Assembly: GCF_945952405.1 (NCBI RefSeq)
Contig: NZ_CAMFIA010000006.1
Coordinates: 1 to 64,000, forward strand
Length of the DNA stretch: 64,000 bases
Origin: an uncultured Stenotrophomonas sp.
GTDB lineage: Bacteria; Pseudomonadota; Gammaproteobacteria; Xanthomonadales; Xanthomonadaceae
Direction: 5' to 3'
Shown: positions 1 to 64,000 of the stretch, piece after piece
Layout of the letters: the number at the start of each line of letters is the position of its first letter
How positions within the stretch are numbered: the first letter of the stretch is position 1
The notes under the pieces: model-generated
Seen by the model: the letters and a program-made list of their open reading frames with translations, nothing else
Database searches by the model: none
Told to the model about the DNA's origin: nothing
Position numbers and translations under genes: made by a program

Positions 1-202
1 GCGGCCGGCACTACCGGATGCGGTGCCTGCAGGCCGTCGCTGCTGTGTTCGACCCGGCCCGGTAATACCGGCCGCAGACCGGTACGGGCAGGCGGTCCGG
101 CACGCCGGATTGCCGGCCAGCGGCCGGCACTACCGGATGCGGTGCCTGCAGGCCGTCGCTGCTGTGTTCGACCCATCCAGGTAGCGCCGGCCGCTGGCCG
201 GC
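1..202. repeat. SMAG-type palindromic repeats with a 55-bp direct repeat
   Basis: Bases 1-55 are repeated exactly at 120-174 (period 119). Embedded are GTAG-type palindromes: GCCGGCC-agc-GGCCGGC at 112-128 followed by ACTAC (GTAG on the minus strand), and GTAG at 181 followed by GCCGGCC-gct-GGCCGGC to 202. Facing GTAG-palindrome pairs match what is known of SMAG repeats in S. maltophilia. No gene is visible in this stretch. Confidence 0.7.
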
Positions 203-213
203 ATGGGCAGGTG

Positions 214-687
214 CTACCGGCGGCGCAGGGCGCTGCGGTTGCCGATGTGCGCGCAGGCCAGCAGCACGCCGCCACAGGCGGTCGCCACGCCATGCCACAG
301 CAGCGATTCCTTCAACGAGGGGTACAGCGACGCGGCCAGCAGCAGGATGGCGCCGACGGCGGCGAGCTGCTGCGGCCACCGCTGGTGATGCCGGCGTACG
401 CCCAGCGTGGTGCTGGCCAGGGCCAGCATGGATGCCAGCAGGGCGAACAGCCATTCCCAGCGTGACATCGCCAGCAACACGGTCATCAGGCCATGGCCCG
501 GGTGCTGGAACGAGCGCAGCGCCATCATTGCCGCAGGCACGAAGGCCAGCAGCAGGGGCAGGGCGATGCAATGGGCCGCGCAGGCCAGCGACAGCCAGGC
601 ACCGGCAAGATCGAAGCGGGGATGCCAGCGTGCCGAAGCTGGCGGCTGGGCCAGGGCCCTTGCGGGCGTCGTGGGGATGTGGTCCAT
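214..687 (-). CDS. MerC-domain inner-membrane protein
   Basis: 157 aa with about four hydrophobic segments and a CAAHC motif in the first membrane helix, the position of the conserved cysteines of the MerC family (metal transport across the inner membrane, first described for mercury). There is no mer operon here. The gene diverges from a zinc-type uptake operon and its start codon abuts a Zur-like palindrome at 688-707, so a role in zinc homeostasis is more likely than mercury transport; that role is inference. I chose the MDHIPTT start because an upstream in-frame ATG at 759 would lie inside the divergent gene. Confidence 0.75.
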   Translation of the reverse strand: MDHIPTTPARALAQPPASARWHPRFDLAGAWLSLACAAHCIALPLLLAFVPAAMMALRSFQHPGHGLMTVLLAMSRWEWLFALLASMLALASTTLGVRRHHQRWPQQLAAVGAILLLAASLYPSLKESLLWHGVATACGGVLLACAHIGNRSALRRR

Positions 688-707
688 AATGTTACATAGT
701 AACAATT
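688..707. promoter_or_regulatory. Zur-like operator between divergent zinc genes
   Basis: The sequence AATGTTACATAGTAACAATT has a GTTAC-ATA-GTAAC dyad (691-703) flanked by AT-rich half-site ends. It resembles the proteobacterial Zur consensus (GTTATA...TATAAC with AAT/ATT flanks). It lies against the start of the MerC-type gene and 12 bp before the start of the DUF2796 gene, where it could repress both promoters under zinc repletion. Binding is inferred from pattern and context. Confidence 0.6.
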
Positions 708-718
708 GGAGCATCCCC

Positions 719-1252
719 ATGAAACGTCTTGCTGCGCTTTTCCTGCTGCTGGCTGCCAACGCCGCGCAGGCCCACGAAATCCGCCAGCTGGGTGCGCACG
801 TGCACGGTCAGGCCACGGTCGATCTTGCGCTTGACCAGGGGGCCCTGCAGTTTTCCCTGCAGGCCCCGGGCATCGGCATCCTCGATTTCGAGCGACCGCC
901 GGCCACTGCCGCCGAGCGGGCGTCAGTGGCCCGCGCTACTGCGCTGTTGAAGAGCGGCAGCTGGATCACCCTGCCCACGGCGGCCCATTGCCGCCTGGTC
1001 CGCAGCGAGGCCAGCGCCGACGGCTTTGATGCGGCGGCCAGCGCGCCTGCGGCCGGGCAGCATCGCCATGCTGGATTCAGCGCGAGCCTCGAGTACCGTT
1101 GCGCCAACCCGGCGGCGCTGCGCGCCCTGGTGATGCGCCTGCCGACGCTGTTCCCGGGCCTGCATGAGGTCATCGTCAACAGCGCGACCGGCAGCGGGCA
1201 GGGGCGTAGCGTGCTGAACGCCGCCAACCTGCGCGTGGTCCTGGCGCAGTGA
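719..1252 (+). CDS. DUF2796 periplasmic zinc-binding protein (ZrgA-like)
   Basis: 177 aa with a Sec signal peptide (MKRLAALFLLLAANAAQA) and a mature N-terminus beginning HEIRQLGAHVHG, a His-rich start typical of DUF2796 proteins such as ZrgA of the Vibrio cholerae zrg zinc-uptake system. A second short His patch (GQHRHAG) lies mid-protein. First gene of an overlapping operon with an ABC ATPase and permease, directly after a Zur-like palindrome. The likely role is periplasmic zinc capture. The start is preceded by GGAG; the long upstream in-frame extension is rejected because it would read through the divergent gene. Confidence 0.75.
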   Translation: MKRLAALFLLLAANAAQAHEIRQLGAHVHGQATVDLALDQGALQFSLQAPGIGILDFERPPATAAERASVARATALLKSGSWITLPTAAHCRLVRSEASADGFDAAASAPAAGQHRHAGFSASLEYRCANPAALRALVMRLPTLFPGLHEVIVNSATGSGQGRSVLNAANLRVVLAQ

Positions 1253-1944
1253 GCGGCACGGCGGTGATCCGGCTGGATGAGGTGCGCTTCGGTTATGGCC
1301 CACGACGCGTGCTGGATATCCCGCGCTTGCTGGTTGAGCAGGGTAGCAGCGTGCTGCTGCGTGGCGTCAGTGGTGGCGGCAAGAGCACGCTGCTGGGCCT
1401 GCTCGCCGGGGTGCTGCTGCCTGGCAGCGGCCGCGTGGAGGTGGCAGGGCATGCGCTGCAGGGGATGCCCGGGCCGGCACGCGATCGCTTCCGCGCCGAC
1501 CATCTGGGCGTGATCTTCCAGCAGTTCAACCTGCTGCCGTTCCTCAGCGTGCGCGATAACGTGGCGCTGGGCCTGCGCTTCTCGCGTCGGCGCAGTGAGC
1601 GCATCAGTGGCCCGCTGGACGCCGAGATCGCGCGCCTGCTGCGTGCCTTGCAGCTGGATCCCGGCCTGATGCCGCGACGCGCTGGCACCTTGAGTGTCGG
1701 CCAGCAGCAGCGCGTCGCCGCTGCGCGCGCGCTGATCGGCCGCCCGGCAGTGCTGCTGGCGGACGAGCCGACCTCCGCCCTGGATCGTGATGCGGCCAGC
1801 GCGTTCCTGCAGCTGATGTCCGCGCAGTGCCAGTCAGCCGGGACCACGGTGGTGGTGGTCAGCCACGACGACAGCCTGCAACCGTTGTTCAACCGCACCA
1901 TTGCGTTGTCGGAGATCAACCAGGCGGGAGGCGCCGATGCTTGA
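1249..1944 (+). CDS. ABC transporter ATP-binding protein (zinc locus)
   Basis: 231 aa LolD/MacB-type ATPase with Walker A GVSGGGKST (residues 39-47), Q-loop near IFQQFN, signature LSVGQ (148-152) and Walker B VLLADEP (168-174). It starts with GTG, and the GTGA overlaps the stop of the preceding gene by 4 bp. It overlaps the permease gene by 8 bp. It should power the FtsX-like permease downstream. In the zrg system of Vibrio the same gene order supports zinc acquisition; here that is inferred from context. Confidence 0.85.
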   Translation: MSGTAVIRLDEVRFGYGPRRVLDIPRLLVEQGSSVLLRGVSGGGKSTLLGLLAGVLLPGSGRVEVAGHALQGMPGPARDRFRADHLGVIFQQFNLLPFLSVRDNVALGLRFSRRRSERISGPLDAEIARLLRALQLDPGLMPRRAGTLSVGQQQRVAAARALIGRPAVLLADEPTSALDRDAASAFLQLMSAQCQSAGTTVVVVSHDDSLQPLFNRTIALSEINQAGGADA

Positions 1945-3190
1945 GCTTGCCTGGGCCAGCCTGCGCAGCCGCGCGTTGAGCGTGGGCCTGACGGTCCTGG
2001 TCATCACCCTCAGCGTGGTCCTGCTGCTGGGCGTCGAGCGCGTGCGCACACAGGCGCACGAGGGCTTCGCCAGTACGGTCTCGGGCACTGACCTGATCGT
2101 CGGCGCACGTTCGGGACCGGTGAATCTGCTGCTGTACTCGGTGTTCCATATCGGCGACCCGACCAACAACGTGTCCTGGCCGTCCTACCAGGCGTTGTCG
2201 TCGCTGCCGCAGGTGAAGTGGGCGGTGCCGCTGTCTCTGGGGGATTCGTGGCGCGGCTACCGCGTGATCGGGACCGAAGGCGGCTACTTCGATCATTACC
2301 GCTACGGCGCGGGCCATTCGCTCGCGTTCGCACAGGGGCAGCGCTTCGACGACCTGTATGACGTGGTGATCGGGGCGGAGGTCGCGCATGCGCAGAAGGT
2401 CGGCCTGGGCAGCGGGATCGTGCTCGCGCATGGCACCGGCGCGGTCACCCTGGCAACGCATGCCGACAAACCGTTCCGGGTGGTCGGTATCCTGCAGCGC
2501 ACCGGCACGCCGGTGGATTCGTCGCTGCTGGTGTCGCTGGCGGCGATCGAGGCGATCCATGTGGACTGGCGCTCCGGGATGCAGCTGCGCAGCCAGCACG
2601 TGAGTGCCGAGCAGGCGCGGCAGCTGGACCTGACCCCGACCAGCATCACGGCCTTCATGCTGGGCCTGAACTCGCGCATCGCCACCTTCTCGGTGCAGCG
2701 CGCGATCAATGAGTACCCGGACGAGGCCATGCTGGCGATCCTGCCGGGGGTGACCCTGCAGCAGCTATGGCAGTCGCTGGGTACCGCCGAGCGCGCATTG
2801 CGGCTGATCAGTGCGATGGTGGTGCTGCTGGGCATGGTCTCGCTGGTGGCGCTGCTGGTTTCGACTTTGCAGGAGCGGCGGCGCGAGATGGCGGTACTGC
2901 GTGCCATCGGCGCGCGCCCGGGCTACATCGGCGTCCTGCTGGTGGTGGAAGCGGTGGCGACCAGCGCGTTGGCCTGCGGGCTGGCGTTGTCGGTGCTGGT
3001 GCTCTGCAGTCTGGGCGGGCGTGCCTGGGCGCTGGCCAACTTCGGCCTGTCGATCATCCACGTCTGGCCGGATGGCCGTGAACTGGCGTGGGTGGCGGGC
3101 GTGCTGGCGATCAGTGCAGTGGCCGGGCTGGTGCCTGCGGTGCTGGCCTACCGGCGCACGCTGGCCGATGGCCTGTCTGCGGGAGGCTGA
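1937..3190 (+). CDS. FtsX/MacB-like ABC transporter permease (zinc locus)
   Basis: 417 aa with an N-terminal transmembrane helix, a large periplasmic MacB-PCD-like region (about residues 40-270) and three C-terminal helices in the FtsX permease domain (residues 275-410, with ERRREMAVLRAIGA at the cytoplasmic loop). This is the type VII ABC topology, which usually acts mechanically on periplasmic or lipoprotein partners instead of moving substrate through a channel. That fits the two lipoproteins encoded next. The start at MLELAWASL overlaps the ATPase gene. Confidence 0.85.
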   Translation: MLELAWASLRSRALSVGLTVLVITLSVVLLLGVERVRTQAHEGFASTVSGTDLIVGARSGPVNLLLYSVFHIGDPTNNVSWPSYQALSSLPQVKWAVPLSLGDSWRGYRVIGTEGGYFDHYRYGAGHSLAFAQGQRFDDLYDVVIGAEVAHAQKVGLGSGIVLAHGTGAVTLATHADKPFRVVGILQRTGTPVDSSLLVSLAAIEAIHVDWRSGMQLRSQHVSAEQARQLDLTPTSITAFMLGLNSRIATFSVQRAINEYPDEAMLAILPGVTLQQLWQSLGTAERALRLISAMVVLLGMVSLVALLVSTLQERRREMAVLRAIGARPGYIGVLLVVEAVATSALACGLALSVLVLCSLGGRAWALANFGLSIIHVWPDGRELAWVAGVLAISAVAGLVPAVLAYRRTLADGLSAGG

Positions 3191-3192
3191 GC

Positions 3193-3759
3193 ATGCGCGG
3201 GTTGCTGTGCCTACCGTTGCTGCTGGCCCTGGCCGCCTGCGAAAGGCCGGTCGACACCGGCGTGCGGGCGCTGCCGGCGACGCCGGTGATCGATCGGGGG
3301 GTGGGCGATGCCAGCGCAACGGGCGCTGCCGAACAGCAGGAACTGGACTGGCTGCAGATGATGCCGAAGGACGAGCTGGCCGCGCTGGAGCGGGGCGAGG
3401 GTCCCGAAGTAGAGCACAACGGCAATCGTCGCATGCCGCAGTTCGGCACCTTCCGCACCGTTGATTCGGTGCTGCAGCGGCCGGTGCGCCTGCCGGGTTA
3501 CGTGGTACCGCTGGCCAATGCGCAGGATGGGCGGCTGTCCGAGTTCCTGTTCGTGCCCTACTACGGTGCCTGCATCCACGTGCCCCCGCCGCCGCCCAAC
3601 CAGATCGTGCATGTGCGGTTGTCACGCCCGATCGAGATGCCGGACATGTACTCGCCGTTCTTCCTGACCGGCATCCTCGGAGCGGAGCGTCTGGACGATG
3701 AACTGGCCGGCTCCGCCTACACCATGCGCGATGCGCAACTGAGGCCGTATGAACCGTGA
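3193..3759 (+). CDS. DUF3299 lipoprotein, first copy
   Basis: 188 aa with a lipoprotein signal (lipobox LAAC, residues 14-17). The C-terminal half carries the DUF3299 signature YYGACIHVPPPPPNQIVHV. It follows the permease by 2 bp and overlaps the next gene by 11 bp. The downstream gene carries a near-identical motif, so the two are tandem paralogues. DUF3299 proteins accompany DUF2796/ABC zinc loci, but their biochemical role is not established to my knowledge. The invariant Cys, His and Asn residues of the motif look suited to metal or protein binding. Confidence 0.75.
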   Translation: MRGLLCLPLLLALAACERPVDTGVRALPATPVIDRGVGDASATGAAEQQELDWLQMMPKDELAALERGEGPEVEHNGNRRMPQFGTFRTVDSVLQRPVRLPGYVVPLANAQDGRLSEFLFVPYYGACIHVPPPPPNQIVHVRLSRPIEMPDMYSPFFLTGILGAERLDDELAGSAYTMRDAQLRPYEP

Positions 3760-4369
3760 CGCCATCGCCGCACTGCTGGCCTGCCTGTGCCTGGCCGGTT
3801 GCACGCAGCCCGGGCACACCGCGGCACCCCAGGCTGCCGACGAGGCGGTGACGCAGCCGGCGGCCAGCGGCACCCCGATCGACCGCTGGGACGCGCTGCG
3901 GCCCGACGACGAGAGCTACCAGCGGCCACCGCCGCAGATTGGTCTGGCCCGCAACGGCATGCAGGGCGTGGGTGGGTTGATCGACGACACCGGCTCGGGT
4001 ACGCCGCCGGGGCAGGAGATCGATCACTCCAGTCCGGACCGGGCGCGGCAGTTCGGTTCTTCGCAGGTGGTCGATGCTGCCGATGGCCGCGCAGTGGATC
4101 TGGATGGCTACGTGGTGCCGCTGGGCACCAATGATGCAGGGCTGGTCGATGAACTGCTGTTCGTGCCGTTCTACGGGGCCTGCATCCATGTGCCGCCACC
4201 GCCGCCGAACCAGATCATCCACGTGAGCCTGGCCACGCCGATCGCACTGGGTGACCTGTGGGACCCGTACCGGCTGGCGGGCCGGCTGCAGGTGAAGCGC
4301 TTCGATGCGGATATTGCCAGCGCCTCGTATGACGCGGCGGCGGCGACGCTGACGGCGATCCGCAACTGA
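3749..4369 (+). CDS. DUF3299 lipoprotein, second copy
   Basis: 206 aa lipoprotein (lipobox LAGC, residues 15-18) with the signature FYGACIHVPPPPPNQIIHV near residue 140. Its N-terminal half (about residues 20-110) is Pro/Asp-rich and unlike the first copy, while the C-terminal DUF3299 halves align closely. Overlaps both the preceding and following genes, so it is almost certainly co-transcribed. Probably anchored in a membrane facing the periplasm as a partner of the ABC system. Confidence 0.75.
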   Translation: MNRDAIAALLACLCLAGCTQPGHTAAPQAADEAVTQPAASGTPIDRWDALRPDDESYQRPPPQIGLARNGMQGVGGLIDDTGSGTPPGQEIDHSSPDRARQFGSSQVVDAADGRAVDLDGYVVPLGTNDAGLVDELLFVPFYGACIHVPPPPPNQIIHVSLATPIALGDLWDPYRLAGRLQVKRFDADIASASYDAAAATLTAIRN

Positions 4370-5115
4370 TGCGCGCGCGCCGGATCATCGTTGTGGCGGT
4401 GCTGGTCGCCGGCCTGGTGACGGCCCTGTGCTGGCAGCGCCGCGCTGCTGTCTCCGAGCCGCCAGCGATCCCGTTCCCGGCGCCCGCGGCGGACGCCCGC
4501 CAGCGCATCGAGCAGCGTCTTGTCGAAGCGCCGGCCTTTCGCAACGACGTGCTGTTCCTGCTGGCGGCCACGCTGCGTGATCGCTGCCAACCGGCGCAGG
4601 CGGGGCTGCTGGCGCGCATGGCCAACCGCGCCGCGCTGCCGGTGCTGGCGGCGGTCAGCGAAGTGACCCGGCAGGATCCAGCGCTCGACCGGCCGATCTA
4701 CCAGTACATCCAGCATCGTGCCGATGGCCTGCGGTGTGGCCAGCCGCTGCAGATGCCGTTGGGGGCAGGCCGCAACATGCAGGTGGACATCGAACAGTAC
4801 GCACGCACGTTTCCCGACAGCTATTTCGATCCGCAGCGCAGCAGTGAGCCGCGCGACTTCGCTGGCCTGTCGCTGCAGCAGCGGGCGGGCAACGCCTGCA
4901 ACAGCGTGGTGTATTCGGTGCTGCCACTGGGGGGTACCGACTGGCGTTGCAGCGGTCTGCGTGCCAATGCACGGGCCCGGGTGCGCGGGCTGTGCGAAGA
5001 CGAACTGCGGCGTCAGCACGGCGGGACCGGCGGCGAACTGGACATGGCCGTGGGGCAGGGCATGCAGGCGGCCGTGGTGGCGGCGATGGCCGCGTTGCCG
5101 GACGACTGCCGATAG
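4369..5115 (+). CDS. Unknown membrane-anchored protein ending the zinc operon
   Basis: 248 aa that I do not recognise. One N-terminal hydrophobic helix (residues 6-22) suggests a membrane anchor or uncleaved signal, with the remainder periplasmic. Seven cysteines are scattered (DRCQ, LRCGQ, NACNS, WRCSG, LCED, DDCR and one in the helix), which is many for this protein set and compatible with disulphides or metal binding. It shares a TGATG start/stop overlap with the preceding DUF3299 gene, so it is probably the last gene of the operon. Confidence 0.7.
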   Translation: MRARRIIVVAVLVAGLVTALCWQRRAAVSEPPAIPFPAPAADARQRIEQRLVEAPAFRNDVLFLLAATLRDRCQPAQAGLLARMANRAALPVLAAVSEVTRQDPALDRPIYQYIQHRADGLRCGQPLQMPLGAGRNMQVDIEQYARTFPDSYFDPQRSSEPRDFAGLSLQQRAGNACNSVVYSVLPLGGTDWRCSGLRANARARVRGLCEDELRRQHGGTGGELDMAVGQGMQAAVVAAMAALPDDCR

Positions 5116-5148
5116 CGGCGGTCCCGGTGCCACGCGTCGCCCGACCCG

Positions 5149-5219
5149 GTAAAGCCAGGCCATGCCTGGCTGGCTGGCGGGCGGTTCAGTCGCGCAAGCG
5201 CGCCTCTACAGATGCTGAA
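5149..5219. repeat. SMAG-like palindrome pair
   Basis: AGCCAGGC-cat-GCCTGGCT (5153-5171) is followed by a GCGCAAGCGCGC hairpin ending in CTAC (GTAG on the minus strand, 5216-5219). It fills the gap after the zinc operon and may act as a transcription end; it has no T-tract. Confidence 0.5.
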
Positions 5220-5234
5220 CCGGTGGCGCTCGAA

Positions 5235-5272
5235 GGCCATAACTATACAGGATATCCTGTATAGTTATGGCC
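5235..5272. promoter_or_regulatory. Perfect 38-bp palindrome, probable TetR operator
   Basis: Two 19-bp half sites centred on 5253/5254 are exact inverse complements, with the core ATACAGGATATCCTGTAT. It ends 27 bp before the exporter start at 5300 and overlaps the likely promoter (TATAGT at 5260-5265 could be a -10 box). A TetR regulator is encoded immediately after the exporter, so autoregulation of an exporter-regulator operon is the simplest reading. Confidence 0.75.
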
Positions 5273-5299
5273 GTACTCCATCCCCACCAGGTTCTCCCA

Positions 5300-6832
5300 A
5301 TGGCTCTCTCACAGCCCTTGGCCGGTGCTCCGGCCCTGTCGCGTGCCCGTCGCTGGGCGCTGTTGTTCACCGTTGCCGCGGGCCTGCTGCTGGTCACGCT
5401 CGACAACTCCGTGCTCTACACCGCACTGCCCACGCTGACCGAGGAGCTGTCGGCCAGTGCCGGGCAGGCGCTGTGGATCATCAACGCCTACCCGCTGGTG
5501 ATGGCTGGCCTGCTGCTGGGCGCCGGTACGCTGGGTGACCGCATCGGCCACCGCCGCATGTTCCTGATCGGCCTGGTGGTGTTCGGGGTGGCTTCGCTGG
5601 CGGCGGCGTTCGCGGGCAGCGCCGCGCAGTTGATCGCCGCGCGTGCCTTCCTCGCGGTCGGTGCAGCAGCGATGATGCCGGCCACCCTGGCGCTGATCGG
5701 GCTGAGCTTCCATGAAGCGCGCGAGCGCAACATCGCCATCGCGATCTGGGGCTCGGTGGCGATCGTGGGCGCAGCACTTGGCCCGATCATCGGCGGCTGG
5801 CTGCTGCAGCACTTCTGGTGGGGTTCGGTCTTCCTCATCAACGTGCCGGTGGTGGTGATCGCCTTCGCAGCCACCCTGCTGCTGGCGCCGGAAGGCCAGC
5901 GCGATACCGCGCGGCCGTGGGACCTGGTGTCCTCGCTGCTGGCGCTGGCGGCGTTGTCCGGGCTGGTACTGGCGATCAAGTCGCTGATCGCCACGCCGCC
6001 GTCGTATGCGCTGGGCGCGGGTGCACTGCTGCTGGCCGTGGTCAGCGGCGTGGCGTTCGCACGCCGCCAGCAGCAGCTGCCGTACCCGCTGCTGGATTTC
6101 GCGATCTTCCGCAATCCGGCCTTCCTGGCCGGCACGCTGTCGGCGGTGTTCACCCTGTTCGCAATGGCCGGCCTGCAGCTGGTCACGACCCAGCGCTTCC
6201 AGCTGGTGGCCGGCTTCAGCCCGTTGCAGGCCGGCCTGCTGGTTTCGGTGGCCGCGCTGGGCAGCCTGCCCAGTGCGCTGCTCGGGGGCAGCATCCTGCA
6301 CCGGGTCGGCCTGCGTCCGCTGATCTGCGGCGGCCTGGCCGCCGGCGCGGTCGGTGTAGGCGTGGTCGCGTTCGGCTTCCCGCACGGCCTGGGCTGGGTG
6401 GTGGCTGGCATGGCGATCACCGGCTTCGGCATGGGGTCGGCGATCTCGGTGGCGTCCACCGCAATCCTCAACAATGTACCGGCACACCGCGCGGGCATGG
6501 CCTCGTCGGTGGAGGAGGTGTCCTACGAGTTCGGTGGCCTGCTCGCGGTGGCGATGCTGGGTAGCCTGAGTGCGGCGATGTACGCTGCGTTCCTGCCGGC
6601 CTCGGCGGACATGCCGGCAGTGGCCCGCGAAGGTTTCACCCAGGCGCTGCATGTGGCGCGCGAAAGCGGCCAGGCCGAATGGTTCGCGCTGGCCACGGCG
6701 GCCTATGACCGCGGCTACCAGATCGTGCTGCTGGTGATCACCGTGGTGCTGGCCGCAGGCGCGGGCATCATCGCGCGCCTGCTGCGCGGCCGTGTCGGCA
6801 GCCGCGAAGGTGCGGCCGATCGCGTAAAATGA
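5300..6832 (+). CDS. MFS drug exporter, DHA2 (14-TM) family, SmvA-like
   Basis: 510 aa. Fourteen predicted membrane helices, motif A GDRIGHRR in the loop after helix 2, and the motif LDNSVLYTALPTL in helix 1, as in the QacA/SmvA branch of proton-driven multidrug exporters. SmvA-type pumps export cationic biocides and dyes; the substrate here is inferred. Start chosen at MALSQPLAG because the upstream ATG at 5267 lies inside the 38-bp operator palindrome. Four bases separate its stop from a TetR gene, indicating an operon. No periplasmic adaptor is encoded nearby. Confidence 0.85.
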   Translation: MALSQPLAGAPALSRARRWALLFTVAAGLLLVTLDNSVLYTALPTLTEELSASAGQALWIINAYPLVMAGLLLGAGTLGDRIGHRRMFLIGLVVFGVASLAAAFAGSAAQLIAARAFLAVGAAAMMPATLALIGLSFHEARERNIAIAIWGSVAIVGAALGPIIGGWLLQHFWWGSVFLINVPVVVIAFAATLLLAPEGQRDTARPWDLVSSLLALAALSGLVLAIKSLIATPPSYALGAGALLLAVVSGVAFARRQQQLPYPLLDFAIFRNPAFLAGTLSAVFTLFAMAGLQLVTTQRFQLVAGFSPLQAGLLVSVAALGSLPSALLGGSILHRVGLRPLICGGLAAGAVGVGVVAFGFPHGLGWVVAGMAITGFGMGSAISVASTAILNNVPAHRAGMASSVEEVSYEFGGLLAVAMLGSLSAAMYAAFLPASADMPAVAREGFTQALHVARESGQAEWFALATAAYDRGYQIVLLVITVVLAAGAGIIARLLRGRVGSREGAADRVK

Positions 6833-6836
6833 CCGG

Positions 6837-7400
6837 ATGAGAACCAGCAAGCGCGAACGCATCCTCGACGCCGCCGTCAACGTGATCAATCGTGACGGCG
6901 TGCGCGCGGTGACCTTCGAGTCGGTGGCAGCGGAGGCCGAGCTGACCCGTGGCGGCCTGCTGTACCACTTCCCGTCGCGCGAAGCGCTGCTGCGCGGCAT
7001 CGACGAGCACCTGGTGCAGAGTTGGGAAACGTCGATGGAAGCGCTGCTGGGCAAGCGCGCCGACGAGGCGACCTCGCTGGAGCGCTACCAGACCTTCGTG
7101 CGTGTGTCGGCGCAGAGCGCCACCCGTGCCGAATTGATGTTCATGCTGGAATCGGCCGACCCGGATGCCGGTGAGCGTCCCTGGGGACCAGCGATGCGGC
7201 GCTGGGCGCCGCTGCCGCCTTCGGTGGGTCAGGATGATCCGGCCGCGCTCGACAATTTCGTGGCGCGACTGGCCGCCGATGGGCTGTGGATCTACGAAGC
7301 GATGTACGAAGGGCAGCTGGATGAAGGCGTGCGCGCCCGGGTCGCGGAGCGGATCGCGGGCCTGCTTGCCAGCACGACGGGAAAGGGCCCTGCCGGCTGA
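6837..7400 (+). CDS. TetR-family repressor of the MFS exporter
   Basis: 187 aa with an N-terminal TetR helix-turn-helix (residues 8-55, including FESVAAEAELTRGGLLYHFPSREALL) and a variable ligand-binding C-terminus. It lies 4 bp after the MFS gene on the same strand, so it is probably co-transcribed and represses the shared promoter through the perfect palindrome at 5235-5272. The regulator-last order gives feedback control: derepression raises both pump and repressor. Confidence 0.85.
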   Translation: MRTSKRERILDAAVNVINRDGVRAVTFESVAAEAELTRGGLLYHFPSREALLRGIDEHLVQSWETSMEALLGKRADEATSLERYQTFVRVSAQSATRAELMFMLESADPDAGERPWGPAMRRWAPLPPSVGQDDPAALDNFVARLAADGLWIYEAMYEGQLDEGVRARVAERIAGLLASTTGKGPAG

Positions 7401-7444
7401 CCCCACCGCAGGGCCAACCGCTGGCCCGCTGCCTCTAGACGCCG

Positions 7445-7467
7445 GTAGAGCCGGCCGCTGGCCGGCT
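7445..7467. repeat. SMAG repeat
   Basis: GTAG followed by AGCCGGCC-gct-GGCCGGCT. It lies between the convergent TetR and AraC genes and may end transcription from one or both sides. Confidence 0.6.
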
Positions 7468-7514
7468 GCCTCAATGATCCCGGGCCTCACACGGACCTCG
7501 AGCAAACGCCGACC

Positions 7515-8405
7515 CTACCCGGGCTGCTGCGCGGGATCGGCCAGCCATGCCCGTGGCGAAGCGCCCAGGCGCTTGCGGAATGCCTTCGACAATGACGCGG
7601 TATCGGCAAAACCGACCTCGATCGCGACCTGCTTGACGGCCACGCCTGCACGCAGCTGTGCACACGCCAGGCTCAGCCGCCAGTCCAGCAGGTAGCTTGC
7701 CGGGGTGGCCTGCATCACCTCCTTGAACACTGCCGCGAAGGCGCTGCGTGACATGCCAGCGGTCGCTGCCATGCGGGGCAGTGCCCACGCCTGCTGCGGA
7801 GCCTGGTGCATCGCCACCAGCGTGCGCGCCAGGCGCGCGTCGGACAGCCCGCGCATCAGCCCGTGGCTGACACCGGCAGCGTCCGGATGATCCACCACCC
7901 AGCGCAGGATCTGGATCAGGGCCACCTCGAACAGGCGATTGGTCAGCAAGCGGGAGCCGCAACGCTGACGGTCGGCTTCGGCGAACAGCAGGTGCAGGGT
8001 GTCATCCAGTTCGGCGATCGCCGCCAGCGGCACCACCATTACAGGCGGCAGTGACTGCACGATCGGATTGCGCGCACCACCATCGAAGTCCAGCGTCGCG
8101 CAGGTGAAGTCCGGGCCATCCAGCGGCGCGTTGTGGAACACGTGGTGCAACGGCTGCGGGTACAGCAGCAGGCTGGGCGTGTCGATCTTCATTCGCGGTA
8201 CGACGGCATTGCCGTCGGGATGCCGGACCTCCATCGCCCCCTGGCGCAGGATGTGCAGGAACGCACGTCCGGGGCGGGGGGCGAACACATGGCGCCCACA
8301 GAGCGGGCCGCTGTGGAACAGCGCGGCCTGGACGCGGAAGCGTTCCAGCAGCGAGGACAGGCGATCGGGGGCGAACGTGTCTGCGGGGGCAGGGGCGGCA
8401 TTCAT
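7515..8405 (-). CDS. AraC-family regulator with cupin-type sensor domain
   Basis: 296 aa. The N-terminal half (residues 15-185) looks like the cupin_6 ligand-binding domain common in AraC regulators of oxidoreductase and AhpD-type genes. The C-terminal pair of helix-turn-helix motifs (residues 205-290) contains WALPRMAATAGMSRSAFAAVFKEV and VKQVAIEVGFADTASLSKAFRKRLGASP. Divergent from the AhpD-like gene at 8512 with a 106-bp shared control region, so it most likely regulates that gene. Inducer unknown. Confidence 0.85.
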   Translation of the reverse strand: MNAAPAPADTFAPDRLSSLLERFRVQAALFHSGPLCGRHVFAPRPGRAFLHILRQGAMEVRHPDGNAVVPRMKIDTPSLLLYPQPLHHVFHNAPLDGPDFTCATLDFDGGARNPIVQSLPPVMVVPLAAIAELDDTLHLLFAEADRQRCGSRLLTNRLFEVALIQILRWVVDHPDAAGVSHGLMRGLSDARLARTLVAMHQAPQQAWALPRMAATAGMSRSAFAAVFKEVMQATPASYLLDWRLSLACAQLRAGVAVKQVAIEVGFADTASLSKAFRKRLGASPRAWLADPAQQPG

Positions 8406-8511
8406 GGACGAATGGACAATATGACCGGCTTATAAGGTGCAAGGCGTCCAGCGAGTCTACCTAGGATGGCCGGGTCGTCCAATCCTGGGCGCTTTCCCAA
8501 GGAGATCCACC

Positions 8512-9048
8512 ATGTCCCGTGTCCCCCTGATCGATGCCTCCGCCACCACCGCCGACCGCCAGGCCCTGCTGGGCCAGGTCCACGCCGCCTTTGGTGCCAC
8601 TCCGGCGATGTTCCGCGCCGTGGCCAATTCCCCGGCTGCGCTGCAGAGCATGTGGCGTTCATTTGGCGCGCTGGGCGCTGGCCGCCTGTCTCCGCTGCTG
8701 GGCGAACAGATTGCGGTGGCCATCGCCAATCGCAACGCCTGCGAATACTGCCTGGCTGCGCATACGGCGCTGGGCCGCAAGGCCGGCGCCAGCAGCGAGC
8801 AGATGGCTGCTGCGCAGATTGGCCAGTCCAGCGATCCGGCCACCGCGGCCGCATTGGATTTCGCGCTGAAGGTGGTTGAGCAGCGCGCACAGATCGCCGC
8901 CGACGACGTCCAGGCGCTGCGTGAGGCCGGCTTCGATGACGAGCAGGTCGTCGAGATCCTCGCCCATGTGGCGCTCAACCTGTTCACCAACTACGTCAAC
9001 GTGGCCTTCGACGTGCCGGTGGACTTCCCCAGGGTGGCGTTGCGCTGA
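8512..9048 (+). CDS. AhpD-like carboxymuconolactone decarboxylase family protein
   Basis: 178 aa with the AhpD-type redox motif CEYCLAAH (CxxC plus His, near residues 78-85) in an all-helical CMD fold. Family members use the CxxC pair for peroxidase or alkylhydroperoxidase-like chemistry. A strong Shine-Dalgarno (AAGGAG) precedes MSRVPLID. Divergent from an AraC-family regulator, which probably controls it. Confidence 0.85.
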   Translation: MSRVPLIDASATTADRQALLGQVHAAFGATPAMFRAVANSPAALQSMWRSFGALGAGRLSPLLGEQIAVAIANRNACEYCLAAHTALGRKAGASSEQMAAAQIGQSSDPATAAALDFALKVVEQRAQIAADDVQALREAGFDDEQVVEILAHVALNLFTNYVNVAFDVPVDFPRVALR

Positions 9049-9059
9049 GGCGGGGTATG

Positions 9060-9086
9060 GCCCGGGTGGCAATCCGCTGCCCGGGC
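9060..9086. terminator. Hairpin between convergent genes
   Basis: GCCCGGG at 9060-9066 pairs with CCCGGGC at 9080-9086 around a 13-nt loop. It is placed between the convergent CMD and fdhD genes; no T-tract follows. Confidence 0.4.
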
Positions 9087-9119
9087 TGGTTGGCGTGGAG
9101 ACGACGGGCCGGGATGGCG

Positions 9120-9959
9120 CTACCGATCGTCCGCGCGCAAACGCTCGGGATGGGTATACACATTGAAGCCGCTGTCCCTGGCGAACCCGACCAGGCACAG
9201 CCCGGCGCTGCGGGCGAGGTCGATCGCAAGTGCGGTCGGTGCCGACACGGCCGCCAGCACGCTGGCGCCAGCGCGCACCGCCTTGCTGACCATCTCGTAG
9301 CTTGCCCGGCTGGAAATCACCAGCAGGCCACCGTCGATCGCATGCTCGTTGTGGTGCAGGGCACCGATCAGCTTGTCCAGCGCGTTATGGCGGCCCACGT
9401 CCTCGCGCACCCAGCCGATGCACCCGCTGGCATCGGCCCAGGCCGCAGCGTGGGTCGATCCGCTCACCGCGTTCATCGGCTGATGCTGTGCCAGCGCGGC
9501 GAGCGCGCGCTGCAATGCGGAATGCGGATAGCTGCGACGCTCGCGGATCTGCGGCAGAGGCCGCAGCACGTCCTCCAGCTGCCGTGTGCCGCACAGGCCA
9601 CAGCCACCGCGACCGGGCAGCAGGCGACCGTTGGCCGGATCCAGGTCGGCGCCAGGGGCGTCTGCGCTGACCGCCATCTGCAGCTCGATGCCCTCCAGCT
9701 GCGGCACTACGTCGATGGACAGCAGCTGCGAGGGGGCGTTGATCAGCCCTTCGCTGAGCGAGAACCCCAGCGCGAAGTCTTCCAGGTCGCAGGGCGTGGC
9801 CATCATCACCGCGAAGGCGGCGCCGTTGTAGCGCAGCGCCACCGGCACTTCCTCGGCCACCACATCGATCTGCTGCTGCGGCCCCTCGGCGCGCCAGCGC
9901 TGCAGCGGGCGCTGCGCGGTGCCGGCAGGCGGGGTAGGCGGCGGTAGCGAATCAGGCAT
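9120..9959 (-). CDS. fdhD: FdhD, sulfurtransferase for formate dehydrogenase cofactor
   Basis: 279 aa FdhD/NarQ family protein. FdhD carries sulfur from IscS to the molybdenum cofactor of formate dehydrogenase; its mobile-loop CxxC is visible as GRGGCGLCGTRQ. Other family blocks seen are DLEDFALGFSLSEGLI, REDVGRHNALDKLIG and SRASYEMVSKAVRAGASVLAAVSAPT. Start set at MPDSLPPP: the longer reading frame would run into the divergent oxidoreductase gene. It pairs with the molybdoenzyme at 10216 across a 256-bp control region. Confidence 0.93.
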   Translation of the reverse strand: MPDSLPPPTPPAGTAQRPLQRWRAEGPQQQIDVVAEEVPVALRYNGAAFAVMMATPCDLEDFALGFSLSEGLINAPSQLLSIDVVPQLEGIELQMAVSADAPGADLDPANGRLLPGRGGCGLCGTRQLEDVLRPLPQIRERRSYPHSALQRALAALAQHQPMNAVSGSTHAAAWADASGCIGWVREDVGRHNALDKLIGALHHNEHAIDGGLLVISSRASYEMVSKAVRAGASVLAAVSAPTALAIDLARSAGLCLVGFARDSGFNVYTHPERLRADDR

Positions 9960-10215
9960 GCAGCGCGTCCGGGCAAGGGAGATGTGCAGATGGCCGACCA
10001 CCTGCGTTTTCGAGGATAGCGCAGTGGCAGTGTGCTGACGTGGGTGTAACCGTTGCCATGCCAGGCTGCACTGAAAACGGCAGGTGCCCTCTGGCGAAGT
10101 GGCGAGGGCCGTGCTTGACTGTGGGGCTGGCGCGCTGCCCAGCGGGCAGCCGGCCTGCATGCCGTCGTTCCCTGCTGCCGTTGCTTGCTGCGCTCCTCCC
10201 GCCAGGTACCCGAAC

Positions 10216-12495
10216 ATGTCCGAGCAGAAGCCGCCACGATACAAGCCCTACAACCAGCCAGCCGGTGGCTGGGGTGCTGCCGGCGCCACCGCCAAGGTGC
10301 TGCTGCAGCAGAGCGTGATCGGCAAGGGCTCCAAGGCCCTGCTGGCGATGAACCAGCCTGGCGGTTTCAAGTGCCCGAGCTGTGCGTTTCCCGATGCCGA
10401 CGAGCGCAAGAAGCTGGAGTTCTGCGAGAACGGCGCCAAGGCGCTGGCCTGGGAGGCCACCCGGTTCCGGGCCGGTCGTGAGCTGTTCGCACAGCACACC
10501 GTCACCGAGCTGATGGCGCAGACCGACTACTGGCTGGAGATGCAGGGGCGGTTGACCGAGCCGATGCGCTACGACGCGGCCAGCGATCACTACGTGCCCT
10601 GCAGCTGGGATGACGCGTTCGCGCTGATCGGCCATCACCTGCAGGCACTGGACAGCCCGCACCAGGCCGAGTTCTACACCTCCGGGCGCACGCCCAACGA
10701 GGCCGCGTTCCTGTACTCGATCTTCGTGCGCGAGTTCGGCACCAACAATTTCCCGGACTGCTCGAACATGTGCCACGAGCCGACCAGCCGTGGCCTGCCG
10801 CCGGCCATCGGGGTAGGCAAGGGCACCATCGTCCTGCAGGATTTCGAACATGCCGAGGCGATCTTCGTGATCGGCCAGAACACCGGCACCAACTCGCCGC
10901 GGATGATGAGCAACCTGGTGGAAGCGCGCAAGCGTGGCATTCCGATCGTGGCGGTCAATCCGATGCCCGAGCGCGCGCTGATCCGCTTCGCCGAGCCGCA
11001 GGACGTGGTGCAGATGGCCACGTTCGGCTCGACCGAGATCACCAGTGAGTTCGTGCACATCCGCATCGGCGGTGATCTGGCGCTGATCAAGGGCATGATG
11101 AAGGTGATGTTCGAACGCGAAGCGCAGGGCGAGCGCGTGCTCGACCATGACTTCCTGGCTGAACACACCGAGGGTCTGGAGGCGCTGCGCGAGGATGTGA
11201 TGGCGCAGGCGTGGGAGGACATCGTGCAGGTCTCCGGCATCACGCAGGCGCAGATCCGCCGCTGTGCCGAGATCTACATCCGCTCCAACGCCACCGTGAT
11301 CTGCTATGGCATGGGCCTGACCCAGCATCAGTATGGTTCGACGTTGCTGCAGCAGGTGGCCAACCTGCTGCTGCTGCGCGGCAACTTCGGCAAGCCCGGC
11401 GCGGGCATCGGGCCGATCCGTGGCCACTCCAACGTACAGGGTGACCGGACCGTCGGCATCGACGAGAAGCCCAAGCCCGCGTACCTGGACCGCGTGCAGC
11501 AGGTATTCGGCTTCAATCCGCCGCGTGAACACGGCCACCACGTGGTCGAGTCCATCGAGGCGATGCTGGCCGGGACTGCCAGGGTGTTCATCGGCCTGGG
11601 CGGCAACTTCATCCATGCCGTGCCGGACACGCCGCGCGCCTACGAGGCCATGCGCGGGCTGGACTTGACCGTGGGCATTGCGACCAAACTCAACCGCGGG
11701 CATCTGGTGCACGGACGCGACGCCCTGATCCTGCCGGTGGTCGCGCGTTCGGAGCGGATCGTCACGGCGGCCGGCGAGCAGTTCGTGACCATCGAGGATG
11801 CGATGTCGAACGTGACGGCGTCGCGCGGGGTGCTCGAGCCGGTCAGCGCGGAGGCATTGCCCGAGGTGGAGATCGTCTGCCGCATGGCAATGGCCGCGCT
11901 GCCGCACAGCCGGGTCGACTGGGCGCGCTGCATCCACGACTACGCGTTGATCCGCGACCTGATCGCGGCGGTGTACCCGGAGATCTATGCCGGCTTCAAT
12001 GACCGTATCCAGCAGCCGCATGGCTTCCACCTGGATATTCCGCCGCGCCGCCGGGTCTGGCCGACACCGAACGGCAAGGCCAACATCCTGGTGATGCCGG
12101 GCCTGGACGTGGACGACCCGGTGCATGATCCGGACATGCTGCGGCTGGCCACGGTGCGCTCGCACGACCAGTACAACACCACCATCTACAGCTACAACGA
12201 TCGCTACCGGGGCGTGTACAACGACCGCATGGTGCTGTTCATGAACATCGAGGACCGGCTGGCGCGCGGGCTGGAGAAGGAAGCGCTGGTCAGCCTGGAG
12301 ACGATCAGCGGGGATGGTGTGAACCGTCGCATCGATGGCCTGACCGTGCTGGACTACCCGATGCCGCGCGGCGCGCTGGCCGGCTACTACCCGGAACTGA
12401 ACCCACTGCTGCCGCTCGATTACTACGATCGGATCAGCGGCACGCCCGCGGCCAAGTCGATCCCGGTGCGGATGCAGCGCAGCACCCCCCTGTAG
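10216..12495 (+). CDS. FdhF/YdeP-family molybdopterin oxidoreductase
   Basis: 759 aa, the usual length of YdeP-type proteins (formate dehydrogenase alpha-like). The N-terminus carries CPSCAFPDADERKKLEFCENGAKA; later come the molybdopterin-binding region (FYTSGRTPNEAAFLYSIFVREFGTNN, SNMCHEPTS) and a C-terminal dinucleotide-binding domain (VRSHDQYNTTIYSYNDRYRGVYNDR). The usual active-site Sec/Cys segment of formate dehydrogenase H is not evident, so the true substrate is uncertain. E. coli YdeP is linked to acid resistance. No signal peptide, so cytoplasmic. The adjacent fdhD supports molybdenum-cofactor sulfuration. The stop codon lies inside the GTAG of a SMAG repeat. Confidence 0.88.
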   Translation: MSEQKPPRYKPYNQPAGGWGAAGATAKVLLQQSVIGKGSKALLAMNQPGGFKCPSCAFPDADERKKLEFCENGAKALAWEATRFRAGRELFAQHTVTELMAQTDYWLEMQGRLTEPMRYDAASDHYVPCSWDDAFALIGHHLQALDSPHQAEFYTSGRTPNEAAFLYSIFVREFGTNNFPDCSNMCHEPTSRGLPPAIGVGKGTIVLQDFEHAEAIFVIGQNTGTNSPRMMSNLVEARKRGIPIVAVNPMPERALIRFAEPQDVVQMATFGSTEITSEFVHIRIGGDLALIKGMMKVMFEREAQGERVLDHDFLAEHTEGLEALREDVMAQAWEDIVQVSGITQAQIRRCAEIYIRSNATVICYGMGLTQHQYGSTLLQQVANLLLLRGNFGKPGAGIGPIRGHSNVQGDRTVGIDEKPKPAYLDRVQQVFGFNPPREHGHHVVESIEAMLAGTARVFIGLGGNFIHAVPDTPRAYEAMRGLDLTVGIATKLNRGHLVHGRDALILPVVARSERIVTAAGEQFVTIEDAMSNVTASRGVLEPVSAEALPEVEIVCRMAMAALPHSRVDWARCIHDYALIRDLIAAVYPEIYAGFNDRIQQPHGFHLDIPPRRRVWPTPNGKANILVMPGLDVDDPVHDPDMLRLATVRSHDQYNTTIYSYNDRYRGVYNDRMVLFMNIEDRLARGLEKEALVSLETISGDGVNRRIDGLTVLDYPMPRGALAGYYPELNPLLPLDYYDRISGTPAAKSIPVRMQRSTPL

Positions 12496-12563
12496 AGCCG
12501 AGCCGATGCTCGGCTTGGGGGCGGGTCGCGATGTGCAGCAGCCGAGTATCGGCTCGGCGCTAC
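12492..12563. repeat. SMAG dimer
   Basis: GTAG at 12492 opens the palindrome AGCCGAGCcgatGCTCGGCT; a facing copy ends in CTAC at 12560-12563. The first GTAG supplies the TAG stop of the molybdoenzyme gene. Confidence 0.7.
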
Positions 12564-12618
12564 AGGGACAGCGGCACACCTGTGATGGGTCGGTGCGTGC
12601 ATCAGCTATCATCCACGC

Positions 12619-12954
12619 GTGAACCTGCCTGGCCTGCTGCTGCGATGGATGCTGCTTGTTGCCCTGGTGCTGAACGCACCGGCGCTGGCGCGCGCCTCAT
12701 CGCCGTACGCCTTCGCGTCCGGTCCGGATCATTGCAGCGCCCTGCATTCCTCTGCCTTGCCGGGATGCTGCGATGACTCGACATCGGCGGGCTGCGAAAC
12801 CGGGGAGTGCGAATGCCCGCCGGCGTGCCTCGGCCTGGCGGTCACCCGGGCCGCAACGCTGCTGTCACCCTGGCGCGAAGTGCCTCCTGCCGGCCATGCC
12901 CGGCAACGTGCGCCGCCGCCGTTGAACGACCCGCTGCGGCCCCCCATCGGGTGA
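12619..12954 (+). CDS. CopL-like cysteine-rich metal-binding protein
   Basis: 111 aa with an N-terminal signal helix (residues 5-25), a cysteine cluster (C39, C50, C51, C59, C64, C66, C70), and a Pro-rich tail ending PPLNDPLRPPIG. This layout matches CopL-family proteins, which in Xanthomonas sit just upstream of copAB and are needed for copper-induced expression. No copAB follows here; the next gene is a DUF411 metal-binding protein. Starts with GTG. Family assignment is by pattern only. Confidence 0.65.
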   Translation: MNLPGLLLRWMLLVALVLNAPALARASSPYAFASGPDHCSALHSSALPGCCDDSTSAGCETGECECPPACLGLAVTRAATLLSPWREVPPAGHARQRAPPPLNDPLRPPIG

Positions 12955-13069
12955 TTCCTGCAGGCCTCCAGCGCCTGCCGAAGCTGCTCGTCCCGATCAC
13001 GAACCTGCCTGCGTGCGCCGCGCGCAGGCGGCGGGTTGTGTTGCCCGCATCTGCAAAGGAATCAACGCC

Positions 13070-13609
13070 ATGAACCATTCTCTCTCGCTGGGCCTGCTGC
13101 TGGGGACCGTGCTGGCCACGGCCGCCTGCGCCCGCGCTGCCGACGAAGCACCGGCCGCATCGCTCGCGGCCGAAGCCGCGGCGGCCCCGGACAAAAGCCG
13201 CCCCGCCTTCGTGGACCCGGCATTGCCCATCGCCATCGTGCACAAGACCGCCAGTTGCGGGTGTTGCGGCATCTGGGTCGATCATCTGAAGGCCGAAGGC
13301 TTCCAGGTGGATGTTCGCGATACCGATGACATGAACCCGATCAAGGTCAGGCTGGGGGTGCCGGTGGGCAAGGCGTCCTGCCATACCGCCGAGATCGGCG
13401 GTTATGTGGTCGAGGGTCACATCCCCGCCGAGGACATCAAGCGCCTGCTGGCCGAGCGCCCGGCGGCGCGCGGCCTGGTGTTGCCGGGCATGCCGGCGGG
13501 TTCGCCGGGCATGGAGATGCCGGATGGCTATGTGCAGCCCTACACCGTAGAGCTGGTGCGCAACGATGGCAGTAGCGCGCCCTTCGCCGAGCATGGCCAG
13601 GGCGGCTGA
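13070..13609 (+). CDS. DUF411 metal-binding protein
   Basis: 179 aa with a Sec signal or possible lipoprotein signal (TAAC, near residue 19). The DUF411 domain includes KTASCGCCGIWVDHL and VPVGKASCHTAEIGGYVVEGHIP, whose Cys/His residues suit Cu(I) or Ag(I) binding. DUF411 proteins are typical of copper and silver resistance loci and act in the periplasm. It follows the CopL-like gene on the same strand (115-bp gap) and ends before a strong hairpin. The upstream in-frame ATG lies in the gap; the chosen ATG is preceded by AAGGAA. Confidence 0.82.
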   Translation: MNHSLSLGLLLGTVLATAACARAADEAPAASLAAEAAAAPDKSRPAFVDPALPIAIVHKTASCGCCGIWVDHLKAEGFQVDVRDTDDMNPIKVRLGVPVGKASCHTAEIGGYVVEGHIPAEDIKRLLAERPAARGLVLPGMPAGSPGMEMPDGYVQPYTVELVRNDGSSAPFAEHGQGG

Positions 13610-13620
13610 TCGGTGACGGC

Positions 13621-13645
13621 GGTGCCGGTCATTCTGACCGGCACC
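13621..13645 (+). terminator. Intrinsic terminator-like hairpin after the DUF411 gene
   Basis: GGTGCCGGTC-attct-GACCGGCACC is a perfect 10-bp stem, followed by CGTTT. It begins 12 bp after the stop codon. Confidence 0.6.
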
Positions 13646-13661
13646 CGTTTGCGCGTCCCAG

Positions 13662-13723
13662 GTGGAGCCGAGCCCATGCTCGGCTTGTTGGTGGCGCGCA
13701 GCCGAGCATCGGCTCGGCTCTAC
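13662..13723. repeat. SMAG dimer
   Basis: AGCCGAGCccatGCTCGGCT and a facing copy ending in CTAC at 13720-13723. The left end reads GTGG instead of GTAG. Confidence 0.65.
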
Positions 13724-13739
13724 ACAATGTGCGGTGGCG

Positions 13740-14786
<1,047 letters not shown>

Positions 14787-14821
14787 CTAGCCTGCGCGGA
14801 CCTCAAGGAAGGAGCAGGCGC

Positions 14822-16561
14822 ATGTGCATTGTGTGCAACCCGGGAGCCGCAGCATTTCTGCAGGCGCGCCGGGAGTTTCTCGCTGGCTTGGCGGGGTTGG
14901 GTGTGGTTGCGTTGGCCGGTGCGGCCGTGCCGTTGAAGGCGAACGCCGCAATGCCGACACCCGCGCTGGACGGGCCGGCAGATCGGATCTTCCATGGTGG
15001 ACCGATCCACACGCTGGGCCCGCAGGGCAAGGTGCAGGCCATTGCCGTACGGCAGGGGCGGGTACTGGCGACCGGCAGCCGCGAGGCGGTCATGCTGCAC
15101 CGTGGGCGTCGCACCGAAATCATCGATCTGCGTGGCCGGTCGCTGCTGCCGGGTTTCATCGACCCGCATATGCACTCGGCGATGGCGATGCTGTCCGATT
15201 GGCTGGACGTCACCCCGTTCAGTACCGCGACGCTGGCTGATGCACTGTCGAAGATCGGTGCTGCGGCACGCTCGATGAAGCCGGGTGATTGGGTTGTGGC
15301 ACAGGGCATCGATCCGTCGTTGATGCCGGGTGTGCCGATCACCATGAAAGCGCTGGATGTGGTCGCTCCGGACAATCCGGTGTTCGTGCTTGAGTCCAAT
15401 GGCCACGTCGCCTACAGCAACAGCAAAGGGTTCGCCAAGGCCGGGGTGACTGACGCAACGCCCGATCCCGAGCAGGGGCGCTACGATCGCGAAGATGGGA
15501 CGTTGACCGGGCGCATGCAGGAGTCTCCGGCGATGAAGCCGTTCCTGACCGTCATGCCGATTCCCAGTGAGGAACGCTACACCGAGCTGATCCACCAGCT
15601 GTTCTCCGATGCGACCAAGGCCGGTTGCACCAGCCTTCACGATGCCGGCATCGGCACCGGGGGTGTCGGTGACCTGGAGGTGCTCAAGCGCGTGATGGCG
15701 AACAATCCGCCGGTGCGCTACTCGGGTTTCCTCACCTCGGACCTGATGGACGACTGGATCAGGCTGGGCATCAAGCCGGGAGATGGCGATGATCGTTTCC
15801 GCCTGACCGGCATCAAGTTCTGGTCCGATGGCTCCAACCAGGCACAGACCGGTTACCAGCGCGAGAACTACCTGGGCTCGGACAAGCGGGGTTCCCTGAA
15901 CTACACCGAGGCGCAACTGACTGCCGGTGTACAGCGTGCGCATGACCTGGGCTGGCAGGTGGGCATCCATGCCAACGGTGATGCAGCCATCGATACCACC
16001 CTGGCGGTCTACAAGAAGGTGCTGGAGAAGACGCCGCGTGCCGATCATCGCCACCGCATCGAGCACTGCAGCGTGCTGCACGGCGACCAGATGGACCTTA
16101 TGGTCAAATCGGGAGTTTCGCCCTCGTTCCTGATCGGGCACGTGTACTACTGGGGGAAGGCATTCCGTGACAACATCCTGGGGCCACAGCGTGCCGATTT
16201 CTACGATCCATGCCAGTCGGCGCTCGAGCGTGGGTTGCGCATCTCGCTGCACTCGGACTTCAATGTCACCACCATCGAGCCCCTGCGCTATATCGACAAC
16301 GCCGTGAACCGGCGCATGCGCGATGGTGGCCAGGTGCTGAATCCGAAAGAGTGCATCAGCGTCGAGCAGGCACTGCGTGCGGTGACCATCGATGCGGCAT
16401 GGCAGTGCCGGTCGGATGACATCGTCGGGAGCCTGGAGCGCGGCAAGTACGCCGACATGGTCATCCTCGATCGCGACCCGCTGGCGATCGACCCGGCCCG
16501 CATCATCGAGCTGAAGGTGATGGAAACCTGGCTGCAGGGAGAGCAACGCTACTCTGCCTGA
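14822..16561 (+). CDS. Tat-exported amidohydrolase, YtcJ-like (Amidohydro_3)
   Basis: 579 aa. A twin-arginine signal (ARREFLAGLAGLGVVALAGAA, residues 15-35) is preceded by an unusual MCIVCNP start with a CxxC. The catalytic domain has the metal-binding HMH at 116-118 (FIDPHMHSAM) plus later ligands in IEHCSVLHGDQ, GIHANGDAAID and SLHSDFNVT, and the C-terminal composite domain ends with GKYADMVILDRDPLAI. YtcJ-type enzymes hydrolyse amide or N-formyl bonds; the substrate is unknown. An AAGGAG ribosome site supports the start. It is divergent from the L1 gene with a 203-bp gap. Confidence 0.82.
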   Translation: MCIVCNPGAAAFLQARREFLAGLAGLGVVALAGAAVPLKANAAMPTPALDGPADRIFHGGPIHTLGPQGKVQAIAVRQGRVLATGSREAVMLHRGRRTEIIDLRGRSLLPGFIDPHMHSAMAMLSDWLDVTPFSTATLADALSKIGAAARSMKPGDWVVAQGIDPSLMPGVPITMKALDVVAPDNPVFVLESNGHVAYSNSKGFAKAGVTDATPDPEQGRYDREDGTLTGRMQESPAMKPFLTVMPIPSEERYTELIHQLFSDATKAGCTSLHDAGIGTGGVGDLEVLKRVMANNPPVRYSGFLTSDLMDDWIRLGIKPGDGDDRFRLTGIKFWSDGSNQAQTGYQRENYLGSDKRGSLNYTEAQLTAGVQRAHDLGWQVGIHANGDAAIDTTLAVYKKVLEKTPRADHRHRIEHCSVLHGDQMDLMVKSGVSPSFLIGHVYYWGKAFRDNILGPQRADFYDPCQSALERGLRISLHSDFNVTTIEPLRYIDNAVNRRMRDGGQVLNPKECISVEQALRAVTIDAAWQCRSDDIVGSLERGKYADMVILDRDPLAIDPARIIELKVMETWLQGEQRYSA

Positions 16562-16578
16562 TCGGCAGCCTGCAGCAT

Positions 16579-16606
16579 GCGCCCGGGACGAAACTGTCCC
16601 GGGCGC
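16579..16606. terminator. Bidirectional hairpin terminator
   Basis: GCGCCCGGGAC pairs with GTCCCGGGCGC (11 bp, 6-nt loop) between the convergent amidohydrolase and receptor genes. No T-tract, but the stem is very strong. Confidence 0.6.
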
Positions 16607-16615
16607 GCTGTGCCA

Positions 16616-19033
16616 TCAGTAGCGGTACTGCCAGCCCAGGGTCAGCACCCGGCCTCGGCCGGAGAAGTAGCTGGGATTCGACGGCGTGGTCTGCGAGTAG
16701 TAGCTGATGTACTGCGCATTGGTGAGGTTCTGCACGCCCAGCGTGAAGCTGTGCTTGTCCAGCGCATAGCGGGCGACCAGGTCCACCGTGGTGTAGCCGT
16801 GGAATTCCGCCACCCGCGCGCCATGCAGGTCGAAGTCGCGATTGAAGGCACGGCTGGCCTGCAGGCGGGTGCTGAGCTGCGCCGTCCAGCTCTGTTCCCA
16901 GAACGCAGTCAGGCGGTTGGGGGCGATGTTGACGCCGGCCAGGTCGCTGTCGAGGCGGCCGTCGAGGTCGGCGTCGTAACGGCCGTTGGCACGGGCGTAG
17001 CCCAGGCCGAGGCGGCTGTCGCCCAGCCGCAGGCGCAGATTGCTTTCAAAACCCTCGACGCGGGTGGCCTGGCGCTGCACGGCATAGGCATCGATGCCGG
17101 GGTCGTAGACCAGCACCGAGCCGAGCTTCGATTCGGACGTGTAGTAGGCGATGTCGCCGCTGAAGCGGCCATCGTCGTACTCCAGGCCGATCTCGCGGTT
17201 GTCCGACACCACCGGTGACAGGTCCACCAGGCTGTCCACGCGCTGGCCGTCACGGTTGATCGCGCGCAGTACCCGGCCGACGTCGGCGACGGTGTAGCCC
17301 TCCGAGTACGAGGCGTACGCGTTGAGGCGATCATTGATGTACCAGACCGCGCCGAAGTTGGGCAGGGTCTCGCTCATGGTCGGCTTGCCGCCGGCCACCT
17401 TGCGCGCGCCATAGCGGGGCAGGGTGGTGTAGTCGCCTACCTCCAGTTCGCCCTTCTCGTAGCGCAGCCCGCCGGACAGCATCAGGTGGTCGCTAGGCCA
17501 CCAGTGCAGCTGCAGCAGCGGCGAGAGGCTCTGGTAGGTGGTTTGCGGCACCCAGTTCATGCCGCTGGCCAGCAGCACCTGGTGGGTGCGGTCGCGCAGT
17601 CCGTCCAGGCCCAGGGTCACGTCGAGCGTGGAATCGCCGATGCGGGCCCAGCTCTGGGTCAGCTTGAAGCCGCGCTTGTCCGATTCGTTCTGGGTCTGGT
17701 CCCACGCGGCATTGGCACCGGTGTTGCCCCACGGGTCCCATTGGCTTGCGCCGTAGCGACCTTCGAAGTCGACCGCGAAGGCCTGTGCCTGGAAGCGTCC
17801 GCCCAGCAGGTCGGCCGCGCTGTAGTCCACCGTCAACGAGCGCGAGCGGTTCATCGGCGGATCCAATGGCGTGTCGCCGGGCACCGAAATGGTCGGGCGA
17901 CCACTGCGGTAGTCACCGTTGACCGCCAGGTAGTTGTCCAGCCCGCGCAGCTCGTAGCGGTTGGCCATCAGCTGCAGGCGGTGGCCCTCGGCAATGTTCC
18001 AGCCCAGCTTGGCGAACACGTTCGACGAGGTCGAATCCATCAGCTCGCCCTGCGCATTGGTGCCGATCGAGCGGCCCCAGCCGTCATGGAACAGGCCCTG
18101 CTTCTCGTAGGCCAGGCCTGCCACCAGGTCGAACTGCTCGCCACGCATACCGACCAGCGCCGATCCGCGCTGGCCGTCGTCATCTCGGCGGCCGGGCAGT
18201 GCGGAGCTGTAGCTGAGGTTGGTATCGAGCAGGAAGGCGCCGGGTTCACTGGGGGCGCTGCGGGTGATGATGTTGACGATGCCACCGGTACCACCGATGC
18301 CCTGCAGCGCATTGGCACCATGGATGACCTCGATGCGCTCGATCATCGCCGGATCGATGGTGTGCGAGTCACGCGAGCCATCGCGCAACGGCGTCGACTG
18401 CGGCACGCCGTCGACCATGTACAGGATGCCGCGGCCACGCATGCTTTCGCCGTAGTTGGACATCTTTTCGCGCGCCGGTGCGAATGCCGGAATCTGCGAC
18501 GACAACACGCGCGAGACATCCGAGCCCAGTGCCAGCTGCTGGGCGATGTCCTCGCGGGTCAGTACCGTGATGGTGTTGGGCATGGCGGTCTCGCCCTGCG
18601 GCATGCGCGCGGTCGAGGCCGACACCGTGACCCGGGCCAGCGAGGTCGGGGCGGCCGATGCAGCCGTCGCGGCCGGAGCCTTGGCCTTTGCTGGCGCAGC
18701 GGCAGCGCTGACCACGAAGACACCCGGCGAACGCTCCTGCCAGTCCAGGCCATGCCCGGCCAACAGGCGTTGCAGGGCCTCGCGGGCGGTATAGCGGCCA
18801 TCCAGCGCCGGCGCGCTGCGACCGCCTACGCTGTCGGCCGCGAACAGCAGCTGGATGCCGCTCTGCCGGGCCAGGGTGTTGAGCGACGCCTGCAGCGGGC
18901 CCGCGGGCAGGTGCAGCTCGACCGCAGCAGGCGCTGCGGCCTGGGCCAGGGGGGGCAGTGCGGCGCAAAGACAGGCGGCGAGCAGGGAAGGCACCAGCCG
19001 GCGCAGGGCGGCGGGCGAAACGGGGCGGGTCAT
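16616..19033 (-). CDS. FecA-type TonB-dependent receptor with STN signalling domain
   Basis: 805 aa. Sec signal (residues 1-30), STN/secretin-TonB N-terminal domain (about 35-110, LPAGPLQASLNTLARQSGIQLLFAADS), plug domain (150-270, MPNTITVLTREDIAQQ, GRGILYMVDGVPQ, IERIEVIHGANALQGIGGTGGIVNIITR) and a 22-strand barrel ending in the aromatic residue of GWQYRY. The STN domain plus the FecR and FecI genes upstream mark a transducer that signals its ligand to the sigma factor. The ligand is probably a ferric chelate but is not predictable from sequence. It lies 70 bp after the FecR gene. Confidence 0.9.
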   Translation of the reverse strand: MTRPVSPAALRRLVPSLLAACLCAALPPLAQAAAPAAVELHLPAGPLQASLNTLARQSGIQLLFAADSVGGRSAPALDGRYTAREALQRLLAGHGLDWQERSPGVFVVSAAAAPAKAKAPAATAASAAPTSLARVTVSASTARMPQGETAMPNTITVLTREDIAQQLALGSDVSRVLSSQIPAFAPAREKMSNYGESMRGRGILYMVDGVPQSTPLRDGSRDSHTIDPAMIERIEVIHGANALQGIGGTGGIVNIITRSAPSEPGAFLLDTNLSYSSALPGRRDDDGQRGSALVGMRGEQFDLVAGLAYEKQGLFHDGWGRSIGTNAQGELMDSTSSNVFAKLGWNIAEGHRLQLMANRYELRGLDNYLAVNGDYRSGRPTISVPGDTPLDPPMNRSRSLTVDYSAADLLGGRFQAQAFAVDFEGRYGASQWDPWGNTGANAAWDQTQNESDKRGFKLTQSWARIGDSTLDVTLGLDGLRDRTHQVLLASGMNWVPQTTYQSLSPLLQLHWWPSDHLMLSGGLRYEKGELEVGDYTTLPRYGARKVAGGKPTMSETLPNFGAVWYINDRLNAYASYSEGYTVADVGRVLRAINRDGQRVDSLVDLSPVVSDNREIGLEYDDGRFSGDIAYYTSESKLGSVLVYDPGIDAYAVQRQATRVEGFESNLRLRLGDSRLGLGYARANGRYDADLDGRLDSDLAGVNIAPNRLTAFWEQSWTAQLSTRLQASRAFNRDFDLHGARVAEFHGYTTVDLVARYALDKHSFTLGVQNLTNAQYISYYSQTTPSNPSYFSGRGRVLTLGWQYRY

Positions 19034-19103
19034 GCGGGGTCCTTCAAAGGGGTTCCAGCACCTGCCGGATGGAACGGCGCGCAACCCACCCTCGCTGCGG
19101 CGA

Positions 19104-19955
19104 TCAATGGCGTGCGCGCAGGTGCAGGCTGCCGTCAGCAGCGGCCTGCACCCGTACCGGCAGGATGTCCGGCAACAGCATCACCGCGGTTTCGGCGCGA
19201 TCCGCATCGAACACACCCGAGACCTGCAGCGAGCCCAGTTCCGGATCGTCCAGCACGATCGGGCGGTCGTGGTAGCGCTGCAGGATCCGCAGCACTTCGA
19301 CCAGCGGCAGGCGATCGAACTGCAGCCGGCCCTGGGTCCAATCGGCCTGATCGAGGCCGATCGCCTCGGCTGGGGAGATCGAGCCTGGCTGGGCCAGCAG
19401 GCGTTGGCCGGGCGCGAGGCGCTGCTCGGCGGCGCCTCCGTCCACCCGTACGCCGACGCCGCCGCGCCAGAGTGTCACTTCGCTCAGATCGCCCTGGCGG
19501 TCCACATCGAACACGGTGCCGTAGTTGCGGACGTGCACCGGCCCGGCGTCCACCTCGAAGCGCCGCCAGGCGGAATGCCGCACCTCGAAACGCGCACGAC
19601 CCTGCATGAGCAGGACCTGCCGGGAGCGCAGATGGCGGCGGACCTGGAGATGGGTACCGGCGTCGAGCAACAGGCGGCTGCCGTCGGCCAGGTCCAGTTC
19701 GCGCCGCTCGCCCACGGCGGTGCGGTGGTCCTGCACCTGCCAGGCCGGATCGACCAGCAGCACGGCGCTGATCACCAGCGCCAGTGCCGGCAGCACAACC
19801 CTGGCGGTGCGGCCGCCGCGACGACGCTGGAGCGCCTGCGGGTCCGGCAATGGAAAGCGTTCCTTCAGGGCGTCGCGATGCTGGTCGAGCACCTCGTCGG
19901 TGGACGGCGCCTGTGCGGGTGGCGAGCGCGCAGGCGCCCCGGGCGTGCGCTTCAT
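19104..19955 (-). CDS. FecR-family anti-sigma regulator, short cytoplasmic part
   Basis: 283 aa. One membrane helix (about 52-68, VVLPALALVISAVLLV) divides a short cytoplasmic segment from a periplasmic FecR domain (75-200, GERRELDLADGSRLLLDAGTHLQV) and a C-terminal STN-like domain. It should relay signal from the receptor's STN domain to the FecI-type sigma factor, with which its gene overlaps by 4 bp. The cytoplasmic part (about 50 residues, Pro/Ala-rich) lacks the Trp-rich DUF4880 segment of typical FecR proteins. Confidence 0.85.
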   Translation of the reverse strand: MKRTPGAPARSPPAQAPSTDEVLDQHRDALKERFPLPDPQALQRRRGGRTARVVLPALALVISAVLLVDPAWQVQDHRTAVGERRELDLADGSRLLLDAGTHLQVRRHLRSRQVLLMQGRARFEVRHSAWRRFEVDAGPVHVRNYGTVFDVDRQGDLSEVTLWRGGVGVRVDGGAAEQRLAPGQRLLAQPGSISPAEAIGLDQADWTQGRLQFDRLPLVEVLRILQRYHDRPIVLDDPELGSLQVSGVFDADRAETAVMLLPDILPVRVQAAADGSLHLRARH

Positions 19956-20476
19956 GGCCGCGGCGCCTGTTGGCGGCAGTCGGCCAGGGCCAGGCGCAGG
20001 TGGCGTTCCACGGCCTTCAGGCCGATGCCCATCCGCCGCGCGACCTCTGCCTGCGGTAGCTCATGGATCTTGTGCAGGATGAAAACCTGCTGGCGACGAC
20101 AGGGCATCCGCTCGATGGTGGCGCTCAACCGCTGCAGCGCCTGCTGCCCCTGGGCCTGCTGCTCCGGACCGGGGCAGGGGCAGGGCGCCTCGGGCAGCTC
20201 GGCGCGCGGCTCCGCCCAGTGCCGGCGCAGATCCTCGGCACGGCAGCGATCGACGGCCGCATCGTGGGCGATGCGGCGCAGCAGTGCGATCGGTTGCCGC
20301 GCGTCGGGCACGGCCGGCCGCTCCAGCAGGCGCACGCAGACGTCGTGCACCACCTCGCGCGCCAGCCCGGGCGAGCGGAAGCGACGGCGCAGGTAGTCCA
20401 CCAGTTCCTCGTAGTGACGTACCAGCGAGGACACCAGCGGCAACGCGGGCGGGTCGGGTTGGGGGCGCTGGGACAT
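19952..20476 (-). CDS. FecI-type ECF sigma factor
   Basis: 174 aa with region 2 (SLVRHYEELVDYLRRRFRSPGLAREVVHDVCVRLLE) and region 4 (RMPCRRQQVFILHKIHELPQAEVARRMGIGLKAVERHLRLAL), the FecI pattern. It should direct transcription of the receptor gene when the FecA-FecR pair senses its ligand. Start at MSQRPQPDP: the longer frame adds 48 residues of non-sigma-like sequence. The fecI-fecR-fecA order on one strand is the classical arrangement. Confidence 0.88.
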   Translation of the reverse strand: MSQRPQPDPPALPLVSSLVRHYEELVDYLRRRFRSPGLAREVVHDVCVRLLERPAVPDARQPIALLRRIAHDAAVDRCRAEDLRRHWAEPRAELPEAPCPCPGPEQQAQGQQALQRLSATIERMPCRRQQVFILHKIHELPQAEVARRMGIGLKAVERHLRLALADCRQQAPRP

Positions 20477-20679
20477 CCGGACAGGCACGAGGGCGGAGGA
20501 GGGGCGCCGGGAACAGATCCCTGCGCGATGACGTAATACTAATGGGAACCGTTCGCGTTTGCTATGCGCGGCGGATCCTGCCGATTGTTCGCGGCAGCTG
20601 GAAGGTGAAACCACGATCATCGGCTGGAGCGCAGAATCGGCCCGGGCTAGCCTGCCTGCAGGCCCAAGGAGATCGATAC

Positions 20680-20946
20680 ATGCATGTGCTTCTGGTGATC
20701 ACTGCGGGCATCCTGCTGCTGGGGGTGTTCCTGCTGTTCGGCCATCTCTGGAGCGTGGGCAGCTCGCAGCTGCCCACGGCGCTGGTCGCGTTCATCGCCA
20801 CATGGCTGCTGCTGGCCGTGGCCAACATGTGGGTAGGCGTCAGCAAGGCCGGCTACGCGGTACGCGAGGAGCTGCCGATCCTGCTGCTGGTGTTCGCGGT
20901 GCCGGTGTTGCTGGCCGGCGTCCTGTACTGGCGCCTGGCGCGCTGA
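20680..20946 (+). CDS. Small three-helix membrane protein
   Basis: 88 aa, almost entirely hydrophobic, with three predicted helices (residues 4-22, 32-52 and 65-84) and a conserved-looking loop NMWVGVSKAGYAVREELP. I do not recognise a named family. AAGGAGA precedes the start by 7 bases. It ends 9 bp before the LtrA-family gene on the same strand, suggesting an operon. Confidence 0.7.
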   Translation: MHVLLVITAGILLLGVFLLFGHLWSVGSSQLPTALVAFIATWLLLAVANMWVGVSKAGYAVREELPILLLVFAVPVLLAGVLYWRLAR

Positions 20947-20955
20947 AGGGGTGCC

Positions 20956-22128
20956 ATGAGTACGCGACTGCGCCAGCCGGCACTGCGTCACCGCGATGGC
21001 CACCATGCGCGGGTGACCTACGAAGAACTGTTCTTCGACCTGGTCTATGTCTTCGCGGTCACCCAGCTCAGCCACCACCTGCTGCACCATCTGGACCTGG
21101 CCGGCGTGCTGCAGACCCTGGTGCTGTGGTTCGCCGTATGGCTGGGTTGGCAGTATGCCTGCTGGGTCAGCAACTGGTTCGATCCGCAGGCGCCGCGCAT
21201 CCGCGGCCTGCTGTTCGCCACCATGCTGCTGGCGCTGCTGATGTCCTCGTCCATTCCCGAAGCGTTTGCCGATCGCGCCTGGGTGTTCGCCGGGGCCTAT
21301 GCCGCGATGCAGGTCGGGCGCACCGCGTTCGTCCTGATCGAAGTGGGTCGCGACCATCCACTGGCGTCCAACTTCCGGCGCATGCTGGCCTGGGTCAGTG
21401 TCTCGGCCTGCTTCTGGCTGGCCGGCGCGGCGGCCGAAGGCCAGCTGCGCCTGGCGCTGTGGGCGCTGGCGGTGGCCTGCGAGTACATCTCGCCGATGTT
21501 TGGCTTCGCATTCCCCGGCATGGGCCGCTCGCACACCCGTGACTGGACCATTGAAGGCGGGCATCTGGCCGAACGCTGCCAGCTGTTCGTCATCGTCGCA
21601 TTGGGCGAGACGCTGCTGGCCACCGGTGGCGTACTGAGCGAGGTCGGGCAGTGGAGCGGCGCGGTGGTGTCGGCGGTGCTGGCGACCTTCGCCGGCACGA
21701 TCGCGATGTGGTGGCTCTATTTCGGCATTTCCAGCCGCGATGCCACCGAGGCCATCACCCATGCCGAGGACCCCGGCCGGATGGGCGCGAACTTCCACTA
21801 TGTGCACGCGCTGCTGATCGCCGGCATCATCGCCACCGCGGTTGGCAACGATCTGGTGATGGACCACCCGGCTGCAGCGGTCACGCCGGTGTACGCCAGC
21901 GTGCTGGTGGCCGGCCCGCTGATCTACCTGCTGGGCAGTGCACTGTACAAGCGGGTGGTCTATGGCCATGCACCGCGATCACACCTGCTGGGCGCAGTCG
22001 CGCTGCTGCTGCTGGGCCTGCTGCTGCCGCGCATGCATCTGCTGGCGGCGGGATGGCTGACCAGCGCGGTGCTGCTGGGTGTGGGCCTGGCGGATACGCG
22101 GCTGAAGCGGCGCCTGCAGCGCGTCTGA
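20956..22128 (+). CDS. LtrA-family (low temperature requirement A) membrane protein
   Basis: 390 aa with ten or more predicted helices. The family signature near the N-terminus is clear (HARVTYEELFFDLVYVFAVTQLSHHLLHHL), as is ERCQLFVIVALGETLLATGG near residue 210. LtrA proteins were first linked to cold growth in Listeria; their molecular function is unknown. It probably shares an operon with the preceding small membrane protein. Confidence 0.88.
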   Translation: MSTRLRQPALRHRDGHHARVTYEELFFDLVYVFAVTQLSHHLLHHLDLAGVLQTLVLWFAVWLGWQYACWVSNWFDPQAPRIRGLLFATMLLALLMSSSIPEAFADRAWVFAGAYAAMQVGRTAFVLIEVGRDHPLASNFRRMLAWVSVSACFWLAGAAAEGQLRLALWALAVACEYISPMFGFAFPGMGRSHTRDWTIEGGHLAERCQLFVIVALGETLLATGGVLSEVGQWSGAVVSAVLATFAGTIAMWWLYFGISSRDATEAITHAEDPGRMGANFHYVHALLIAGIIATAVGNDLVMDHPAAAVTPVYASVLVAGPLIYLLGSALYKRVVYGHAPRSHLLGAVALLLLGLLLPRMHLLAAGWLTSAVLLGVGLADTRLKRRLQRV

Positions 22129-22215
22129 TCTGCATGGCGATCGGTACTGCTTGCGCAGGCGGGCAATGGGAGTAGCGTTGGCAGTGGGGGCTCTGGGAAC
22201 CGGGAGTGGCGCAGC

Positions 22216-22650
22216 ATGCAGAACGTTCCGCAGTGGCTGGCCTGGGCCGGCCTGTCAGCCTGTTTCGCCGCGCTGACCGCGCTGTTCGCCAAGGTTGGCG
22301 TCAGGGGCGTGGATTCGGACTTGGCCATGGCCATCCGCACCCTGGTGGTGGCGGCAGTGATCGTGCCGCTGGTGGTGGTCTCCGGCAAATGGTCCAACCC
22401 GCTGCTGCTGCCGGGACGTACCCAGCTGTTCCTGGTGCTGTCGGCACTGGCCACGGGAGCGTCGTGGCTGTTCTATTTCCGTGCACTGCAGAGCGGTGAG
22501 CTGGCCAAGGTGGCGGTGGTCGACAAGTTCAGCGTGGTGCTGGTGATCGTGCTGGCCTATCTGCTGCTGGGTGAGCGGCCCAGCCTGCGCGAATGGAGCG
22601 GCATCGGGCTGGTGCTGGCCGGGGTGATCGTGCTGGCGACGAAGAGGTGA
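22216..22650 (+). CDS. Single-domain EamA/DMT-family transporter
   Basis: 144 aa with five predicted helices and one EamA domain (SALATGASWLFYFRALQSGELAKVAVVDKFSVVLVIVLAYLLLGE). Full-length DMT transporters carry two such halves in ten helices, so this is a half-size form that should function as a dimer. Substrate unknown. It lies 37 bp before the DUF3224 gene. Confidence 0.82.
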   Translation: MQNVPQWLAWAGLSACFAALTALFAKVGVRGVDSDLAMAIRTLVVAAVIVPLVVVSGKWSNPLLLPGRTQLFLVLSALATGASWLFYFRALQSGELAKVAVVDKFSVVLVIVLAYLLLGERPSLREWSGIGLVLAGVIVLATKR

Positions 22651-22687
22651 AACAGTGGCATCCAGCGCAAGCGACAGGAGAGGCAGC

Positions 22688-23080
22688 ATGCACGGTGAAG
22701 CCCGCGGTACGTTCGAGGTAACGCTGCAGCCGATCGGCGGCAACGAGGGCCCGATCGGGTTGATGTCGATCGACAAGCACTTCCACGGCGACCTGCAGGG
22801 CCGCAGTGTCGGCCGGATGCTGGCGTTCCGCACCCCGGTGGAGGGTTCGGCCGGCTACGTGGCGATGGAGCGGGTGACGGCCACGCTGGCCGGGCGCCAG
22901 GGGGCCTTCACCCTGCAGCACAACGGAGTGATGACCCGTGGCGAGCCGCAGCTGAGCGTCGTGGTGGTGCCCGATTCCGGCAGCGAGGGCCTGCTGGGCC
23001 TGAGCGGCACGCTGCACATCACCCTCAGCGATGGCCGGCATGAGTACCGGCTGCTGTACGCATTGCCCGGCCCGGCATAG
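22688..23080 (+). CDS. DUF3224 protein
   Basis: 130 aa, no signal peptide. It matches the DUF3224 pattern: ARGTFEVTLQP at the start, SIDKHFHGDLQGRSVGRML, ERVTATLAGRQGAFTLQHNGVM and LSGTLHITLSDGRHEYRLLY, predicted as a small beta-barrel. Function unknown. Start chosen after AGGAGAGGC. Convergent with the response-regulator gene. Confidence 0.8.
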   Translation: MHGEARGTFEVTLQPIGGNEGPIGLMSIDKHFHGDLQGRSVGRMLAFRTPVEGSAGYVAMERVTATLAGRQGAFTLQHNGVMTRGEPQLSVVVVPDSGSEGLLGLSGTLHITLSDGRHEYRLLYALPGPA

Positions 23081-23092
23081 GCGGGCCGGCGA

Positions 23093-23734
23093 TCAACCGT
23101 TGCCCGCCTGCAGGCGGTCGTAGATGCGCACCAGGTCAACCAGGGTGCGCGCCCCCATCTTGCGCATCACCTGTGCGCGGCGCACCTTGACGGTGATCTC
23201 GCTCACCCCGAGGTCGCCGGCGATCTGCTTGTTGAGGCGGCCACGCACCACGCCATCGACCACTTCGCGTTCGCCTGGGTTGAGCGTCTTCCAGCGTTGC
23301 TGCAGGGCGCCGAGTGCCTCGCCCTCGCGGCGGCGCTGGCGGTCGATCTCGATGCCCTTGTGGATGGCGTCGAGCAGTTCCTGGTCGCGGAAGGGCTTGG
23401 TCAGGAACTCTATGGCGCCGTCCTTGATCGCGTTGACCCCCATTGCGATGTCGCCATGGCCGGTAATGAAGACCACTGGCACCTGCAGGCCATGGCTGCC
23501 CATCGTGCGATGAAAGTCCAGGCCGCTCTGGCCCGGCATGCGCACATCCAGCACCAGGCAGGCCGGAGCATCCTCCAGCGCATGTTCGAGGAACGCCTGG
23601 GTGGAGGCGAAGGCCCGCACCTGCAGGCCCATCGATGCCAGCAGGTCTTCGAGCGCGGCACGCACCGAGGCATCGTCATCGACGACGTAGACGACCGGCG
23701 CCGGTTCGGTGACGGGTGTGGCGGACTTAGGCAT
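23093..23734 (-). CDS. FixJ-like response regulator
   Basis: 213 aa. Receiver domain (residues 15-130) with the acidic pair DDD, phosphoacceptor Asp in VLDVRMPGQSGLDF, and Lys in EFLTKPF; C-terminal LuxR/FixJ helix-turn-helix (145-205, LNPGEREVVDGVVRGRLNKQIAGDLGVSEITVKVRRAQVMRKMGA). It overlaps the sensor kinase gene upstream by 8 bp, so the pair forms one two-component system. The kinase lacks an obvious haem PAS domain, so a FixL-type oxygen signal is not supported. Confidence 0.9.
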   Translation of the reverse strand: MPKSATPVTEPAPVVYVVDDDASVRAALEDLLASMGLQVRAFASTQAFLEHALEDAPACLVLDVRMPGQSGLDFHRTMGSHGLQVPVVFITGHGDIAMGVNAIKDGAIEFLTKPFRDQELLDAIHKGIEIDRQRRREGEALGALQQRWKTLNPGEREVVDGVVRGRLNKQIAGDLGVSEITVKVRRAQVMRKMGARTLVDLVRIYDRLQAGNG

Positions 23735-24782
23735 GCGGGACATCCGTGGCGATGGGCAGGTCGAACACGAAGCAGGCACCGCCGCCGGCGGGTCGCTCGG
23801 CACGGATCTGGCCGTCGTTGGCTTCGATCATCGAACGGCTCAGGCTCAGGCCGAGACCCAGCCCATGTGACTTGGTGGTCCAGAACGCATCGAACACGCG
23901 CTCGGGTTGATCGGCGGGCAGCCCGACACCGCGGTCACGTACGCTGAGGCTGATGCGCGGACCATCACGCCGGGTCAGCAGGGACAGGCGTCTATCGGCG
24001 GCGGGCACCGCTTCCATCGCATCGACGGCATTGAGGATCAGATTGCCGATCACCTGCTGCACCTGCACGCGATCGGCCTGCACCGGAGGCAGGTCCGGCG
24101 CCAGCAGCAGGGCCACGCTGACACCGTGCTGGTCAAGCTCGCTGCGCGACAGTGCCAGCATCTCTTCGACGGCCTGGTTGAGGTCAAAGGCACGCCGCTC
24201 CGGTGCCGCACCCTGGGTCAGGCCACGGATGCGGGCAATCACGTCACCGGCGCGATGTGCATCGGCCAGGATGCGGGCCACGGTCTGTCGTGCCTTGTCC
24301 ACGTTCGGCGGGTCCTGTGCGAGCCAGCGCTGGCAGGCCTCGGCGCTGCTGGCGATGGCGGCCAGCGGCTGGTTCACTTCATGCGCGATGGAGGTGGTCA
24401 GCTCACCAACGGTGGAGGCCCGCGCGACCCGCAGCAGACGGCCCTGCGCCTCCTGCACGGCAGCCTTGGCCGCTTCCATGTTCAGCGCCAGGTAGGTGGT
24501 GATGCCGATCACCAGCATGCCGATCACCGAATTGACCAGGCCGATGCGATAGGTGCCGAAACGGGTAAGGAAGAAGCTCAGCCCGGTCAGCGCGATACAG
24601 GCAACGGCCAGTGTGATCAAGCCGCGCGCGCCCAGTACGCGCGACGCGGCGAGGATGACGGCGGCGTAGAAGCAGGCCGCAGCGACCGCATAGTCGGTGA
24701 CGGTGTCGATCAGGAAGATCGCCGCCATCACGACGATCAGGGCCAGCAGCACCAGCGGGCGGCGGGGCGACAGCGATGGCAT
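23727..24782 (-). CDS. Membrane sensor histidine kinase, partner of the FixJ-like regulator
   Basis: 351 aa. About five N-terminal helices (residues 8-105) with little periplasmic loop, then a HisKA-type dimerisation segment with the phosphoacceptor His in ELTTSIAHEVNQPLAAI (near 135), and an HATPase domain (N-box NLILNAVDAMEA, G1 DRGVGLP, G2 GLGLGLSLS). The HEVNQPL motif is typical of FixL/DctB-class kinases. The membrane-embedded sensor suggests a membrane or intracellular cue. Confidence 0.9.
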   Translation of the reverse strand: MPSLSPRRPLVLLALIVVMAAIFLIDTVTDYAVAAACFYAAVILAASRVLGARGLITLAVACIALTGLSFFLTRFGTYRIGLVNSVIGMLVIGITTYLALNMEAAKAAVQEAQGRLLRVARASTVGELTTSIAHEVNQPLAAIASSAEACQRWLAQDPPNVDKARQTVARILADAHRAGDVIARIRGLTQGAAPERRAFDLNQAVEEMLALSRSELDQHGVSVALLLAPDLPPVQADRVQVQQVIGNLILNAVDAMEAVPAADRRLSLLTRRDGPRISLSVRDRGVGLPADQPERVFDAFWTTKSHGLGLGLSLSRSMIEANDGQIRAERPAGGGACFVFDLPIATDVPHA

Positions 24783-24825
24783 CGAAACAGCTCCCTAGCG
24801 TAGGCGGAAAGGATAGCAAAGCCGC

Positions 24826-24961
24826 CTTGGGTGGATCCCGGCCCTTGGTGGATCTCGACCTTTGGTGGATCTCGACCCTTGGTGGGTGCCGACCGTTGGT
24901 CGGCACGAAGCCCAGGGGCAGGGATTCTGCAGCTTGTGCCGACCAACGGTCGGCACCCACC
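24826..24961. repeat. Tandem 18-bp units plus a 26-bp perfect inverted repeat
   Basis: Three to four degenerate copies of a unit like TTGGTGGATCTCGACCCT (24826-24880) run into an inverted repeat. The 26-bp arm 24881-24906 is exactly complementary to 24936-24961, with a 29-nt loop. The arm itself holds the palindrome GCCGACCgttGGTCGGC. Lies between mgtC and the kinase gene, and its hairpin could end mgtC transcription. Confidence 0.7.
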
Positions 24962-24984
24962 AGAGCAATGCACGGTACTGGGCG

Positions 24985-25725
24985 CTACTCCTCCAGGCTG
25001 GCGTTCCAGAACCCCTGCAGCACGCCCGGTGTGGTCGCAAGCGTGGCCAGTACGGCATCCAGTTCGCCGGCATCGACCGTCGTGGCATACAACACCGCTT
25101 CGATCTCCACGTCGCGCTCGCCGAAGGGGCGCTGGTCCACCGCGCGCACCGGATACTGGGCCTGCTCAAGCAGCAGCAACAGCTGGTCGAGCACCTCGGC
25201 CTGCTGCTCGCGCTGGCAGACCACGTTGATTGCATAGGTAGCCTCGCTGAAGGCCTCCGGCAGCGGCTGGCGCTGGATGCGGTTGACCACCGGCCGCAGC
25301 AGCGTATTGGCGGCCAGCACGAACACCGCCGCCATCACCGCTTCCGGTAGCAGCTTGATACCGGCACACGCGCCCACCGCCGCCGATCCCCAGAGGGTGG
25401 CGGCGGTGTTCAGGCCGGACACCTGCGCACCGTCCTTCATGATCGCGCCGGCACCGAGAAAGCCGACGCCGGAGATCACATAGGCCACCACGTGCAGCGG
25501 CGAGGGCGGTCCGCCATAAAGGTCGTGGAAGCGCACGGCCAGGTCGACGAAGACCGCCGCACCCACCGCCACCAGCGTGTTGGTACGCAGGCCGGCGGTG
25601 CGCTGGCGCAACTGCCGCTCCAGGCCGATGATGGCACCCAGCACGAAGGCCACCGACAGGCTGATCAGCGAGCTCAGGGTGGCGCCGGCGTTGAACGCTG
25701 GCAGGTTTGGTGTGATGTCGAGCAT
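24985..25725 (-). CDS. mgtC: MgtC/SapB-family membrane protein
   Basis: 246 aa. The N-terminal four to five helices contain the MgtC signature ([35 protein letters not shown] and [14 protein letters not shown]). The C-terminal 100 residues form a soluble ACT-like domain ([27 protein letters not shown]). MgtC proteins aid growth in low magnesium and modulate the F-ATPase in pathogens. It lies 30 bp after mgtA on the same strand, with an AGGGAG ribosome site. Confidence 0.9.
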
Positions 25726-25755
25726 CCCTTTCTCCCTGTGCAGGACGTGGCGCGC

Positions 25756-28515
25756 CTACTGCCAGCCGTAGCGGCGGATGTAGAACTTCTTCAGCGCCGT
25801 GGTCAGCACTGCATAGCCGAACAGGATCGCGACCAGGAACGGCCAGTAGCCGGGCGGCAGTGCCTGCAGCTTGAAATAGCCGGCCAGCGGGCTCATCGGC
25901 AGGGCCACGCCGATGACCATGATCAGGCCGGTCATCAGCAGCAGCGGGGGGGCGGCGATGCTCTGCAGGAACGGCACCTTGGGCGTGCGGATCATGTGCA
26001 CGATCAGGGTCTGGGTCAGCAGGCCGACCACGAACCAGCCCGACTGGAACAGGCCCTGGTCGGCCGGCGTGCGCGCATCGAACACGTACCACATCAGCGC
26101 GAAGCAGGTCAGGTCGAAGATCGAGCTGATCGGCCCGAAGAACACCATGAAGCGGCCGATGTCCGCCGGGTTCCACTTCAGCGGCCTGCGTACCAGCTCC
26201 TCGTCCACATTGTCGAACGGGATGGCGATCTGCGAGATGTCGTACAGCAGGTTCTGCACCAGCAGCTGCAGCGGCAGCATCGGCAGGAACGGCAGGAAGG
26301 CCGAGGCGACCAGCACCGAGAACACATTGCCGAAGTTGGAGCTGGCGGTCATGCGGATGTACTTGAGCATGTTGTTGAACGTGCGCCGGCCCTGGATGAC
26401 GCCTTCCTCCAGCACCATCAGGTTCTTTTCCAGCAGGATGATGTCGGCCGCCTCCTTGGCGATGTCAACCGCGCTGTCCACGCTGATGCCGATGTCGGCT
26501 GCACGCAGGGCCGGTGCATCGTTGATGCCGTCCCCCAGGAAGCCGACCACCTTGCCCTGGGCGCGCAGCGCGCGCACCAGCCGCTCCTTGTGCAGCGGCG
26601 TCAGGCGCGCGAACACCCGATGCTGATGCAGCGCGCGCGACAGTGCACCGTCATCCATGCGCTCGACCTGCGGTCCGGTCAGGATGGTGTCGGCGTCCAG
26701 GCCGACCTGGGCGCAGACGCGGGCGGTCACCAGCTCGTTGTCGCCGGTGAATACCTTGACCTCCACGCCATGCGCGGCCAGCGCCTGCAGTGCCTGGGCG
26801 GCCGATTCCTTCGGCGGGTCGAGGAAGGCCACGTAGCCGACCAGGGTCAATCCGCATTCGTCGGCCTGCGAGTACACGGTCTGGCTGGCAGCGGTTTCCT
26901 TCATCGCCACCGCGACCACGCGCAGCCCCTGTTCGTTCAGCTCCTCGGTGGTCTGCCGGACGCGGGCCAGGCGGCGCTCGTCCAGCGGCATGTCCTGCCC
27001 GTTCTCGCGCACCGTGCTGCACACCGCCAGCATTTCCTCGACGGCACCCTTGCAGATCAGCTCGTGGTGGTCCTCGCGCTCGGAGACCACCACCGACATG
27101 CGACGGCGCTCGAAGTCGAACGGGATCTCATCCACCTTGTGATAGTCCTGCGACAGCCGCAGCGAGCTCTGCAGCTCCACGTGCTCCAGCACCGCACGGT
27201 CCAGCAGGTTGATCAGCCCGGTCTGGAAGTGGCTGTTGAGGTAGGCGAACTTCAGCACATCCTCCGAATCGTGGCCGAACACATCGGTGTGCCGTTCCAA
27301 TGCGATCTTGTCCTGGGTAAGGGTTCCGGTCTTGTCGGTGCACAGCACTTCCATCGCGCCGAAGTTCTGGATGGCATCCAGGCGCTTGACGATCACCTTG
27401 CGCCGCGACAGCAGCACCGCGCCCTTGGCCAGGGTGGAGGTGACGATCATCGGCAGCATTTCCGGGGTCAGGCCCACTGCCACCGACAGCGCAAACAGGA
27501 AGGCCTCGGTCCAGTCGCCCTTGGTCCAGCCGTTGATCAGCAGCACGAACGGGACCATCACCAGTGCGAACCGGATCAACAGCCAGCTGACGCTGTTGAC
27601 CCCGGCCTGGAATGCGGTCGGCGCGCGGTCGGTGGCAGTGCTGCGCTGGGCCAGCGTGCCGAAGTAGGTGCGGTTGCCGGTGGCCAGTACGACTGCAGTA
27701 GCGGTGCCGGACACCACGTTGGTGCCCATGAACAGCAGGTTGTGCTGTTCCAGCAGGCCGGCCAGGCTGTCGCCCGGATGCGCGAACTTCTCCACCGGCA
27801 GCGATTCGCCGGTCATCGCCGCCTGTGCCACGAACAGATCCTTGGCGGTCAGCACGCGGCAGTCGGCCGGAATCATGTCGCCGGCCGACAATACGATGTG
27901 GTCGCCGGGCACCAGTTCGCGGATCGGCAGGTCGAGCAGGCGCGCCGGGCGACGGCTGTGCAGGTGCGCACCGAAGTACTGGTCCGCGACATCGGCGGCT
28001 TCGGTGCCGGGGTTGCGGCGCAGCACGCGCGCGGTGTTGCCTACCAGCGCCTTCAGCCGTTCGGCGGCGCGGTTGGAGCGGCCTTCCTGCACGAAGCGGA
28101 TCAGCGTCGACAGCGCCACCATGGCGCCGATCACGATCGTTGCCTTGATGTCCTCGGTCAGCCAGGACACTGTGGCCAGCACGGTCAGCAACAGATTGAA
28201 CGGGTTGCGGTAGCACTGCCACAGATGGCGCCACCACGGCAGCGGCTTTTCGTGATCGACTTCGTTGGGGCCGAGCGTGGCCAGGCGCTCCTCGGCCTCG
28301 TGGGGGCTGAGGCCATCGGCATGCGAGCCCAGCGTATCCAGCAGGACAGCTTCATCCTGCTGGGCCAGGGTGACCAGGCCGGTGGTGAGCGCGAACGGCG
28401 CTGCCTCGGCGCTGCCAGGGCCGAAACCAGCCTCGGGCATCGCGCGGCGGCGGAACAGGTTGCCTGCGCGGCGGCTGCGCAGGAAGGCGTTGAACCAGGC
28501 GTTGAGCAGGCTCAT
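25756..28515 (-). CDS. mgtA: MgtA-type magnesium-importing P-type ATPase
   Basis: 919 aa type IIIB P-type ATPase. TGES at 235-238 (actuator), SVAVGLTPEMLPMIV in the core membrane helix, phosphorylation motif DKTGT at 394-398, and GDGINDAPALRAADIGISVDSAVDIAKEAADIILLEKNL near the C-terminal third. Imports Mg2+ across the inner membrane at the expense of ATP. The N-terminus holds Arg-rich segments (FLRSRRAGNLFRRRAM) typical of MgtA. Start MSLLNAWFN is preceded by GAGGAGAGTC. Confidence 0.95.
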   Translation of the reverse strand: MSLLNAWFNAFLRSRRAGNLFRRRAMPEAGFGPGSAEAAPFALTTGLVTLAQQDEAVLLDTLGSHADGLSPHEAEERLATLGPNEVDHEKPLPWWRHLWQCYRNPFNLLLTVLATVSWLTEDIKATIVIGAMVALSTLIRFVQEGRSNRAAERLKALVGNTARVLRRNPGTEAADVADQYFGAHLHSRRPARLLDLPIRELVPGDHIVLSAGDMIPADCRVLTAKDLFVAQAAMTGESLPVEKFAHPGDSLAGLLEQHNLLFMGTNVVSGTATAVVLATGNRTYFGTLAQRSTATDRAPTAFQAGVNSVSWLLIRFALVMVPFVLLINGWTKGDWTEAFLFALSVAVGLTPEMLPMIVTSTLAKGAVLLSRRKVIVKRLDAIQNFGAMEVLCTDKTGTLTQDKIALERHTDVFGHDSEDVLKFAYLNSHFQTGLINLLDRAVLEHVELQSSLRLSQDYHKVDEIPFDFERRRMSVVVSEREDHHELICKGAVEEMLAVCSTVRENGQDMPLDERRLARVRQTTEELNEQGLRVVAVAMKETAASQTVYSQADECGLTLVGYVAFLDPPKESAAQALQALAAHGVEVKVFTGDNELVTARVCAQVGLDADTILTGPQVERMDDGALSRALHQHRVFARLTPLHKERLVRALRAQGKVVGFLGDGINDAPALRAADIGISVDSAVDIAKEAADIILLEKNLMVLEEGVIQGRRTFNNMLKYIRMTASSNFGNVFSVLVASAFLPFLPMLPLQLLVQNLLYDISQIAIPFDNVDEELVRRPLKWNPADIGRFMVFFGPISSIFDLTCFALMWYVFDARTPADQGLFQSGWFVVGLLTQTLIVHMIRTPKVPFLQSIAAPPLLLMTGLIMVIGVALPMSPLAGYFKLQALPPGYWPFLVAILFGYAVLTTALKKFYIRRYGWQ

Positions 28516-28578
28516 GGGACTCTCCTCGAATGTCAGAGCCGGCCGGGGCCGGAACACGAACGGAATGAACGGAACAGG

Positions 28579-28878
28579 TCAGGCGTGGCGCATCGCCAGC
28601 ACGGCCGGTGACCATGGCTGCATGTGCAGGCGTTGGCTGCCGCCGATGCACAGCGGCTTCATCGCATCGCGCAGCGGGTAGGGAAGGTGGCGCAGTACGT
28701 TGATGCGCTCGCTGATCGGCAGCAGCGACAGCGCGTCGGCGACCACGCGTGGCGAGCCGAGCGACAACGAACGGGCGAACATGACCGGGCCATGCTGCAG
28801 CAGCTGGCTGCGCAGGGCGGCGACATCACGCTCACCGATCAGGCGGCGCAGGGTGATGTAGAGGATCTTGTAGGACAT
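28579..28878 (-). CDS. Unknown 99-aa protein ahead of mgtA
   Basis: 99 aa, no signal or membrane helix, starting MSYKILYITLRRLIGERDV. The middle part (VVADALSLLPISERINVLRHLPYPLRDAMKPL) resembles in style the helical repeats of the MgtE N-domain, which bind Mg2+ as a sensor, but similarity is by eye only. It sits 63 bp upstream of mgtA on the same strand and is probably co-transcribed. It may be a cytosolic Mg2+-linked modulator or a translated leader; neither is established. Confidence 0.6.
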   Translation of the reverse strand: MSYKILYITLRRLIGERDVAALRSQLLQHGPVMFARSLSLGSPRVVADALSLLPISERINVLRHLPYPLRDAMKPLCIGGSQRLHMQPWSPAVLAMRHA

Positions 28879-29279
28879 GGGGGCGATCTCCAGGCAGGCG
28901 GCACCTGGCGATCCCCCGTCACTCAGGCAGGCAGGGACCGGCGGACAGGCGCCAGGAACAGGCAGGAAGCGGGCACGAGGGGCGCGTAGCGCCCGGCAGG
29001 GTCGGGGTCCATCTGCGTCTCCATGAGGGGCGGGGCCGGCCAGGTGTGGCCCGGCCAGTGGCGCTATTGTCCGCCCCTGAATGGGGCAGTCCTAGAGGCT
29101 CGTGGGTTAGCCCGGCTATACCTTGGTATAGCGACGGTCTGGATGCGCACCCTGCGGGTGCGCGGCCGTGCCTGCCGCAGCCGTCGGCGCGTGATCAGGG
29201 GCGTGTTGATGGAAGCGCCGCCAGCGCCGACCACTGCGGCGCTGGCGGGAGGCCGGGCAAGAGGCGCCGGCTGGGACGA
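28879..29279 (-). other. Gene-free structured upstream region of the magnesium operon
   Basis: About 400 bp with no credible gene. It holds GC-rich inverted repeats: GGGCGC-gta-GCGCCC (28980-28994) and a nested structure with outer arms AGGGGCGG (29026-29033) and CCGCCCCT (29071-29078) enclosing GGCCGG/CCGGCC-rich arms. If the promoter lies near 29115, these would form a long structured 5' leader, as in known Mg2+-responsive mgtA leaders. This is inference. Confidence 0.4.
29115..29132. promoter_or_regulatory. Palindrome GCTATACC-tt-GGTATAGC, candidate operator
   Basis: Perfect 8-bp arms with a 2-bp centre lie in the gap between the divided magnesium operon and EF-hand gene, just upstream of the structured leader. 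The TATA-like core could overlap a -10 element. The regulator is unknown; it does not resemble a PhoP box. Confidence 0.4.
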
Positions 29280-29582
29280 TCAATGCGCCTTGGACGTGGT
29301 CTGCTTGCAGACGTCGTATTCGCCGCGGCTCAACTTCTGGTCGCGGTCGGTATCACAGGCGTGCAGGCGTTCGGCCCAGTCCGGTGCCACCGCATCCACT
29401 TCGGCCAGGGTGACGATCCCGTCCTTGTCCTTGTCCAGCGACTCGTAGGACGGGATCAGCTTCACCTCGGTCACATCCTCGGCGGCGGTGGCCTTGCTGG
29501 CCTCCTGCGGTTTGGAGCAGGCGCCCAGCAGCAGGCCGGCAACAACGACGAGGGCAGCGGGAAGGTAGCGGACTCCGGTCAT
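29280..29582 (-). CDS. EF-hand lipoprotein
   Basis: 100 aa with a lipoprotein signal (lipobox LGAC, residues 19-22) and two EF-hand calcium-binding loops: DKDKDGIVTLAE and DTDRDQKLSRGE. The second loop lacks the usual Gly at position 6, so binding may be weaker. Probably exposed in the periplasm as a calcium-binding lipoprotein. Downstream partner unknown. Confidence 0.82.
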   Translation of the reverse strand: MTGVRYLPAALVVVAGLLLGACSKPQEASKATAAEDVTEVKLIPSYESLDKDKDGIVTLAEVDAVAPDWAERLHACDTDRDQKLSRGEYDVCKQTTSKAH

Positions 29583-29770
29583 GACAGGCTCCTGTGAGGG
29601 CTTGGGATCGCCACCGTGGCGCCCATGGCCGGATCATCGGCACCTGCCTGTAAGGGACGTGCGAAGAATCCACGGCCCGCAGGCAAGCGGTGGGGCGTCA
29701 TTCACCCACGCGGGGCGCAGGGGAGAGTCGACGCGCGCGCAGCGCGGGGTTTTCGGTTTCCTGCCAAAAG

Positions 29771-29831
29771 CAGTCGACTGACAGTCGGCTCTACCAGCAC
29801 GCAAGCGTCAGGATGCCGGCCAGCGGCCGGC
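29771..29831. repeat. SMAG-like repeats
   Basis: AGTCGACTGACAGTCGGCT followed by CTAC (29790-29793) and GCCGGC-ca-GCGGCCGGC (29815-29831). They fill the gene-free stretch 29583-29845 upstream of the EF-hand gene; no gene is seen there. Confidence 0.5.
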
Positions 29832-29845
29832 ACCGCCCCGTGTCT

Positions 29846-30793
29846 TCAGAACCGGTCGGCGAATGCGTCCGTTGCCCGCACCAGCGCATCGACCGTGGCC
29901 GGCTCGTTGGCGCTGTGGCCGGAGGTCACCATCTCCAGGCGGGCTTCCGGCCATGCCTTGGCGAGATCCCACGCACTGCGTGGCGGACAGATGATGTCGT
30001 AGCGCCCCTGCACGATCACGCACGGCAGGTGGCGGATGCGCTCGACATCACGCAGCAGCTGGTCGGGCTCCAGGAAGATGCCATTGCGGAAATAGTGGGC
30101 TTCTATGCGGGCCTTGGCCAGGGTGTCGAGCGGGTCGTCCGTGGACACGGCATCGACGTCATGCTGCAGGGTCGCGGCGTTGTCTTCCCAGCCCAGCCAG
30201 GCCTGCGCGGCTTCGATCCGGGTTGCCGGGTCGGCGCTGTCCAGGCGCTTCCAGTAGGCGGCGATCATGTCGTCGCGTTCTTCCACCGGGATGTAGGCCT
30301 CGTAGCGATCCCAGCGTTCCGGGAAGATCCAGCGTGCACCGCCACTGGCCTCGGCGAACCAGCGATTCTCGATCCCGCGGCCAAGGAACACGCCACGCAC
30401 GATCAGGCCGGTCGCACGCGCGGGATGGGCCTGCGCGTAGGCCAGCGACAGCGTCGAACCCCAGGAACCGCCATAGACCAGCCAACGATCGATGCCCAGG
30501 TGCTCGCGGACCTTCTCGATGTCGGCCACCAGATCCTGGGTGGTGTTCCCGCGCAGCTCGCCGAATGGTGTCGAGCGGCCGCTGCCACGCTGGTCGATCA
30601 GGACGATGCGGTAGCGCGCCGGATCGAAAAAGCGGCGATGGGTCGGCGAGATGCCCGCGCCCGGGCCGCCGTGCAGGTACACCACCGGGATACCGTCCGG
30701 CGTGCCGCACTCTTCGACATGCAGGGTGTGCAGTTCGCTCACCGGCAGGGTGAACTCACGGTACGGTTCGATCGCCGGGTACAGGGTGCGCAT
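29846..30793 (-). CDS. pip: Proline iminopeptidase
   Basis: 315 aa alpha/beta hydrolase of peptidase family S33. Oxyanion motif HGGPGAG (near 42), nucleophile elbow GGSWGS (near 110), acid in GRYDIICP and catalytic His in SGHSANEP. LIDQRGSGRSTP is diagnostic of proline iminopeptidases. It removes N-terminal proline from peptides in the cytoplasm. Start MRTLYPAIEPY is typical of the family; the longer frame is rejected. Confidence 0.95.
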   Translation of the reverse strand: MRTLYPAIEPYREFTLPVSELHTLHVEECGTPDGIPVVYLHGGPGAGISPTHRRFFDPARYRIVLIDQRGSGRSTPFGELRGNTTQDLVADIEKVREHLGIDRWLVYGGSWGSTLSLAYAQAHPARATGLIVRGVFLGRGIENRWFAEASGGARWIFPERWDRYEAYIPVEERDDMIAAYWKRLDSADPATRIEAAQAWLGWEDNAATLQHDVDAVSTDDPLDTLAKARIEAHYFRNGIFLEPDQLLRDVERIRHLPCVIVQGRYDIICPPRSAWDLAKAWPEARLEMVTSGHSANEPATVDALVRATDAFADRF

Positions 30794-30907
30794 GGTGCAT
30801 GCCTCACAAGCAGGGGCGGCCAGCATAGCGCTGCAGCCTGGTGTCTGCAGTGGCACATGCTTTCCTGACGCTGGAAATGGGCTGGCCGATGCGCATAAGC
30901 TTCCGCG

Positions 30908-31573
30908 ATGCAAGCGACCACGTCTGGGACGTCCGCACTCAACCCCGGCCTCAGCAGCGGCGCGCGCGAGCTGCTGAAGTGGCTCGCACTGCTGGCCATG
31001 ACCGGCGACCATGTGGCCAAGGTGGTGTTCGGCGGCTATCTGCCGGTCGTCAGCGAACTGGGGCGTATCGCCTTTCCGCTGTTTGCCCTGGTGATGGCCT
31101 GCAACCTGGCGCAGCCGGGTGCGGACCTGCGCAGGTCGATCCGTCGGCTGGCGCTATGGGGAGTGATCGCGCAGCCAGTGCATGCCTGGGCGTTCGGCGC
31201 CTGGTTGCCGCTCAACATCCTGCTCACCTTCCTGCTGGCCGCCGTGGCGGTGCAGGCGCTGGTGAGCAACCGGGCGTTGCTGTTGCTGCTGGTGGCGGGC
31301 GTCCTGCCGATGCTGGTGGACTATCAATGGGCGGGCGTCGGTTTCGTGGTGCTGGCTTGGCTGGCGTTCCGCCACCGTGCCTGGTGGCTGTTGCTGGTGG
31401 CGTTCGGCGCGCTGTGCTGGGGCAACCACAACGGCTGGGCCCTGTTGGCCATTCCGCTGGTGCTGGCGGTGGCGCGGGTGCAGTGGCGGCTGCCACGCTG
31501 GCGCTGGGCGTTCTACGGGTACTACGTGGGGCATCTGGCGGTGCTGGCCACTGCAGCCCGCCTGCTGGCGTGA
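30908..31573 (+). CDS. TraX-family membrane protein
   Basis: 221 aa with about seven hydrophobic helices. The motif GARELLKWLALLAMTGDHVAKVVF matches the start of TraX-type proteins (named for F-pilin acetylation), followed by ELGRIAFPLFALVMACNLAQ. Chromosomal TraX proteins without transfer genes are common and their role is unknown. Divergent from pip. Confidence 0.82.
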   Translation: MQATTSGTSALNPGLSSGARELLKWLALLAMTGDHVAKVVFGGYLPVVSELGRIAFPLFALVMACNLAQPGADLRRSIRRLALWGVIAQPVHAWAFGAWLPLNILLTFLLAAVAVQALVSNRALLLLLVAGVLPMLVDYQWAGVGFVVLAWLAFRHRAWWLLLVAFGALCWGNHNGWALLAIPLVLAVARVQWRLPRWRWAFYGYYVGHLAVLATAARLLA

Positions 31574-31608
31574 ACCACGCCGCAGGCGGCCTCCACGCAT
31601 GCCGTGGT

Positions 31609-31645
31609 GCTGCCGGATGAGCCGGGCAGGGCCCGGCCCGGCAGC
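31609..31645. terminator. Nested hairpin between convergent genes
   Basis: Outer arms GCTGCC/GGCAGC and inner arms GCCGGGC-agg-GCCCGGC (31621-31637) form a strong nested hairpin between the TraX-type gene and the receptor gene. Confidence 0.55.
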
Positions 31646-31660
31646 GCTGCGGATGCCTGC

Positions 31661-33859
31661 TCAGAACTCCATCGTGGCCGACAACAGCAACGTTCTCGGT
31701 GCGCCCAACGCCAGGCTGGACAGCAGCGGCATGCCCCAGTAGGCCTTGTTGGTCACGTTGTTCACGCTGGCCCGCAGTGCAAGAGGGCGGCCTGCCAGCG
31801 CGGTGCTGTAGCGTGCACCCAGATCGAACACCGTTCGGCCCGGTACCGACAGGCGGTTGTCGGCGCTGATGTACTGCCTGGACATCGCCGTGGCATTGCC
31901 GGTCAGGGTCAGGCCCTGCAGTGCAGGCACATCCCACTCCACGCCCAGCTTGGCCTGCCGCTGCGCAACGGCAGTGGCAATGCGGCCTTCGTTCACGCCA
32001 CCGGTGGTGCGGGTGAGCTTCGGCTGCACATAGGCCACGCCGCCCAGCAGGCGCACGCCGTCCAGCGGCGAACCGAAGAAGCCCCATTCCACGCCGCGGT
32101 TCCGCTGTTCGCCACCGAACGAGAAGATATTCGTGACCGGGTCGGTGTAGCTGCTCGGACGCTTGATCTCGTAGAGGCTGAAGGTATGCGCGAAGCTGCC
32201 CAGGTCCAGTTTCAGGCCCAGCTCCTTCTGCTTGGTGCGGAACGGGGCGAACACATCGCCGGCATTGGCCGCGGTCATTGGCGCGGTGGCGCCCTGGCTG
32301 AGGCCCTCGATGTAGTTGGCGTAGACCGAGAGCGCATCGGTGGCCTTCACCAGCACTGCGGCGGCCGGGGTGGTCGCGCTCTCGTCATAGCGGGACGTTC
32401 GCGCGCCGGTGACCACGTTGAAGGTCTCGCTGACCACCTGCTGGCGACGCACGCCTACCGTGAGCTGCACGCGGTCGTCGGCGAAGGACAGCGTATCGGC
32501 GAACCCGATGCTGTCCAGGCGCAGCTCGGTATGCGAGATGTGCGGCGCCACGAACGGTGCAGCCGGGCCCCACACCGGGTTATAGAGGTTGGTGGTCCAG
32601 TCCCAGCCCGGCACGCTGCGGCGGCCATAGTCGTTCTGGGTGTGCTGGTAGTGGGTCACGTTGGCCGCCCACTGGTGACCGACCTTGCCTGTGCGGAAGC
32701 TGCCGCGCAGGCCAGCGTCTCCCGATTGCTTCCTGATGTCGAACGCCAGCTGGCCCATCACGGTCGTGAAGTCACCAGCCGGATTGAGGATCTGCGCACT
32801 GATCGAGCCGTTGTAGCGGTAGTCGGTCTTGCTGGCGCCATAGGCCAGATAGGCCATCAGGCTATCGTTGATGTCCAGCTCGCCGCGCAGCATCGCGCCC
32901 TTGTCCTGGCTGTCGACGTAGGCCCAGTCCGGGTTGATCAGGGTGTCGCCGCGCGGGGGGCGCGGAATCGCCACGCCCGGTGCCAGGCCGACACCTCGTG
33001 CGGGGCCATCGACGCGGTCATCTGCGCTGTACAGATCGGCGGAGAGGCGGGCGCGCTCGCCGCGCCAGTCCAGCGCCAGCGAGCCCAGCTGCACCTTCTT
33101 GCTCTGCTTGCCCACTGCACCGTCGCCATCACGGTAAGCGCCGTTGAAGCGGATGCCGAACTGCTGGTCCGCGCCCAGCCGACGGCCCACGTCCACATGC
33201 GTGCCGAACTGCGCATCAGAGGCGAAGTTGGCGCTGACCCGCAGCAGCGGCTGCTCACCCGCGCGCTTGGGGACCAGGTTGACGCTGCCACCGACCGAAC
33301 CGCCCGGCGGCATGCCGTTGAGCAAGGCGGACGGGCCTTTCAGCACTTCGATGCGTTCGAACATCTCCGGCGAGGTGCGGTAGTACGGCGCCATGCCGCT
33401 GAGGCCGTTGAAGGTGGTATCGCTGGTGCTGGAGGCGAAGCCGCGGATGGCGTAGTTCTCGCTCCAGGCGCCGGTCACGCCGTTGCTGAACACCGTGGGG
33501 TCGGTGGCGGCGATGACGTCGGTGAGGTCCTTGGCCTGGCGGTCGCGGATGAAGGCCTCGGTGTAGCTGACCGTACTGAACGGCGTGTCCATGAAGTCCT
33601 TGTCGCCGAGCAGGCCGACCCGGCCACCGGAGGCCACCTGGCCGCCGGCATAGTCACCGGTCACGCGGCGCTGTTCCTGCACCTGCACCGAGGGCAGGGT
33701 GGACGGCGCGGACTCGGCAAGCGCCGCCGACGAGGCCAGCAGCCCCAGTGCCAGGGCCGACACCCGGCAGCGCCGGATCGCGCCCGGAGAATGCGCCAGA
33801 ACGCGGGGCGCGCCGGCTGCGGCGCGCTGCAACGGAGAGGAGAGGTCGTACACGGTCAT
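31661..33859 (-). CDS. TonB-dependent siderophore receptor, module 1
   Basis: 732 aa. A signal region (about 30-49, VSALALGLLASSAALAES) follows a long N-terminal stretch, then the plug (YAGGQVASGGRVGLLGDKDFMDTPF, YAIRGFAS, IEVLKGPSALLNGMPPGGSVGGSVNLVPKRA) and a 22-strand barrel ending LSATMEF. No STN domain, so uptake only. It is clearly paralogous to the receptor at 39000-41177 over its whole length. It faces a TetR regulator across a shared operator, which probably replaces the usual Fur-only control. Ferric siderophore uptake is inferred from the family. Confidence 0.88.
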   Translation of the reverse strand: MTVYDLSSPLQRAAAGAPRVLAHSPGAIRRCRVSALALGLLASSAALAESAPSTLPSVQVQEQRRVTGDYAGGQVASGGRVGLLGDKDFMDTPFSTVSYTEAFIRDRQAKDLTDVIAATDPTVFSNGVTGAWSENYAIRGFASSTSDTTFNGLSGMAPYYRTSPEMFERIEVLKGPSALLNGMPPGGSVGGSVNLVPKRAGEQPLLRVSANFASDAQFGTHVDVGRRLGADQQFGIRFNGAYRDGDGAVGKQSKKVQLGSLALDWRGERARLSADLYSADDRVDGPARGVGLAPGVAIPRPPRGDTLINPDWAYVDSQDKGAMLRGELDINDSLMAYLAYGASKTDYRYNGSISAQILNPAGDFTTVMGQLAFDIRKQSGDAGLRGSFRTGKVGHQWAANVTHYQHTQNDYGRRSVPGWDWTTNLYNPVWGPAAPFVAPHISHTELRLDSIGFADTLSFADDRVQLTVGVRRQQVVSETFNVVTGARTSRYDESATTPAAAVLVKATDALSVYANYIEGLSQGATAPMTAANAGDVFAPFRTKQKELGLKLDLGSFAHTFSLYEIKRPSSYTDPVTNIFSFGGEQRNRGVEWGFFGSPLDGVRLLGGVAYVQPKLTRTTGGVNEGRIATAVAQRQAKLGVEWDVPALQGLTLTGNATAMSRQYISADNRLSVPGRTVFDLGARYSTALAGRPLALRASVNNVTNKAYWGMPLLSSLALGAPRTLLLSATMEF

Positions 33860-34022
33860 GCCAGATTCCTGTGAATCGCAGGTGCGAGCGCGCCTGGCGC
33901 GCTGCCGGCGGCAAGCACGTGAGAGGGCGCAGCGCAGGGTTGTCGGCTGGGTGGGGACCTGGCGGGAAGGGAGCCACGGGCTCGAGTGCGGACCGCGCTG
34001 GGGTGCGAACCAGACGCATTCC

Positions 34023-34051
34023 GAATTAGTTGAGTAAATTAAACTAAATTG
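34023..34051. promoter_or_regulatory. Shared TetR-type operator, module 1
   Basis: GAATTAGTT then a 10-bp spacer then AACTAAATTG, with inverted TTAGTT/AACTAA arms (34026-34031 and 34042-34047). The same layout recurs at 42238-42267 before the second paralogous TetR gene. It is AT-rich in otherwise GC-rich DNA and sits between divergent receptor and regulator genes. Confidence 0.7.
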
Positions 34052-34097
34052 GATCAAGCGGACAAGAGGGTCCTTTTGCTGGCACCCTCGCTACGGT

Positions 34098-34712
34098 ATG
34101 AACATGCAACCTGACATCCCGGCGGCGGCCCGAGGCCGCCCACCGACCATCACTCCCGATCGGCTGGCCGACGTCGGCATCAAGCTGGGCCTGCCGAACC
34201 TGACCATGGCCAGCGTCGCCGCCGAGCTGGCGGTGACCCAGGCCGCGCTGTACAAGCGCGTGGCCAACCTGGAGGCGCTGAAACGGCTGGTGGCCGACAC
34301 GGTGTTCCAGCGCTGGCAGATTCCACTGGCTTCGGCCGACGCACCGGGCGGACTGCAGGCCTACCTGACGGGATTCGTCGAGTCGCTGTGCACGGTGGTG
34401 AAGGCTCACCCGGGGCTGCCGCCGTATCTGCTGCGACGGTCGGTCGCGACCGCACCGATGCTGGAGAAGATCGCTTCGCACCAGGCCCATGTGGCGGAGG
34501 TGTTCGGCTTGCCGTTGGACAAGGCGCGCTGGTTGCTGGCGACCATCGCGTTCTACTGCATTGCCGGTGCGGACACCGTCTATGGGCTGGTCGATGACGA
34601 GACCGAAGTGCTGACCGGCCGCCGCGTGCAGGATGAGGAAGTGATCGCCGAGTTCAAGCAGGGCATGCGTGCGCTGGTGATCGGGTCGCTGGAAGTATTG
34701 GCGCTTCGGTAG
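34098..34712 (+). CDS. TetR-family regulator, module 1
   Basis: 204 aa. The helix-turn-helix (residues 14-62, ARGRPPTITPDRLADVGIKLGLPNLTMASVAAELAVTQAALYKRVANLEALKRLV) is followed by a TetR_C-type ligand domain. Paralogous to the regulator at 42380-42997 over nearly its full length (RGRPP start, helix-turn-helix, WLLxTIAFxxxAxADTVY). It diverges from the siderophore receptor gene and should bind the operator between them. The effector may be a siderophore or iron status; unknown. The stop lies in the GTAG of a repeat. Confidence 0.85.
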   Translation: MNMQPDIPAAARGRPPTITPDRLADVGIKLGLPNLTMASVAAELAVTQAALYKRVANLEALKRLVADTVFQRWQIPLASADAPGGLQAYLTGFVESLCTVVKAHPGLPPYLLRRSVATAPMLEKIASHQAHVAEVFGLPLDKARWLLATIAFYCIAGADTVYGLVDDETEVLTGRRVQDEEVIAEFKQGMRALVIGSLEVLALR

Positions 34713-34780
34713 ATCCACGCCCTGCGTGGCGGCCGTTGCACGGCTCGGCACAGCCCCATCCAGGCACGGCGTGGATCTAC
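34709..34780. repeat. SMAG-type repeat pair (GTAGATCCACGCC subgroup)
   Basis: GTAGATCCACGCC-ctgc-GTGG at the left and a facing copy ending GGCGTGGATCTAC. The left GTAG overlaps the TetR stop codon and the right end is 9 bp before the next start. Confidence 0.65.
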
Positions 34781-34789
34781 AATGCGGCC

Positions 34790-35878
34790 ATGCCTGCCAC
34801 GCCCACTCTCGATGATCTGCGCCGCTACGCGGTTGCGCGCACGTTGTTCAGGCCCACCACGCTGCTGGCGGCGATCCGGCGCCTGGGTTTCGTGCAGGCC
34901 GACCCGATCCGCGCGCCGGCACGCGCACAGGACCTGACCCTGCGCCACCGGGTGAAGGACTACCGCGCCGGTGACCTGGAGCGGCGTTATGCGCGCCTGC
35001 CGGTGGAGGAAGATTGCCTGGTGAACTACGGCTTCCTGCCGCGCGAACACCTGGCGTTGATGCATCCGCGCGTGTCCAGGCGAGCATGGGATACCGAAAC
35101 CCAGCGCCGGGCGATGGACGTGCTGGCCTTCGTGCGCGAGCGTGGCAGCGTGCATCCGCGCGAGGTCGATCAGGCGTTCGCGCATGGCCGGGTAACCAAC
35201 TACTGGGGCGGCACCAGCAATGCCAGCACGCACCTGCTGGATGGCATGCACTATCGGGGCCTGTTGCGCGTGCAGCGGCGCGACAGTGGAACCCGCATCT
35301 ACGCTGCGGCCGACCATGCCGACACAGATGCCGGCGAGCAGGCGCAGATTGAACGCGCCGCTGCCCTGATCGACCTGGTGGTGCGCAAGTACGCGCCACT
35401 GCCGTCGGCCAGCCTGACCTACCTGGTGCGGCTGCTGGGCTACGGCGCACCGCATCTGGCCGAGCAGACCCGGCAGGCGTTGAAGCGGGCCAAGCAGGAA
35501 CTGGCCAGCTGCACGCTGGATGGCACGACCTGGTACTGGCCCGCCGACGAGAACCCGCGCTCGCGCCGGTATGTGCCGGACGAGCAGGTGCGCCTGCTGG
35601 CACCGTTCGACCCGGTGGCATGGGACCGCCGCCGCTTCGAGCTGTTGTGGGGCTGGGTCTACAGGTTCGAGGCGTACACGCCTGCACCGAAGCGCCAGTA
35701 CGGTTACTACGCCCTGCCGGTGCTGTGGCACGATCAGGTGGTGGGCTGGGCCAATCTCAGCGCCCGTGACGGTGCGTTGGCGTCCAGCGTGGGCTACGCC
35801 GGCAAGTCACTGGCCCGCGACAAGGTATTCCGTGGCGCGTTGGAAGACGAGCTGCAGCGCATGGCGGATTTCCTGTAG
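34790..35878 (+). CDS. YcaQ-family DNA glycosylase (HTH_42 winged-helix)
   Basis: 362 aa, the usual length of the YcaQ/AlkX family, which unhooks interstrand crosslinks and removes bulky alkylated bases. Tandem winged-helix folds are expected. The catalytic QxD motif is visible as Q-A-D in RRLGFVQADPIRAPARAQDL near residue 38; the AlkZ subgroup has QxQ at that spot, so this belongs to the YcaQ subgroup. Conserved block RYVPDEQVRLLAPFDPVAWDRRRFELLWGW is in the C-terminal part. It sits alone between two iron modules. Confidence 0.85.
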   Translation: MPATPTLDDLRRYAVARTLFRPTTLLAAIRRLGFVQADPIRAPARAQDLTLRHRVKDYRAGDLERRYARLPVEEDCLVNYGFLPREHLALMHPRVSRRAWDTETQRRAMDVLAFVRERGSVHPREVDQAFAHGRVTNYWGGTSNASTHLLDGMHYRGLLRVQRRDSGTRIYAAADHADTDAGEQAQIERAAALIDLVVRKYAPLPSASLTYLVRLLGYGAPHLAEQTRQALKRAKQELASCTLDGTTWYWPADENPRSRRYVPDEQVRLLAPFDPVAWDRRRFELLWGWVYRFEAYTPAPKRQYGYYALPVLWHDQVVGWANLSARDGALASSVGYAGKSLARDKVFRGALEDELQRMADFL

Positions 35879-35910
35879 CGCCCAAAGCAACGGCGCCCAC
35901 CAGGGTGGGC
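35876..35910. repeat. GTAG-type palindrome
   Basis: GTAG overlapping the stop of the glycosylase gene, then GCCCACC-ag-GGTGGGC (35895-35910). A related copy follows the AlaX-type gene at 36712-36768. The stretch 35911-36035 holds nothing else that I can see. Confidence 0.5.
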
Positions 35911-36035
35911 ATGTACCGGGGCCGTGGCCATCGATGGCGTGCCTGCAATGATGATCATCCCGCACAGGTAGGGGGGCGCTTGCCAGCGGGTCGGCGCGCA
36001 TTCGCCGTGCGCGCGTTGCCGGGTTGGAGCTCACG

Positions 36036-36713
36036 ATGACGATCAAGGCATTCTGGGACGATCCCTACCGGCTGCGCCATGAGGCGCGGGTCAGTGCTGT
36101 CTCAGGTGATGAGATCCAGCTGGACGAGACCATTTTCTTCGCGTTCTCCGGTGGCCAGGAAAGCGACGCTGGCTCCATCGACGGTCATCCGGTGCTGGAC
36201 GCCCGCGCAGGCGGCCTGGACATCACCTATCGATTGCCCGAAGGGCATGGCCTGACTGCGGGCGATGTGGTGGCGGTGGAGATTGATGGTCCGCGCCGCT
36301 ACGGCCTGATGCGCCACCATTTCGCGGTGGAGATGATCCTGCAGCTGGTGTATGCGCTGGAGCCGGGCATCAGCAAGGTTGGCGCGCATATCGGCCCGGC
36401 CAGGGCCCGGATCGACTTCGCGCGCACTGGCAGCATTTCGGCGTTGTTTGACGCGTTGCTGGCCCAGTCCGCCGCCCTGGTGGCGGCCGACCTGCCGATC
36501 GTCACAGCCTTTTCCGATGAGGCCAACCACCGCCGCTACTGGCGGGTGGAGGGCTTCGCGCAGATGGGGTGTGGCGGCACCCATCCACGCCGCACCGGTG
36601 AGATTGGCGCGCTCTCGCTGAAACGGAAGAACCAGGGCAAGGGTGTGGAGCGCATCGAGATCACCCTCGACCCGCGGCCGTTCCCGGCATGGTGCGGTAC
36701 GTTGCCCGGGTAG
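36036..36713 (+). CDS. AlaX-type alanyl-tRNA editing protein
   Basis: 225 aa, similar to free-standing AlaX proteins that hydrolyse mischarged seryl- or glycyl-tRNA(Ala). The start contains TIFFAFSGGQESDAGSI, the equivalent of the FYP-GGQ-D block. The zinc site CxxxH is intact in CGGTHPRRTGEIG. The usual HxxxH is RHHFAVE, in which Glu replaces the second His; I recall the same change in related Pseudomonas proteins, so it looks like a subgroup trait. GGAG precedes the start. Confidence 0.85.
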   Translation: MTIKAFWDDPYRLRHEARVSAVSGDEIQLDETIFFAFSGGQESDAGSIDGHPVLDARAGGLDITYRLPEGHGLTAGDVVAVEIDGPRRYGLMRHHFAVEMILQLVYALEPGISKVGAHIGPARARIDFARTGSISALFDALLAQSAALVAADLPIVTAFSDEANHRRYWRVEGFAQMGCGGTHPRRTGEIGALSLKRKNQGKGVERIEITLDPRPFPAWCGTLPG

Positions 36714-36768
36714 CCGCCCACCTTGGTGGGCACCGCAACGTGTCGGCACCCACCAGGGTGGCCATCTA
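36712..36768. repeat. GCCCACC/GGTGGGC repeat pair between convergent genes
   Basis: GTAG at the AlaX stop, perfect palindrome GCCCACC-tt-GGTGGGC (36716-36731), then a facing copy ending in CTAC that overlaps the stop of the convergent gene. Both stop codons fall inside the repeat ends. Confidence 0.6.
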
Positions 36769-37044
36769 CCGATTCCATCGCCCATGCGCCACCATCGCCA
36801 GTACCACTACGCCGGCGGCCACGCTGGTGTGCGCGGACAATGCGGCCAAACCAGAACCCACCCCCAGCCCGCGCAGCGCAAACACGGTGCTGAACACCAG
36901 CAGCGCCCAACCCAGGGCACGCAGCTGCTGGGTTGACTGCGCGGGCAACGCTCGACCCAGTATGTCCCGTTGATGGCGCTCCATCGCCAGTGCCAGGCAG
37001 GCGAATGCGGCCAGTGACAGCACGAACAGGATGAGGTGGATCAT
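36766..37044 (-). CDS. DUF3325-like small membrane protein (iron module 2)
   Basis: 92 aa with three predicted helices (MIHLILFVLSLAAFACLALAM..., LGWALLVFSTVFALRGLGVG, HTSVAAGVVVLAMVAH), the layout of DUF3325 proteins found behind siderophore receptor and PepSY genes. Overlaps the PepSY gene by 4 bp (ATGA). Function unknown; operon context implies a part in iron uptake or reduction. Confidence 0.75.
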   Translation of the reverse strand: MIHLILFVLSLAAFACLALAMERHQRDILGRALPAQSTQQLRALGWALLVFSTVFALRGLGVGSGLAALSAHTSVAAGVVVLAMVAHGRWNR

Positions 37045-38651
37045 GCGCTGGCCTCCGGTGCCGCATTGGGTGACGCAGCAGACGGCCGTGCGCGCTTCAC
37101 CTTCGGCGCATGCCGCCAGGTGCGCCAGGCCAGCAGCGCGTGCAGGGCGGCCAATGCCAGCAGGGTCAGGTCGGTGCCGGCAAATGCCCAATCGGCTGCG
37201 GCCAGCGTGCACCACAGCGGATGCGCCGTGGTCATTGCGCTCAGCACCGGCAGCAGCGCCAACAGCAGGGCCGCCAGCAGGAACTGTTCGATCCAGGCGC
37301 GCTTCGGTGTGCGCAGCGTGGCGTGCACGAACATGGCCGCCCAGGCCAGGAAGAACACATGCACCTCCCACGCCGCGCGCCCTTGCAGGGCCGCGGGTAA
37401 CAGGCGGTTCGCCCACAGATAGGCCACCATCGCCACGGATAGGCCCGCAACCGTAGCGATGTTGAGCCGCTCGACCAGGCGGAAGCCGAAGTAGGGGCGT
37501 TGCGGATCGGGCAGCTGTGCGCGGCGCTTGACCGTCCACAGCACCAGCCCGGTGCCGACCATGGCGGTACCGGCCAGGCTGACAATGAAGTACAGCCAGC
37601 GCAGGGTGGCGTCGGCGAAGCGGCCCAGGTGCAGGCCATACAGCACGCCCTGGGTGTCGGCGGCAACGCCTGAGTGCTCCTTGATCTGCAGCAGCTGCCC
37701 GTCGCTGCCATCGAACAGCAGATAGTTCGGGGTGGTGGACACACGGCTGGACTGTGCACGCACCACGGCCACGCGTGCGTTCTCGTCGCCGGGATTCTGT
37801 ACCTGTACGCTGCCTACAGTGCCGGGTCCCCAGCGCTGTTCGGCCTGGTGCACCAGCGCACCGACATCGGCGAGCGGAGCAGGCTGGCCGGCGGCCTTCT
37901 GCGGCGGCAGGAACAGGCGCATCTCGCTGACCACCTCGGCCTGCTGGCGCTTGTCCGGCAACTTGGCCAGGCCCCACGGCATGTACAGCACCGCCAGCAT
38001 CACCAGGCCGCTCCAGGTGATCATGAAATGGAACGGCAGCCCGAGCACCGATACCGCCGCGTGACCGTCCAGCCACGAGCGCTGGCCCTTGCCCCAGCGG
38101 AAGGTGAAGAAGTCGGCGAAGATCTTCTTGTGGGTGATCACGCCGCTGACGATGGCCACCAGCATGAACATCGCACACAGGCCGACGATCCAGCGGCCCC
38201 ACATCGCCGGCATGTAGTGCAGGTTGAAGTGGAACGCGTAGAAGAAGTCGCCGCCGCCGGTGTCGCGGGCCTGCAACGGCGCACCGGTGCTGGCATCGAA
38301 CAGTCCTGAGTCGAAGCCGTGCCGGCCACGTCCACCCGGGCTGGCCCACATCGCCGACACCCACGGCATGCGCGTGCTCGGCAGGCTCAGGTTGATCTGG
38401 TTGGCTGCTGGGGTGTCGGCCATGAGTGCGCTGACGGTACGCTGTGCGACCGCTGCGGCGTCCGGCATCGTTGACGGTGTGGCGATTTCCGGGCGGGTGT
38501 AACGCGAGAGCTCGTCGCGGAAGTAGCTGGCGGTGCCGGTGAGGAACATCGCGTACAGGATCCAGCCGGCCAGCAGCCCAACCCAGATATGCAGGTCGGA
38601 CATGGTCTGGCGGATGCCGCGTGGCCTGGGGGTGCGATCGACCTTGCTCAT
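37041..38651 (-). CDS. PepSY-associated transmembrane protein (iron module 2)
   Basis: 536 aa with four PepSY_TM helices plus three or four C-terminal helices. DLHIWVGLLAGWILYAMFLTGTASYFRDEL opens the family; FHFNLHYMPAMWGRWIVGLCAMFMLVAIVSGVITHKKIF and LPFHFMITWSGLVML follow, with His residues placed for haem binding. PepSY proteins beside receptors are thought to act as ferric-siderophore reductases (as FpvG). That role is inferred. It overlaps the genes on both sides by 4 bp. Confidence 0.86.
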   Translation of the reverse strand: MSKVDRTPRPRGIRQTMSDLHIWVGLLAGWILYAMFLTGTASYFRDELSRYTRPEIATPSTMPDAAAVAQRTVSALMADTPAANQINLSLPSTRMPWVSAMWASPGGRGRHGFDSGLFDASTGAPLQARDTGGGDFFYAFHFNLHYMPAMWGRWIVGLCAMFMLVAIVSGVITHKKIFADFFTFRWGKGQRSWLDGHAAVSVLGLPFHFMITWSGLVMLAVLYMPWGLAKLPDKRQQAEVVSEMRLFLPPQKAAGQPAPLADVGALVHQAEQRWGPGTVGSVQVQNPGDENARVAVVRAQSSRVSTTPNYLLFDGSDGQLLQIKEHSGVAADTQGVLYGLHLGRFADATLRWLYFIVSLAGTAMVGTGLVLWTVKRRAQLPDPQRPYFGFRLVERLNIATVAGLSVAMVAYLWANRLLPAALQGRAAWEVHVFFLAWAAMFVHATLRTPKRAWIEQFLLAALLLALLPVLSAMTTAHPLWCTLAAADWAFAGTDLTLLALAALHALLAWRTWRHAPKVKRARPSAASPNAAPEASA

Positions 38652-38947
38652 GCTGCGCCTCCGCTACCGACCGTCTGTGCGACCAGCCACAGGGGCAATG
38701 CCGTGATGAGCAGGCCCAGCCATGCGCGCCACGCCGAGCGCACCGCGAACACCCAGACCACGGCGCCGGCATACAGCAGGAAGCTGGCGAGCATACCGGT
38801 GAACACGGCCTGGCGGCCATCGATGGGCAGCGCCAATGCGGCGATGCTGCACAGCGCAGCCAGGGCATAGCCGCCGAACAGCGCGGCGGCGATACGTGAG
38901 ACCCATGGCAGCCAGGCCAGCACGGAGGCGGTACGGGAAACGCTCAC
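38648..38947 (-). CDS. DUF3649-like small membrane protein (iron module 2)
   Basis: 99 aa with three helices (WVSRIAAALFGGYALAALCSIAALALP, AVFTGMLASFLLYAGAVVWVFAV, AWLGLLITALPLWLVAQTV), matching DUF3649 proteins that sit between receptor and PepSY genes. I chose a GTG start preceded by GGAGAA at good spacing; an ATG 11 codons upstream is possible but has a weaker site. It overlaps the PepSY gene by 4 bp. Confidence 0.75.
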   Translation of the reverse strand: MSVSRTASVLAWLPWVSRIAAALFGGYALAALCSIAALALPIDGRQAVFTGMLASFLLYAGAVVWVFAVRSAWRAWLGLLITALPLWLVAQTVGSGGAA

Positions 38948-38999
38948 ATCAGTTCTCCGGGGCGCCATGCGCGACGGCATGACGCCCGTGCATCAGGCA

Positions 39000-41177
39000 T
39001 CAGAAATCGACGGTGGCCGACAGCAGCGCGGTGCGCGGCGTGCCCAGTCCGGAGCCGAGGCTGCCGGCCCAGTACGCCTTGTTGGTCAGGTTCTGGACAC
39101 TGGCGCGCAGTACCAGCGGATGGCCGGCCGCCTGCAGCGCATAGCGGGCTCCGAGATCGAACACGGTGCGCCCGGCAACCCATTGGCTGTTGTCGGCATT
39201 GATGTAGCCCTTGGACAGACTGACCGCATTGCCGGTAAGGGTGAGGCCGGCGACGGCCGGAACGTCCCATTCCACGCCCAGCTTGCCCTGCCACTGTGGC
39301 GTGGCCGTGGCCAGGCGCCCCTGATTGATGCCGCCCTGGGTACGGGTCAGCTTCGGTTGCAGCCAGCCGATGCCGCCGAGCACGCGCAGCTGTTCAGTGG
39401 CCTGGCCGAACACGGTCCACTCCACGCCACGGTTTCGCTGCTGGCCGCCGAACGAGAACACGTTGCTGGCGGGGTCGGTGTAGGAGCCGGGCTTCTCGAT
39501 CTCGTATACGCTGAGCACACTGGCCAGGCGACCGAAGTCGAACTTGGCGCCGACCTCGCGCTGGCGCGTCTTGTACGGCGGAAACACGTCGCCAGCGTTG
39601 GCGGCTGTTGCCGGCGCGGTGCTGCCCTGGCTCAGGCCTTCGATGTAGTTCGCATACAGCGACAGGCGCTCGTTGGCCTTGAACAGCAGCGCAGCTGCCG
39701 GGGTGTTGGCGCTGGCGTCGTAGCGTGCGGTGCGCTTGCCGGTGCTGCCATCGAAGGTATCGCTGAGCACGGCCTGATGGCGGATGCCCAGGGTCAGCTG
39801 CACGCGATCATCGACGAAGGACAGCGTATCGGCGATGCCGAAGCTGGTGGTACGCACTTCCGCGGTCTTCGGAAGCGAAGCATCACTGAAGCTGCGGTCG
39901 ATGGCCGGGCCCCACTGCGGGTTGTAGAGAGTGGTCACCCAATCGCGGGCCAGCAGGTTGCGCTTGAAACCGAACTTCTGATCGTGCTGGTACCAGGCGG
40001 CACTGATCGCCAGCGCGTGATCGACCGCGCCGGTACGGAACCGCGCCGACAGACCGGCTTCGGCGGTGTCCTTGCTGTAGATGAAGCGCTGGTGGGCGAA
40101 GTTGTTGCGGAACTCGCCGGCCGTGTTGGTGATCAGCGTGGTGGCGCTGGCGATGGAGTCGAAATCGGTATGGCCGCGGCCGTAGCTGGCATGCGCCTGC
40201 AGGTGGTCGCTGATGTCGAACGACCAGCGCAGGGCGGCAGCCTGGTCCTTGACGGTGCTGAAGGTCCAGTCCGGTGCGAACAGGGTGCTGGCTTTCGGCG
40301 GACGCGGCACGGCCAGGCCGGGCGCCAGCGAGACGCCACGGTTGAGGCCATCCACATGGTCGCGGCTGCTGAACAGGTCCAGCGACACCTGCGAGCGCTC
40401 ACCACGCCAGTCCAGGCCGAGCGATGCAAGCTGCGTCCTGTGCTGCTGATGGTCGGTTGCGGTGTCGCCGTCGCGGTGCACGGCATTGAGGCGCACGCCG
40501 AACTGCTTGCCGGCACCGAAGCGGCGGCCGACATCCAGATGGCCGCCCCACTGCGCGTCGCTGCCGTAGCTGGCGGTGAAGCGGGTCAGCGGCGTGTCGC
40601 CGGCCCGCTTGGGCACCAGGTTCACCGCACCGCCCACCGAGCCGCCCGGCGGCATGCCATTGAGCAGCGCGGAGGGGCCCTTCAGTACCTCGATGTTCTC
40701 GGCCAGTTCCGGGGTGACCCGGTAGTAGGGGATCAGGCCGTAGAGTCCGCCGAATCCGATATCCGACGAGGCGACACCGAAGCCGCGGATGTTGAAGTAG
40801 TCGGTGATGCCACCGCTGGAGCCACTGCTGTAGACGCTGGGGTCGGTCAGCGCGATGACCCGTACCAGGTCCGGCGCCTGGATGTTGTCGATGAATCCGG
40901 CGGTATAGCGGGTGGTGTTGAACGGGGTATCCATGAAGTCGAGCTCGCCGAGCAGGCCGACGCGGCTGCCGCGGGTGACCTGGCCACCCGCATAGGCATC
41001 GCTGGGTGCGCTCTTGTCGGCGCGCACGTTCACCGTGGGCAACTGGCGGGCGCCATCGGCTGCGTCGCTGGCGTGAGCGGCGATGGCGATCAGCAGGGTG
41101 GGCAGCATCGCAGCGTGTGCGGCCAGGGACAGCGCGGAGCGGCGTGGCAGGGAAGGGGTTCGCAGGGGGACGGACAT
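39000..41177 (-). CDS. TonB-dependent siderophore receptor, module 2
   Basis: 725 aa. A signal region (about residues 15-40), plug (YAGGQVTRGSRVGLLGELDFMDTPF, FNIRGFGV, IEVLKGPSALLNGMPPGGSVGGAVNLVPKRA) and barrel ending LLSATVDF. Paralogue of the receptor at 31661. No STN domain. It leads an operon with three membrane-protein genes (DUF3649, PepSY, DUF3325) and lies 195 bp downstream of the siderophore-interacting protein gene, which shares its direction. Probably imports a ferric siderophore that is then reduced by the downstream proteins. Confidence 0.88.
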   Translation of the reverse strand: MSVPLRTPSLPRRSALSLAAHAAMLPTLLIAIAAHASDAADGARQLPTVNVRADKSAPSDAYAGGQVTRGSRVGLLGELDFMDTPFNTTRYTAGFIDNIQAPDLVRVIALTDPSVYSSGSSGGITDYFNIRGFGVASSDIGFGGLYGLIPYYRVTPELAENIEVLKGPSALLNGMPPGGSVGGAVNLVPKRAGDTPLTRFTASYGSDAQWGGHLDVGRRFGAGKQFGVRLNAVHRDGDTATDHQQHRTQLASLGLDWRGERSQVSLDLFSSRDHVDGLNRGVSLAPGLAVPRPPKASTLFAPDWTFSTVKDQAAALRWSFDISDHLQAHASYGRGHTDFDSIASATTLITNTAGEFRNNFAHQRFIYSKDTAEAGLSARFRTGAVDHALAISAAWYQHDQKFGFKRNLLARDWVTTLYNPQWGPAIDRSFSDASLPKTAEVRTTSFGIADTLSFVDDRVQLTLGIRHQAVLSDTFDGSTGKRTARYDASANTPAAALLFKANERLSLYANYIEGLSQGSTAPATAANAGDVFPPYKTRQREVGAKFDFGRLASVLSVYEIEKPGSYTDPASNVFSFGGQQRNRGVEWTVFGQATEQLRVLGGIGWLQPKLTRTQGGINQGRLATATPQWQGKLGVEWDVPAVAGLTLTGNAVSLSKGYINADNSQWVAGRTVFDLGARYALQAAGHPLVLRASVQNLTNKAYWAGSLGSGLGTPRTALLSATVDF

Positions 41178-41372
41178 GGCGGTTCTCGTGTGGTGGGTCG
41201 TGCGATCGGCCAGCACGGCGCCGTCGGTGACCTGTGGGGGCAGGACGACGCGGGCTGTGGAATGGCTGGCAGAGGGCACGGCGCTGCCGCTGGGGCAGTG
41301 CTGCACGCGAGGTGCGTGGGCGATCTGTGGCTGGGTGGAACGAAGCGCAGGGCGCGGATGCTGCGGGGTGGA

Positions 41373-42209
41373 TCAGATATCGTCGGCGAGGTCGTCGAGG
41401 TCGTGCAGGCCACCGCCGCGCGCCAGTACGCGCTCGTAGTTGCGGCGGCGACGCTGGTCGGTCTCGGTGGTGGTCTCGCCACGCTTCCAGTAGCCGGCAA
41501 CGGCAACGTCGCTGCGCGGCAGGCCGACCGTGTCAATGAAGTGGCGGCGCAGGGCGCGCATTTCCTCGCGCTCGCCGGCGGCCCATACGGTGGTCTTGGC
41601 ATCCAGGCGCAGTTGCTGCGCCTGTTGGAGCAAGGGGGTGCCGCCGGTGGCGAGGCGATGCACGCAGACGCCCTCGACGAGGGGCAGCTCGTTTACCGGG
41701 AACGCGTCATCCGAAGCGACCCAGGCCTGCGCACGCAGTCCGGTGGGCCACTGCTGCATCAGGGTAAACAGGGCCGGGATGGCGCTCTGGTCTGCGAACA
41801 GCAGGGCGCAGCTGCCTTCGCGCTGCGGTATCTGCAGATGCGGCCGCGGCCCGGTCAGATCGAAGGCATCACCGCGGCGCAGCGCACGTACCCAGGCCAG
41901 CATCGGCCCCGGTGCCTCGTGCAGCACCACGTCCAGCACGAAGCGGCGCGTCTGCATGTCCACGCTGCGTACGGTGTAGATCCGTGATACATCGCCGAAG
42001 GCGCTGCCAAGCTGGATGCGCACGGCGGTGTTGGCCCGCCGCCACGGCGTCAGCTCGGCCTTTGCCGGCAGCTGGACCACCAGGCGCAGCAGGCTGGCGC
42101 ACGGCTGTTCAACCGCGACCACCTGGACCTGCAGCGCCTGCAGGCCGCGATCATGGTCGGCGCCGCGCAGCGGCCCGGCCTGGGCGATTGAAGGAGGGGG
42201 CGCGGACAT
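41373..42209 (-). CDS. Siderophore-interacting protein (FAD ferric reductase)
   Basis: 278 aa SIP family flavoprotein, like ViuB/YqjH. The FAD-binding domain has SRIYTVRSVD (RxYT motif) and the C-terminal reductase domain ends AVAGYWKRGETTTETDQRRRRNYERVLARGG. It releases iron from imported siderophores in the cytoplasm by reduction with NAD(P)H. The MSAPPPS start is chosen because the upstream extension crosses the TetR operator. It diverges from a TetR gene and precedes receptor module 2. Confidence 0.9.
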   Translation of the reverse strand: MSAPPPSIAQAGPLRGADHDRGLQALQVQVVAVEQPCASLLRLVVQLPAKAELTPWRRANTAVRIQLGSAFGDVSRIYTVRSVDMQTRRFVLDVVLHEAPGPMLAWVRALRRGDAFDLTGPRPHLQIPQREGSCALLFADQSAIPALFTLMQQWPTGLRAQAWVASDDAFPVNELPLVEGVCVHRLATGGTPLLQQAQQLRLDAKTTVWAAGEREEMRALRRHFIDTVGLPRSDVAVAGYWKRGETTTETDQRRRRNYERVLARGGGLHDLDDLADDI

Positions 42210-42237
42210 CGACAACGATCCTGAGTAGTGCGAATGC

Positions 42238-42267
42238 GAATTAGTTACATCATAGTAAACTAAATTG
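42238..42267. promoter_or_regulatory. Shared TetR-type operator, module 2
   Basis: GAATTAGTT, an 11-bp spacer, then AACTAAATTG, with TTAGTT at 42241-42246 and AACTAA at 42258-42263. It matches the site at 34023-34051 and lies between the divergent SIP and TetR genes. Confidence 0.7.
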
Positions 42268-42379
42268 AGCGAGCCGCAACCCGGGCCTGTCCGTGGATGG
42301 CCGCGACGCGTTGACCCCTGCGGCGCTGCGGACCACCATGACAGCCCTTGCCCGCGCATCGCGCAGGAACCGTTACCGC

Positions 42380-42997
42380 ATGGCTGTACCGAAAAAAACC
42401 TCTGCCCGTGGGCGCCCGCCCAGCATCACCCGCGAGCGCATTGCCGACGCTGGCATTGCAATGACGCTGCCGGGGCTGAGCTTCGTGGGTGTGGCGGCGG
42501 CCTTGGGGGTCAGCCACATCGCGCTGTACAAGCATGTGGCGAACCTGGCGGCACTACGCGAGCTGGTGGCCGAGGCGATCTTCGACCGTTGGCAGGCGCC
42601 GGCGCTGGATGCCGATGGCCGGCACAGCATCGAGGATGATCTGCGCGCGTTCCAACGTTCATTGCGGACGCTTGTGGACGCCAATCCGGGCCTGGCGCCG
42701 TTCCTGGTCAGCCACGGTGCGAAGACGCCGGAGATGCTGGCGCGCATCAAGCACCACCATGCCGAATTCAGTCGCGTGCATGGGCTGCCGCTGGAGCAGG
42801 CCGCGTGGCTGTTGTCCACCGTGGCGTATCACGCCGTGGCGTTGGCCGACACCGTGTACTCGCGGCATGCAGTGGTGGACACGGTGCGGCGGCCACTGGA
42901 CCCCGCTGAGCGCGAGGCCGAGTTTGACCGCAGCATGGACGCATTGATCATTGGTGCGCTGGCGATGTGTGGCCGCACGCCGTCACCGGCGCGCTGA
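42380..42997 (+). CDS. TetR-family regulator, module 2
   Basis: 205 aa, paralogue of the module 1 regulator. The helix-turn-helix (residues 10-58) includes GRPPSITRERIADAGIAMTLPGLSFVGVAAALGVSHIALYKHVANLAAL. The ligand domain contains HGLPLEQAAWLLSTVAYHAVALADTVY, which lines up with the other copy. It should repress SIP (and possibly itself) through the operator at 42238. An alternative start at 42338 would extend it by 14 residues. Confidence 0.85.
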   Translation: MAVPKKTSARGRPPSITRERIADAGIAMTLPGLSFVGVAAALGVSHIALYKHVANLAALRELVAEAIFDRWQAPALDADGRHSIEDDLRAFQRSLRTLVDANPGLAPFLVSHGAKTPEMLARIKHHHAEFSRVHGLPLEQAAWLLSTVAYHAVALADTVYSRHAVVDTVRRPLDPAEREAEFDRSMDALIIGALAMCGRTPSPAR

Positions 42998-43040
42998 CCG
43001 GGCACGCCGGGCCATCGCCCACCGGGGCGGCCGTCACCGC

Positions 43041-43967
43041 TCAGGGCGCGCTGCCGCGCTCGGCGTCGGCCATCCCCGGGCTGACGCGACGGCCAATGTC
43101 CTTCAGGCGTGCGAGCTGGTCGACCATCGACGGTGCGTCGTCCAGGCTGCCAACGAAGGTCCACAGATAGGTCATCACCGCATACACGTGGCCCGGGGTA
43201 ACCCCTTCGCGGGTGGCGAGGCGGCCAATGGTCAGCGCGAACAGCACCGCAGCGGCCGCACCGACCACTACGAAGGCAGCGGCTTCGCGGTCGGACAGCA
43301 GGATGCGCAGCCGCGACAGCGTGGTGTAGTGGCGGCGCAGCACGGAAGGGCTGACCCGGTCGACCAGGCGGATTTCATGTTCCAGGCGGTTGTTCAGGCG
43401 ACCATGCAGCTGCTCGTTGCGGCGTGCGAACGAGGGCAGCAGCAACAGTGCGCCAAGCAGCGCCAGCAGGCTGGCAGCACCCACCAGCGGCTCGATCGCC
43501 AGCAGCATGGCGGCCGCACCGAACATCGAGACCAGTGCCGTGGCGATGATCGGCACGTGCTTTTCGAAGAAATCGACGAACTCACGGGCCAGCACCACGC
43601 GTGCGGCCGAGGTGGATGTGGCGTGGCCGAGCCGACGCTGTGCCTGCACCACGCTCACTGCCAGATCGGCATAGATGCGGGTGAAGGTGCGGGTATCGAC
43701 TGCCCGGCGCGCCGCGCCGACCAGCCAGAACAACAGCACCACGCCCGCGTAGGAAATAGCGTGACCGACGTTGCCGCGGATGATCGCGTCCACCGCGAAG
43801 CCGGCGAACAGCGGATAGGCCAACAGCAGGGCGTTCTCCAGCGCCACCAGCGAGAACGTGCCGGTGAGCTGCCAGGGATAGGTGCGCAGGATGGCTTTCA
43901 GGGTGGCCGCCGCATTCTGCTGGCCGATGCTGCCGGCGGCAGCGGTTGGGTCGTGGGGGGGCTTCAT
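43041..43967 (-). CDS. ABC-transporter six-TM protein without ATPase domain
   Basis: 308 aa. Six predicted helices in the exporter-type ABC membrane fold (LALENALLLAYPLFAGFAVDAII, YAGVVLLFWLVGAARRAVDTRTFTRIYADL, VPIIATALVSMFGAAAMLLAIEPLVG, and others), and the frame stops after that domain: no Walker motifs follow and no ATPase gene is adjacent. It matches the orphan ABC_membrane_6 type. Whether it pairs with an ATPase elsewhere or works alone is unknown. It converges with the TetR gene of iron module 2. Confidence 0.78.
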   Translation of the reverse strand: MKPPHDPTAAAGSIGQQNAAATLKAILRTYPWQLTGTFSLVALENALLLAYPLFAGFAVDAIIRGNVGHAISYAGVVLLFWLVGAARRAVDTRTFTRIYADLAVSVVQAQRRLGHATSTSAARVVLAREFVDFFEKHVPIIATALVSMFGAAAMLLAIEPLVGAASLLALLGALLLLPSFARRNEQLHGRLNNRLEHEIRLVDRVSPSVLRRHYTTLSRLRILLSDREAAAFVVVGAAAAVLFALTIGRLATREGVTPGHVYAVMTYLWTFVGSLDDAPSMVDQLARLKDIGRRVSPGMADAERGSAP

Positions 43968-43988
43968 GGGGATGGCTGGGTGGGGCCT

Positions 43989-44059
43989 GTAGAGCCGAGC
44001 CTGCGCTCGGCGCGTGTGCGGGGTGCGCGAACAGCTGCCGAGCGCGGGCTCGGCGCTAC
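43989..44059. repeat. SMAG dimer
   Basis: GTAG then AGCCGAGCctgcGCTCGGC and a facing copy ending CGCTAC. Lies between two minus-strand genes and may separate their transcripts. Confidence 0.65.
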
Positions 44060-44107
44060 AAGGGGGTGGCCGAGGCGGGAGTGCGCCGGCATGTCCGCCG
44101 AAGCGTG

Positions 44108-45187
44108 TCAGCGGCGGGCATGCACCGGCCAGCGGATCTCGAACGAACTGCCGCCACGCTCGGTGGCCCGGCACAGCGCCGTTCCGTGATGGGCCACGGC
44201 GATTGCGCGGACGACGGCAAGGCCCAATCCTGAACCACCACTCTGCCGTGAGCGTGAGACATCGGTGCGCTGGAAGGCCTCGAAGATGCTGTCGCGCAGT
44301 TCATCCGCCACGCCCGGACCGCCATCTTCCACGGCCACGGTGCAGTGACCCTCGGCCAGCGTGACATGCACCTGCAGCGGGCAGGGGGTGGCATGACGAC
44401 GCGCGTTCTCCAGCAGCGCCAACACAGCCTGGCGGATCCGTGCGGGATCGCAGTCGGCCAGCGCAGGCCGCGCGTCGAACGTTATCGAGAAGCCGCTTTC
44501 AGTCAACGCTGCGGACATGGCCTCCACCACCGCCGCGACCTGTACGCGGACGTCGCTGCGTTGCAGGCGCAGGTCCAGATGTCCGCTCTCGGCAAGGCTG
44601 ACCACGCGCAGGTCCTCGATGATGCGGGTCAGGCCTTCCAGCTGGGTGAGCATGCTGTTGAACTGCTCCGGCCCCGGCTCGAACACGCCCTCGGCGATGC
44701 CCTGCAGCCGGCCGCGCAGGATGGTCATCGGCGTTCGCAGTTCATGTGCAATCGCGGCATTCCAGAACACCCGGTTCTCGGACATGCGGCTGAGCCGTTC
44801 GGCCATGGAATTGAAGTCGCTGACCAGCGCGGCAGCCTCGGTCATCGAGGTGTCGCCACCACGCGCCCGCGCGTCCAGATCGCCACCGGCTACCCGGCGC
44901 AGGCTTTCGGCCACCGAGTTCAACGGGGTGATGATGCGCCGGGTCAGGCGCGAAGCGACCAGCGTGGCGAAGATGACGACGACGGTGGCGGTCAATCCGA
45001 TCCACAGCCATTCCAGGCCGGATGGCATGATCGTCTCCGGCTCGTCATACCAGCGCGGGTAGAACACTTCCATCAGGTAGTAGAACAGGTAGAAACCGCT
45101 GATCGACAGCACCGTGGAACACAACGAGGCCACCGTGATGGACAGCGTGATCTGGCGGCCGATGCTCTTTCCTTTCGAGGTCATCAT
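44108..45187 (-). CDS. Sensor histidine kinase upstream partner of the OmpR-type regulator
   Basis: 359 aa. Two membrane helices (about residues 12-40 and 60-85) enclose a short periplasmic loop; then HAMP (RLTRRIITPLNSVAESLRRVAGGDLDAR), HisKA with the phosphoacceptor His in FWNAAIAHELRTPMTILRG, and HATPase (VLALLENARRHA, EDGGPGV, GGSGLGLAVV). The layout resembles BaeS-type envelope-stress kinases. It starts directly after the stop of the regulator gene. The small periplasmic domain suggests an envelope or membrane cue. Confidence 0.9.
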   Translation of the reverse strand: MMTSKGKSIGRQITLSITVASLCSTVLSISGFYLFYYLMEVFYPRWYDEPETIMPSGLEWLWIGLTATVVVIFATLVASRLTRRIITPLNSVAESLRRVAGGDLDARARGGDTSMTEAAALVSDFNSMAERLSRMSENRVFWNAAIAHELRTPMTILRGRLQGIAEGVFEPGPEQFNSMLTQLEGLTRIIEDLRVVSLAESGHLDLRLQRSDVRVQVAAVVEAMSAALTESGFSITFDARPALADCDPARIRQAVLALLENARRHATPCPLQVHVTLAEGHCTVAVEDGGPGVADELRDSIFEAFQRTDVSRSRQSGGSGLGLAVVRAIAVAHHGTALCRATERGGSSFEIRWPVHARR

Positions 45188-45964
45188 TCAGTCCAGGAAA
45201 CGGTAGCCGACGCCGCGGATGGTGGCGGGAATGCCGATCACGCCGACGTCCTCCAGCTTGCGCCGCAGTTTGCTGACGTGGCTGTCAACGGTGCGTTCCT
45301 GCGCATCGCCTTCGGGCAGGCAGGCCTGCAGCAGGTCCACGCGCGCGTGCACCTGGCGTGGCGCGCGCGCCATGTGCACCAGCAGCCGGAATTCGGTGAG
45401 GGTGAAGTTCAAGGCATGCACCCGTTCGCCGGCGCGCACCGTCACCTCGTGGCTGCGCAGGTCGATCTCGAACGGTCCCTGCCGGATCAGACCGTTGGGG
45501 GCGTCGGCCACGGTCCTGGCACTGCGGCGCAGCACCGCCTGGATGCGCGCCACGATCTCGGCCGGATTGAACGGCTTGGCCACGTAGTCGTCGGCGCCGA
45601 CGCGCAGGCCGGTGAGCTTGTCCACGTCCTGGTCGAGCGCAGTGAGCATGATCACCGGCGTGCTGCCGCGGCGGCGCAGTTCACTCAGGACCTGCCAGCC
45701 ATCCAGCTTCGGCATCTGCACGTCCAGCAGGACCAGGTCCGGGCGCAGCTGGCGGTGGCTGGCGAGTGCGGCCTCGCCATCTGCGGCACGGGCACAGCGC
45801 AGGCCGGAACGGGCCAGGTAGGCACCGAGGATGTCGGCGATTTCGCCCTCATCCTCGGCGATCAGGACCAGCGGCGCTGGGCGGGTGCGGAGATCGTGTT
45901 TCATTGCGTGATGCGGCTTCGATGCAGGAGCAGGAAAGAAGGGGAGAGGCTGGGACTGCGTCAT
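45188..45964 (-). CDS. OmpR/BaeR-type response regulator
   Basis: 258 aa in the long form. The receiver domain has Asp in VLLDVQMPKLDGW and Lys in DYVAKPFNP; the winged-helix DNA-binding part ends TVDSHVSKLRRKLEDVGVIGIPATIRGVGYRFLD. I chose the start at 45964 because its ATGA overlaps the stop of the upstream gene; a start at 45904 (MKHDLRTRP) gives a more usual length of 238 aa but has no visible ribosome site. It probably controls the divergent MacAB-like pump through 11-bp repeats at 46584-46605. Confidence 0.88.
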   Translation of the reverse strand: MTQSQPLPFFPAPASKPHHAMKHDLRTRPAPLVLIAEDEGEIADILGAYLARSGLRCARAADGEAALASHRQLRPDLVLLDVQMPKLDGWQVLSELRRRGSTPVIMLTALDQDVDKLTGLRVGADDYVAKPFNPAEIVARIQAVLRRSARTVADAPNGLIRQGPFEIDLRSHEVTVRAGERVHALNFTLTEFRLLVHMARAPRQVHARVDLLQACLPEGDAQERTVDSHVSKLRRKLEDVGVIGIPATIRGVGYRFLD

Positions 45965-46527
45965 CGTCGGTGTTCCATGTCGAGCGCCTCCTCGTTGGCG
46001 GCCCAGGCCAGGGTGGCCAGTACCAGTGCCCGTTGCAGGTGCGGTTCGAGCGGGGCCGCGCTACGCAGCAGCTGCAGCATCAGGGTGGATACCGCGGCCG
46101 GGAGCTTGCTCCAGCGCGCTGCCATCGGGGTCGCGTCAACACGGGCCTGCAGCCGCGCCGCCATCGCGGTGATGGCGCGCAGGCGAAGGCCGAGCAGCAC
46201 AGCGACCGCGGCAGCGGTCAGGGCGAGCAGCACGCGCAGCCCGATGCCGGTGCCGGGATGTGTTGCGGTCCATGCCGCCAGGCCGATCAAGACCAGCGAC
46301 AAGGGTGTCCCGGCGCGGCCCGCGTGGCCGGGTCCATCGCTGTGGAAGGCCACCCAGGCGGCTGCGCCGAATCCCGCCAGCAGTGGCGAAGCCAGCGAGC
46401 GGCTGGCCAGCATCCACACCGTCGTGGCTGCCAGCACCAACGCGATCAGCCACGGCGAAGGCGTGCACCACGCCAGGTAGGCACGGCGTACGTCGATCGG
46501 TGGCAGGTCAGGACAGGGACGGGACAC
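45961..46527 (-). CDS. Unknown membrane protein ahead of the two-component genes
   Basis: 188 aa in the form I prefer (GTG start, SRPCPDLPPIDVRRAYLAW), with about four hydrophobic helices (WLIALVLAATTVWMLASRSLASPLLAGFGAAAWVAF, LSLVLIGLAAWTA, GLRVLLALTAAAVAVLLGLRLRAITAM) and a soluble tail. I do not recognise it. The frame extends further upstream to 46719, but that would cover the putative operator. Its stop overlaps the regulator's start, so it is co-transcribed with the kinase and regulator genes and may be an accessory sensor. Confidence 0.6.
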   Translation of the reverse strand: MSRPCPDLPPIDVRRAYLAWCTPSPWLIALVLAATTVWMLASRSLASPLLAGFGAAAWVAFHSDGPGHAGRAGTPLSLVLIGLAAWTATHPGTGIGLRVLLALTAAAVAVLLGLRLRAITAMAARLQARVDATPMAARWSKLPAAVSTLMLQLLRSAAPLEPHLQRALVLATLAWAANEEALDMEHRR

Positions 46528-46583
46528 GGTGAGCAGGCAGTCGGCGAGGCCGACGAGGCTAGCGACCGATGATGGAGACTTGG

Positions 46584-46605
46584 TCGAGATTGTGTCGAGA
46601 TTCGG
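46584..46605. promoter_or_regulatory. Two 11-bp direct repeats, candidate response-regulator box
   Basis: TCGAGATTGTG at 46584-46594 followed directly by TCGAGATTCGG at 46595-46605. OmpR/PhoB-family regulators bind tandem sites spaced 11 bp. The site sits between the divergent two-component operon and the MacA-like gene. Confidence 0.55.
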
Positions 46606-46745
46606 TGGATGCGCGCCACGGCGTTCAGGCGCGGGCCGTGTGCCTGAACGGCCGACACGTCTCCATGCAATCTCCACAGTGGCTCCAAGAAACGTCCACC
46701 CGCGACGACCAGACTGCACGCCTGGCGCTCACACCGGGTGAGCGC

Positions 46746-47945
46746 ATGCAGCCGGGCGTTTCGATGAGCACTCGCAGGATCTGGATCATTGCCACCGCCG
46801 CGGCCACCCTGGCCGCCGTCGCGGGCGGGTGGTTGTTTGCCGGTGGCGATGACGCTGCCTTGATCACGGCGCCGGCAACCGTGGCGGACCTGGAGAAGAC
46901 CGTGCAGGCGGTCGGCAGGGTCAATCCCAAGGAGCTGGTGGCGGTGGGCGCGCAGGTGTCCGGGCAGGTCAAGCGGTTGCATGTGGTGCTGGGCCAGCGC
47001 GTGCGGGCCGGCGACCTGATCGCCGAGGTCGACTCGCAACCGCAGCGCATCGCGCTGCGCAGTGCCGAGGCGGCCACCAACACGCTGCGCGCCCAGCATG
47101 CGGCCAGCGTGGCGCGCTACGCGCAGGCCGGCCGTGCGTTCGAGCGGCAGTCGCAGTTGGTGGCCTCGCGCCTGGTGTCGCAGGAGGGCTTCGAGACCGC
47201 GCGTGTTGCACGCGATACCGCACGTTCCGAGGTGGCCGCCCTGCAGGCACAGATCGACCAGGCGCTGACCCAGGTGGAAACCGCGCGGATCAACCTGGGT
47301 TACACCCGCATTGTCTCGCCCAGCGATGGCTACATCGTGGCAATCGTCACCAAGGCCGGGCAGACCCTGAACTCCATGCAGACCACGCCGACCATCGTGA
47401 TGCTGGCGCAGATGGACACGATGACTGTGCGCGCCGAGATCGCCGAGGCTGACGTCGAGCTGGTGGCGCCGGGGCAACCGCTGTGGTTCTCGACGCTGGG
47501 GCCGGGCGGGCGCCGCTTTGAATCGCATCTGCAGCAACTGGAACCGGCGCCGTCGTCGATTGCCGATGCCGCCACCGGCAGTGCAGGTGGGTCAGCCCAA
47601 ACACCGAAGGCGGTGTACTACGCGGGCCTGTTCGACGTCGCCAATCCCGGCCTCACGCTGAAGCCCTCGATGACGGTGAAGGTGACCCTGCAGCTGGCGC
47701 ACGTCGCCCATGCACTGCAGGTGCCGCTGAGCGCCCTGGCCGAGTCCGCTGGCAAGGACGGAAACCACGCGACCGTGCAGGTGGTCGACGGCAAAGGCCG
47801 TGCCCGCGAGCGCGCAGTCACCACCGGCCTGCGCACCGCAACCGCCGTGCAGATCCTGTCGGGACTGCGGGAAGGTGAGAATGTGGTGATTGGCCAGGCG
47901 CCGAGCGGCGCAGAGGCCGAACCGACCAGCCTGCTGGGAATGTGA
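46746..47945 (+). CDS. MacA-like periplasmic adaptor of a MacAB-type exporter
   Basis: 399 aa with an N-terminal membrane anchor (RRIWIIATAAATLAAVAGGWLF), lipoyl/HlyD domain (VGAQVSGQVKRLHVVLGQRVRAGDLIAEVDS), a coiled-coil hairpin (about 120-200, NTLRAQHAASVARYAQAGRAFERQ) and a beta-barrel domain. It links the MacB-like pump to an outer-membrane channel, which is not encoded here. Start options are 46746 and 46764; I prefer 46746, which follows GGGTGAG. Overlaps the pump gene by 4 bp. Confidence 0.86.
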   Translation: MQPGVSMSTRRIWIIATAAATLAAVAGGWLFAGGDDAALITAPATVADLEKTVQAVGRVNPKELVAVGAQVSGQVKRLHVVLGQRVRAGDLIAEVDSQPQRIALRSAEAATNTLRAQHAASVARYAQAGRAFERQSQLVASRLVSQEGFETARVARDTARSEVAALQAQIDQALTQVETARINLGYTRIVSPSDGYIVAIVTKAGQTLNSMQTTPTIVMLAQMDTMTVRAEIAEADVELVAPGQPLWFSTLGPGGRRFESHLQQLEPAPSSIADAATGSAGGSAQTPKAVYYAGLFDVANPGLTLKPSMTVKVTLQLAHVAHALQVPLSALAESAGKDGNHATVQVVDGKGRARERAVTTGLRTATAVQILSGLREGENVVIGQAPSGAEAEPTSLLGM

Positions 47946-49894
47946 GCATGGCCGACGCTCTGCTTGAACTGCGCGGGGTTTCCCGCGCCTATCGCTCGGC
48001 CGCCGGCGAGGTGGTGGTGCTGAAGGATGTCTCGCTGCGCATCGACGCGGGCGAATTCATCGCCATCATCGGCCCGTCGGGTTCGGGCAAGTCAACGCTG
48101 ATGAACATCCTCGGCTGCCTGGACCGCCCGACCGATGGCAGCTACCGGGTGAACGGCGAGGCGACCGAACAGATGGCGCCGGACGCACTGGCCCGGTTGC
48201 GTCGCGAGCATTTCGGTTTCATTTTCCAGCGCTACAACCTGATGGAGAACCTCAGCGCGACCGAAAACGTGGCGCTGCCGGCGGTGTATGCCGGCGTGGG
48301 CGTGGACGCGCGCACTGCGCGCGCGCAGGCCCTGCTGGACACCCTGGGCCTGGGCGAGCGTACCGGCCATCGGCCCAGCCAGCTGTCCGGTGGCCAGCAG
48401 CAGCGCGTGTCGATCGCACGCTCATTGATGAATGGCGGTGCCATCGTGCTGGCCGACGAGCCGACCGGCGCACTCGATCATGCCAGTGGCCAGCAGGTGA
48501 TGGCCGAACTGAAGCGACTGCACGCACAGGGTCACACCGTGATCCTGGTGACGCATGATGCGGCGATTGCCGCCAATGCCGCACGGGTCATCGAGATCGC
48601 CGATGGCCGTGTGGTCGCCGACCGCATGGAGCGCGGCCGCCAGCCGCCAGCGGTAGCCGCGGCCGCGTGCGCCGGTGCTGGGTCCGTGTCCAGTGAACGT
48701 CGGGCGCGGCGGGATGCGGTACGCGAAGCCGCACGGATGGCGGCCCGCTCGATGCTGGCCCACCGCCTGCGTACGCTGTTGACCATGCTTGGCATCATCA
48801 TCGGCGTGGCTGCGGTGGTCACGGTGGTTGCACTGGGCAAGGGGGCACAGGCCCAGGTCGAGTCACAGATCAACGAACTGGGTGCGAGCACTCTGGAAAT
48901 TTATCCCGGCGCCGACTTCGGCGACCCACGTTCGGCGGAAATCGAGTCACTGGTCGTGGGTGACGCGGATCATCTGGCGGCACTGGGCTATGTCGACAGC
49001 GTCAGCCCCAACCTTGCTGGATCGGTGGCGGCGCTGCAGGGCAGCCGTCGCGCCAATACCCAGGTATTGGGCGTAGGTGCCGATCTGCCGCGCGTGCGCG
49101 GGCTGCGGCTGACGGCCGGGCGCTTCTTCACCGATGCGGAAGTGCAGGCGCATCGTGCGGTCGGCGTGCTGGACCAGAAGGCGGCCAAGGCCCTGTTCAC
49201 CGGTGACCCGATCGGCAGCACGGTGCTGTTGGGCGGCATGCCGGTGGACGTCATTGGCGTGGTGGGTGCCAGCGGCTTCGCCGGCGGCGCCACGCCGACG
49301 GTCTACGTGCCCTATACCTCCGCTGCGTCGCGGCTGCTGGGCAGCCAACGCCTGGAGAGCATCACCGTACGCGTGCGCGACAACGTGCCGACCCAGGCCG
49401 CCGAGGCGTCGCTGGCCGCATCGCTTCAGCGCCTGCATGGCCGGCGCGATTTCTTCATCTACAACGCCGACCAGATCCGCAAGGCGGTGATGAAGTCCAG
49501 CCAGACGATGGCCGCGCTGGTGTCTGCCATTGCCGCAGTCGCGCTGGTAGTGGGGGGCGTGGGGGTGATGAACATCATGCTGGTATCGGTAAAGGAGCGG
49601 GTGCGCGAGATTGGCGTGCGGCTCGCGGTTGGCGCGCGGCAGGGCGATATCCTGCGCCAGTTCCTGATCGAGGCCGTGTTGATCTGCCTGTTCGGCGGCG
49701 TGCTGGGCGTGCTTCTCGCCTTCGCCGTGGGTGCCTTGTCCAGCCTGCTGTCGCTTGGGGTGCCGTTCCGGTTCAGTGCTGGGCCAGTGCTGGCGGCGCT
49801 GGCGTGTTCCTCGGCCATCGGACTGGGCTTCGGCTACTTCCCCGCGCGTAGTGCGGCGCAGCTGGACCCGATCCAGGCGCTGGCGGCGGAGTAG
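47942..49894 (+). CDS. MacB-like ABC exporter, fused ATPase and permease
   Basis: 650 aa, the usual MacB length. ATPase half: Walker A GPSGSGKST (near 43), Q-loop FQRYNLME, signature LSGGQQQRVSIARSL, Walker B IVLADEPTGALD. Permease half (about residues 262-650) with one helix (MLGIIIGVAAVVTVVALGKGAQAQ), a periplasmic MacB-PCD domain, and three terminal helices (VGGVGVMNIMLVSVKERVREIGVRLAVGA). MacAB pumps export macrolides, lipopeptides or other large molecules from the periplasm. GTG at 47942 overlaps the MacA stop; ATG at 47948 is possible. Confidence 0.88.
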   Translation: MSMADALLELRGVSRAYRSAAGEVVVLKDVSLRIDAGEFIAIIGPSGSGKSTLMNILGCLDRPTDGSYRVNGEATEQMAPDALARLRREHFGFIFQRYNLMENLSATENVALPAVYAGVGVDARTARAQALLDTLGLGERTGHRPSQLSGGQQQRVSIARSLMNGGAIVLADEPTGALDHASGQQVMAELKRLHAQGHTVILVTHDAAIAANAARVIEIADGRVVADRMERGRQPPAVAAAACAGAGSVSSERRARRDAVREAARMAARSMLAHRLRTLLTMLGIIIGVAAVVTVVALGKGAQAQVESQINELGASTLEIYPGADFGDPRSAEIESLVVGDADHLAALGYVDSVSPNLAGSVAALQGSRRANTQVLGVGADLPRVRGLRLTAGRFFTDAEVQAHRAVGVLDQKAAKALFTGDPIGSTVLLGGMPVDVIGVVGASGFAGGATPTVYVPYTSAASRLLGSQRLESITVRVRDNVPTQAAEASLAASLQRLHGRRDFFIYNADQIRKAVMKSSQTMAALVSAIAAVALVVGGVGVMNIMLVSVKERVREIGVRLAVGARQGDILRQFLIEAVLICLFGGVLGVLLAFAVGALSSLLSLGVPFRFSAGPVLAALACSSAIGLGFGYFPARSAAQLDPIQALAAE

Positions 49895-49915
49895 GGTACC
49901 GGCACTGCGGAAACT

Positions 49916-50006
49916 GTAGCGCCGAGCCCATGCTCGGCTGCTTTGCGGCCAGGCCACGAAGCGCCCTGCGCTGCGCGCGATAAGCCGAGCGTGGGCTCGG
50001 CTCTAC
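49916..50006. repeat. SMAG dimer
   Basis: GTAG then GCCGAGCccatGCTCGGC and a facing copy ending GCTCTAC. The right-hand GTAG forms the stop codon of the M23 gene. Confidence 0.65.
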
Positions 50007-51175
50007 AGGGACGTTGTTGGCGGCGGGAAGGCAATGACGATGTCGTTGAGCGGCAGCTGATCCGCACGCGGCACGGCCACGCCGGGTTTCCAGATGTCTC
50101 CCTGGCCGAACAGCTGCGCTTCGCTTTCAGGCCCGAAATCGTCGAAGCGCTGGAAGGCATAGGGAATACCCTCGGCGCCTTCGAACGTGGCCTTGTTGGA
50201 CAGCTGGAAGTGCAGGTGAGGGGCGGCGGAGTTGCCCGACTGGCCAAGCTGGGCCAGCGTCTGTCCACGCTGGACCGCTTGCCCGGGTTTCACCTTGATG
50301 CTGCCGGTGCGCAGATGGGCGTAGCTGGCAAACACGCCCGGCGAGAGTTCCAGGACAACGTAATTGCCGAACAGGCCATCGGCCGTCAGTGAGCCGGGCT
50401 CAGGCTGGGCGGTCAGCGGCGGATGCTCGGGTTGCCCATCACGGACCGCACGCACGACACCGTCGGCGACGGCCAGCACCGGCGCCGCATAGCCGATCCA
50501 GTCGGTATGACGGGTGTGCTGCAGATCCCTGGCCGCTGCACGCACGGCGCGCCCACGTTCGTCGACGCCGACCAGGTCGAGCGCGAAGCGCTGCGGAATG
50601 GTCAGATCACCATTCACCGCCACCAGGCTGCCCCAGTGGTGTGACTGCGCCGCGCCGGGCCCTTCATGGGCCAGCCATCGACCGCCTTGCAGGGGCGGAC
50701 CGAGCGCCATCACCGGCGCCGCGTTGACCGCACTGTGGGCGCCATCCAGTTCCACGCTGCCGTGCTGCTCGGTGCCCAGAAGCATGCGGTGGCGAAGAAC
50801 GTGCGGCACAGTGTCGGTGGCCGGTAGTGACAGCCACAGGAACACCACCATGCGTTTTCCCGCCGCAATGGAGAGAGCGCTCTCCGCTGAAGGCGATGGC
50901 CGTACCCAGTCGCGCAGGGCAGGGCCATCCAGGCTCAGCAGCGGGGTTTCGGCATCGTCGCCGAACACCTGCAACGATTGCGGCTGCAGCGCGCCGGTGT
51001 CGCCGTAGTAGTTGGTGATGTGCAGTTCATAGGCCATATGGCGCAGGCCGTCGCTGCCGACAAAGGGCGTCGGTGCGAAGGGGACCCGCGCTTCAACGGG
51101 GGCCGGCGGCGGTGTCGGCGAGCCGACTGAAGGAAGCAGCAACAGCAGCAGGACGAAGCAGGCGCTGCGGGTCAT
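50003..51175 (-). CDS. M23-family peptidoglycan-active peptidase
   Basis: 390 aa with a Sec signal (MTRSACFVLLLLLLPSVGS). The C-terminal LytM/M23 domain (about 240-350) shows APVLAVADGVVRAVRDG, GNYVVLELSPGVFASYAHLRTGSIKVKPGQAVQRGQTLAQLGQSGNSAAPHLHFQLS. HLHF is intact, whereas the first zinc ligand region (HxxxD) is not obvious by eye, so it may be an inactive, regulatory LytM protein. The N-terminal 200 residues are of unknown type. Acts in the periplasm. Confidence 0.8.
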   Translation of the reverse strand: MTRSACFVLLLLLLPSVGSPTPPPAPVEARVPFAPTPFVGSDGLRHMAYELHITNYYGDTGALQPQSLQVFGDDAETPLLSLDGPALRDWVRPSPSAESALSIAAGKRMVVFLWLSLPATDTVPHVLRHRMLLGTEQHGSVELDGAHSAVNAAPVMALGPPLQGGRWLAHEGPGAAQSHHWGSLVAVNGDLTIPQRFALDLVGVDERGRAVRAAARDLQHTRHTDWIGYAAPVLAVADGVVRAVRDGQPEHPPLTAQPEPGSLTADGLFGNYVVLELSPGVFASYAHLRTGSIKVKPGQAVQRGQTLAQLGQSGNSAAPHLHFQLSNKATFEGAEGIPYAFQRFDDFGPESEAQLFGQGDIWKPGVAVPRADQLPLNDIVIAFPPPTTSL

Positions 51176-51269
51176 GCCCGTTTCCCAGGAAGGCCGGTGG
51201 TGGCCGCTGCCGAGCATAGCGCTGTGCGGGTGACGCAGATACAGGCAGCGCCGAGCGATGCGGGCGGTG

Positions 51270-52979
51270 TCAGCCCGGTGCCCGTGGATGCTTCCGCACG
51301 CGCGCCCGTTCGCTGTAGAGGCGGCTGTCGGCGCGCTGCAGCGTCTCGGCGACCGACTCGCCGGGTGTGTGATGGGTTGCGCCGAGCGAGAACGGGGTGG
51401 GAGACTTTGCCGCCTGCTGTACGTACCACTGCTCGAGCGCGGCCAGCCGACCCGGTTCCGGTGCGGTCAGCACCACCATGAATTCGTCGCCGCCCATGCG
51501 GACCACGCTTTCGGCGGGGCCGAGCGGCGCGCGCAGGAAGGCGGCGAACTCCACCAGCACGGTATCCCCGCGCGCATGGCCCTGGCTGTCGTTGATCTGC
51601 TTGAAGTGATCGAGGTCGAACATCAGGCAGGCCCACGGCTGGTCGGCCAGCTCGTCGAGGCGGGGCAGGAACCGACGGTTGTAACTCTTGGTGAGCGGAT
51701 CCCTGTACGACATTTCGCGCAGCTGCTGTTCCTGCATGCGCAGCGCCGTCACGTCCTGTGCGTGGCCAAGCACATAGGGAGGATTGGCTTCGCTGTCGAG
51801 TACGTTGTGGTACGCCCAGAAATGGTGGGTCCCATCGGCAGCGATCAGCTCGATCACGCCGGCATCGGTATGGTTGACGGCAATGCGTGCGAGATAGGCC
51901 TGGAACGCGGGGCGCTTCTCCGCGGGCATCAGGTCGCACAGGCTGCGCCCGAGCATCTGGCTCTCGTCGAACCCCAGCGACTGTACCGCGGCCGGGTTCA
52001 CCGAGGTCAGCACCCCCTCCAGCGTATGCGTGCAGATCAGCCCAAGGCTGTAGTGGAACAGACGCCGGTAGCGCGTTTCACTGGCCTCCAGGGCATCCAG
52101 CGCGGCGCGCTCCTCGGTGATGTCCTGGATCGCGCCCACCAGTCGCGGCCGCCCGTCCACCTGCTGCCGGCCACCGACCACCCGGGTCCAGATGGCGCGG
52201 TCGTCGGCAGTGGTCATCGGCAGTTGTACCTCCCACGATGTACCCTCGTCGATGCAGCGCTGCACCGCGGTGCGGATGATGCTGCGGCTGTCCTCGCGAT
52301 AGAACGACAACGCGCTTTCCAGCGTGGGCTGGAAGTTGCCGCGGACACCGTGGATCTGCTTGGTTTCCCGGGTCCAACGGACTTCCTGGCTGACCAGGTC
52401 CAGCTCCCAGCCGCCCACCCGTGCTGCGCGGTTGGTGCGTTCCAGGAAGTCCTCGCTGCGCTTCAGTTCACGATGCAGGGCCTTGGCCTGGCCGACCTGG
52501 GCCATCAGGGTGCTGCGCTGCTCCAGCACCTGGGTGGTGACCCGGGCCAGGTGCACCATCAGCTCGCGCTGCGAAGGCGACAGTACGCCCGGCATCGGGT
52601 CGAGCAGGCACAGCGTGCCGATGCGCGCGCCGTGCGCAGAGCCGAGCGAAATGCCGGCGTAGTGGCGGATGCGCGGCCCAGCGGTGACCAGTGGGTTGTC
52701 GGCGAAACGCGGATCCTGGCGCGCGTCCGCAATCTCGAACAGCGCGTCCTGCTGGATGGCGTGCGTGCAGAAGGAGATCTCGCGCGAGGTTTCGCTGACG
52801 CCCTCCAGCCCGATGTTGGCCTTGAACCACTGGCGCTCGTCGGCCACCACCGAAATCAAGCCCATGGTCATGCCGGTGGCGGCACGAGCGGCGGCCACGA
52901 TGGCGTCGAACACGGGCTCCGGCGGCGTATCGAGCAGATGCAGGCGATCGAGCTCAAGCAGTCGTTCGGCTTCGTCCAT
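51270..52979 (-). CDS. GAF/PAS/PAS diguanylate cyclase
   Basis: 569 aa, cytoplasmic with no membrane helix. Order: GAF (about 12-155, FDAIVAAARAATGMTMGLISVVADERQWFKANIG), PAS (190-290), PAS (295-410, YRRLFHYSLGLICTHTLEGVLTSVN), GGDEF (415-565). The active-site motif is MGGDEF, intact; the start of the domain is MSYRDPLTKSYNRRFL. No RxxD autoinhibition site is evident. It makes cyclic di-GMP in response to a soluble or redox cue, promoting a sessile state in general. Start MDEAERLLELDRL chosen because the long upstream frame has no domain features. Confidence 0.9.
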   Translation of the reverse strand: MDEAERLLELDRLHLLDTPPEPVFDAIVAAARAATGMTMGLISVVADERQWFKANIGLEGVSETSREISFCTHAIQQDALFEIADARQDPRFADNPLVTAGPRIRHYAGISLGSAHGARIGTLCLLDPMPGVLSPSQRELMVHLARVTTQVLEQRSTLMAQVGQAKALHRELKRSEDFLERTNRAARVGGWELDLVSQEVRWTRETKQIHGVRGNFQPTLESALSFYREDSRSIIRTAVQRCIDEGTSWEVQLPMTTADDRAIWTRVVGGRQQVDGRPRLVGAIQDITEERAALDALEASETRYRRLFHYSLGLICTHTLEGVLTSVNPAAVQSLGFDESQMLGRSLCDLMPAEKRPAFQAYLARIAVNHTDAGVIELIAADGTHHFWAYHNVLDSEANPPYVLGHAQDVTALRMQEQQLREMSYRDPLTKSYNRRFLPRLDELADQPWACLMFDLDHFKQINDSQGHARGDTVLVEFAAFLRAPLGPAESVVRMGGDEFMVVLTAPEPGRLAALEQWYVQQAAKSPTPFSLGATHHTPGESVAETLQRADSRLYSERARVRKHPRAPG

Positions 52980-53235
52980 GGCGCGTTTCAGGCGAGGGCA
53001 GGGAACGGGCCGAGTCTGCCGAGGGCCAGGTGAAGCCGCCGCAGAGGCCGTGTGAGAAGGGGCCCGGATGTCATCCCCGGATGAATCCAAACCATGATCA
53101 GCGTCGCAGAATCTGCGACATGACGGGGGCGAGCAGCGCCGCCGAGCCTGGCGGGTCTGCGCGTGAGTGAGCGGGCTGCCAGACCCGATCGGGCAGGTGC
53201 CGGAGGGCGACACCTGCCCTGCATCGATGCGTGTT

Positions 53236-54894
53236 CTAGCGGGGCGAGACCAGGATCGAGGCATCCAGCACCGGGAGCGCCTGCGGTGCCTGGCCGGAAG
53301 ACGCGACAAGGCGGATCTCCAATGTCGTCGATCCTCCCGTGCTGGCGCTCAACGCCTGCAGCGCGCCGAGTCGCGGAGGCAGAGGCACGGCGAACGTGGT
53401 GGGATGACTGTGGTCCATCCCCGCCATGCTGGGACCAAAGAACGACACCGTGCCTGCGTAGTACGGGCTGTCCGCGGTGACCGACGCCGTGCCGGCCGGC
53501 GCGTTGATCAGCACGTCGAACTCGCGGGTATTGTTCAATCCACGGGGGCGTTCGAGGGTGACTTCGGCAATCAGCTGGCGCGGCGCCGAGGTGGCCAGAT
53601 GCGCACGCACCGCTTCGTTGGGAACCGCGACGCGGACGGCGCCGTCGGCCGGGGTGCCTCGCACCAGGCGCACTGTACCTTCGGCGGCCGGCGGTGCCGT
53701 GGCTTCCAGCAGTTCGGTGCGGCGGGCGTAGACGTAGTCGTAGTCGAACGCCGCTGTGGAGAAGAACTCACTTGCTGGCCGCGCACCAACGTATCTGCCC
53801 TGGGCGTTGACGAAGAAGCGGAACGGCTCGTTCATGAACTGGCGCTGCTCGTTGGGATCGGTTGGCATGATCGGTCGCCCCCGCGATCGCTGCTGTTGCG
53901 TCCATACATCCCAGAGGCGGTCCATGTTGGCGTGGTGCAGATAGAAGATCGGGTCCAGCGGCGACAGGAAGTTGGTCATGTTGCCGTAGGGGCCTGGATC
54001 GACCGCACCGACGCCACCGATGCAGTTGTGCACCTTGTTGTGCGGGAACCCTTCCAGCACCGAGAACCTGGTGGCGCCGTCGGGCTGGACCACATGCGAT
54101 GCGGTGCGGGAGCTGGTGAAGCTGCGGCTCACATCGGCATTGTAGAAATCGATGGGCGACAGCCCGGCACGTATGGTGTCGGGCGAGACGGCCGAGGCGG
54201 TCTTGGCATCAAAGCCGGGATTCTCACGCCAAAGGTAGCGGGCGCCGCAGGTGATGGCATAGGCCGCGTTGCCCGAGATGCCAGTCTGTTCCTTGGCGCT
54301 GTAGCCGGTCACATCGTTCCAGACATCGTCCGCCGTCAGGTAACCTCGGAACTTCAACTGGCCGCGCTGGCCGGCGTCGAGCTGGTCCCAGTAGCGCTGC
54401 AGTGCGGGGCGCATGAAACCGGTGAAGACCGCCAGGTTGCGCGTATAGGGCGCATAGGCGCTGTCGGTCGGCGTCAGCACTCCATCGAACATCGCCGGCG
54501 GGATCCTGGGCAACTCGGTCCAGTCCCAATAGGGCATGGCGAACTGGGGGTCGCCACTGAGCGTGCGGATGGTCTGCTCGAAGTAACCGACATAGCCGCG
54601 GTGCCAGACATAGAACCACCAGTTGCCGTGCGGGCAATCCATCAGGTGCACAAAGGCATTGCGGAACCAGTTGCGTGGGTCGTCCGCCGGCAGCGCCAGC
54701 ATCGCCTTGATGCCGCGCGCGTAGCTGGCCAGCATGCGCTGGCCCTCGGGCGTTGTGACGTTGTAGCGATGGTAGCGTGCCTGCACTGCCGTGCCGGCCG
54801 GTGTGGCGCTGCTGGCCCAGGCGCCGGGCGCGACCAGCGACGCCAACGACGCGCTGGCAGTGGTGGCAAGAAAATCACGACGTGAGTAGCGCAT
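53236..54894 (-). CDS. Tat-exported tyrosinase family polyphenol oxidase
   Basis: 552 aa. Twin-arginine signal (MRYSRRDFLATTASASLASLVAPGAWA). CuA site: H83 (FVHLMDCPH), H89 and H98 (VWHRG), with Cys87 two residues from H89, as in enzymes with a Cys-His thioether. CuB site: KVHNCIGG and FYLHHANMDRLWD. A C-terminal beta domain (about 430-552, TREFDVLINAPAGTASV...VSFFG) resembles the shielding domain of plant-type enzymes. Oxidises phenols or catechols to quinones with O2. No caddie protein is encoded beside it, consistent with Tat export of a folded copper protein. Confidence 0.88.
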   Translation of the reverse strand: MRYSRRDFLATTASASLASLVAPGAWASSATPAGTAVQARYHRYNVTTPEGQRMLASYARGIKAMLALPADDPRNWFRNAFVHLMDCPHGNWWFYVWHRGYVGYFEQTIRTLSGDPQFAMPYWDWTELPRIPPAMFDGVLTPTDSAYAPYTRNLAVFTGFMRPALQRYWDQLDAGQRGQLKFRGYLTADDVWNDVTGYSAKEQTGISGNAAYAITCGARYLWRENPGFDAKTASAVSPDTIRAGLSPIDFYNADVSRSFTSSRTASHVVQPDGATRFSVLEGFPHNKVHNCIGGVGAVDPGPYGNMTNFLSPLDPIFYLHHANMDRLWDVWTQQQRSRGRPIMPTDPNEQRQFMNEPFRFFVNAQGRYVGARPASEFFSTAAFDYDYVYARRTELLEATAPPAAEGTVRLVRGTPADGAVRVAVPNEAVRAHLATSAPRQLIAEVTLERPRGLNNTREFDVLINAPAGTASVTADSPYYAGTVSFFGPSMAGMDHSHPTTFAVPLPPRLGALQALSASTGGSTTLEIRLVASSGQAPQALPVLDASILVSPR

Positions 54895-54974
54895 GTCCTT
54901 TCCCCCTGGTGATTGGATGAACCGCATCGGGTTACAAATCACTGGCAGGGCCGGCGGCCGCTGGGCGGCCGGCC

Positions 54975-54998
54975 CGGCGGGGCTATCCAGCCCCGCCG
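54975..54998 (-). terminator. Hairpin upstream of the tyrosinase gene
   Basis: CGGCGGGGC-tatcca-GCCCCGCCG is a 9-bp stem between the small-protein gene at 55170 and the tyrosinase start. It probably ends the SPFH operon transcript. The gap 54895-55169 holds no gene; other GC-rich palindromes (GCCGGCGGCCGC-like) are present. Confidence 0.5.
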
Positions 54999-55169
54999 CA
55001 CCACAGGCAGGCGCACGCTCGGCCTGTCTGGAAGCGGCCGTAGTATAGGCATGGCACACAGGCTGATCTGCGAAGCAGGCCACAGTCGCGGGCGCGTACA
55101 CCTTTGCCCGGCTGAAGCCGTTCACCGTCGTCGTTGCTGCGTTGTCGATCAGCCACACACGGACTGGCG

Positions 55170-55427
55170 CTACGGGTCGGGTTTCACCCGCACAACGCGT
55201 TTGCGGTACTCATACACGTTGTCACCGCGAATGCGCCTCTCCTCGGTGCCGGTGATCCGGTCCACCTTCTGGTCCGAGCCGGTGATCGGCTTGGCCTCGA
55301 TCTCGGTCTCGTGCTCGAACGAGTGCGATTTGTCGGTGTTGCGGTAGTAGCGGTACAGCGCCCAGTACAGCGCGGTTGCGCCGGCCGGACCTGCCGCCAA
55401 CAGCCAGAGGCCACTGTCGTCGCTCAT
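55170..55427 (-). CDS. Unknown small protein of the SPFH operon
   Basis: 85 aa with one N-terminal hydrophobic helix (residues 7-24, LWLLAAGPAGATALYWAL) and a charged C-terminal tail (HETEIEAKPITGSDQKVDRITGTEERRIRGDNVYEYRKRVVRV). Not recognised. It overlaps the zinc-ribbon gene by 4 bp, and its own stop lies in a GTAG. Probably a small membrane-anchored partner of the two preceding genes. Confidence 0.65.
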   Translation of the reverse strand: MSDDSGLWLLAAGPAGATALYWALYRYYRNTDKSHSFEHETEIEAKPITGSDQKVDRITGTEERRIRGDNVYEYRKRVVRVKPDP

Positions 55428-56776
55428 GTCGATGCCACCAGGAATGCAATTGCGAGGGCTTCAATGACGGTGCCGGTGGCCAGTGCCGCCAGCAGCATCT
55501 TCCATTGCTGCACGGGCACGCTGCCCATGGTTTCGCCGGTGCGGCCGTTCACTGCGATGTAGTGCAGCATGCCGCCGTTCTTCCCGGGCTGATGGTACGA
55601 GTACAGCCAGACCGGCAGGTACATCGACACCCAGCGGGTGCCATGCACTTCCAGCTGCTCCTGCTCCCAGCGCACGCCGCGGTTGTAGCGCTTCACCGAA
55701 TCTTCCACCTGCGAACGGGCGATCGACAGCAGCTGGTCCTCCAGCCGCGGGCGCAGCTTCTCCACATCCAGGTTGCGCTTCTCCGAAGTGAAGCCGGCCA
55801 GGTACGAGGCGTTCCACTTCACTGCATTCTTGGTGTCGAAGGGCAGGATGGTATTGATGATGTTGTTGGTGTTGGCGCGGGTGTCCAGGTTGCCGCGCTC
55901 GGCCGAGGATTCCAGCGGCAGGTCATCGACGGTGAAATCGACCTGGCGTTCGACCTGGTAGACATCGGCATCGTAGACGGTGCGCTTGTTCTTCTCGGTG
56001 CCGACCGTGTACTGCCGGGTCTGGATCTCGCCCCGGCCGGCCACGGCTGCGCTGACATTGCTGTCGACGATCATGTACGGCAGGAACACGCCGACCACGT
56101 TTTCCGGGGTGAATTCGTCCTTGAAGGCCTTCAGCGCGAACATCCGGCGCTTGTCGACGAACTGGCGGATGCGTGCGACCGCATCGTCCTTGCGGATATG
56201 GAAGGGCAGTACCGCATCGGGAACCGCGCCATTGCTGATCTGCTCGTTGACGCCGAATACATGGCGGCACCAGTGGCAGCGGGCCGTCATCGTGCTTTCG
56301 GTATTGACCGTGACTTCGGCGCCGCAGCCGGTGCACTTGAACGTCATCAAGGCCGAGGTGTCGGTATCGATGTCGCGTGCGCCGGAAGCGATGACCGTAC
56401 CGCGCAGCTGGTCGATGGCCTCGCCCAGCCCGAATTCCTCCTCGACCCGCGCGCCATGCCATTCGTGACGGCAGTACAGGCAGACCAGGATATCGGTACC
56501 GGCCTTGGGCCGGATGTCGGTGGCGCCACACTTCGGGCAGCGGTTGAGGCCGTCCTTCAGCTCGCTGGCCGAGGTGTCGATGGCCAGCGGATCCGGCGCT
56601 TCCACTTCATCACGGATCGCCTTCGGCAGCGTCGATGTATCCAGCGGGAAGCTGCCGGGCAGGGGAGGAACGTCCTGCGGCGAACCCGGCCCATCCAACG
56701 GCGCCGCCGGCAGGGGCGGCGGCGTTGCGGGGGCGGATCCGGGCAGCGGCGGAGGGCCGTTTCGGGGATCGGACAT
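55424..56776 (-). CDS. Double zinc-ribbon membrane protein (TFIIB-type ribbon)
   Basis: 450 aa. A Pro-rich N-terminal 45 residues, then two zinc ribbons: Cys 80/83/99/102 and 148/151/167/170 (each CxxC...CxxC). A central region (about 180-420) with FLPYMIVDSNVSAAVAGRGEIQTRQYTVGTEK is followed by a C-terminal hydrophobic helix (WKMLLAALATGTVIEALAIAFLVAS). Such proteins are annotated as TFIIB-type zinc-ribbon proteins; function unknown. It lies 20 bp after the SPFH gene and overlaps the small-protein gene. Confidence 0.8.
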   Translation of the reverse strand: MSDPRNGPPPLPGSAPATPPPLPAAPLDGPGSPQDVPPLPGSFPLDTSTLPKAIRDEVEAPDPLAIDTSASELKDGLNRCPKCGATDIRPKAGTDILVCLYCRHEWHGARVEEEFGLGEAIDQLRGTVIASGARDIDTDTSALMTFKCTGCGAEVTVNTESTMTARCHWCRHVFGVNEQISNGAVPDAVLPFHIRKDDAVARIRQFVDKRRMFALKAFKDEFTPENVVGVFLPYMIVDSNVSAAVAGRGEIQTRQYTVGTEKNKRTVYDADVYQVERQVDFTVDDLPLESSAERGNLDTRANTNNIINTILPFDTKNAVKWNASYLAGFTSEKRNLDVEKLRPRLEDQLLSIARSQVEDSVKRYNRGVRWEQEQLEVHGTRWVSMYLPVWLYSYHQPGKNGGMLHYIAVNGRTGETMGSVPVQQWKMLLAALATGTVIEALAIAFLVAST

Positions 56777-56796
56777 GTTGATCGTGCGTCCTGCCG

Positions 56797-57936
56797 TTAC
56801 AGGCCCAGTGCCTTGGCCTTGAGTGCGTCGTAGTCGCCCTGGGTGATCAGGCCGAGGTCGAGCATCTCCTTGGCCTTCTTCAGCTTGGCCACCGGATCGT
56901 CCGCCGCCGGTGCGACCGGCTGCTGCATGCCGCCGACACCGAACATGCCCGAGGCCATGCCGACGCCGACCAGGCCGGCAGCACCGCCGTTCTCGCCAGC
57001 CGACTGGATGCCCTGGGCCACGCTGGCCTGCAGGTTGGAATTGCCACGCGCACCGGACAGCGCATCGGCGCGCTGCACGGTCTTCAGCAGTTCGCGGGTA
57101 TTGGCGTCGTACTCGATCGAGACGATGGCGGTCTTGACGATGGCCAGGCCACGATCGGTCTGCCACTGGTAGGCCTGTTCGACGGCGGCCGACAGGCTCT
57201 GCGCGAAGCCGATCGAATCCTGCTGCAGCCTGGTGATGCGATTGCCCTTGCCCGGATCGTTCGTGTACAGGCTGAAGGCGGGCGCCAGCGAGCCCACCAC
57301 TTCATTGAACAGCTGGCTGGCGGCGGCGTTGTCCAGGTCGGTGAAGTCGAAGACCTGGCCCGGCTGCAGGTAGCTGGCTGGCACGAAGTTCTTCACGAAC
57401 AGGATCGGGTCGACGATCTTCAGGGTGTAGGAACCCCGGGTGACCGCGCCGACCTGGGTGTTGAGGAAGCCGTCATCCCAGTAGATCTCCGACTGGGTGC
57501 CGAAGCGGTTGTCCGGCAGCTCCTTCAGCGACACGAAGTACGCGGCCTGCTGCGAGCCCGGCTGGCCACCGAACTTGAAGCGTTCCCAGCTCTGCTTGAT
57601 GAAGGTGCTGACCAGGCCGTCACCGGCGAAGATCGACTGCGAGTTGAGATCGTCCGAGCGCCATTCGTAGCCACCCGGTTCGGCGACGAAGGCGGTGATC
57701 GCACCGTCCTGGAACAACAGCAGGCCGTAGCCCTCCGGCACGATGATTTTCGAGCCGTTGGTGATGATGTTGGACGAGCCGCTGGTGTTGGAACCGCGGC
57801 CCGCATTGGTGCCGCGCGGTACCGCCGCGAACAGGGCCGCCGTCGACGGCAGGCCCGTGGGCACGGTGTAGAAGTCCTTCCACTGGTCGGCCAGCACACC
57901 GCCAACCGCACCCTTCACCGCCTGTACCAGACCCAT
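56797..57936 (-). CDS. SPFH-domain protein with C-terminal SHOCT
   Basis: 379 aa. An SPFH/band-7-like region (about 55-300, IIVPEGYGLLLFQDGAITAFVAEPGGYEW, AAYFVSLKELPDNRFGTQ, ERQKGNRI-like segment) as in the YdjI/virion-core group, a Gly-rich linker (GGAAGLVGVGMASGMFGVGG), and a C-terminal SHOCT domain (DDPVAKLKKAKEMLDLGLITQGDYDALKAKALGL). Such proteins assemble on membranes. Leads the zinc-ribbon/small-protein operon. The MGLVQAV start is chosen over a TTG two codons upstream. Confidence 0.85.
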   Translation of the reverse strand: MGLVQAVKGAVGGVLADQWKDFYTVPTGLPSTAALFAAVPRGTNAGRGSNTSGSSNIITNGSKIIVPEGYGLLLFQDGAITAFVAEPGGYEWRSDDLNSQSIFAGDGLVSTFIKQSWERFKFGGQPGSQQAAYFVSLKELPDNRFGTQSEIYWDDGFLNTQVGAVTRGSYTLKIVDPILFVKNFVPASYLQPGQVFDFTDLDNAAASQLFNEVVGSLAPAFSLYTNDPGKGNRITRLQQDSIGFAQSLSAAVEQAYQWQTDRGLAIVKTAIVSIEYDANTRELLKTVQRADALSGARGNSNLQASVAQGIQSAGENGGAAGLVGVGMASGMFGVGGMQQPVAPAADDPVAKLKKAKEMLDLGLITQGDYDALKAKALGL

Positions 57937-58037
57937 GTCCAACTCCCTGTGATTCGATGGCAGGCACCGTGCCTGCCGAGCCTGGCTGAATATAGCAGCG
58001 GGCGAGGGCGGCTGTAGTGCCGGAAGATGAATCCGGA

Positions 58038-58922
58038 TCAGCGGCCTTCGCAGGTCCCCGGCGGCTGGCGGATCGCCTGCAGCACAGCGGCCATGTCCAG
58101 CTCGCCCAGCCCCATCTGCCGGGCCCGGGCGAACAAGGCGTCACTGGCATCGATCAGCGGCGCCTGCATGCCTGCGGCCTGTGCGGCCGCCGCCACCAGC
58201 TGGCTGTTCTTCAGCACATCGGACACGGCGGCCTGCACCGCGAAGTCGCCGCGGATCATCTTGTCCAGCTTGATCCGCGAAACATCGCTGGCCATCGGCC
58301 CGGCGTTGAGTACCTGGGCAAAGCGCTCGAGCGCAATGCCATGTCGCTCGGCGAAGTGCACGGCCTCGGCCAGGCCGGTGACCAGGGTGATCAGGAACAG
58401 GTTCACGGCCAGCTTCATCTGCAGTGCAGAGGGTACTGGGCCGCAGGCAACGCACTGGCGGCCCAGCGGCTCGACCAGGGAGGTGGCCTTGCTGACGTCG
58501 GCCTCGGTCCCGGCCAGCATCACCACCAGTTGCGCGCCCTCAGCCTGCAGCCGCGAGCCGGATACCGGCGCTTCGACATAGCGCCCGCCGGCAACATCGA
58601 TCTGTTCGGCCAGTGCCTGCGAGAACGACGGTGCGCTGGTGCCCATGTTGAGCAGCAGGCGACCGCTCACCCGGCTGCCGAACGCGGGCGTGTCACGTGC
58701 CAGCACGCTGTCGATGGCAGCGTCGTTGGCGACCATGAGGATGATCGTTTCGCATCGGGCGAACACGTCCTGCAGCGGGTCGATGACCTCGATGCCGGCG
58801 GCAGTGGCCACGGCATCGTTGCGGCGGGAGCGCGACCAGCCGAGGACCCTGTGCCCAGCACGCGCCAGATGGCCTGCCATCGGCGTTCCCATCACCCCGA
58901 GGCCTATGAATCCGACGGGCAT
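58038..58922 (-). CDS. Beta-hydroxyacid dehydrogenase (3-hydroxyisobutyrate dehydrogenase-like)
   Basis: 294 aa. N-terminal Rossmann motif FIGLGVMGTPMAGHLARAGH; substrate-binding EAPVSGSRLQAEGAQLVVMLAG; catalytic-Lys region PSALQMKLAVNLFLITLVTGLAEAVHFAERHG; C-terminal helical DVLKNSQLVAAAAQAAGMQAPL. Oxidises or reduces a small beta-hydroxyacid or succinic semialdehyde-type substrate with NAD(P). The start is supported by AAGG just before MPVGF. Single gene, no linked pathway. Confidence 0.9.
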   Translation of the reverse strand: MPVGFIGLGVMGTPMAGHLARAGHRVLGWSRSRRNDAVATAAGIEVIDPLQDVFARCETIILMVANDAAIDSVLARDTPAFGSRVSGRLLLNMGTSAPSFSQALAEQIDVAGGRYVEAPVSGSRLQAEGAQLVVMLAGTEADVSKATSLVEPLGRQCVACGPVPSALQMKLAVNLFLITLVTGLAEAVHFAERHGIALERFAQVLNAGPMASDVSRIKLDKMIRGDFAVQAAVSDVLKNSQLVAAAAQAAGMQAPLIDASDALFARARQMGLGELDMAAVLQAIRQPPGTCEGR

Positions 58923-58995
58923 GCCTTGCTCCACGCAGCAGCGAAGGGCCCATCTTGCCGCATCTGCCCACAGCGTGTGATTGCCGGGGCGTGGA

Positions 58996-60363
58996 CTATG
59001 GCCCGCTGGCCTCGTTGGCCCGTTTCACGGCCTGTTCGGCCTGCTCTTCTGCCCTTCGCACCGCCTCATTGGCCTCCTCGACCGCGCGTTGCAGGACTTC
59101 CATTGCCGAGCGGACGCCTTCCTCGCTGGCCGCGATCGCGGCATCCGCCAGCTCCTGGGCGATCTGCATCGGGCTCTTGCCCGCAGCGCGGGCAACCGCG
59201 GTCCTGTCGTCAGGCGGGATCGGGAACGTCATGGTCGGTGCTCCGGAGGGGGTTGAAGTAGCAGCGGTGTTCAGATCATCACTGGCGGTCAGTGCTGGCC
59301 TAGCGTCGGCCACGGTCTCGCTGTCGGCGAAGCGAAGCATCCGGCGGTAGTCCAGCAGGTTGACGACGTTGTCCTCGACCTGGACCAGTGCCTGCTCCCT
59401 CGAGGCCTCGACCACGAACAGGATGCTGGCGCCGTCCTGGCCCAGTTGGCCGTGGCCGACCGGATGGTCGGCGACAAAGGCCTGGGCTGCACGGAAATGC
59501 TGAAGGGCAAGCGCGCCCACCCGCTCACGGTCAGGCGCCTGGTCGGGATCCTCGCCAAGCAGCGCCGCCATCTGCTGCGCCGCCAGCGAGAGACGCGGGT
59601 AGCCCACCGTCCGCCCCGCAAGCAGCGTGGTTCCGATCGCCGTGGATACCTCGGCGGGCCCCGGCAGTCGCGACAGCTGGATCCCTTCCAGGCACCCGAA
59701 CAGCGCCGGTAGTACCGCCGTGAGCGCATTGCCGGCGTACGCCAGCCGACGCTCGCTGCTGGAGGCCGTGGGATGCAGGTGCTGGTAGAAGCGGAAGTAG
59801 TCCACGAACTCGGCCGGATTGCATGCGTGCTGCAAGGCGAAGCGGGCAGCCTCGGCCAAGGACTCGCCGGCATCACCGGCCCCCTGCTGTTCCGCAGCCA
59901 GCTGGTGAAGCCTGAGCGCATCCCTGAAATCCAGCTGCTGCAACAGCGGCGCGGATGCGACGCCGATCGCGGCCAGGAAGGGCCGGTATGAGGCCAGCGC
60001 CGTAGCGGTCAGCAGCTGGTGCCTGGCGAGTACCTGCTGTACCTGCTGGGCCATCGCGGGATGTGCCTCGTCCTGCTCCTGCCGCCGCAGCACCTCACGA
60101 TCATCGAAGCCCAGGCTCAGCAGCTTGATCGGACTGACCTGCAGCCCCACGTTCGGCAGCCAGGTCATCCCACAGCCATGCAGACCGCGCTGCACGGCGT
60201 CGAGCAGGCTGGTTTCGTCCTCGAAGCTGTAGCGATTCTGGCGGGATTCGATCGCCCATTGCAGCCACGCGCGGCCACCGTCGATGAAGCCGAGTACGTG
60301 CTGGCTGTGCCGGCCCAGCTGGGCGATGGATGGCAGGGGGCGACCACTGATGAAAATGCTCAC
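58996..60363 (-). CDS. Unknown 455-aa protein with C-terminal coiled coil
   Basis: 455 aa, GTG start (MSIFISGRPLPSIAQ) with an ideal AAGGAG ribosome site. No signal peptide or membrane helix, so cytoplasmic. Mostly helical; the last 60 residues (from SPMQIAQELADAA) form an Ala/Glu-rich coiled coil of AxxEAxxxAE type repeats. A linker at about 360-395 is Ala/Thr-rich. I do not recognise the family. It lies about 300 bp past the Fap-like porin on the same strand. Function unknown. Confidence 0.65.
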   Translation of the reverse strand: MSIFISGRPLPSIAQLGRHSQHVLGFIDGGRAWLQWAIESRQNRYSFEDETSLLDAVQRGLHGCGMTWLPNVGLQVSPIKLLSLGFDDREVLRRQEQDEAHPAMAQQVQQVLARHQLLTATALASYRPFLAAIGVASAPLLQQLDFRDALRLHQLAAEQQGAGDAGESLAEAARFALQHACNPAEFVDYFRFYQHLHPTASSSERRLAYAGNALTAVLPALFGCLEGIQLSRLPGPAEVSTAIGTTLLAGRTVGYPRLSLAAQQMAALLGEDPDQAPDRERVGALALQHFRAAQAFVADHPVGHGQLGQDGASILFVVEASREQALVQVEDNVVNLLDYRRMLRFADSETVADARPALTASDDLNTAATSTPSGAPTMTFPIPPDDRTAVARAAGKSPMQIAQELADAAIAASEEGVRSAMEVLQRAVEEANEAVRRAEEQAEQAVKRANEASGP

Positions 60364-60663
60364 GCTGGGCTCCTTGCGGCCTCACGGGGCCGAAAAATCC
60401 TTGAGAACGTCGGTAGCAGCAATGCCGGCGCGGGTCAGAGTGCCGGCGGGCCCGCCATCGTCGCCTGGCCCTGGGTGAGCACACTCGCATATTTCCGGCC
60501 CGCCGTCGCCTGGGGCGGGGCCGCTGCCGCGCCCGGCACGGGCCGGCGCAGTGCCGGGTGGCCGCGAGGGCCTGGACGGCGGCCTGGGAAAGGGCCGGCA
60601 GGAGGCGGCCGAGGCGACGCCGGTGGTCCCCACCGCTGCGTCGCCGGGCCGGCAGCGCGGGGG
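60364..60663 (-). other. Gene-free stretch with strong hairpin
   Basis: No credible gene. It contains GGCGACGC-CGGTGG (60614-60627), a 3-nt loop, CCACCG (60631-60636) and GCGTCGCC (60639-60646), an almost perfect 14-bp stem with a 2-nt bulge 18 bp past the porin stop. This is probably the end of the Fap-like transcript. Nothing else is seen in the rest. Confidence 0.55.
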
Positions 60664-61980
60664 CTAGAGCATGTAGGGGATCTTGAACGCCAGGGTAAAG
60701 TCCGGCGCATCCGGGGTCAGGCCGATGCCGAGCAGGGTCACCAGCGTGGTGTGCTGGTTGAGCGCGTAGGTCACGCCCAGATTCAGTGACGCCGCATTGG
60801 CGTCGCTGCCGATCACCTTCATCCACCTGCCGCCCTGGAAACGGGTGGAGGCGCGGGCACTGATGCGGTCGCTGAAGGACAGGCTGAGACTGGTGCGTTC
60901 GTTGAAGGCGAACGCCACGCCCGCACCGAAGTACACCGAGCCGCCCAGCTTCACGTCGCCAGGATTGACCGTGTCCGGATTGCTGTCGATGTCCTTGAAG
61001 CCTCTCGGGAACGAATGCACATAGCCGAGATTGGCGAACAGGATCGCCGGGTCCGCGGTCTTGACCATGGACAGGCCGAGATTGGCCTGCCATACACCGT
61101 TGCCGGTGGGCTGCTCGCGCGGCACCGCAAAGCGGATGTAGTCATCGTCATCGCGCTCGATCACCTTCCAGTCCAGGCCGTACGGCGCGCGCCCGGTGGG
61201 TGCGGTCACCCCGGCCGTAAGCACGGTCTCGGGGCGCCAGCCACGCTCGCCGAACAGGCGGTAGTTGGCGCTCAGGCCGATATCGCCCAGCCCATTGCCG
61301 TTGGTCTGTTCCTGCGCAATGGCCGCCGCAGCGCCGCCGGCGCCACCCTTCTGGTAGACCGTTCGCCGCGCCAGATAGGGGACATCCAGGTTCAGGGTCA
61401 GGTTGGGACTGACGCCCCAGCGGGCGGCGAGGTTGTAGGTGAGCGAGTCGGATTCGACGTTCTCGACGGCGATGTTGCCAAGGAAGATCGCGTCCAGGGC
61501 CAGGAAGCCGTTGAGCGTGAGCTGCTTGCGGTCGTAACGGGCGTAGGTGAGGCTGCTCTCGATGGTGAAACGGCGCGAGAACAGCGCGGACTGCTGCTGT
61601 TTCACATCATCCACGCTGCGCCGGGCGTCCTGCCGGGCCTGCTGCGCCTCGGCGGCACTGCTGGCGTAGCCTTCAGCGCCGGCTGCAGCAGCCGCGCCTC
61701 CCGGCGCGGCCGAGCCAGGCTCGACGGTCGTTGCCGGACCCGTTGCCGTGGCCGGGCCGGTCGAGCCCACGCGGCCACTCAGGCGTGCCTGCATGGCCTG
61801 CACCTGCATGTCCAGTTCGCGCAGGCGCCGTACTTCCTGCGCATAGTTCGACTTCAATTGCTCCAGCTGATTGGCAAGGGCCTGCACGTCGGCGCCGTCA
61901 TCGGCGGCTGGCGGCGCGGCAAGTGCGGTGCCCGCCAGCGCCGCCAGCGCCAGCGGGGTGAACCTCAGAAGGCTGTGCAT
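60664..61980 (-). CDS. FapF-like outer-membrane porin
   Basis: 438 aa with a Sec signal (MHSLLRFTPLALAALAGTALA), a coiled coil (about 30-70, DVQALANQLEQLKSNYAQEVRRLRELDMQVQAMQARL), an Ala/Gly/Thr-rich linker (70-110), then a beta-barrel (about 140-438) ending ...FTLAFKIPYML. FapF of Pseudomonas has this layout: a trimer with N-terminal coiled coil, plug region and 12-strand barrel for export of amyloid subunits. Assignment rests on layout and neighbourhood, not on detailed identity. Confidence 0.72.
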   Translation of the reverse strand: MHSLLRFTPLALAALAGTALAAPPAADDGADVQALANQLEQLKSNYAQEVRRLRELDMQVQAMQARLSGRVGSTGPATATGPATTVEPGSAAPGGAAAAAGAEGYASSAAEAQQARQDARRSVDDVKQQQSALFSRRFTIESSLTYARYDRKQLTLNGFLALDAIFLGNIAVENVESDSLTYNLAARWGVSPNLTLNLDVPYLARRTVYQKGGAGGAAAAIAQEQTNGNGLGDIGLSANYRLFGERGWRPETVLTAGVTAPTGRAPYGLDWKVIERDDDDYIRFAVPREQPTGNGVWQANLGLSMVKTADPAILFANLGYVHSFPRGFKDIDSNPDTVNPGDVKLGGSVYFGAGVAFAFNERTSLSLSFSDRISARASTRFQGGRWMKVIGSDANAASLNLGVTYALNQHTTLVTLLGIGLTPDAPDFTLAFKIPYML

Positions 61981-62026
61981 GTTCGTGTCCTGCGTAGTGA
62001 AGCGCGTCCCCCAACGCCGGGCCGTG

Positions 62027-62776
62027 TTACCGGCCCGGCCCCATGCCGCGGTTCATCGCAATCGCCTGGGCCACGTTCTGGCCCAGCGGCAGGTTGCCTC
62101 CCGCGGTATCCCGCACCAGCTCCAGCCGCAGCTGGTTGCTGGCCACCTGGCCGTCGCCCGTCAGGGCAATGCCCTGGCCGACGCTGCCGTTGCGTATCCA
62201 TTGCTGCACCAGACCCTGGCCGTCCACCAGCAGCTGCAGGCGCAGCTGGTTGCCGTCCAGCACGGCGCTGGCAGACGCACCGGCCTGCTGCGCGCTGGCC
62301 CCATGCGCGCCGTCAGCGGACAGCGAAGGCACGGCGCCATCGCGGACGGTCAGCGTGGTGACATTGCGCGCGGCATTGCCATCGCCGGCGACCTGCACGC
62401 TCTGCACCAGTCCGCTGGCGTTGGCCAGGCCGCTGCTGTCGATGCTGCGACCGCGCGTGTCGGGCAGAGGGGCGTCGGCAGCGGTGACATGCACGCTGGG
62501 CTGGAAGCTCAGCCTGGGGGTGCCGCCGCTACGGAAATCCATGCCCAGCGTCAACGCTCCCTGCAGCGCGGTGCCATTGCCCGCCTGCCATTGCGAGACC
62601 ATGGTCACCCCGAACCAGGCCACGGTATTGCCACCCACGGTGTAGCGGCCGCGCATCAGGTTCAGTTCGGGGTCCGGGATCTCCTTCAGTCCGTGCCCGC
62701 GGGCAGCCTCTGCAGCCTGCACGGGCAGGGCGGGAGCGGCCAGCAGCAGGACCATCATCAGGGCGTGGCGGCACAT
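62027..62776 (-). CDS. FapE-like secreted protein
   Basis: 249 aa with a Sec signal (MCRHALMMVLLLAAPALPVQAA). Start of the mature part, IPDPELNLMRGRYTVGGNTVAWFGVTMVS, is reminiscent of FapE-type proteins (L.D..L...RGRY). The rest is repetitive and rich in Gly, Asn, Val and Gln (VAGDGNAARNVTTLTV, QQAGASASAVLDGNQLRLQL), typical of extracellular beta-rich proteins. Strong AAGGAG ribosome site. It lies 14 bp after the protease gene and 46 bp before the porin gene, so it belongs to the same operon. Confidence 0.68.
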   Translation of the reverse strand: MCRHALMMVLLLAAPALPVQAAEAARGHGLKEIPDPELNLMRGRYTVGGNTVAWFGVTMVSQWQAGNGTALQGALTLGMDFRSGGTPRLSFQPSVHVTAADAPLPDTRGRSIDSSGLANASGLVQSVQVAGDGNAARNVTTLTVRDGAVPSLSADGAHGASAQQAGASASAVLDGNQLRLQLLVDGQGLVQQWIRNGSVGQGIALTGDGQVASNQLRLELVRDTAGGNLPLGQNVAQAIAMNRGMGPGR

Positions 62777-62790
62777 GGTGGAGTTCTCCT

Positions 62791-63495
62791 TCAGAACAGG
62801 TCGGCATGGCTGAAGCCGAAGTCGACCAGCTCGGCATCGGTGATCGGCCCCTGCCGCGCGTAGAGCGCGCGGGCACTGGGTCGTTCGCTGGGTTGCAGCA
62901 GAACCGTGTTGCGATCGAAATCGCTGCCGATCACCACGAATACCGCCCGTGATGGCCATGCAGCAAGGAAGTCCGGCAGCGCCAGGCTGCGGTTGCCAAG
63001 GATCGGGTCGGCCACCTCGACCACGCCGTCGCGCACCTGCTTGAGCACCACGAAATGACGGAAGCCGCGCACGTCCATCAGCACCAGGCCGGGGACGCGA
63101 AGGCTGCGCAGGCGGGTTTCATCGATGCGGTAGCCGCGGCCGCGCATGCCCAGCGATTCCACATAGCGTTTGATGTCGAGCAGCGAGAAGCCGCGCTCGG
63201 CTACCAGCGACGGATCGGAGACCCCCATCATCCCTTCGATGACGGTCGCCTCGTCGGTGTCCAGGTGGTAGGCGTGGCGCAGGATGGTGGCCAGCGCCGC
63301 CGCGCCGCAGCTGTAGTCGGTGTGCTGCCGCACCACGTTGCGGTAGCGCCGCTCCTGCATGCTCTCCACCTTCTGCTGCAGCAGCGTGCCATTGGGAAGC
63401 ACATCGGCGAAGCGGACATCGCCGGCCCATGCCGAAGCGGTGCCCAGCAGCCACAGGCACACCAGCAGACGTAGCGGAAGACGGCGACCTATCAT
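62791..63495 (-). CDS. FapD-like C39 family cysteine protease
   Basis: 234 aa with a Sec signal (RRLPLRLLVCLWLLGTASAWA), so periplasmic. Peptidase C39 catalytic triad: Cys63 (TDYSCGAAALATIL), His147 (RGFRHFVVLK) and Asp163 (VADPILG). C39 peptidases process double-glycine-type leaders in bacteriocin export; as a stand-alone periplasmic form beside a porin and repetitive secreted proteins it matches FapD of the Pseudomonas amyloid system. A ribosome site GGAGAA precedes the start. Confidence 0.82.
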   Translation of the reverse strand: MIGRRLPLRLLVCLWLLGTASAWAGDVRFADVLPNGTLLQQKVESMQERRYRNVVRQHTDYSCGAAALATILRHAYHLDTDEATVIEGMMGVSDPSLVAERGFSLLDIKRYVESLGMRGRGYRIDETRLRSLRVPGLVLMDVRGFRHFVVLKQVRDGVVEVADPILGNRSLALPDFLAAWPSRAVFVVIGSDFDRNTVLLQPSERPSARALYARQGPITDAELVDFGFSHADLF

Positions 63496-63594
63496 CACGT
63501 TCTCCGGCAGCAGGAGGGAGCCCCTGTCCCAAGGGGGAGGAGGAACAGGGGCTCCCGGGAACCCGGCCATTGGCGGACGGCCGGGGTGTTGCGC

Positions 63595-64000
63595 TTACTC
63601 GCCGCTGCCGCCACCACCGCCGGTGCTGGGCTGGGCGACTGCCAGGGCCAGGCTGTTGGCCTGCAGGTTGCCGGTACCCGAGGCCACGTTCACGCCGATG
63701 TTGCCGGAGGCGCCGGAGAAGGCGCTGCCCGACAATGCCGAGGTGTTGGTGGCATCGACATTGACCCAGCGCGTGGTGCTGACCGTGCCGCTGAGGCTGG
63801 CGTACAGATCCGCCACGCCCAGTTCGACGAACTGGCTGGTGCCACTCTCACGCGTATCGAAGCCCAGGCCGCCCACCCCCGGCCGGTTGGGGTTCATCGT
63901 GGCGTTCTGGATCTCGTTGTCCAGGTCGATGTGGCCAGTGCTGTTGCCACCCGGATGCGGCAGTGCGCCGTTCCAGGTATCCAGGTAGTAATTGGCCATC
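63595..64000 (-). CDS. Fap-like amyloid or surface subunit (partial)
   Basis: The C-terminal 134 residues of a longer protein that runs off the right edge; the in-frame Met at 63999 has no signal peptide, so the true start lies outside. Composition is rich in Gly, Ser, Asn and Thr. ALSGSAFSGASGNIGVNVASGTGNLQANSLALA matches the motif common to Fap structural proteins (FapB/FapC type) and related adhesins, and the end is poly-Gly/Ser. It precedes the C39 protease gene by 99 bp. Confidence 0.7.
   Translation of the reverse strand, partial: MANYYLDTWNGALPHPGGNSTGHIDLDNEIQNATMNPNRPGVGGLGFDTRESGTSQFVELGVADLYASLSGTVSTTRWVNVDATNTSALSGSAFSGASGNIGVNVASGTGNLQANSLALAVAQPSTGGGGGSGE

Follow-up and report, generated by a model that had tools for sequence, protein, structure and literature searches.

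The contig carries a complete canonical fapABCDEF operon, a functional amyloid locus of the known Fap type. We put at roughly 85% the probability of the overall reading that best explains it, namely, an operon of this type under sigma-54 control in which the C39 protease FapD acts on a leader segment of FapE.

A complete fapABCDEF operon

The window analyzed here, a 64,000-nucleotide stretch of the contig, contains fapF, fapE, fapD, and the 3' part of fapC on the minus strand between positions 60664 and 64000 (Table 1). The original prediction of a Fap-type amyloid locus in Stenotrophomonas, based on a subunit gene followed by genes for D, E, and F, was borne out by a profile search of the four window proteins against NCBIfam (E values of 1.4e-111 for FapF, 3.1e-76 for FapD, 1.7e-24 for FapE, and 7e-14 for the truncated FapC). 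It had left open whether genes for a FapA-like chaperone and a second amyloid protein lie past the right edge. We therefore inspected the same contig beyond position 64000 and found the remainder of fapC, followed by fapB and fapA, which makes the operon complete. The genes upstream are thus fap genes rather than unrelated ones, and the protease and barrel fall within the Fap families. For fapE, the best start is at 62776; a 310-amino-acid open reading frame at 62027 to 62959 begins too early.

Table 1. Features of the fap locus (coordinates on the contig; the window ends at 64000)
Feature	Coordinates	Strand	Product or description	Basis
fapF	60664..61980	-	outer-membrane barrel with N-terminal extension, 438 aa	NCBIfam FapF, PDB 5o65
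fapE	62027..62776	-	secreted fiber-associated protein, 249 aa	NCBIfam FapE
FapE residues 23-44	62645..62710	-	predicted leader EAARGHGLKEIPDPELNLMRGR, variant G-R end	conservation, background test, helix model, RGG sister loci
fapD	62791..63495	-	stand-alone C39 cysteine protease, 234 aa	Pfam C39, NCBIfam C39_FapD
FapD tail	62794..62847	-	conserved C-terminal tail (PITDAELVDFGFSHADLF)	column counts, 74 FapD
fapC	63595-64911 (in window 63595..64000)	-	major amyloid subunit, 438 aa; window holds the 3' part, last 134 codons	NCBIfam FapC, PDB FapC 9nqd
FapC repeat	63634..63750	-	third Fap repeat (TNTSALSGSAFSGASGNIGVNVASGTGNLQANSLALAVA)	published minimal repeat pattern
fapB	64955-65572 (outside window)			NCBIfam FapB, E 3.8e-26
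fapA	65569-66099 (outside window)			NCBIfam FapA, E 5e-9
Activator gene	66495-67850 (outside window)		sigma-54 activator, divergent from fapA	

The individual proteins have the features described for Fap systems. Whole FapC matches the NCBIfam FapC model (E = 7.7e-51) and a FapC structure (PDB 9nqd, E = 7.7e-12). The published minimal repeat pattern, X15GX4NX3GX6NX7, is normally present three times each in FapB and FapC; we found three copies in each protein of this locus and, across loci, three in 79 of 80 FapC and 76 of 79 FapB proteins. FapF aligns over residues 119 to 437 with the solved Pseudomonas FapF (PDB 5o65, E = 5.8e-79), and its N-terminal portion is predicted to form a coiled coil. 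By analogy with the Pseudomonas literature, FapC and FapB would be Sec-exported repeat proteins that polymerize outside the cell, FapA a periplasmic chaperone, FapF an outer-membrane channel, and FapE a secreted accessory protein.

The published accounts of Pseudomonas Fap (PMC3684753 and PMC5557850) describe a six-gene operon of identical gene order, which shares with this locus the three repeats in FapB and FapC, the C39 protease, and the FapF barrel matching PDB 5o65. The Stenotrophomonas proteins differ from them in that all six score below NCBI's curated equivalog cutoffs for the FapA to FapF models; the FapE cutoff is passed by none of 369 genomes of the class. FapC here lacks a C-terminal CxxC, a trait also described for P. 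putida and P. entomophila. No FapE, FapA, or BrfA sequence bearing a Pseudomonas name appeared among the named rows obtained with alignment A3, and a separate comparison with plasmids gave no match.

We considered whether the genes could instead represent a Fil (Acinetobacter pilus) system or another C39-plus-barrel export system. The FilB and FilC models do match (E = 4.1e-33 and 1.4e-20), but the Fap models score far above them, the full six-gene Fap order is found, and both FapB and FapC contain Fap repeats, leaving this alternative almost no probability. It is also very improbable that the operon is intact yet silent, or decayed, in this strain: all six reading frames are open, the catalytic residues of FapD are kept, and a fapA homologue (E ≤ 1e-5) is found in 83 of 91 Stenotrophomonas genomes, with no match in the other 8.

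Two further parts of the original prediction did not hold. The layout is not a variant one, since the genes follow the order by which Fap loci are recognized (fapABCDEF or fapBCDEF). Nor is the system little described in the genus: Dueholm 2013 (PMC3792158) reported Fap in S. maltophilia and other Xanthomonadales, and later papers likewise name S. maltophilia as a carrier. The Fap system here is therefore not new; it is an ordinary, complete set, of the same genus and operon type as that of Dueholm 2013, and adds one strain to the known list. Three features described below, namely, the regulator gene, the sigma-54 motif, and the FapE leader, are not mentioned in the available passages of PMC3792158.

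A sigma-54 motif and a linked activator gene

To look for promoter signals, we used 81 loci; in 3 of them the retrieved DNA did not include fapA, which left 78 testable loci. An initial scan with a fixed 16-mer consensus gave a score of at least 9 in only 45 of the 78, in part because the chosen start codon excluded the site. We next relaxed the pattern, tied it to the first aligned codon, and only later ran the controls. With this pattern, a -24/-12 (sigma-54) motif was found before fapA in all 78 loci and in none of 472 regions preceding the other fap genes (fapB to fapF) or the activator gene. The background was 111 occurrences in 2,500,418 bases on both strands, or about 0.012 per 280 nucleotides. 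Transcription of fap would start at this promoter.

The gene divergent from fapA encodes a protein with a sigma-54 AAA+ domain and a Fis-type helix-turn-helix; the sigma-54 domain was present in all 56 homologues scanned. Its VpsR domain scores 23.4 bits here, just below the Pfam cutoff of 23.7, and is detected at E ≤ 0.01 in 42 of the 56. In P. fluorescens PF07, fap expression requires rpoN and brfA, an adjacent gene in reverse orientation (PMC9207406). The -24/-12 promoter before fapA is common to PF07 (PMC9207406 and PMC13101488) and this locus, as is a neighboring sigma-54 activator gene, of 1,326 bp in PF07 and 451 codons here. Judging from synteny and domains, the activator may be orthologous to BrfA.

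Of the 91 Stenotrophomonas genomes, 90 have either both fapA (E ≤ 1e-5) and the activator (E ≤ 1e-90) or neither of them, and the activator adjoins fap in 81 of the 83 fapA-bearing genomes. We therefore consider it probable that this BrfA/VpsR-like activator switches fap on and, as a regulator of that type, places it under c-di-GMP; the motif and the linkage are observed, and activation and the c-di-GMP response are what we infer from them. The alternative, that the linked activator controls something else and that fap expression depends on FleQ or a housekeeping promoter, can draw on the subthreshold VpsR match. It is unlikely, however, given the co-presence of the two genes, the motif before every testable fapA, and the PF07 precedent.

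The place of this likely regulator gene, outside the window, is the variable part of the locus. It is divergent upstream of fapA in 30 of the 83 genomes, including this one. In 51 it sits downstream of fapF in a convergent arrangement, the layout reported for Pseudomonas, in which brfA lies in reverse orientation downstream of fapF. These data suggest that sigma-54/BrfA-type control of fap is not confined to Pseudomonas but reaches Stenotrophomonas and related bacteria and that, in one such lineage, the regulator gene has changed place. The single genome in which fapA and the activator disagree is an assembly that is 77% complete and split into about 510 contigs.

FapD and a leader-like segment of FapE

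FapD scores 63.5 bits against the Pfam C39 model (cutoff of 22) and has an apparent signal peptide, judged by eye. Residues Q57, C63, H147, and D163 are present and correspond to invariant columns among 74 FapD proteins. Its structural matches are C39 domains, including PDB 6mpz, which was solved with a leader peptide. The protease fold and catalytic residues are those of the enzymes that carry out double-glycine processing (ComA, PCAT1, and LahT; eLife 42305), although FapD does not form part of an ABC transporter. In Pseudomonas, secretion requires the FapD cysteine (PMC5557850).

The N-terminal region of FapE resembles the leaders cut by such enzymes, whose residue types at -12, -8, -7, and -4 recur in it. 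It has a hydrophobic residue at -12 (I33), an acidic residue at -8 (E37), Leu or Met at -7 (L38), a hydrophobic residue at -4 (M41), and Gly at -2 (G43). In 94 FapE rows, position -12 is hydrophobic in 94, -8 is Glu or Asp in 75, -7 is Leu or Met in 94, and -4 is Met, Leu, or Ile in 93. The complete ComA/LahT-type pattern fits 74 of these rows (alignment A6), and the 20 that do not fit fail mostly at -8. Within the first 90 residues, the pattern occurs in 73 of 81 FapE proteins compared with 2 of 808 other open reading frames (10 of the 808 when allowed anywhere).

The match breaks down at -1. Gly, Ala, or Ser is the last residue of established C39 sites, and in LahT the pocket becomes narrower at this position, whereas the FapE segment ends in R-G-[KR] in all 94 rows, with Arg at -1 in 83 and Lys in 11. 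We therefore read the FapE site as a leader-like variant and not as a canonical C39 leader. This count is free of any anchor; in an earlier set of 119 rows, the anchor RG[KR][YF] had fixed columns -3 to -1 by construction. Of those rows, 109 carried the anchor, and the remaining 10 comprised some FapB-like open reading frames from a loose match list, some overextended frames, and one RGRW.

The AlphaFold2 model of FapE shows a confident folded beta domain at about residues 50 to 222, with the leader predicted as a helix ahead of it at residues 35 to 44 with low confidence (pLDDT block means of 61 and 50). A 38-amino-acid leader fragment by itself matches the NCBI FapE model (E = 0.0012), an indirect sign of conservation; against PDB chains of at least 20 residues, the fragment matched no leader peptide.

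In the mechanism we propose, the export step depends on FapD. Once its signal peptide is removed, FapE would retain a leader some 22 residues long, and the helix in it, E-L-x-x-M at -8 to -4, would dock in the FapD groove in the manner of bacteriocin C39 proteases. FapD would then cut beside the invariant R-G-[KR], releasing the folded FapE domain. We favor recognition of the FapE leader by FapD; that the cut falls exactly beside R-G-[KR] is a more tentative proposal, with odds slightly under even. The leader is a concrete, testable candidate for the FapD recognition site and turns a point described in PMC6173800 as "yet to be determined" into a specific test at FapE residues 33 to 44.

Half-sites in FapA and FapD and related C39 loci

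Segments resembling the recognition half of this leader occur in two other Fap proteins. A motif, ELSDxDYAxMGxG, is clear in FapA of many Stenotrophomonas genomes and varies at its end (GAG, GSN, or ESG). FapA as a strict GG-leader protein was rejected, since the pattern used matched just 83 of 120 proteins and, counted by locus, 49 of 77; we retain the motif as a putative recognition half-site without R-G-[KR]. In a matrix scan over positions -13 to -4, 87% of 78 FapA and 93% of 81 FapD proteins exceeded a z of 2, with mean z values of 3.6 and 2.8, compared with 0.8 for FapB, 0.5 for FapC, 0.0 for FapF, and 0.6 for the activator. With the matrix over all 13 positions, the means were 1.4 for FapA and 2.1 for FapD, and the commonest best FapD sites lay elsewhere, in the C39 core.

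The FapD half-site lies in the C-terminal tail. Among 74 FapD proteins, the tail columns are conserved at L223 (72), F226 (73), G227 (74), A231 (72), and F234 (70), and a 27-amino-acid tail fragment alone matches positions 204 to 224 of the NCBIfam FapD model (E = 0.011), again an indirect sign of conservation. In Lysobacterales, the tail reads I-T-D-A-E-L-L-D-F-G-F, with the half-site ITDAEL well kept and no R-G-[KR]. In 13 other listed loci, ITDAEL is often altered (for example, PPTKNQLLGFGF or VPEAQTIGFGI) or gone (L136 and L143); the F-G-F or F-G-x that follows is kept in most of them. We also considered the tail as a packed autoinhibitor. Residues 201 to 234 are low in the AlphaFold2 model of FapD (block mean pLDDT from 66 to 47), and the half-site is variable outside Lysobacterales, so this idea survives only within the pseudosubstrate reading given below.

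The FapE leader motif was also sought near non-Fap stand-alone C39 proteases, for which 30 of 51 places were fetched. In 11 of 19 such loci, the gene directly after the protease carries it with a true Gly-Gly (R-G-G); the strict R-G-G pattern and a 600-nucleotide limit were set after looser looks. The other eight (L144 to L148, L149, L151, and L172) had no RGG motif in the tested range. L144 to L148 are the best FilB matches, and in L149 the motif sits 830 nucleotides off. Eight wider loci were picked among motif-bearing ones and so do not form an additional test.

These observations bear on whether FapE is cut at all. Its motif might instead stay uncut and serve in docking or targeting, with the coiled coil of FapF or the groove of FapD as possible partners, while FapD processes FapF or another protein. 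The replacement of Gly at -1 by Arg or Lys in every FapE row is in keeping with this, as are FapA and the Lysobacterales FapD tail, where the recognition half stands without R-G-[KR] and may therefore serve binding alone; cleavage of FapF by FapD has been put forward as well (PMC5557850). Against it, the full Gly-Gly form is present in the 11 sister loci, and in Pseudomonas sp. UK4, FapE is reported as the only operon protein with complete N-terminal processing (PMC5557850). The stretch of FapE missing from the published mass spectra, its first ~70 residues, is longer than the leader proposed here and counts against our mechanism. We regard an uncut signal as somewhat unlikely and retain processing of FapE by FapD as the preferred reading.

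A broader and more speculative proposal, which we consider doubtful, is that FapD, a C39 protease of the periplasm, has an altered specificity for a leader helix on FapE (E-L-x-x-M-R-G-[KR]) and that the half-sites in FapA and the FapD tail may be pseudosubstrates restraining it until FapE arrives. If this is true, Fap would belong to a single class of periplasmic-C39 secretion systems together with the sister export loci, whose R-G-G leaders are canonical. The nap island of Neisseria, as described in PMC11798529, combines the C39 protease NapP, the FapF-like channel NapF, and proteins with C39 leaders; it codes for small bacteriocin-like GG peptides, whereas Fap codes for amyloid subunits.

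The fap operon and its family assignment

The genes at the right edge of the window had been predicted to form a Fap-type functional amyloid locus, and all six NCBIfam Fap models match (E = 1.4e-111 for FapF, 3.1e-76 for FapD, 7.7e-51 for FapC, 3.8e-26 for FapB, 1.7e-24 for FapE, and 5e-9 for FapA), each protein scoring below its curated cut-off. FapF aligns with crystal structures 5o65, 5o67, and 5o68 (E about 1e-78) and FapC with the solved FapC chains 9nqd and 9u4u (E about 1e-11), and a search with the published minimal Fap repeat pattern (PMC3792158) returned three copies in FapC and three in FapB. FapD residues Q57, C63, H147, and D163 are present and invariant across 74 aligned FapD sequences. 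Fil family identity was rejected, as Fil models match far more weakly than Fap models. By these sequence comparisons, the locus is Fap.

The original prediction left open whether fapA and a second amyloid gene lay past position 64000; the rest of fapC, fapB, and fapA were found there, on the contig whose bases 1-64000 form the window, in a genome of 46 contigs that is 99.7% complete (see table). FapD was placed with its start at 63495, and for FapE a start at 62776 fits better than one at 62959. The fapE-fapF gap is 46 bp, and fapA and fapB overlap; given such small intergenic gaps, the genes are consistent with a single operon. Immediately downstream of fapF lies a gene for a 455-aa protein without a Pfam match above cut-off. 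Its homologue sits some kilobases farther off in several other S. maltophilia-type loci, so it is probably outside fap.

Coordinates of features in and around fap-type and related loci
Feature	Position	Strand	Remark
455-aa protein	window 58996-60363	minus	alanine/glutamate-rich end
FapF, FapE, FapD, and C-terminal part of FapC	window 60664-64000	minus
FapD C terminus, FGFxHADLF	window 62794-62847		among the most conserved FapD residues; low model confidence
fapC, whole gene	63595-64911		438 aa; same contig, reaching past the window edge
fapB	64955-65572		contig beyond window
fapA	65569-66099		contig beyond window
Sigma-54 activator gene	66495-67850		divergent from fap, beyond fapA
fapA, genome G447	C1:4192816-4193328
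Activator gene, genome G447	C1:4193750-4195078		divergent upstream of fapA
C39 gene, sister locus L174	4628-5332
C39 gene, sister locus L175	4951-5640
C39 gene, sister locus L176	4727-5416
Locus L162	G012:C11:249107-249556		genome of the window's own family

Of the 91 genus genomes, 83 have a fapA homologue (E≤1e-5). The NCBI FapE model was run against 369 genomes sampled from the class; 16 match, none of them above its cut-off. We also scanned a collection: 124 loci were confirmed, and the 80 best ones, which were kept, came mostly from named Lysobacterales genera and included eight metagenome-assembled genomes named only Proteobacteria and one from Eremiobacteraeota. Gene order across these loci was mapped by tblastn with the window proteins. 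The layout predicted to be a variant is the common one. Nor is the system little described, as had been proposed: Dueholm et al. reported Fap in S. maltophilia in 2013, giving Stenotrophomonas and Rhodanobacter under Xanthomonadales (PMC3792158), and later papers repeat the S. maltophilia report. Among the papers listed by literature searches that combined Fap with Stenotrophomonas or with FapD, FapE, and C39, in a library lacking most subscription journals, none had a title on Stenotrophomonas Fap. The locus is a complete Fap operon, a member of a known system, and is probably functional.

Promoter and linked sigma-54 activator

Upstream of fapA, starting 48 bases before the start codon, is the sequence TGGCACG-N4-ATGC. 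A -24/-12 pattern of this kind precedes fapA in all 78 loci with fapA and enough upstream DNA; none of 472 corresponding regions ahead of fapB to fapF or the activator gene has one. The product of the divergent gene is a sigma-54 activator whose N terminus resembles VpsR, scoring 23.4 bits where the cut-off of the VpsR model is 23.7; 42 of 56 scanned activator homologues match that model at E≤0.01. By synteny and domain make-up it is a probable orthologue of BrfA, the Pseudomonas fap regulator described as a c-di-GMP sensor (PMC13101488). In P. fluorescens PF07, fap expression depends on rpoN and on brfA, which lies next to fap in reverse orientation (PMC9207406). The activator (E≤1e-90) either accompanies fapA or is missing along with it in 90 of the 91 genus genomes; the one that departs from this is an assembly in about 510 contigs, 77% complete.

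The position of this regulator is one of two parts of the locus worth follow-up. Of the 83 fapA genomes, 30 have it upstream of fapA in divergent orientation and 51 have it downstream of fapF in convergent orientation; in one it sits on a separate contig, and in one it was not found. In the set made up of the 80 scanned loci plus that of the window, 19 have a divergent upstream activator, 52 a convergent downstream one, and 2 an upstream one on the same strand; 8 show none, several of these 8 ending early at contig ends. The downstream layout looks ancestral because Pseudomonas brfA shares it, and the gene seems to have moved upstream in the window's lineage. The activator and FapF trees (quick mode) each need two changes to account for divergent placement. 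Within the scanned set, L114 is the one divergent-activator locus that lies outside the S. maltophilia group. The G447 activator, also divergent, is only 72% identical to that of the window, and the ten other genomes at 72-77% have theirs downstream; its placement is possibly a second, separate move. L114, L117, and L122 are rearranged: L114 has fapF upstream, past the activator, and L117 and L122 carry the activator upstream on the same strand.

The FapE leader as a candidate FapD site

The FapE leader is the other part worth follow-up. Directly after the signal peptide (judged by eye), FapE of the window reads EAARGHGLKEIPDPELNLMRGR, then YTVGG. Of 120 close homologues, 117 carry the motif ELxx[ML]RGR, and two of the other three are fragments that start later; [LIVM]xx[MILV]RG[KR][YF] occurs in 78 of 80 scanned loci. 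Across 94 aligned FapE sequences, mostly from Stenotrophomonas and relatives and numbered from the presumed cut site, position -12 is Ile/Leu/Val in 94, -10 Asp in 83, -8 Glu in 73, -7 Leu in 85 or Met in 9, -4 Met in 84, -3 Arg and -2 Gly in 94 each, -1 Arg in 83 or Lys in 11, and +1 Tyr in 74, Phe in 18, or Trp in 2. The ComA leader is Leu(-12)-X3-Glu(-8)-Leu(-7), and for LahT a helix spanning -11 to -4 fits residues -4, -7, and -12 into a hydrophobic groove (eLife 42305). Within their first 90 residues, 73 of 81 FapE proteins show a ComA/LahT-type pattern, compared with 2 of 808 other open reading frames (ORFs) of the same loci. AlphaFold2 (94 sequences) places a low-confidence helix at 35-44 (block means 61 and 50), falls under 50 at 43-47, and then models a beta domain with confidence between residues 50 and 222, approximately. 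The nearest solved folds to FapD are C39 domains (PCAT1, ComA), including 6mpz, solved with a leader peptide.

Other stand-alone C39 proteases were sought with the FilB model in 369 class genomes (E≤1e-15), giving 51 places in 45 genomes; of 30 loci fetched, 19 were judged non-Fap. At 11 of these 19, the protein directly after the protease carries a true double-glycine version of the FapE motif (for example EELDQMRGGF, TLDTLRGGF, or ELNSIRGGF), and 8 have no R-G-G motif in the tested range; the background is 21 hits among 6,162 six-frame ORFs, each 100 codons or longer, of the scanned fap loci. Given this arrangement, the reading that best fits the FapE motif is a putative C39 leader in which Arg or Lys has replaced the final Gly.

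Such a leader would supply a defined candidate site for FapD. In the 2017 study by Rouse et al., FapC secretion requires the FapD cysteine, FapE N-terminal peptides are missing, and a canonical C39 site was not seen (PMC5557850); a 2025 review has FapE and FapF thought to be processed by FapD (PMC12822426). Against FapD cutting at the leader, the -1 residue is basic, whereas LahT has small residues at its cut site (eLife 42305), and the published missing stretch, about 70 residues, exceeds the leader (PMC5557850).

FapA and, within Lysobacterales, the FapD C terminus also contain the recognition half of the motif, lacking R-G-[KR]; the FapD half-site weakens outside that order. FapA is unprocessed in Pseudomonas (PMC5557850), so its half-site fits a role in binding only. 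We infer that these half-sites may act by competition or autoinhibition; against this, the FapD model does not position the tail confidently, and the tail half-site fades beyond Lysobacterales. The last FapD residues, FGFxHADLF, are among the best conserved in the protein yet have low model confidence, and they may be where a partner binds.

Related stand-alone C39 loci

In a wider view, eight motif-bearing loci contain repeat-rich secreted proteins and candidate barrels, those of L179 and L181 matching the FapF model, and most have a ~115-aa protein with a similar half-motif (by eye) before the protease. For five substrate-side proteins from R-G-G loci, neither Pfam nor NCBIfam gave a match at E≤0.01. 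Loci L174-L181 form a sister group with a repeat-rich secreted protein, a ~115-aa protein, a C39 protease whose last residues are -DF or -EF, and then an R-G-G-F leader protein. The genome with L162 has, in addition to fap, this second stand-alone C39 gene, and an R-G-G leader protein (IDPARLAEMRGGF) lies just downstream of that gene. A published relative, the nap island of Neisseria (PMC11798529), combines a C39 protease with a FapF homologue and GG peptides.
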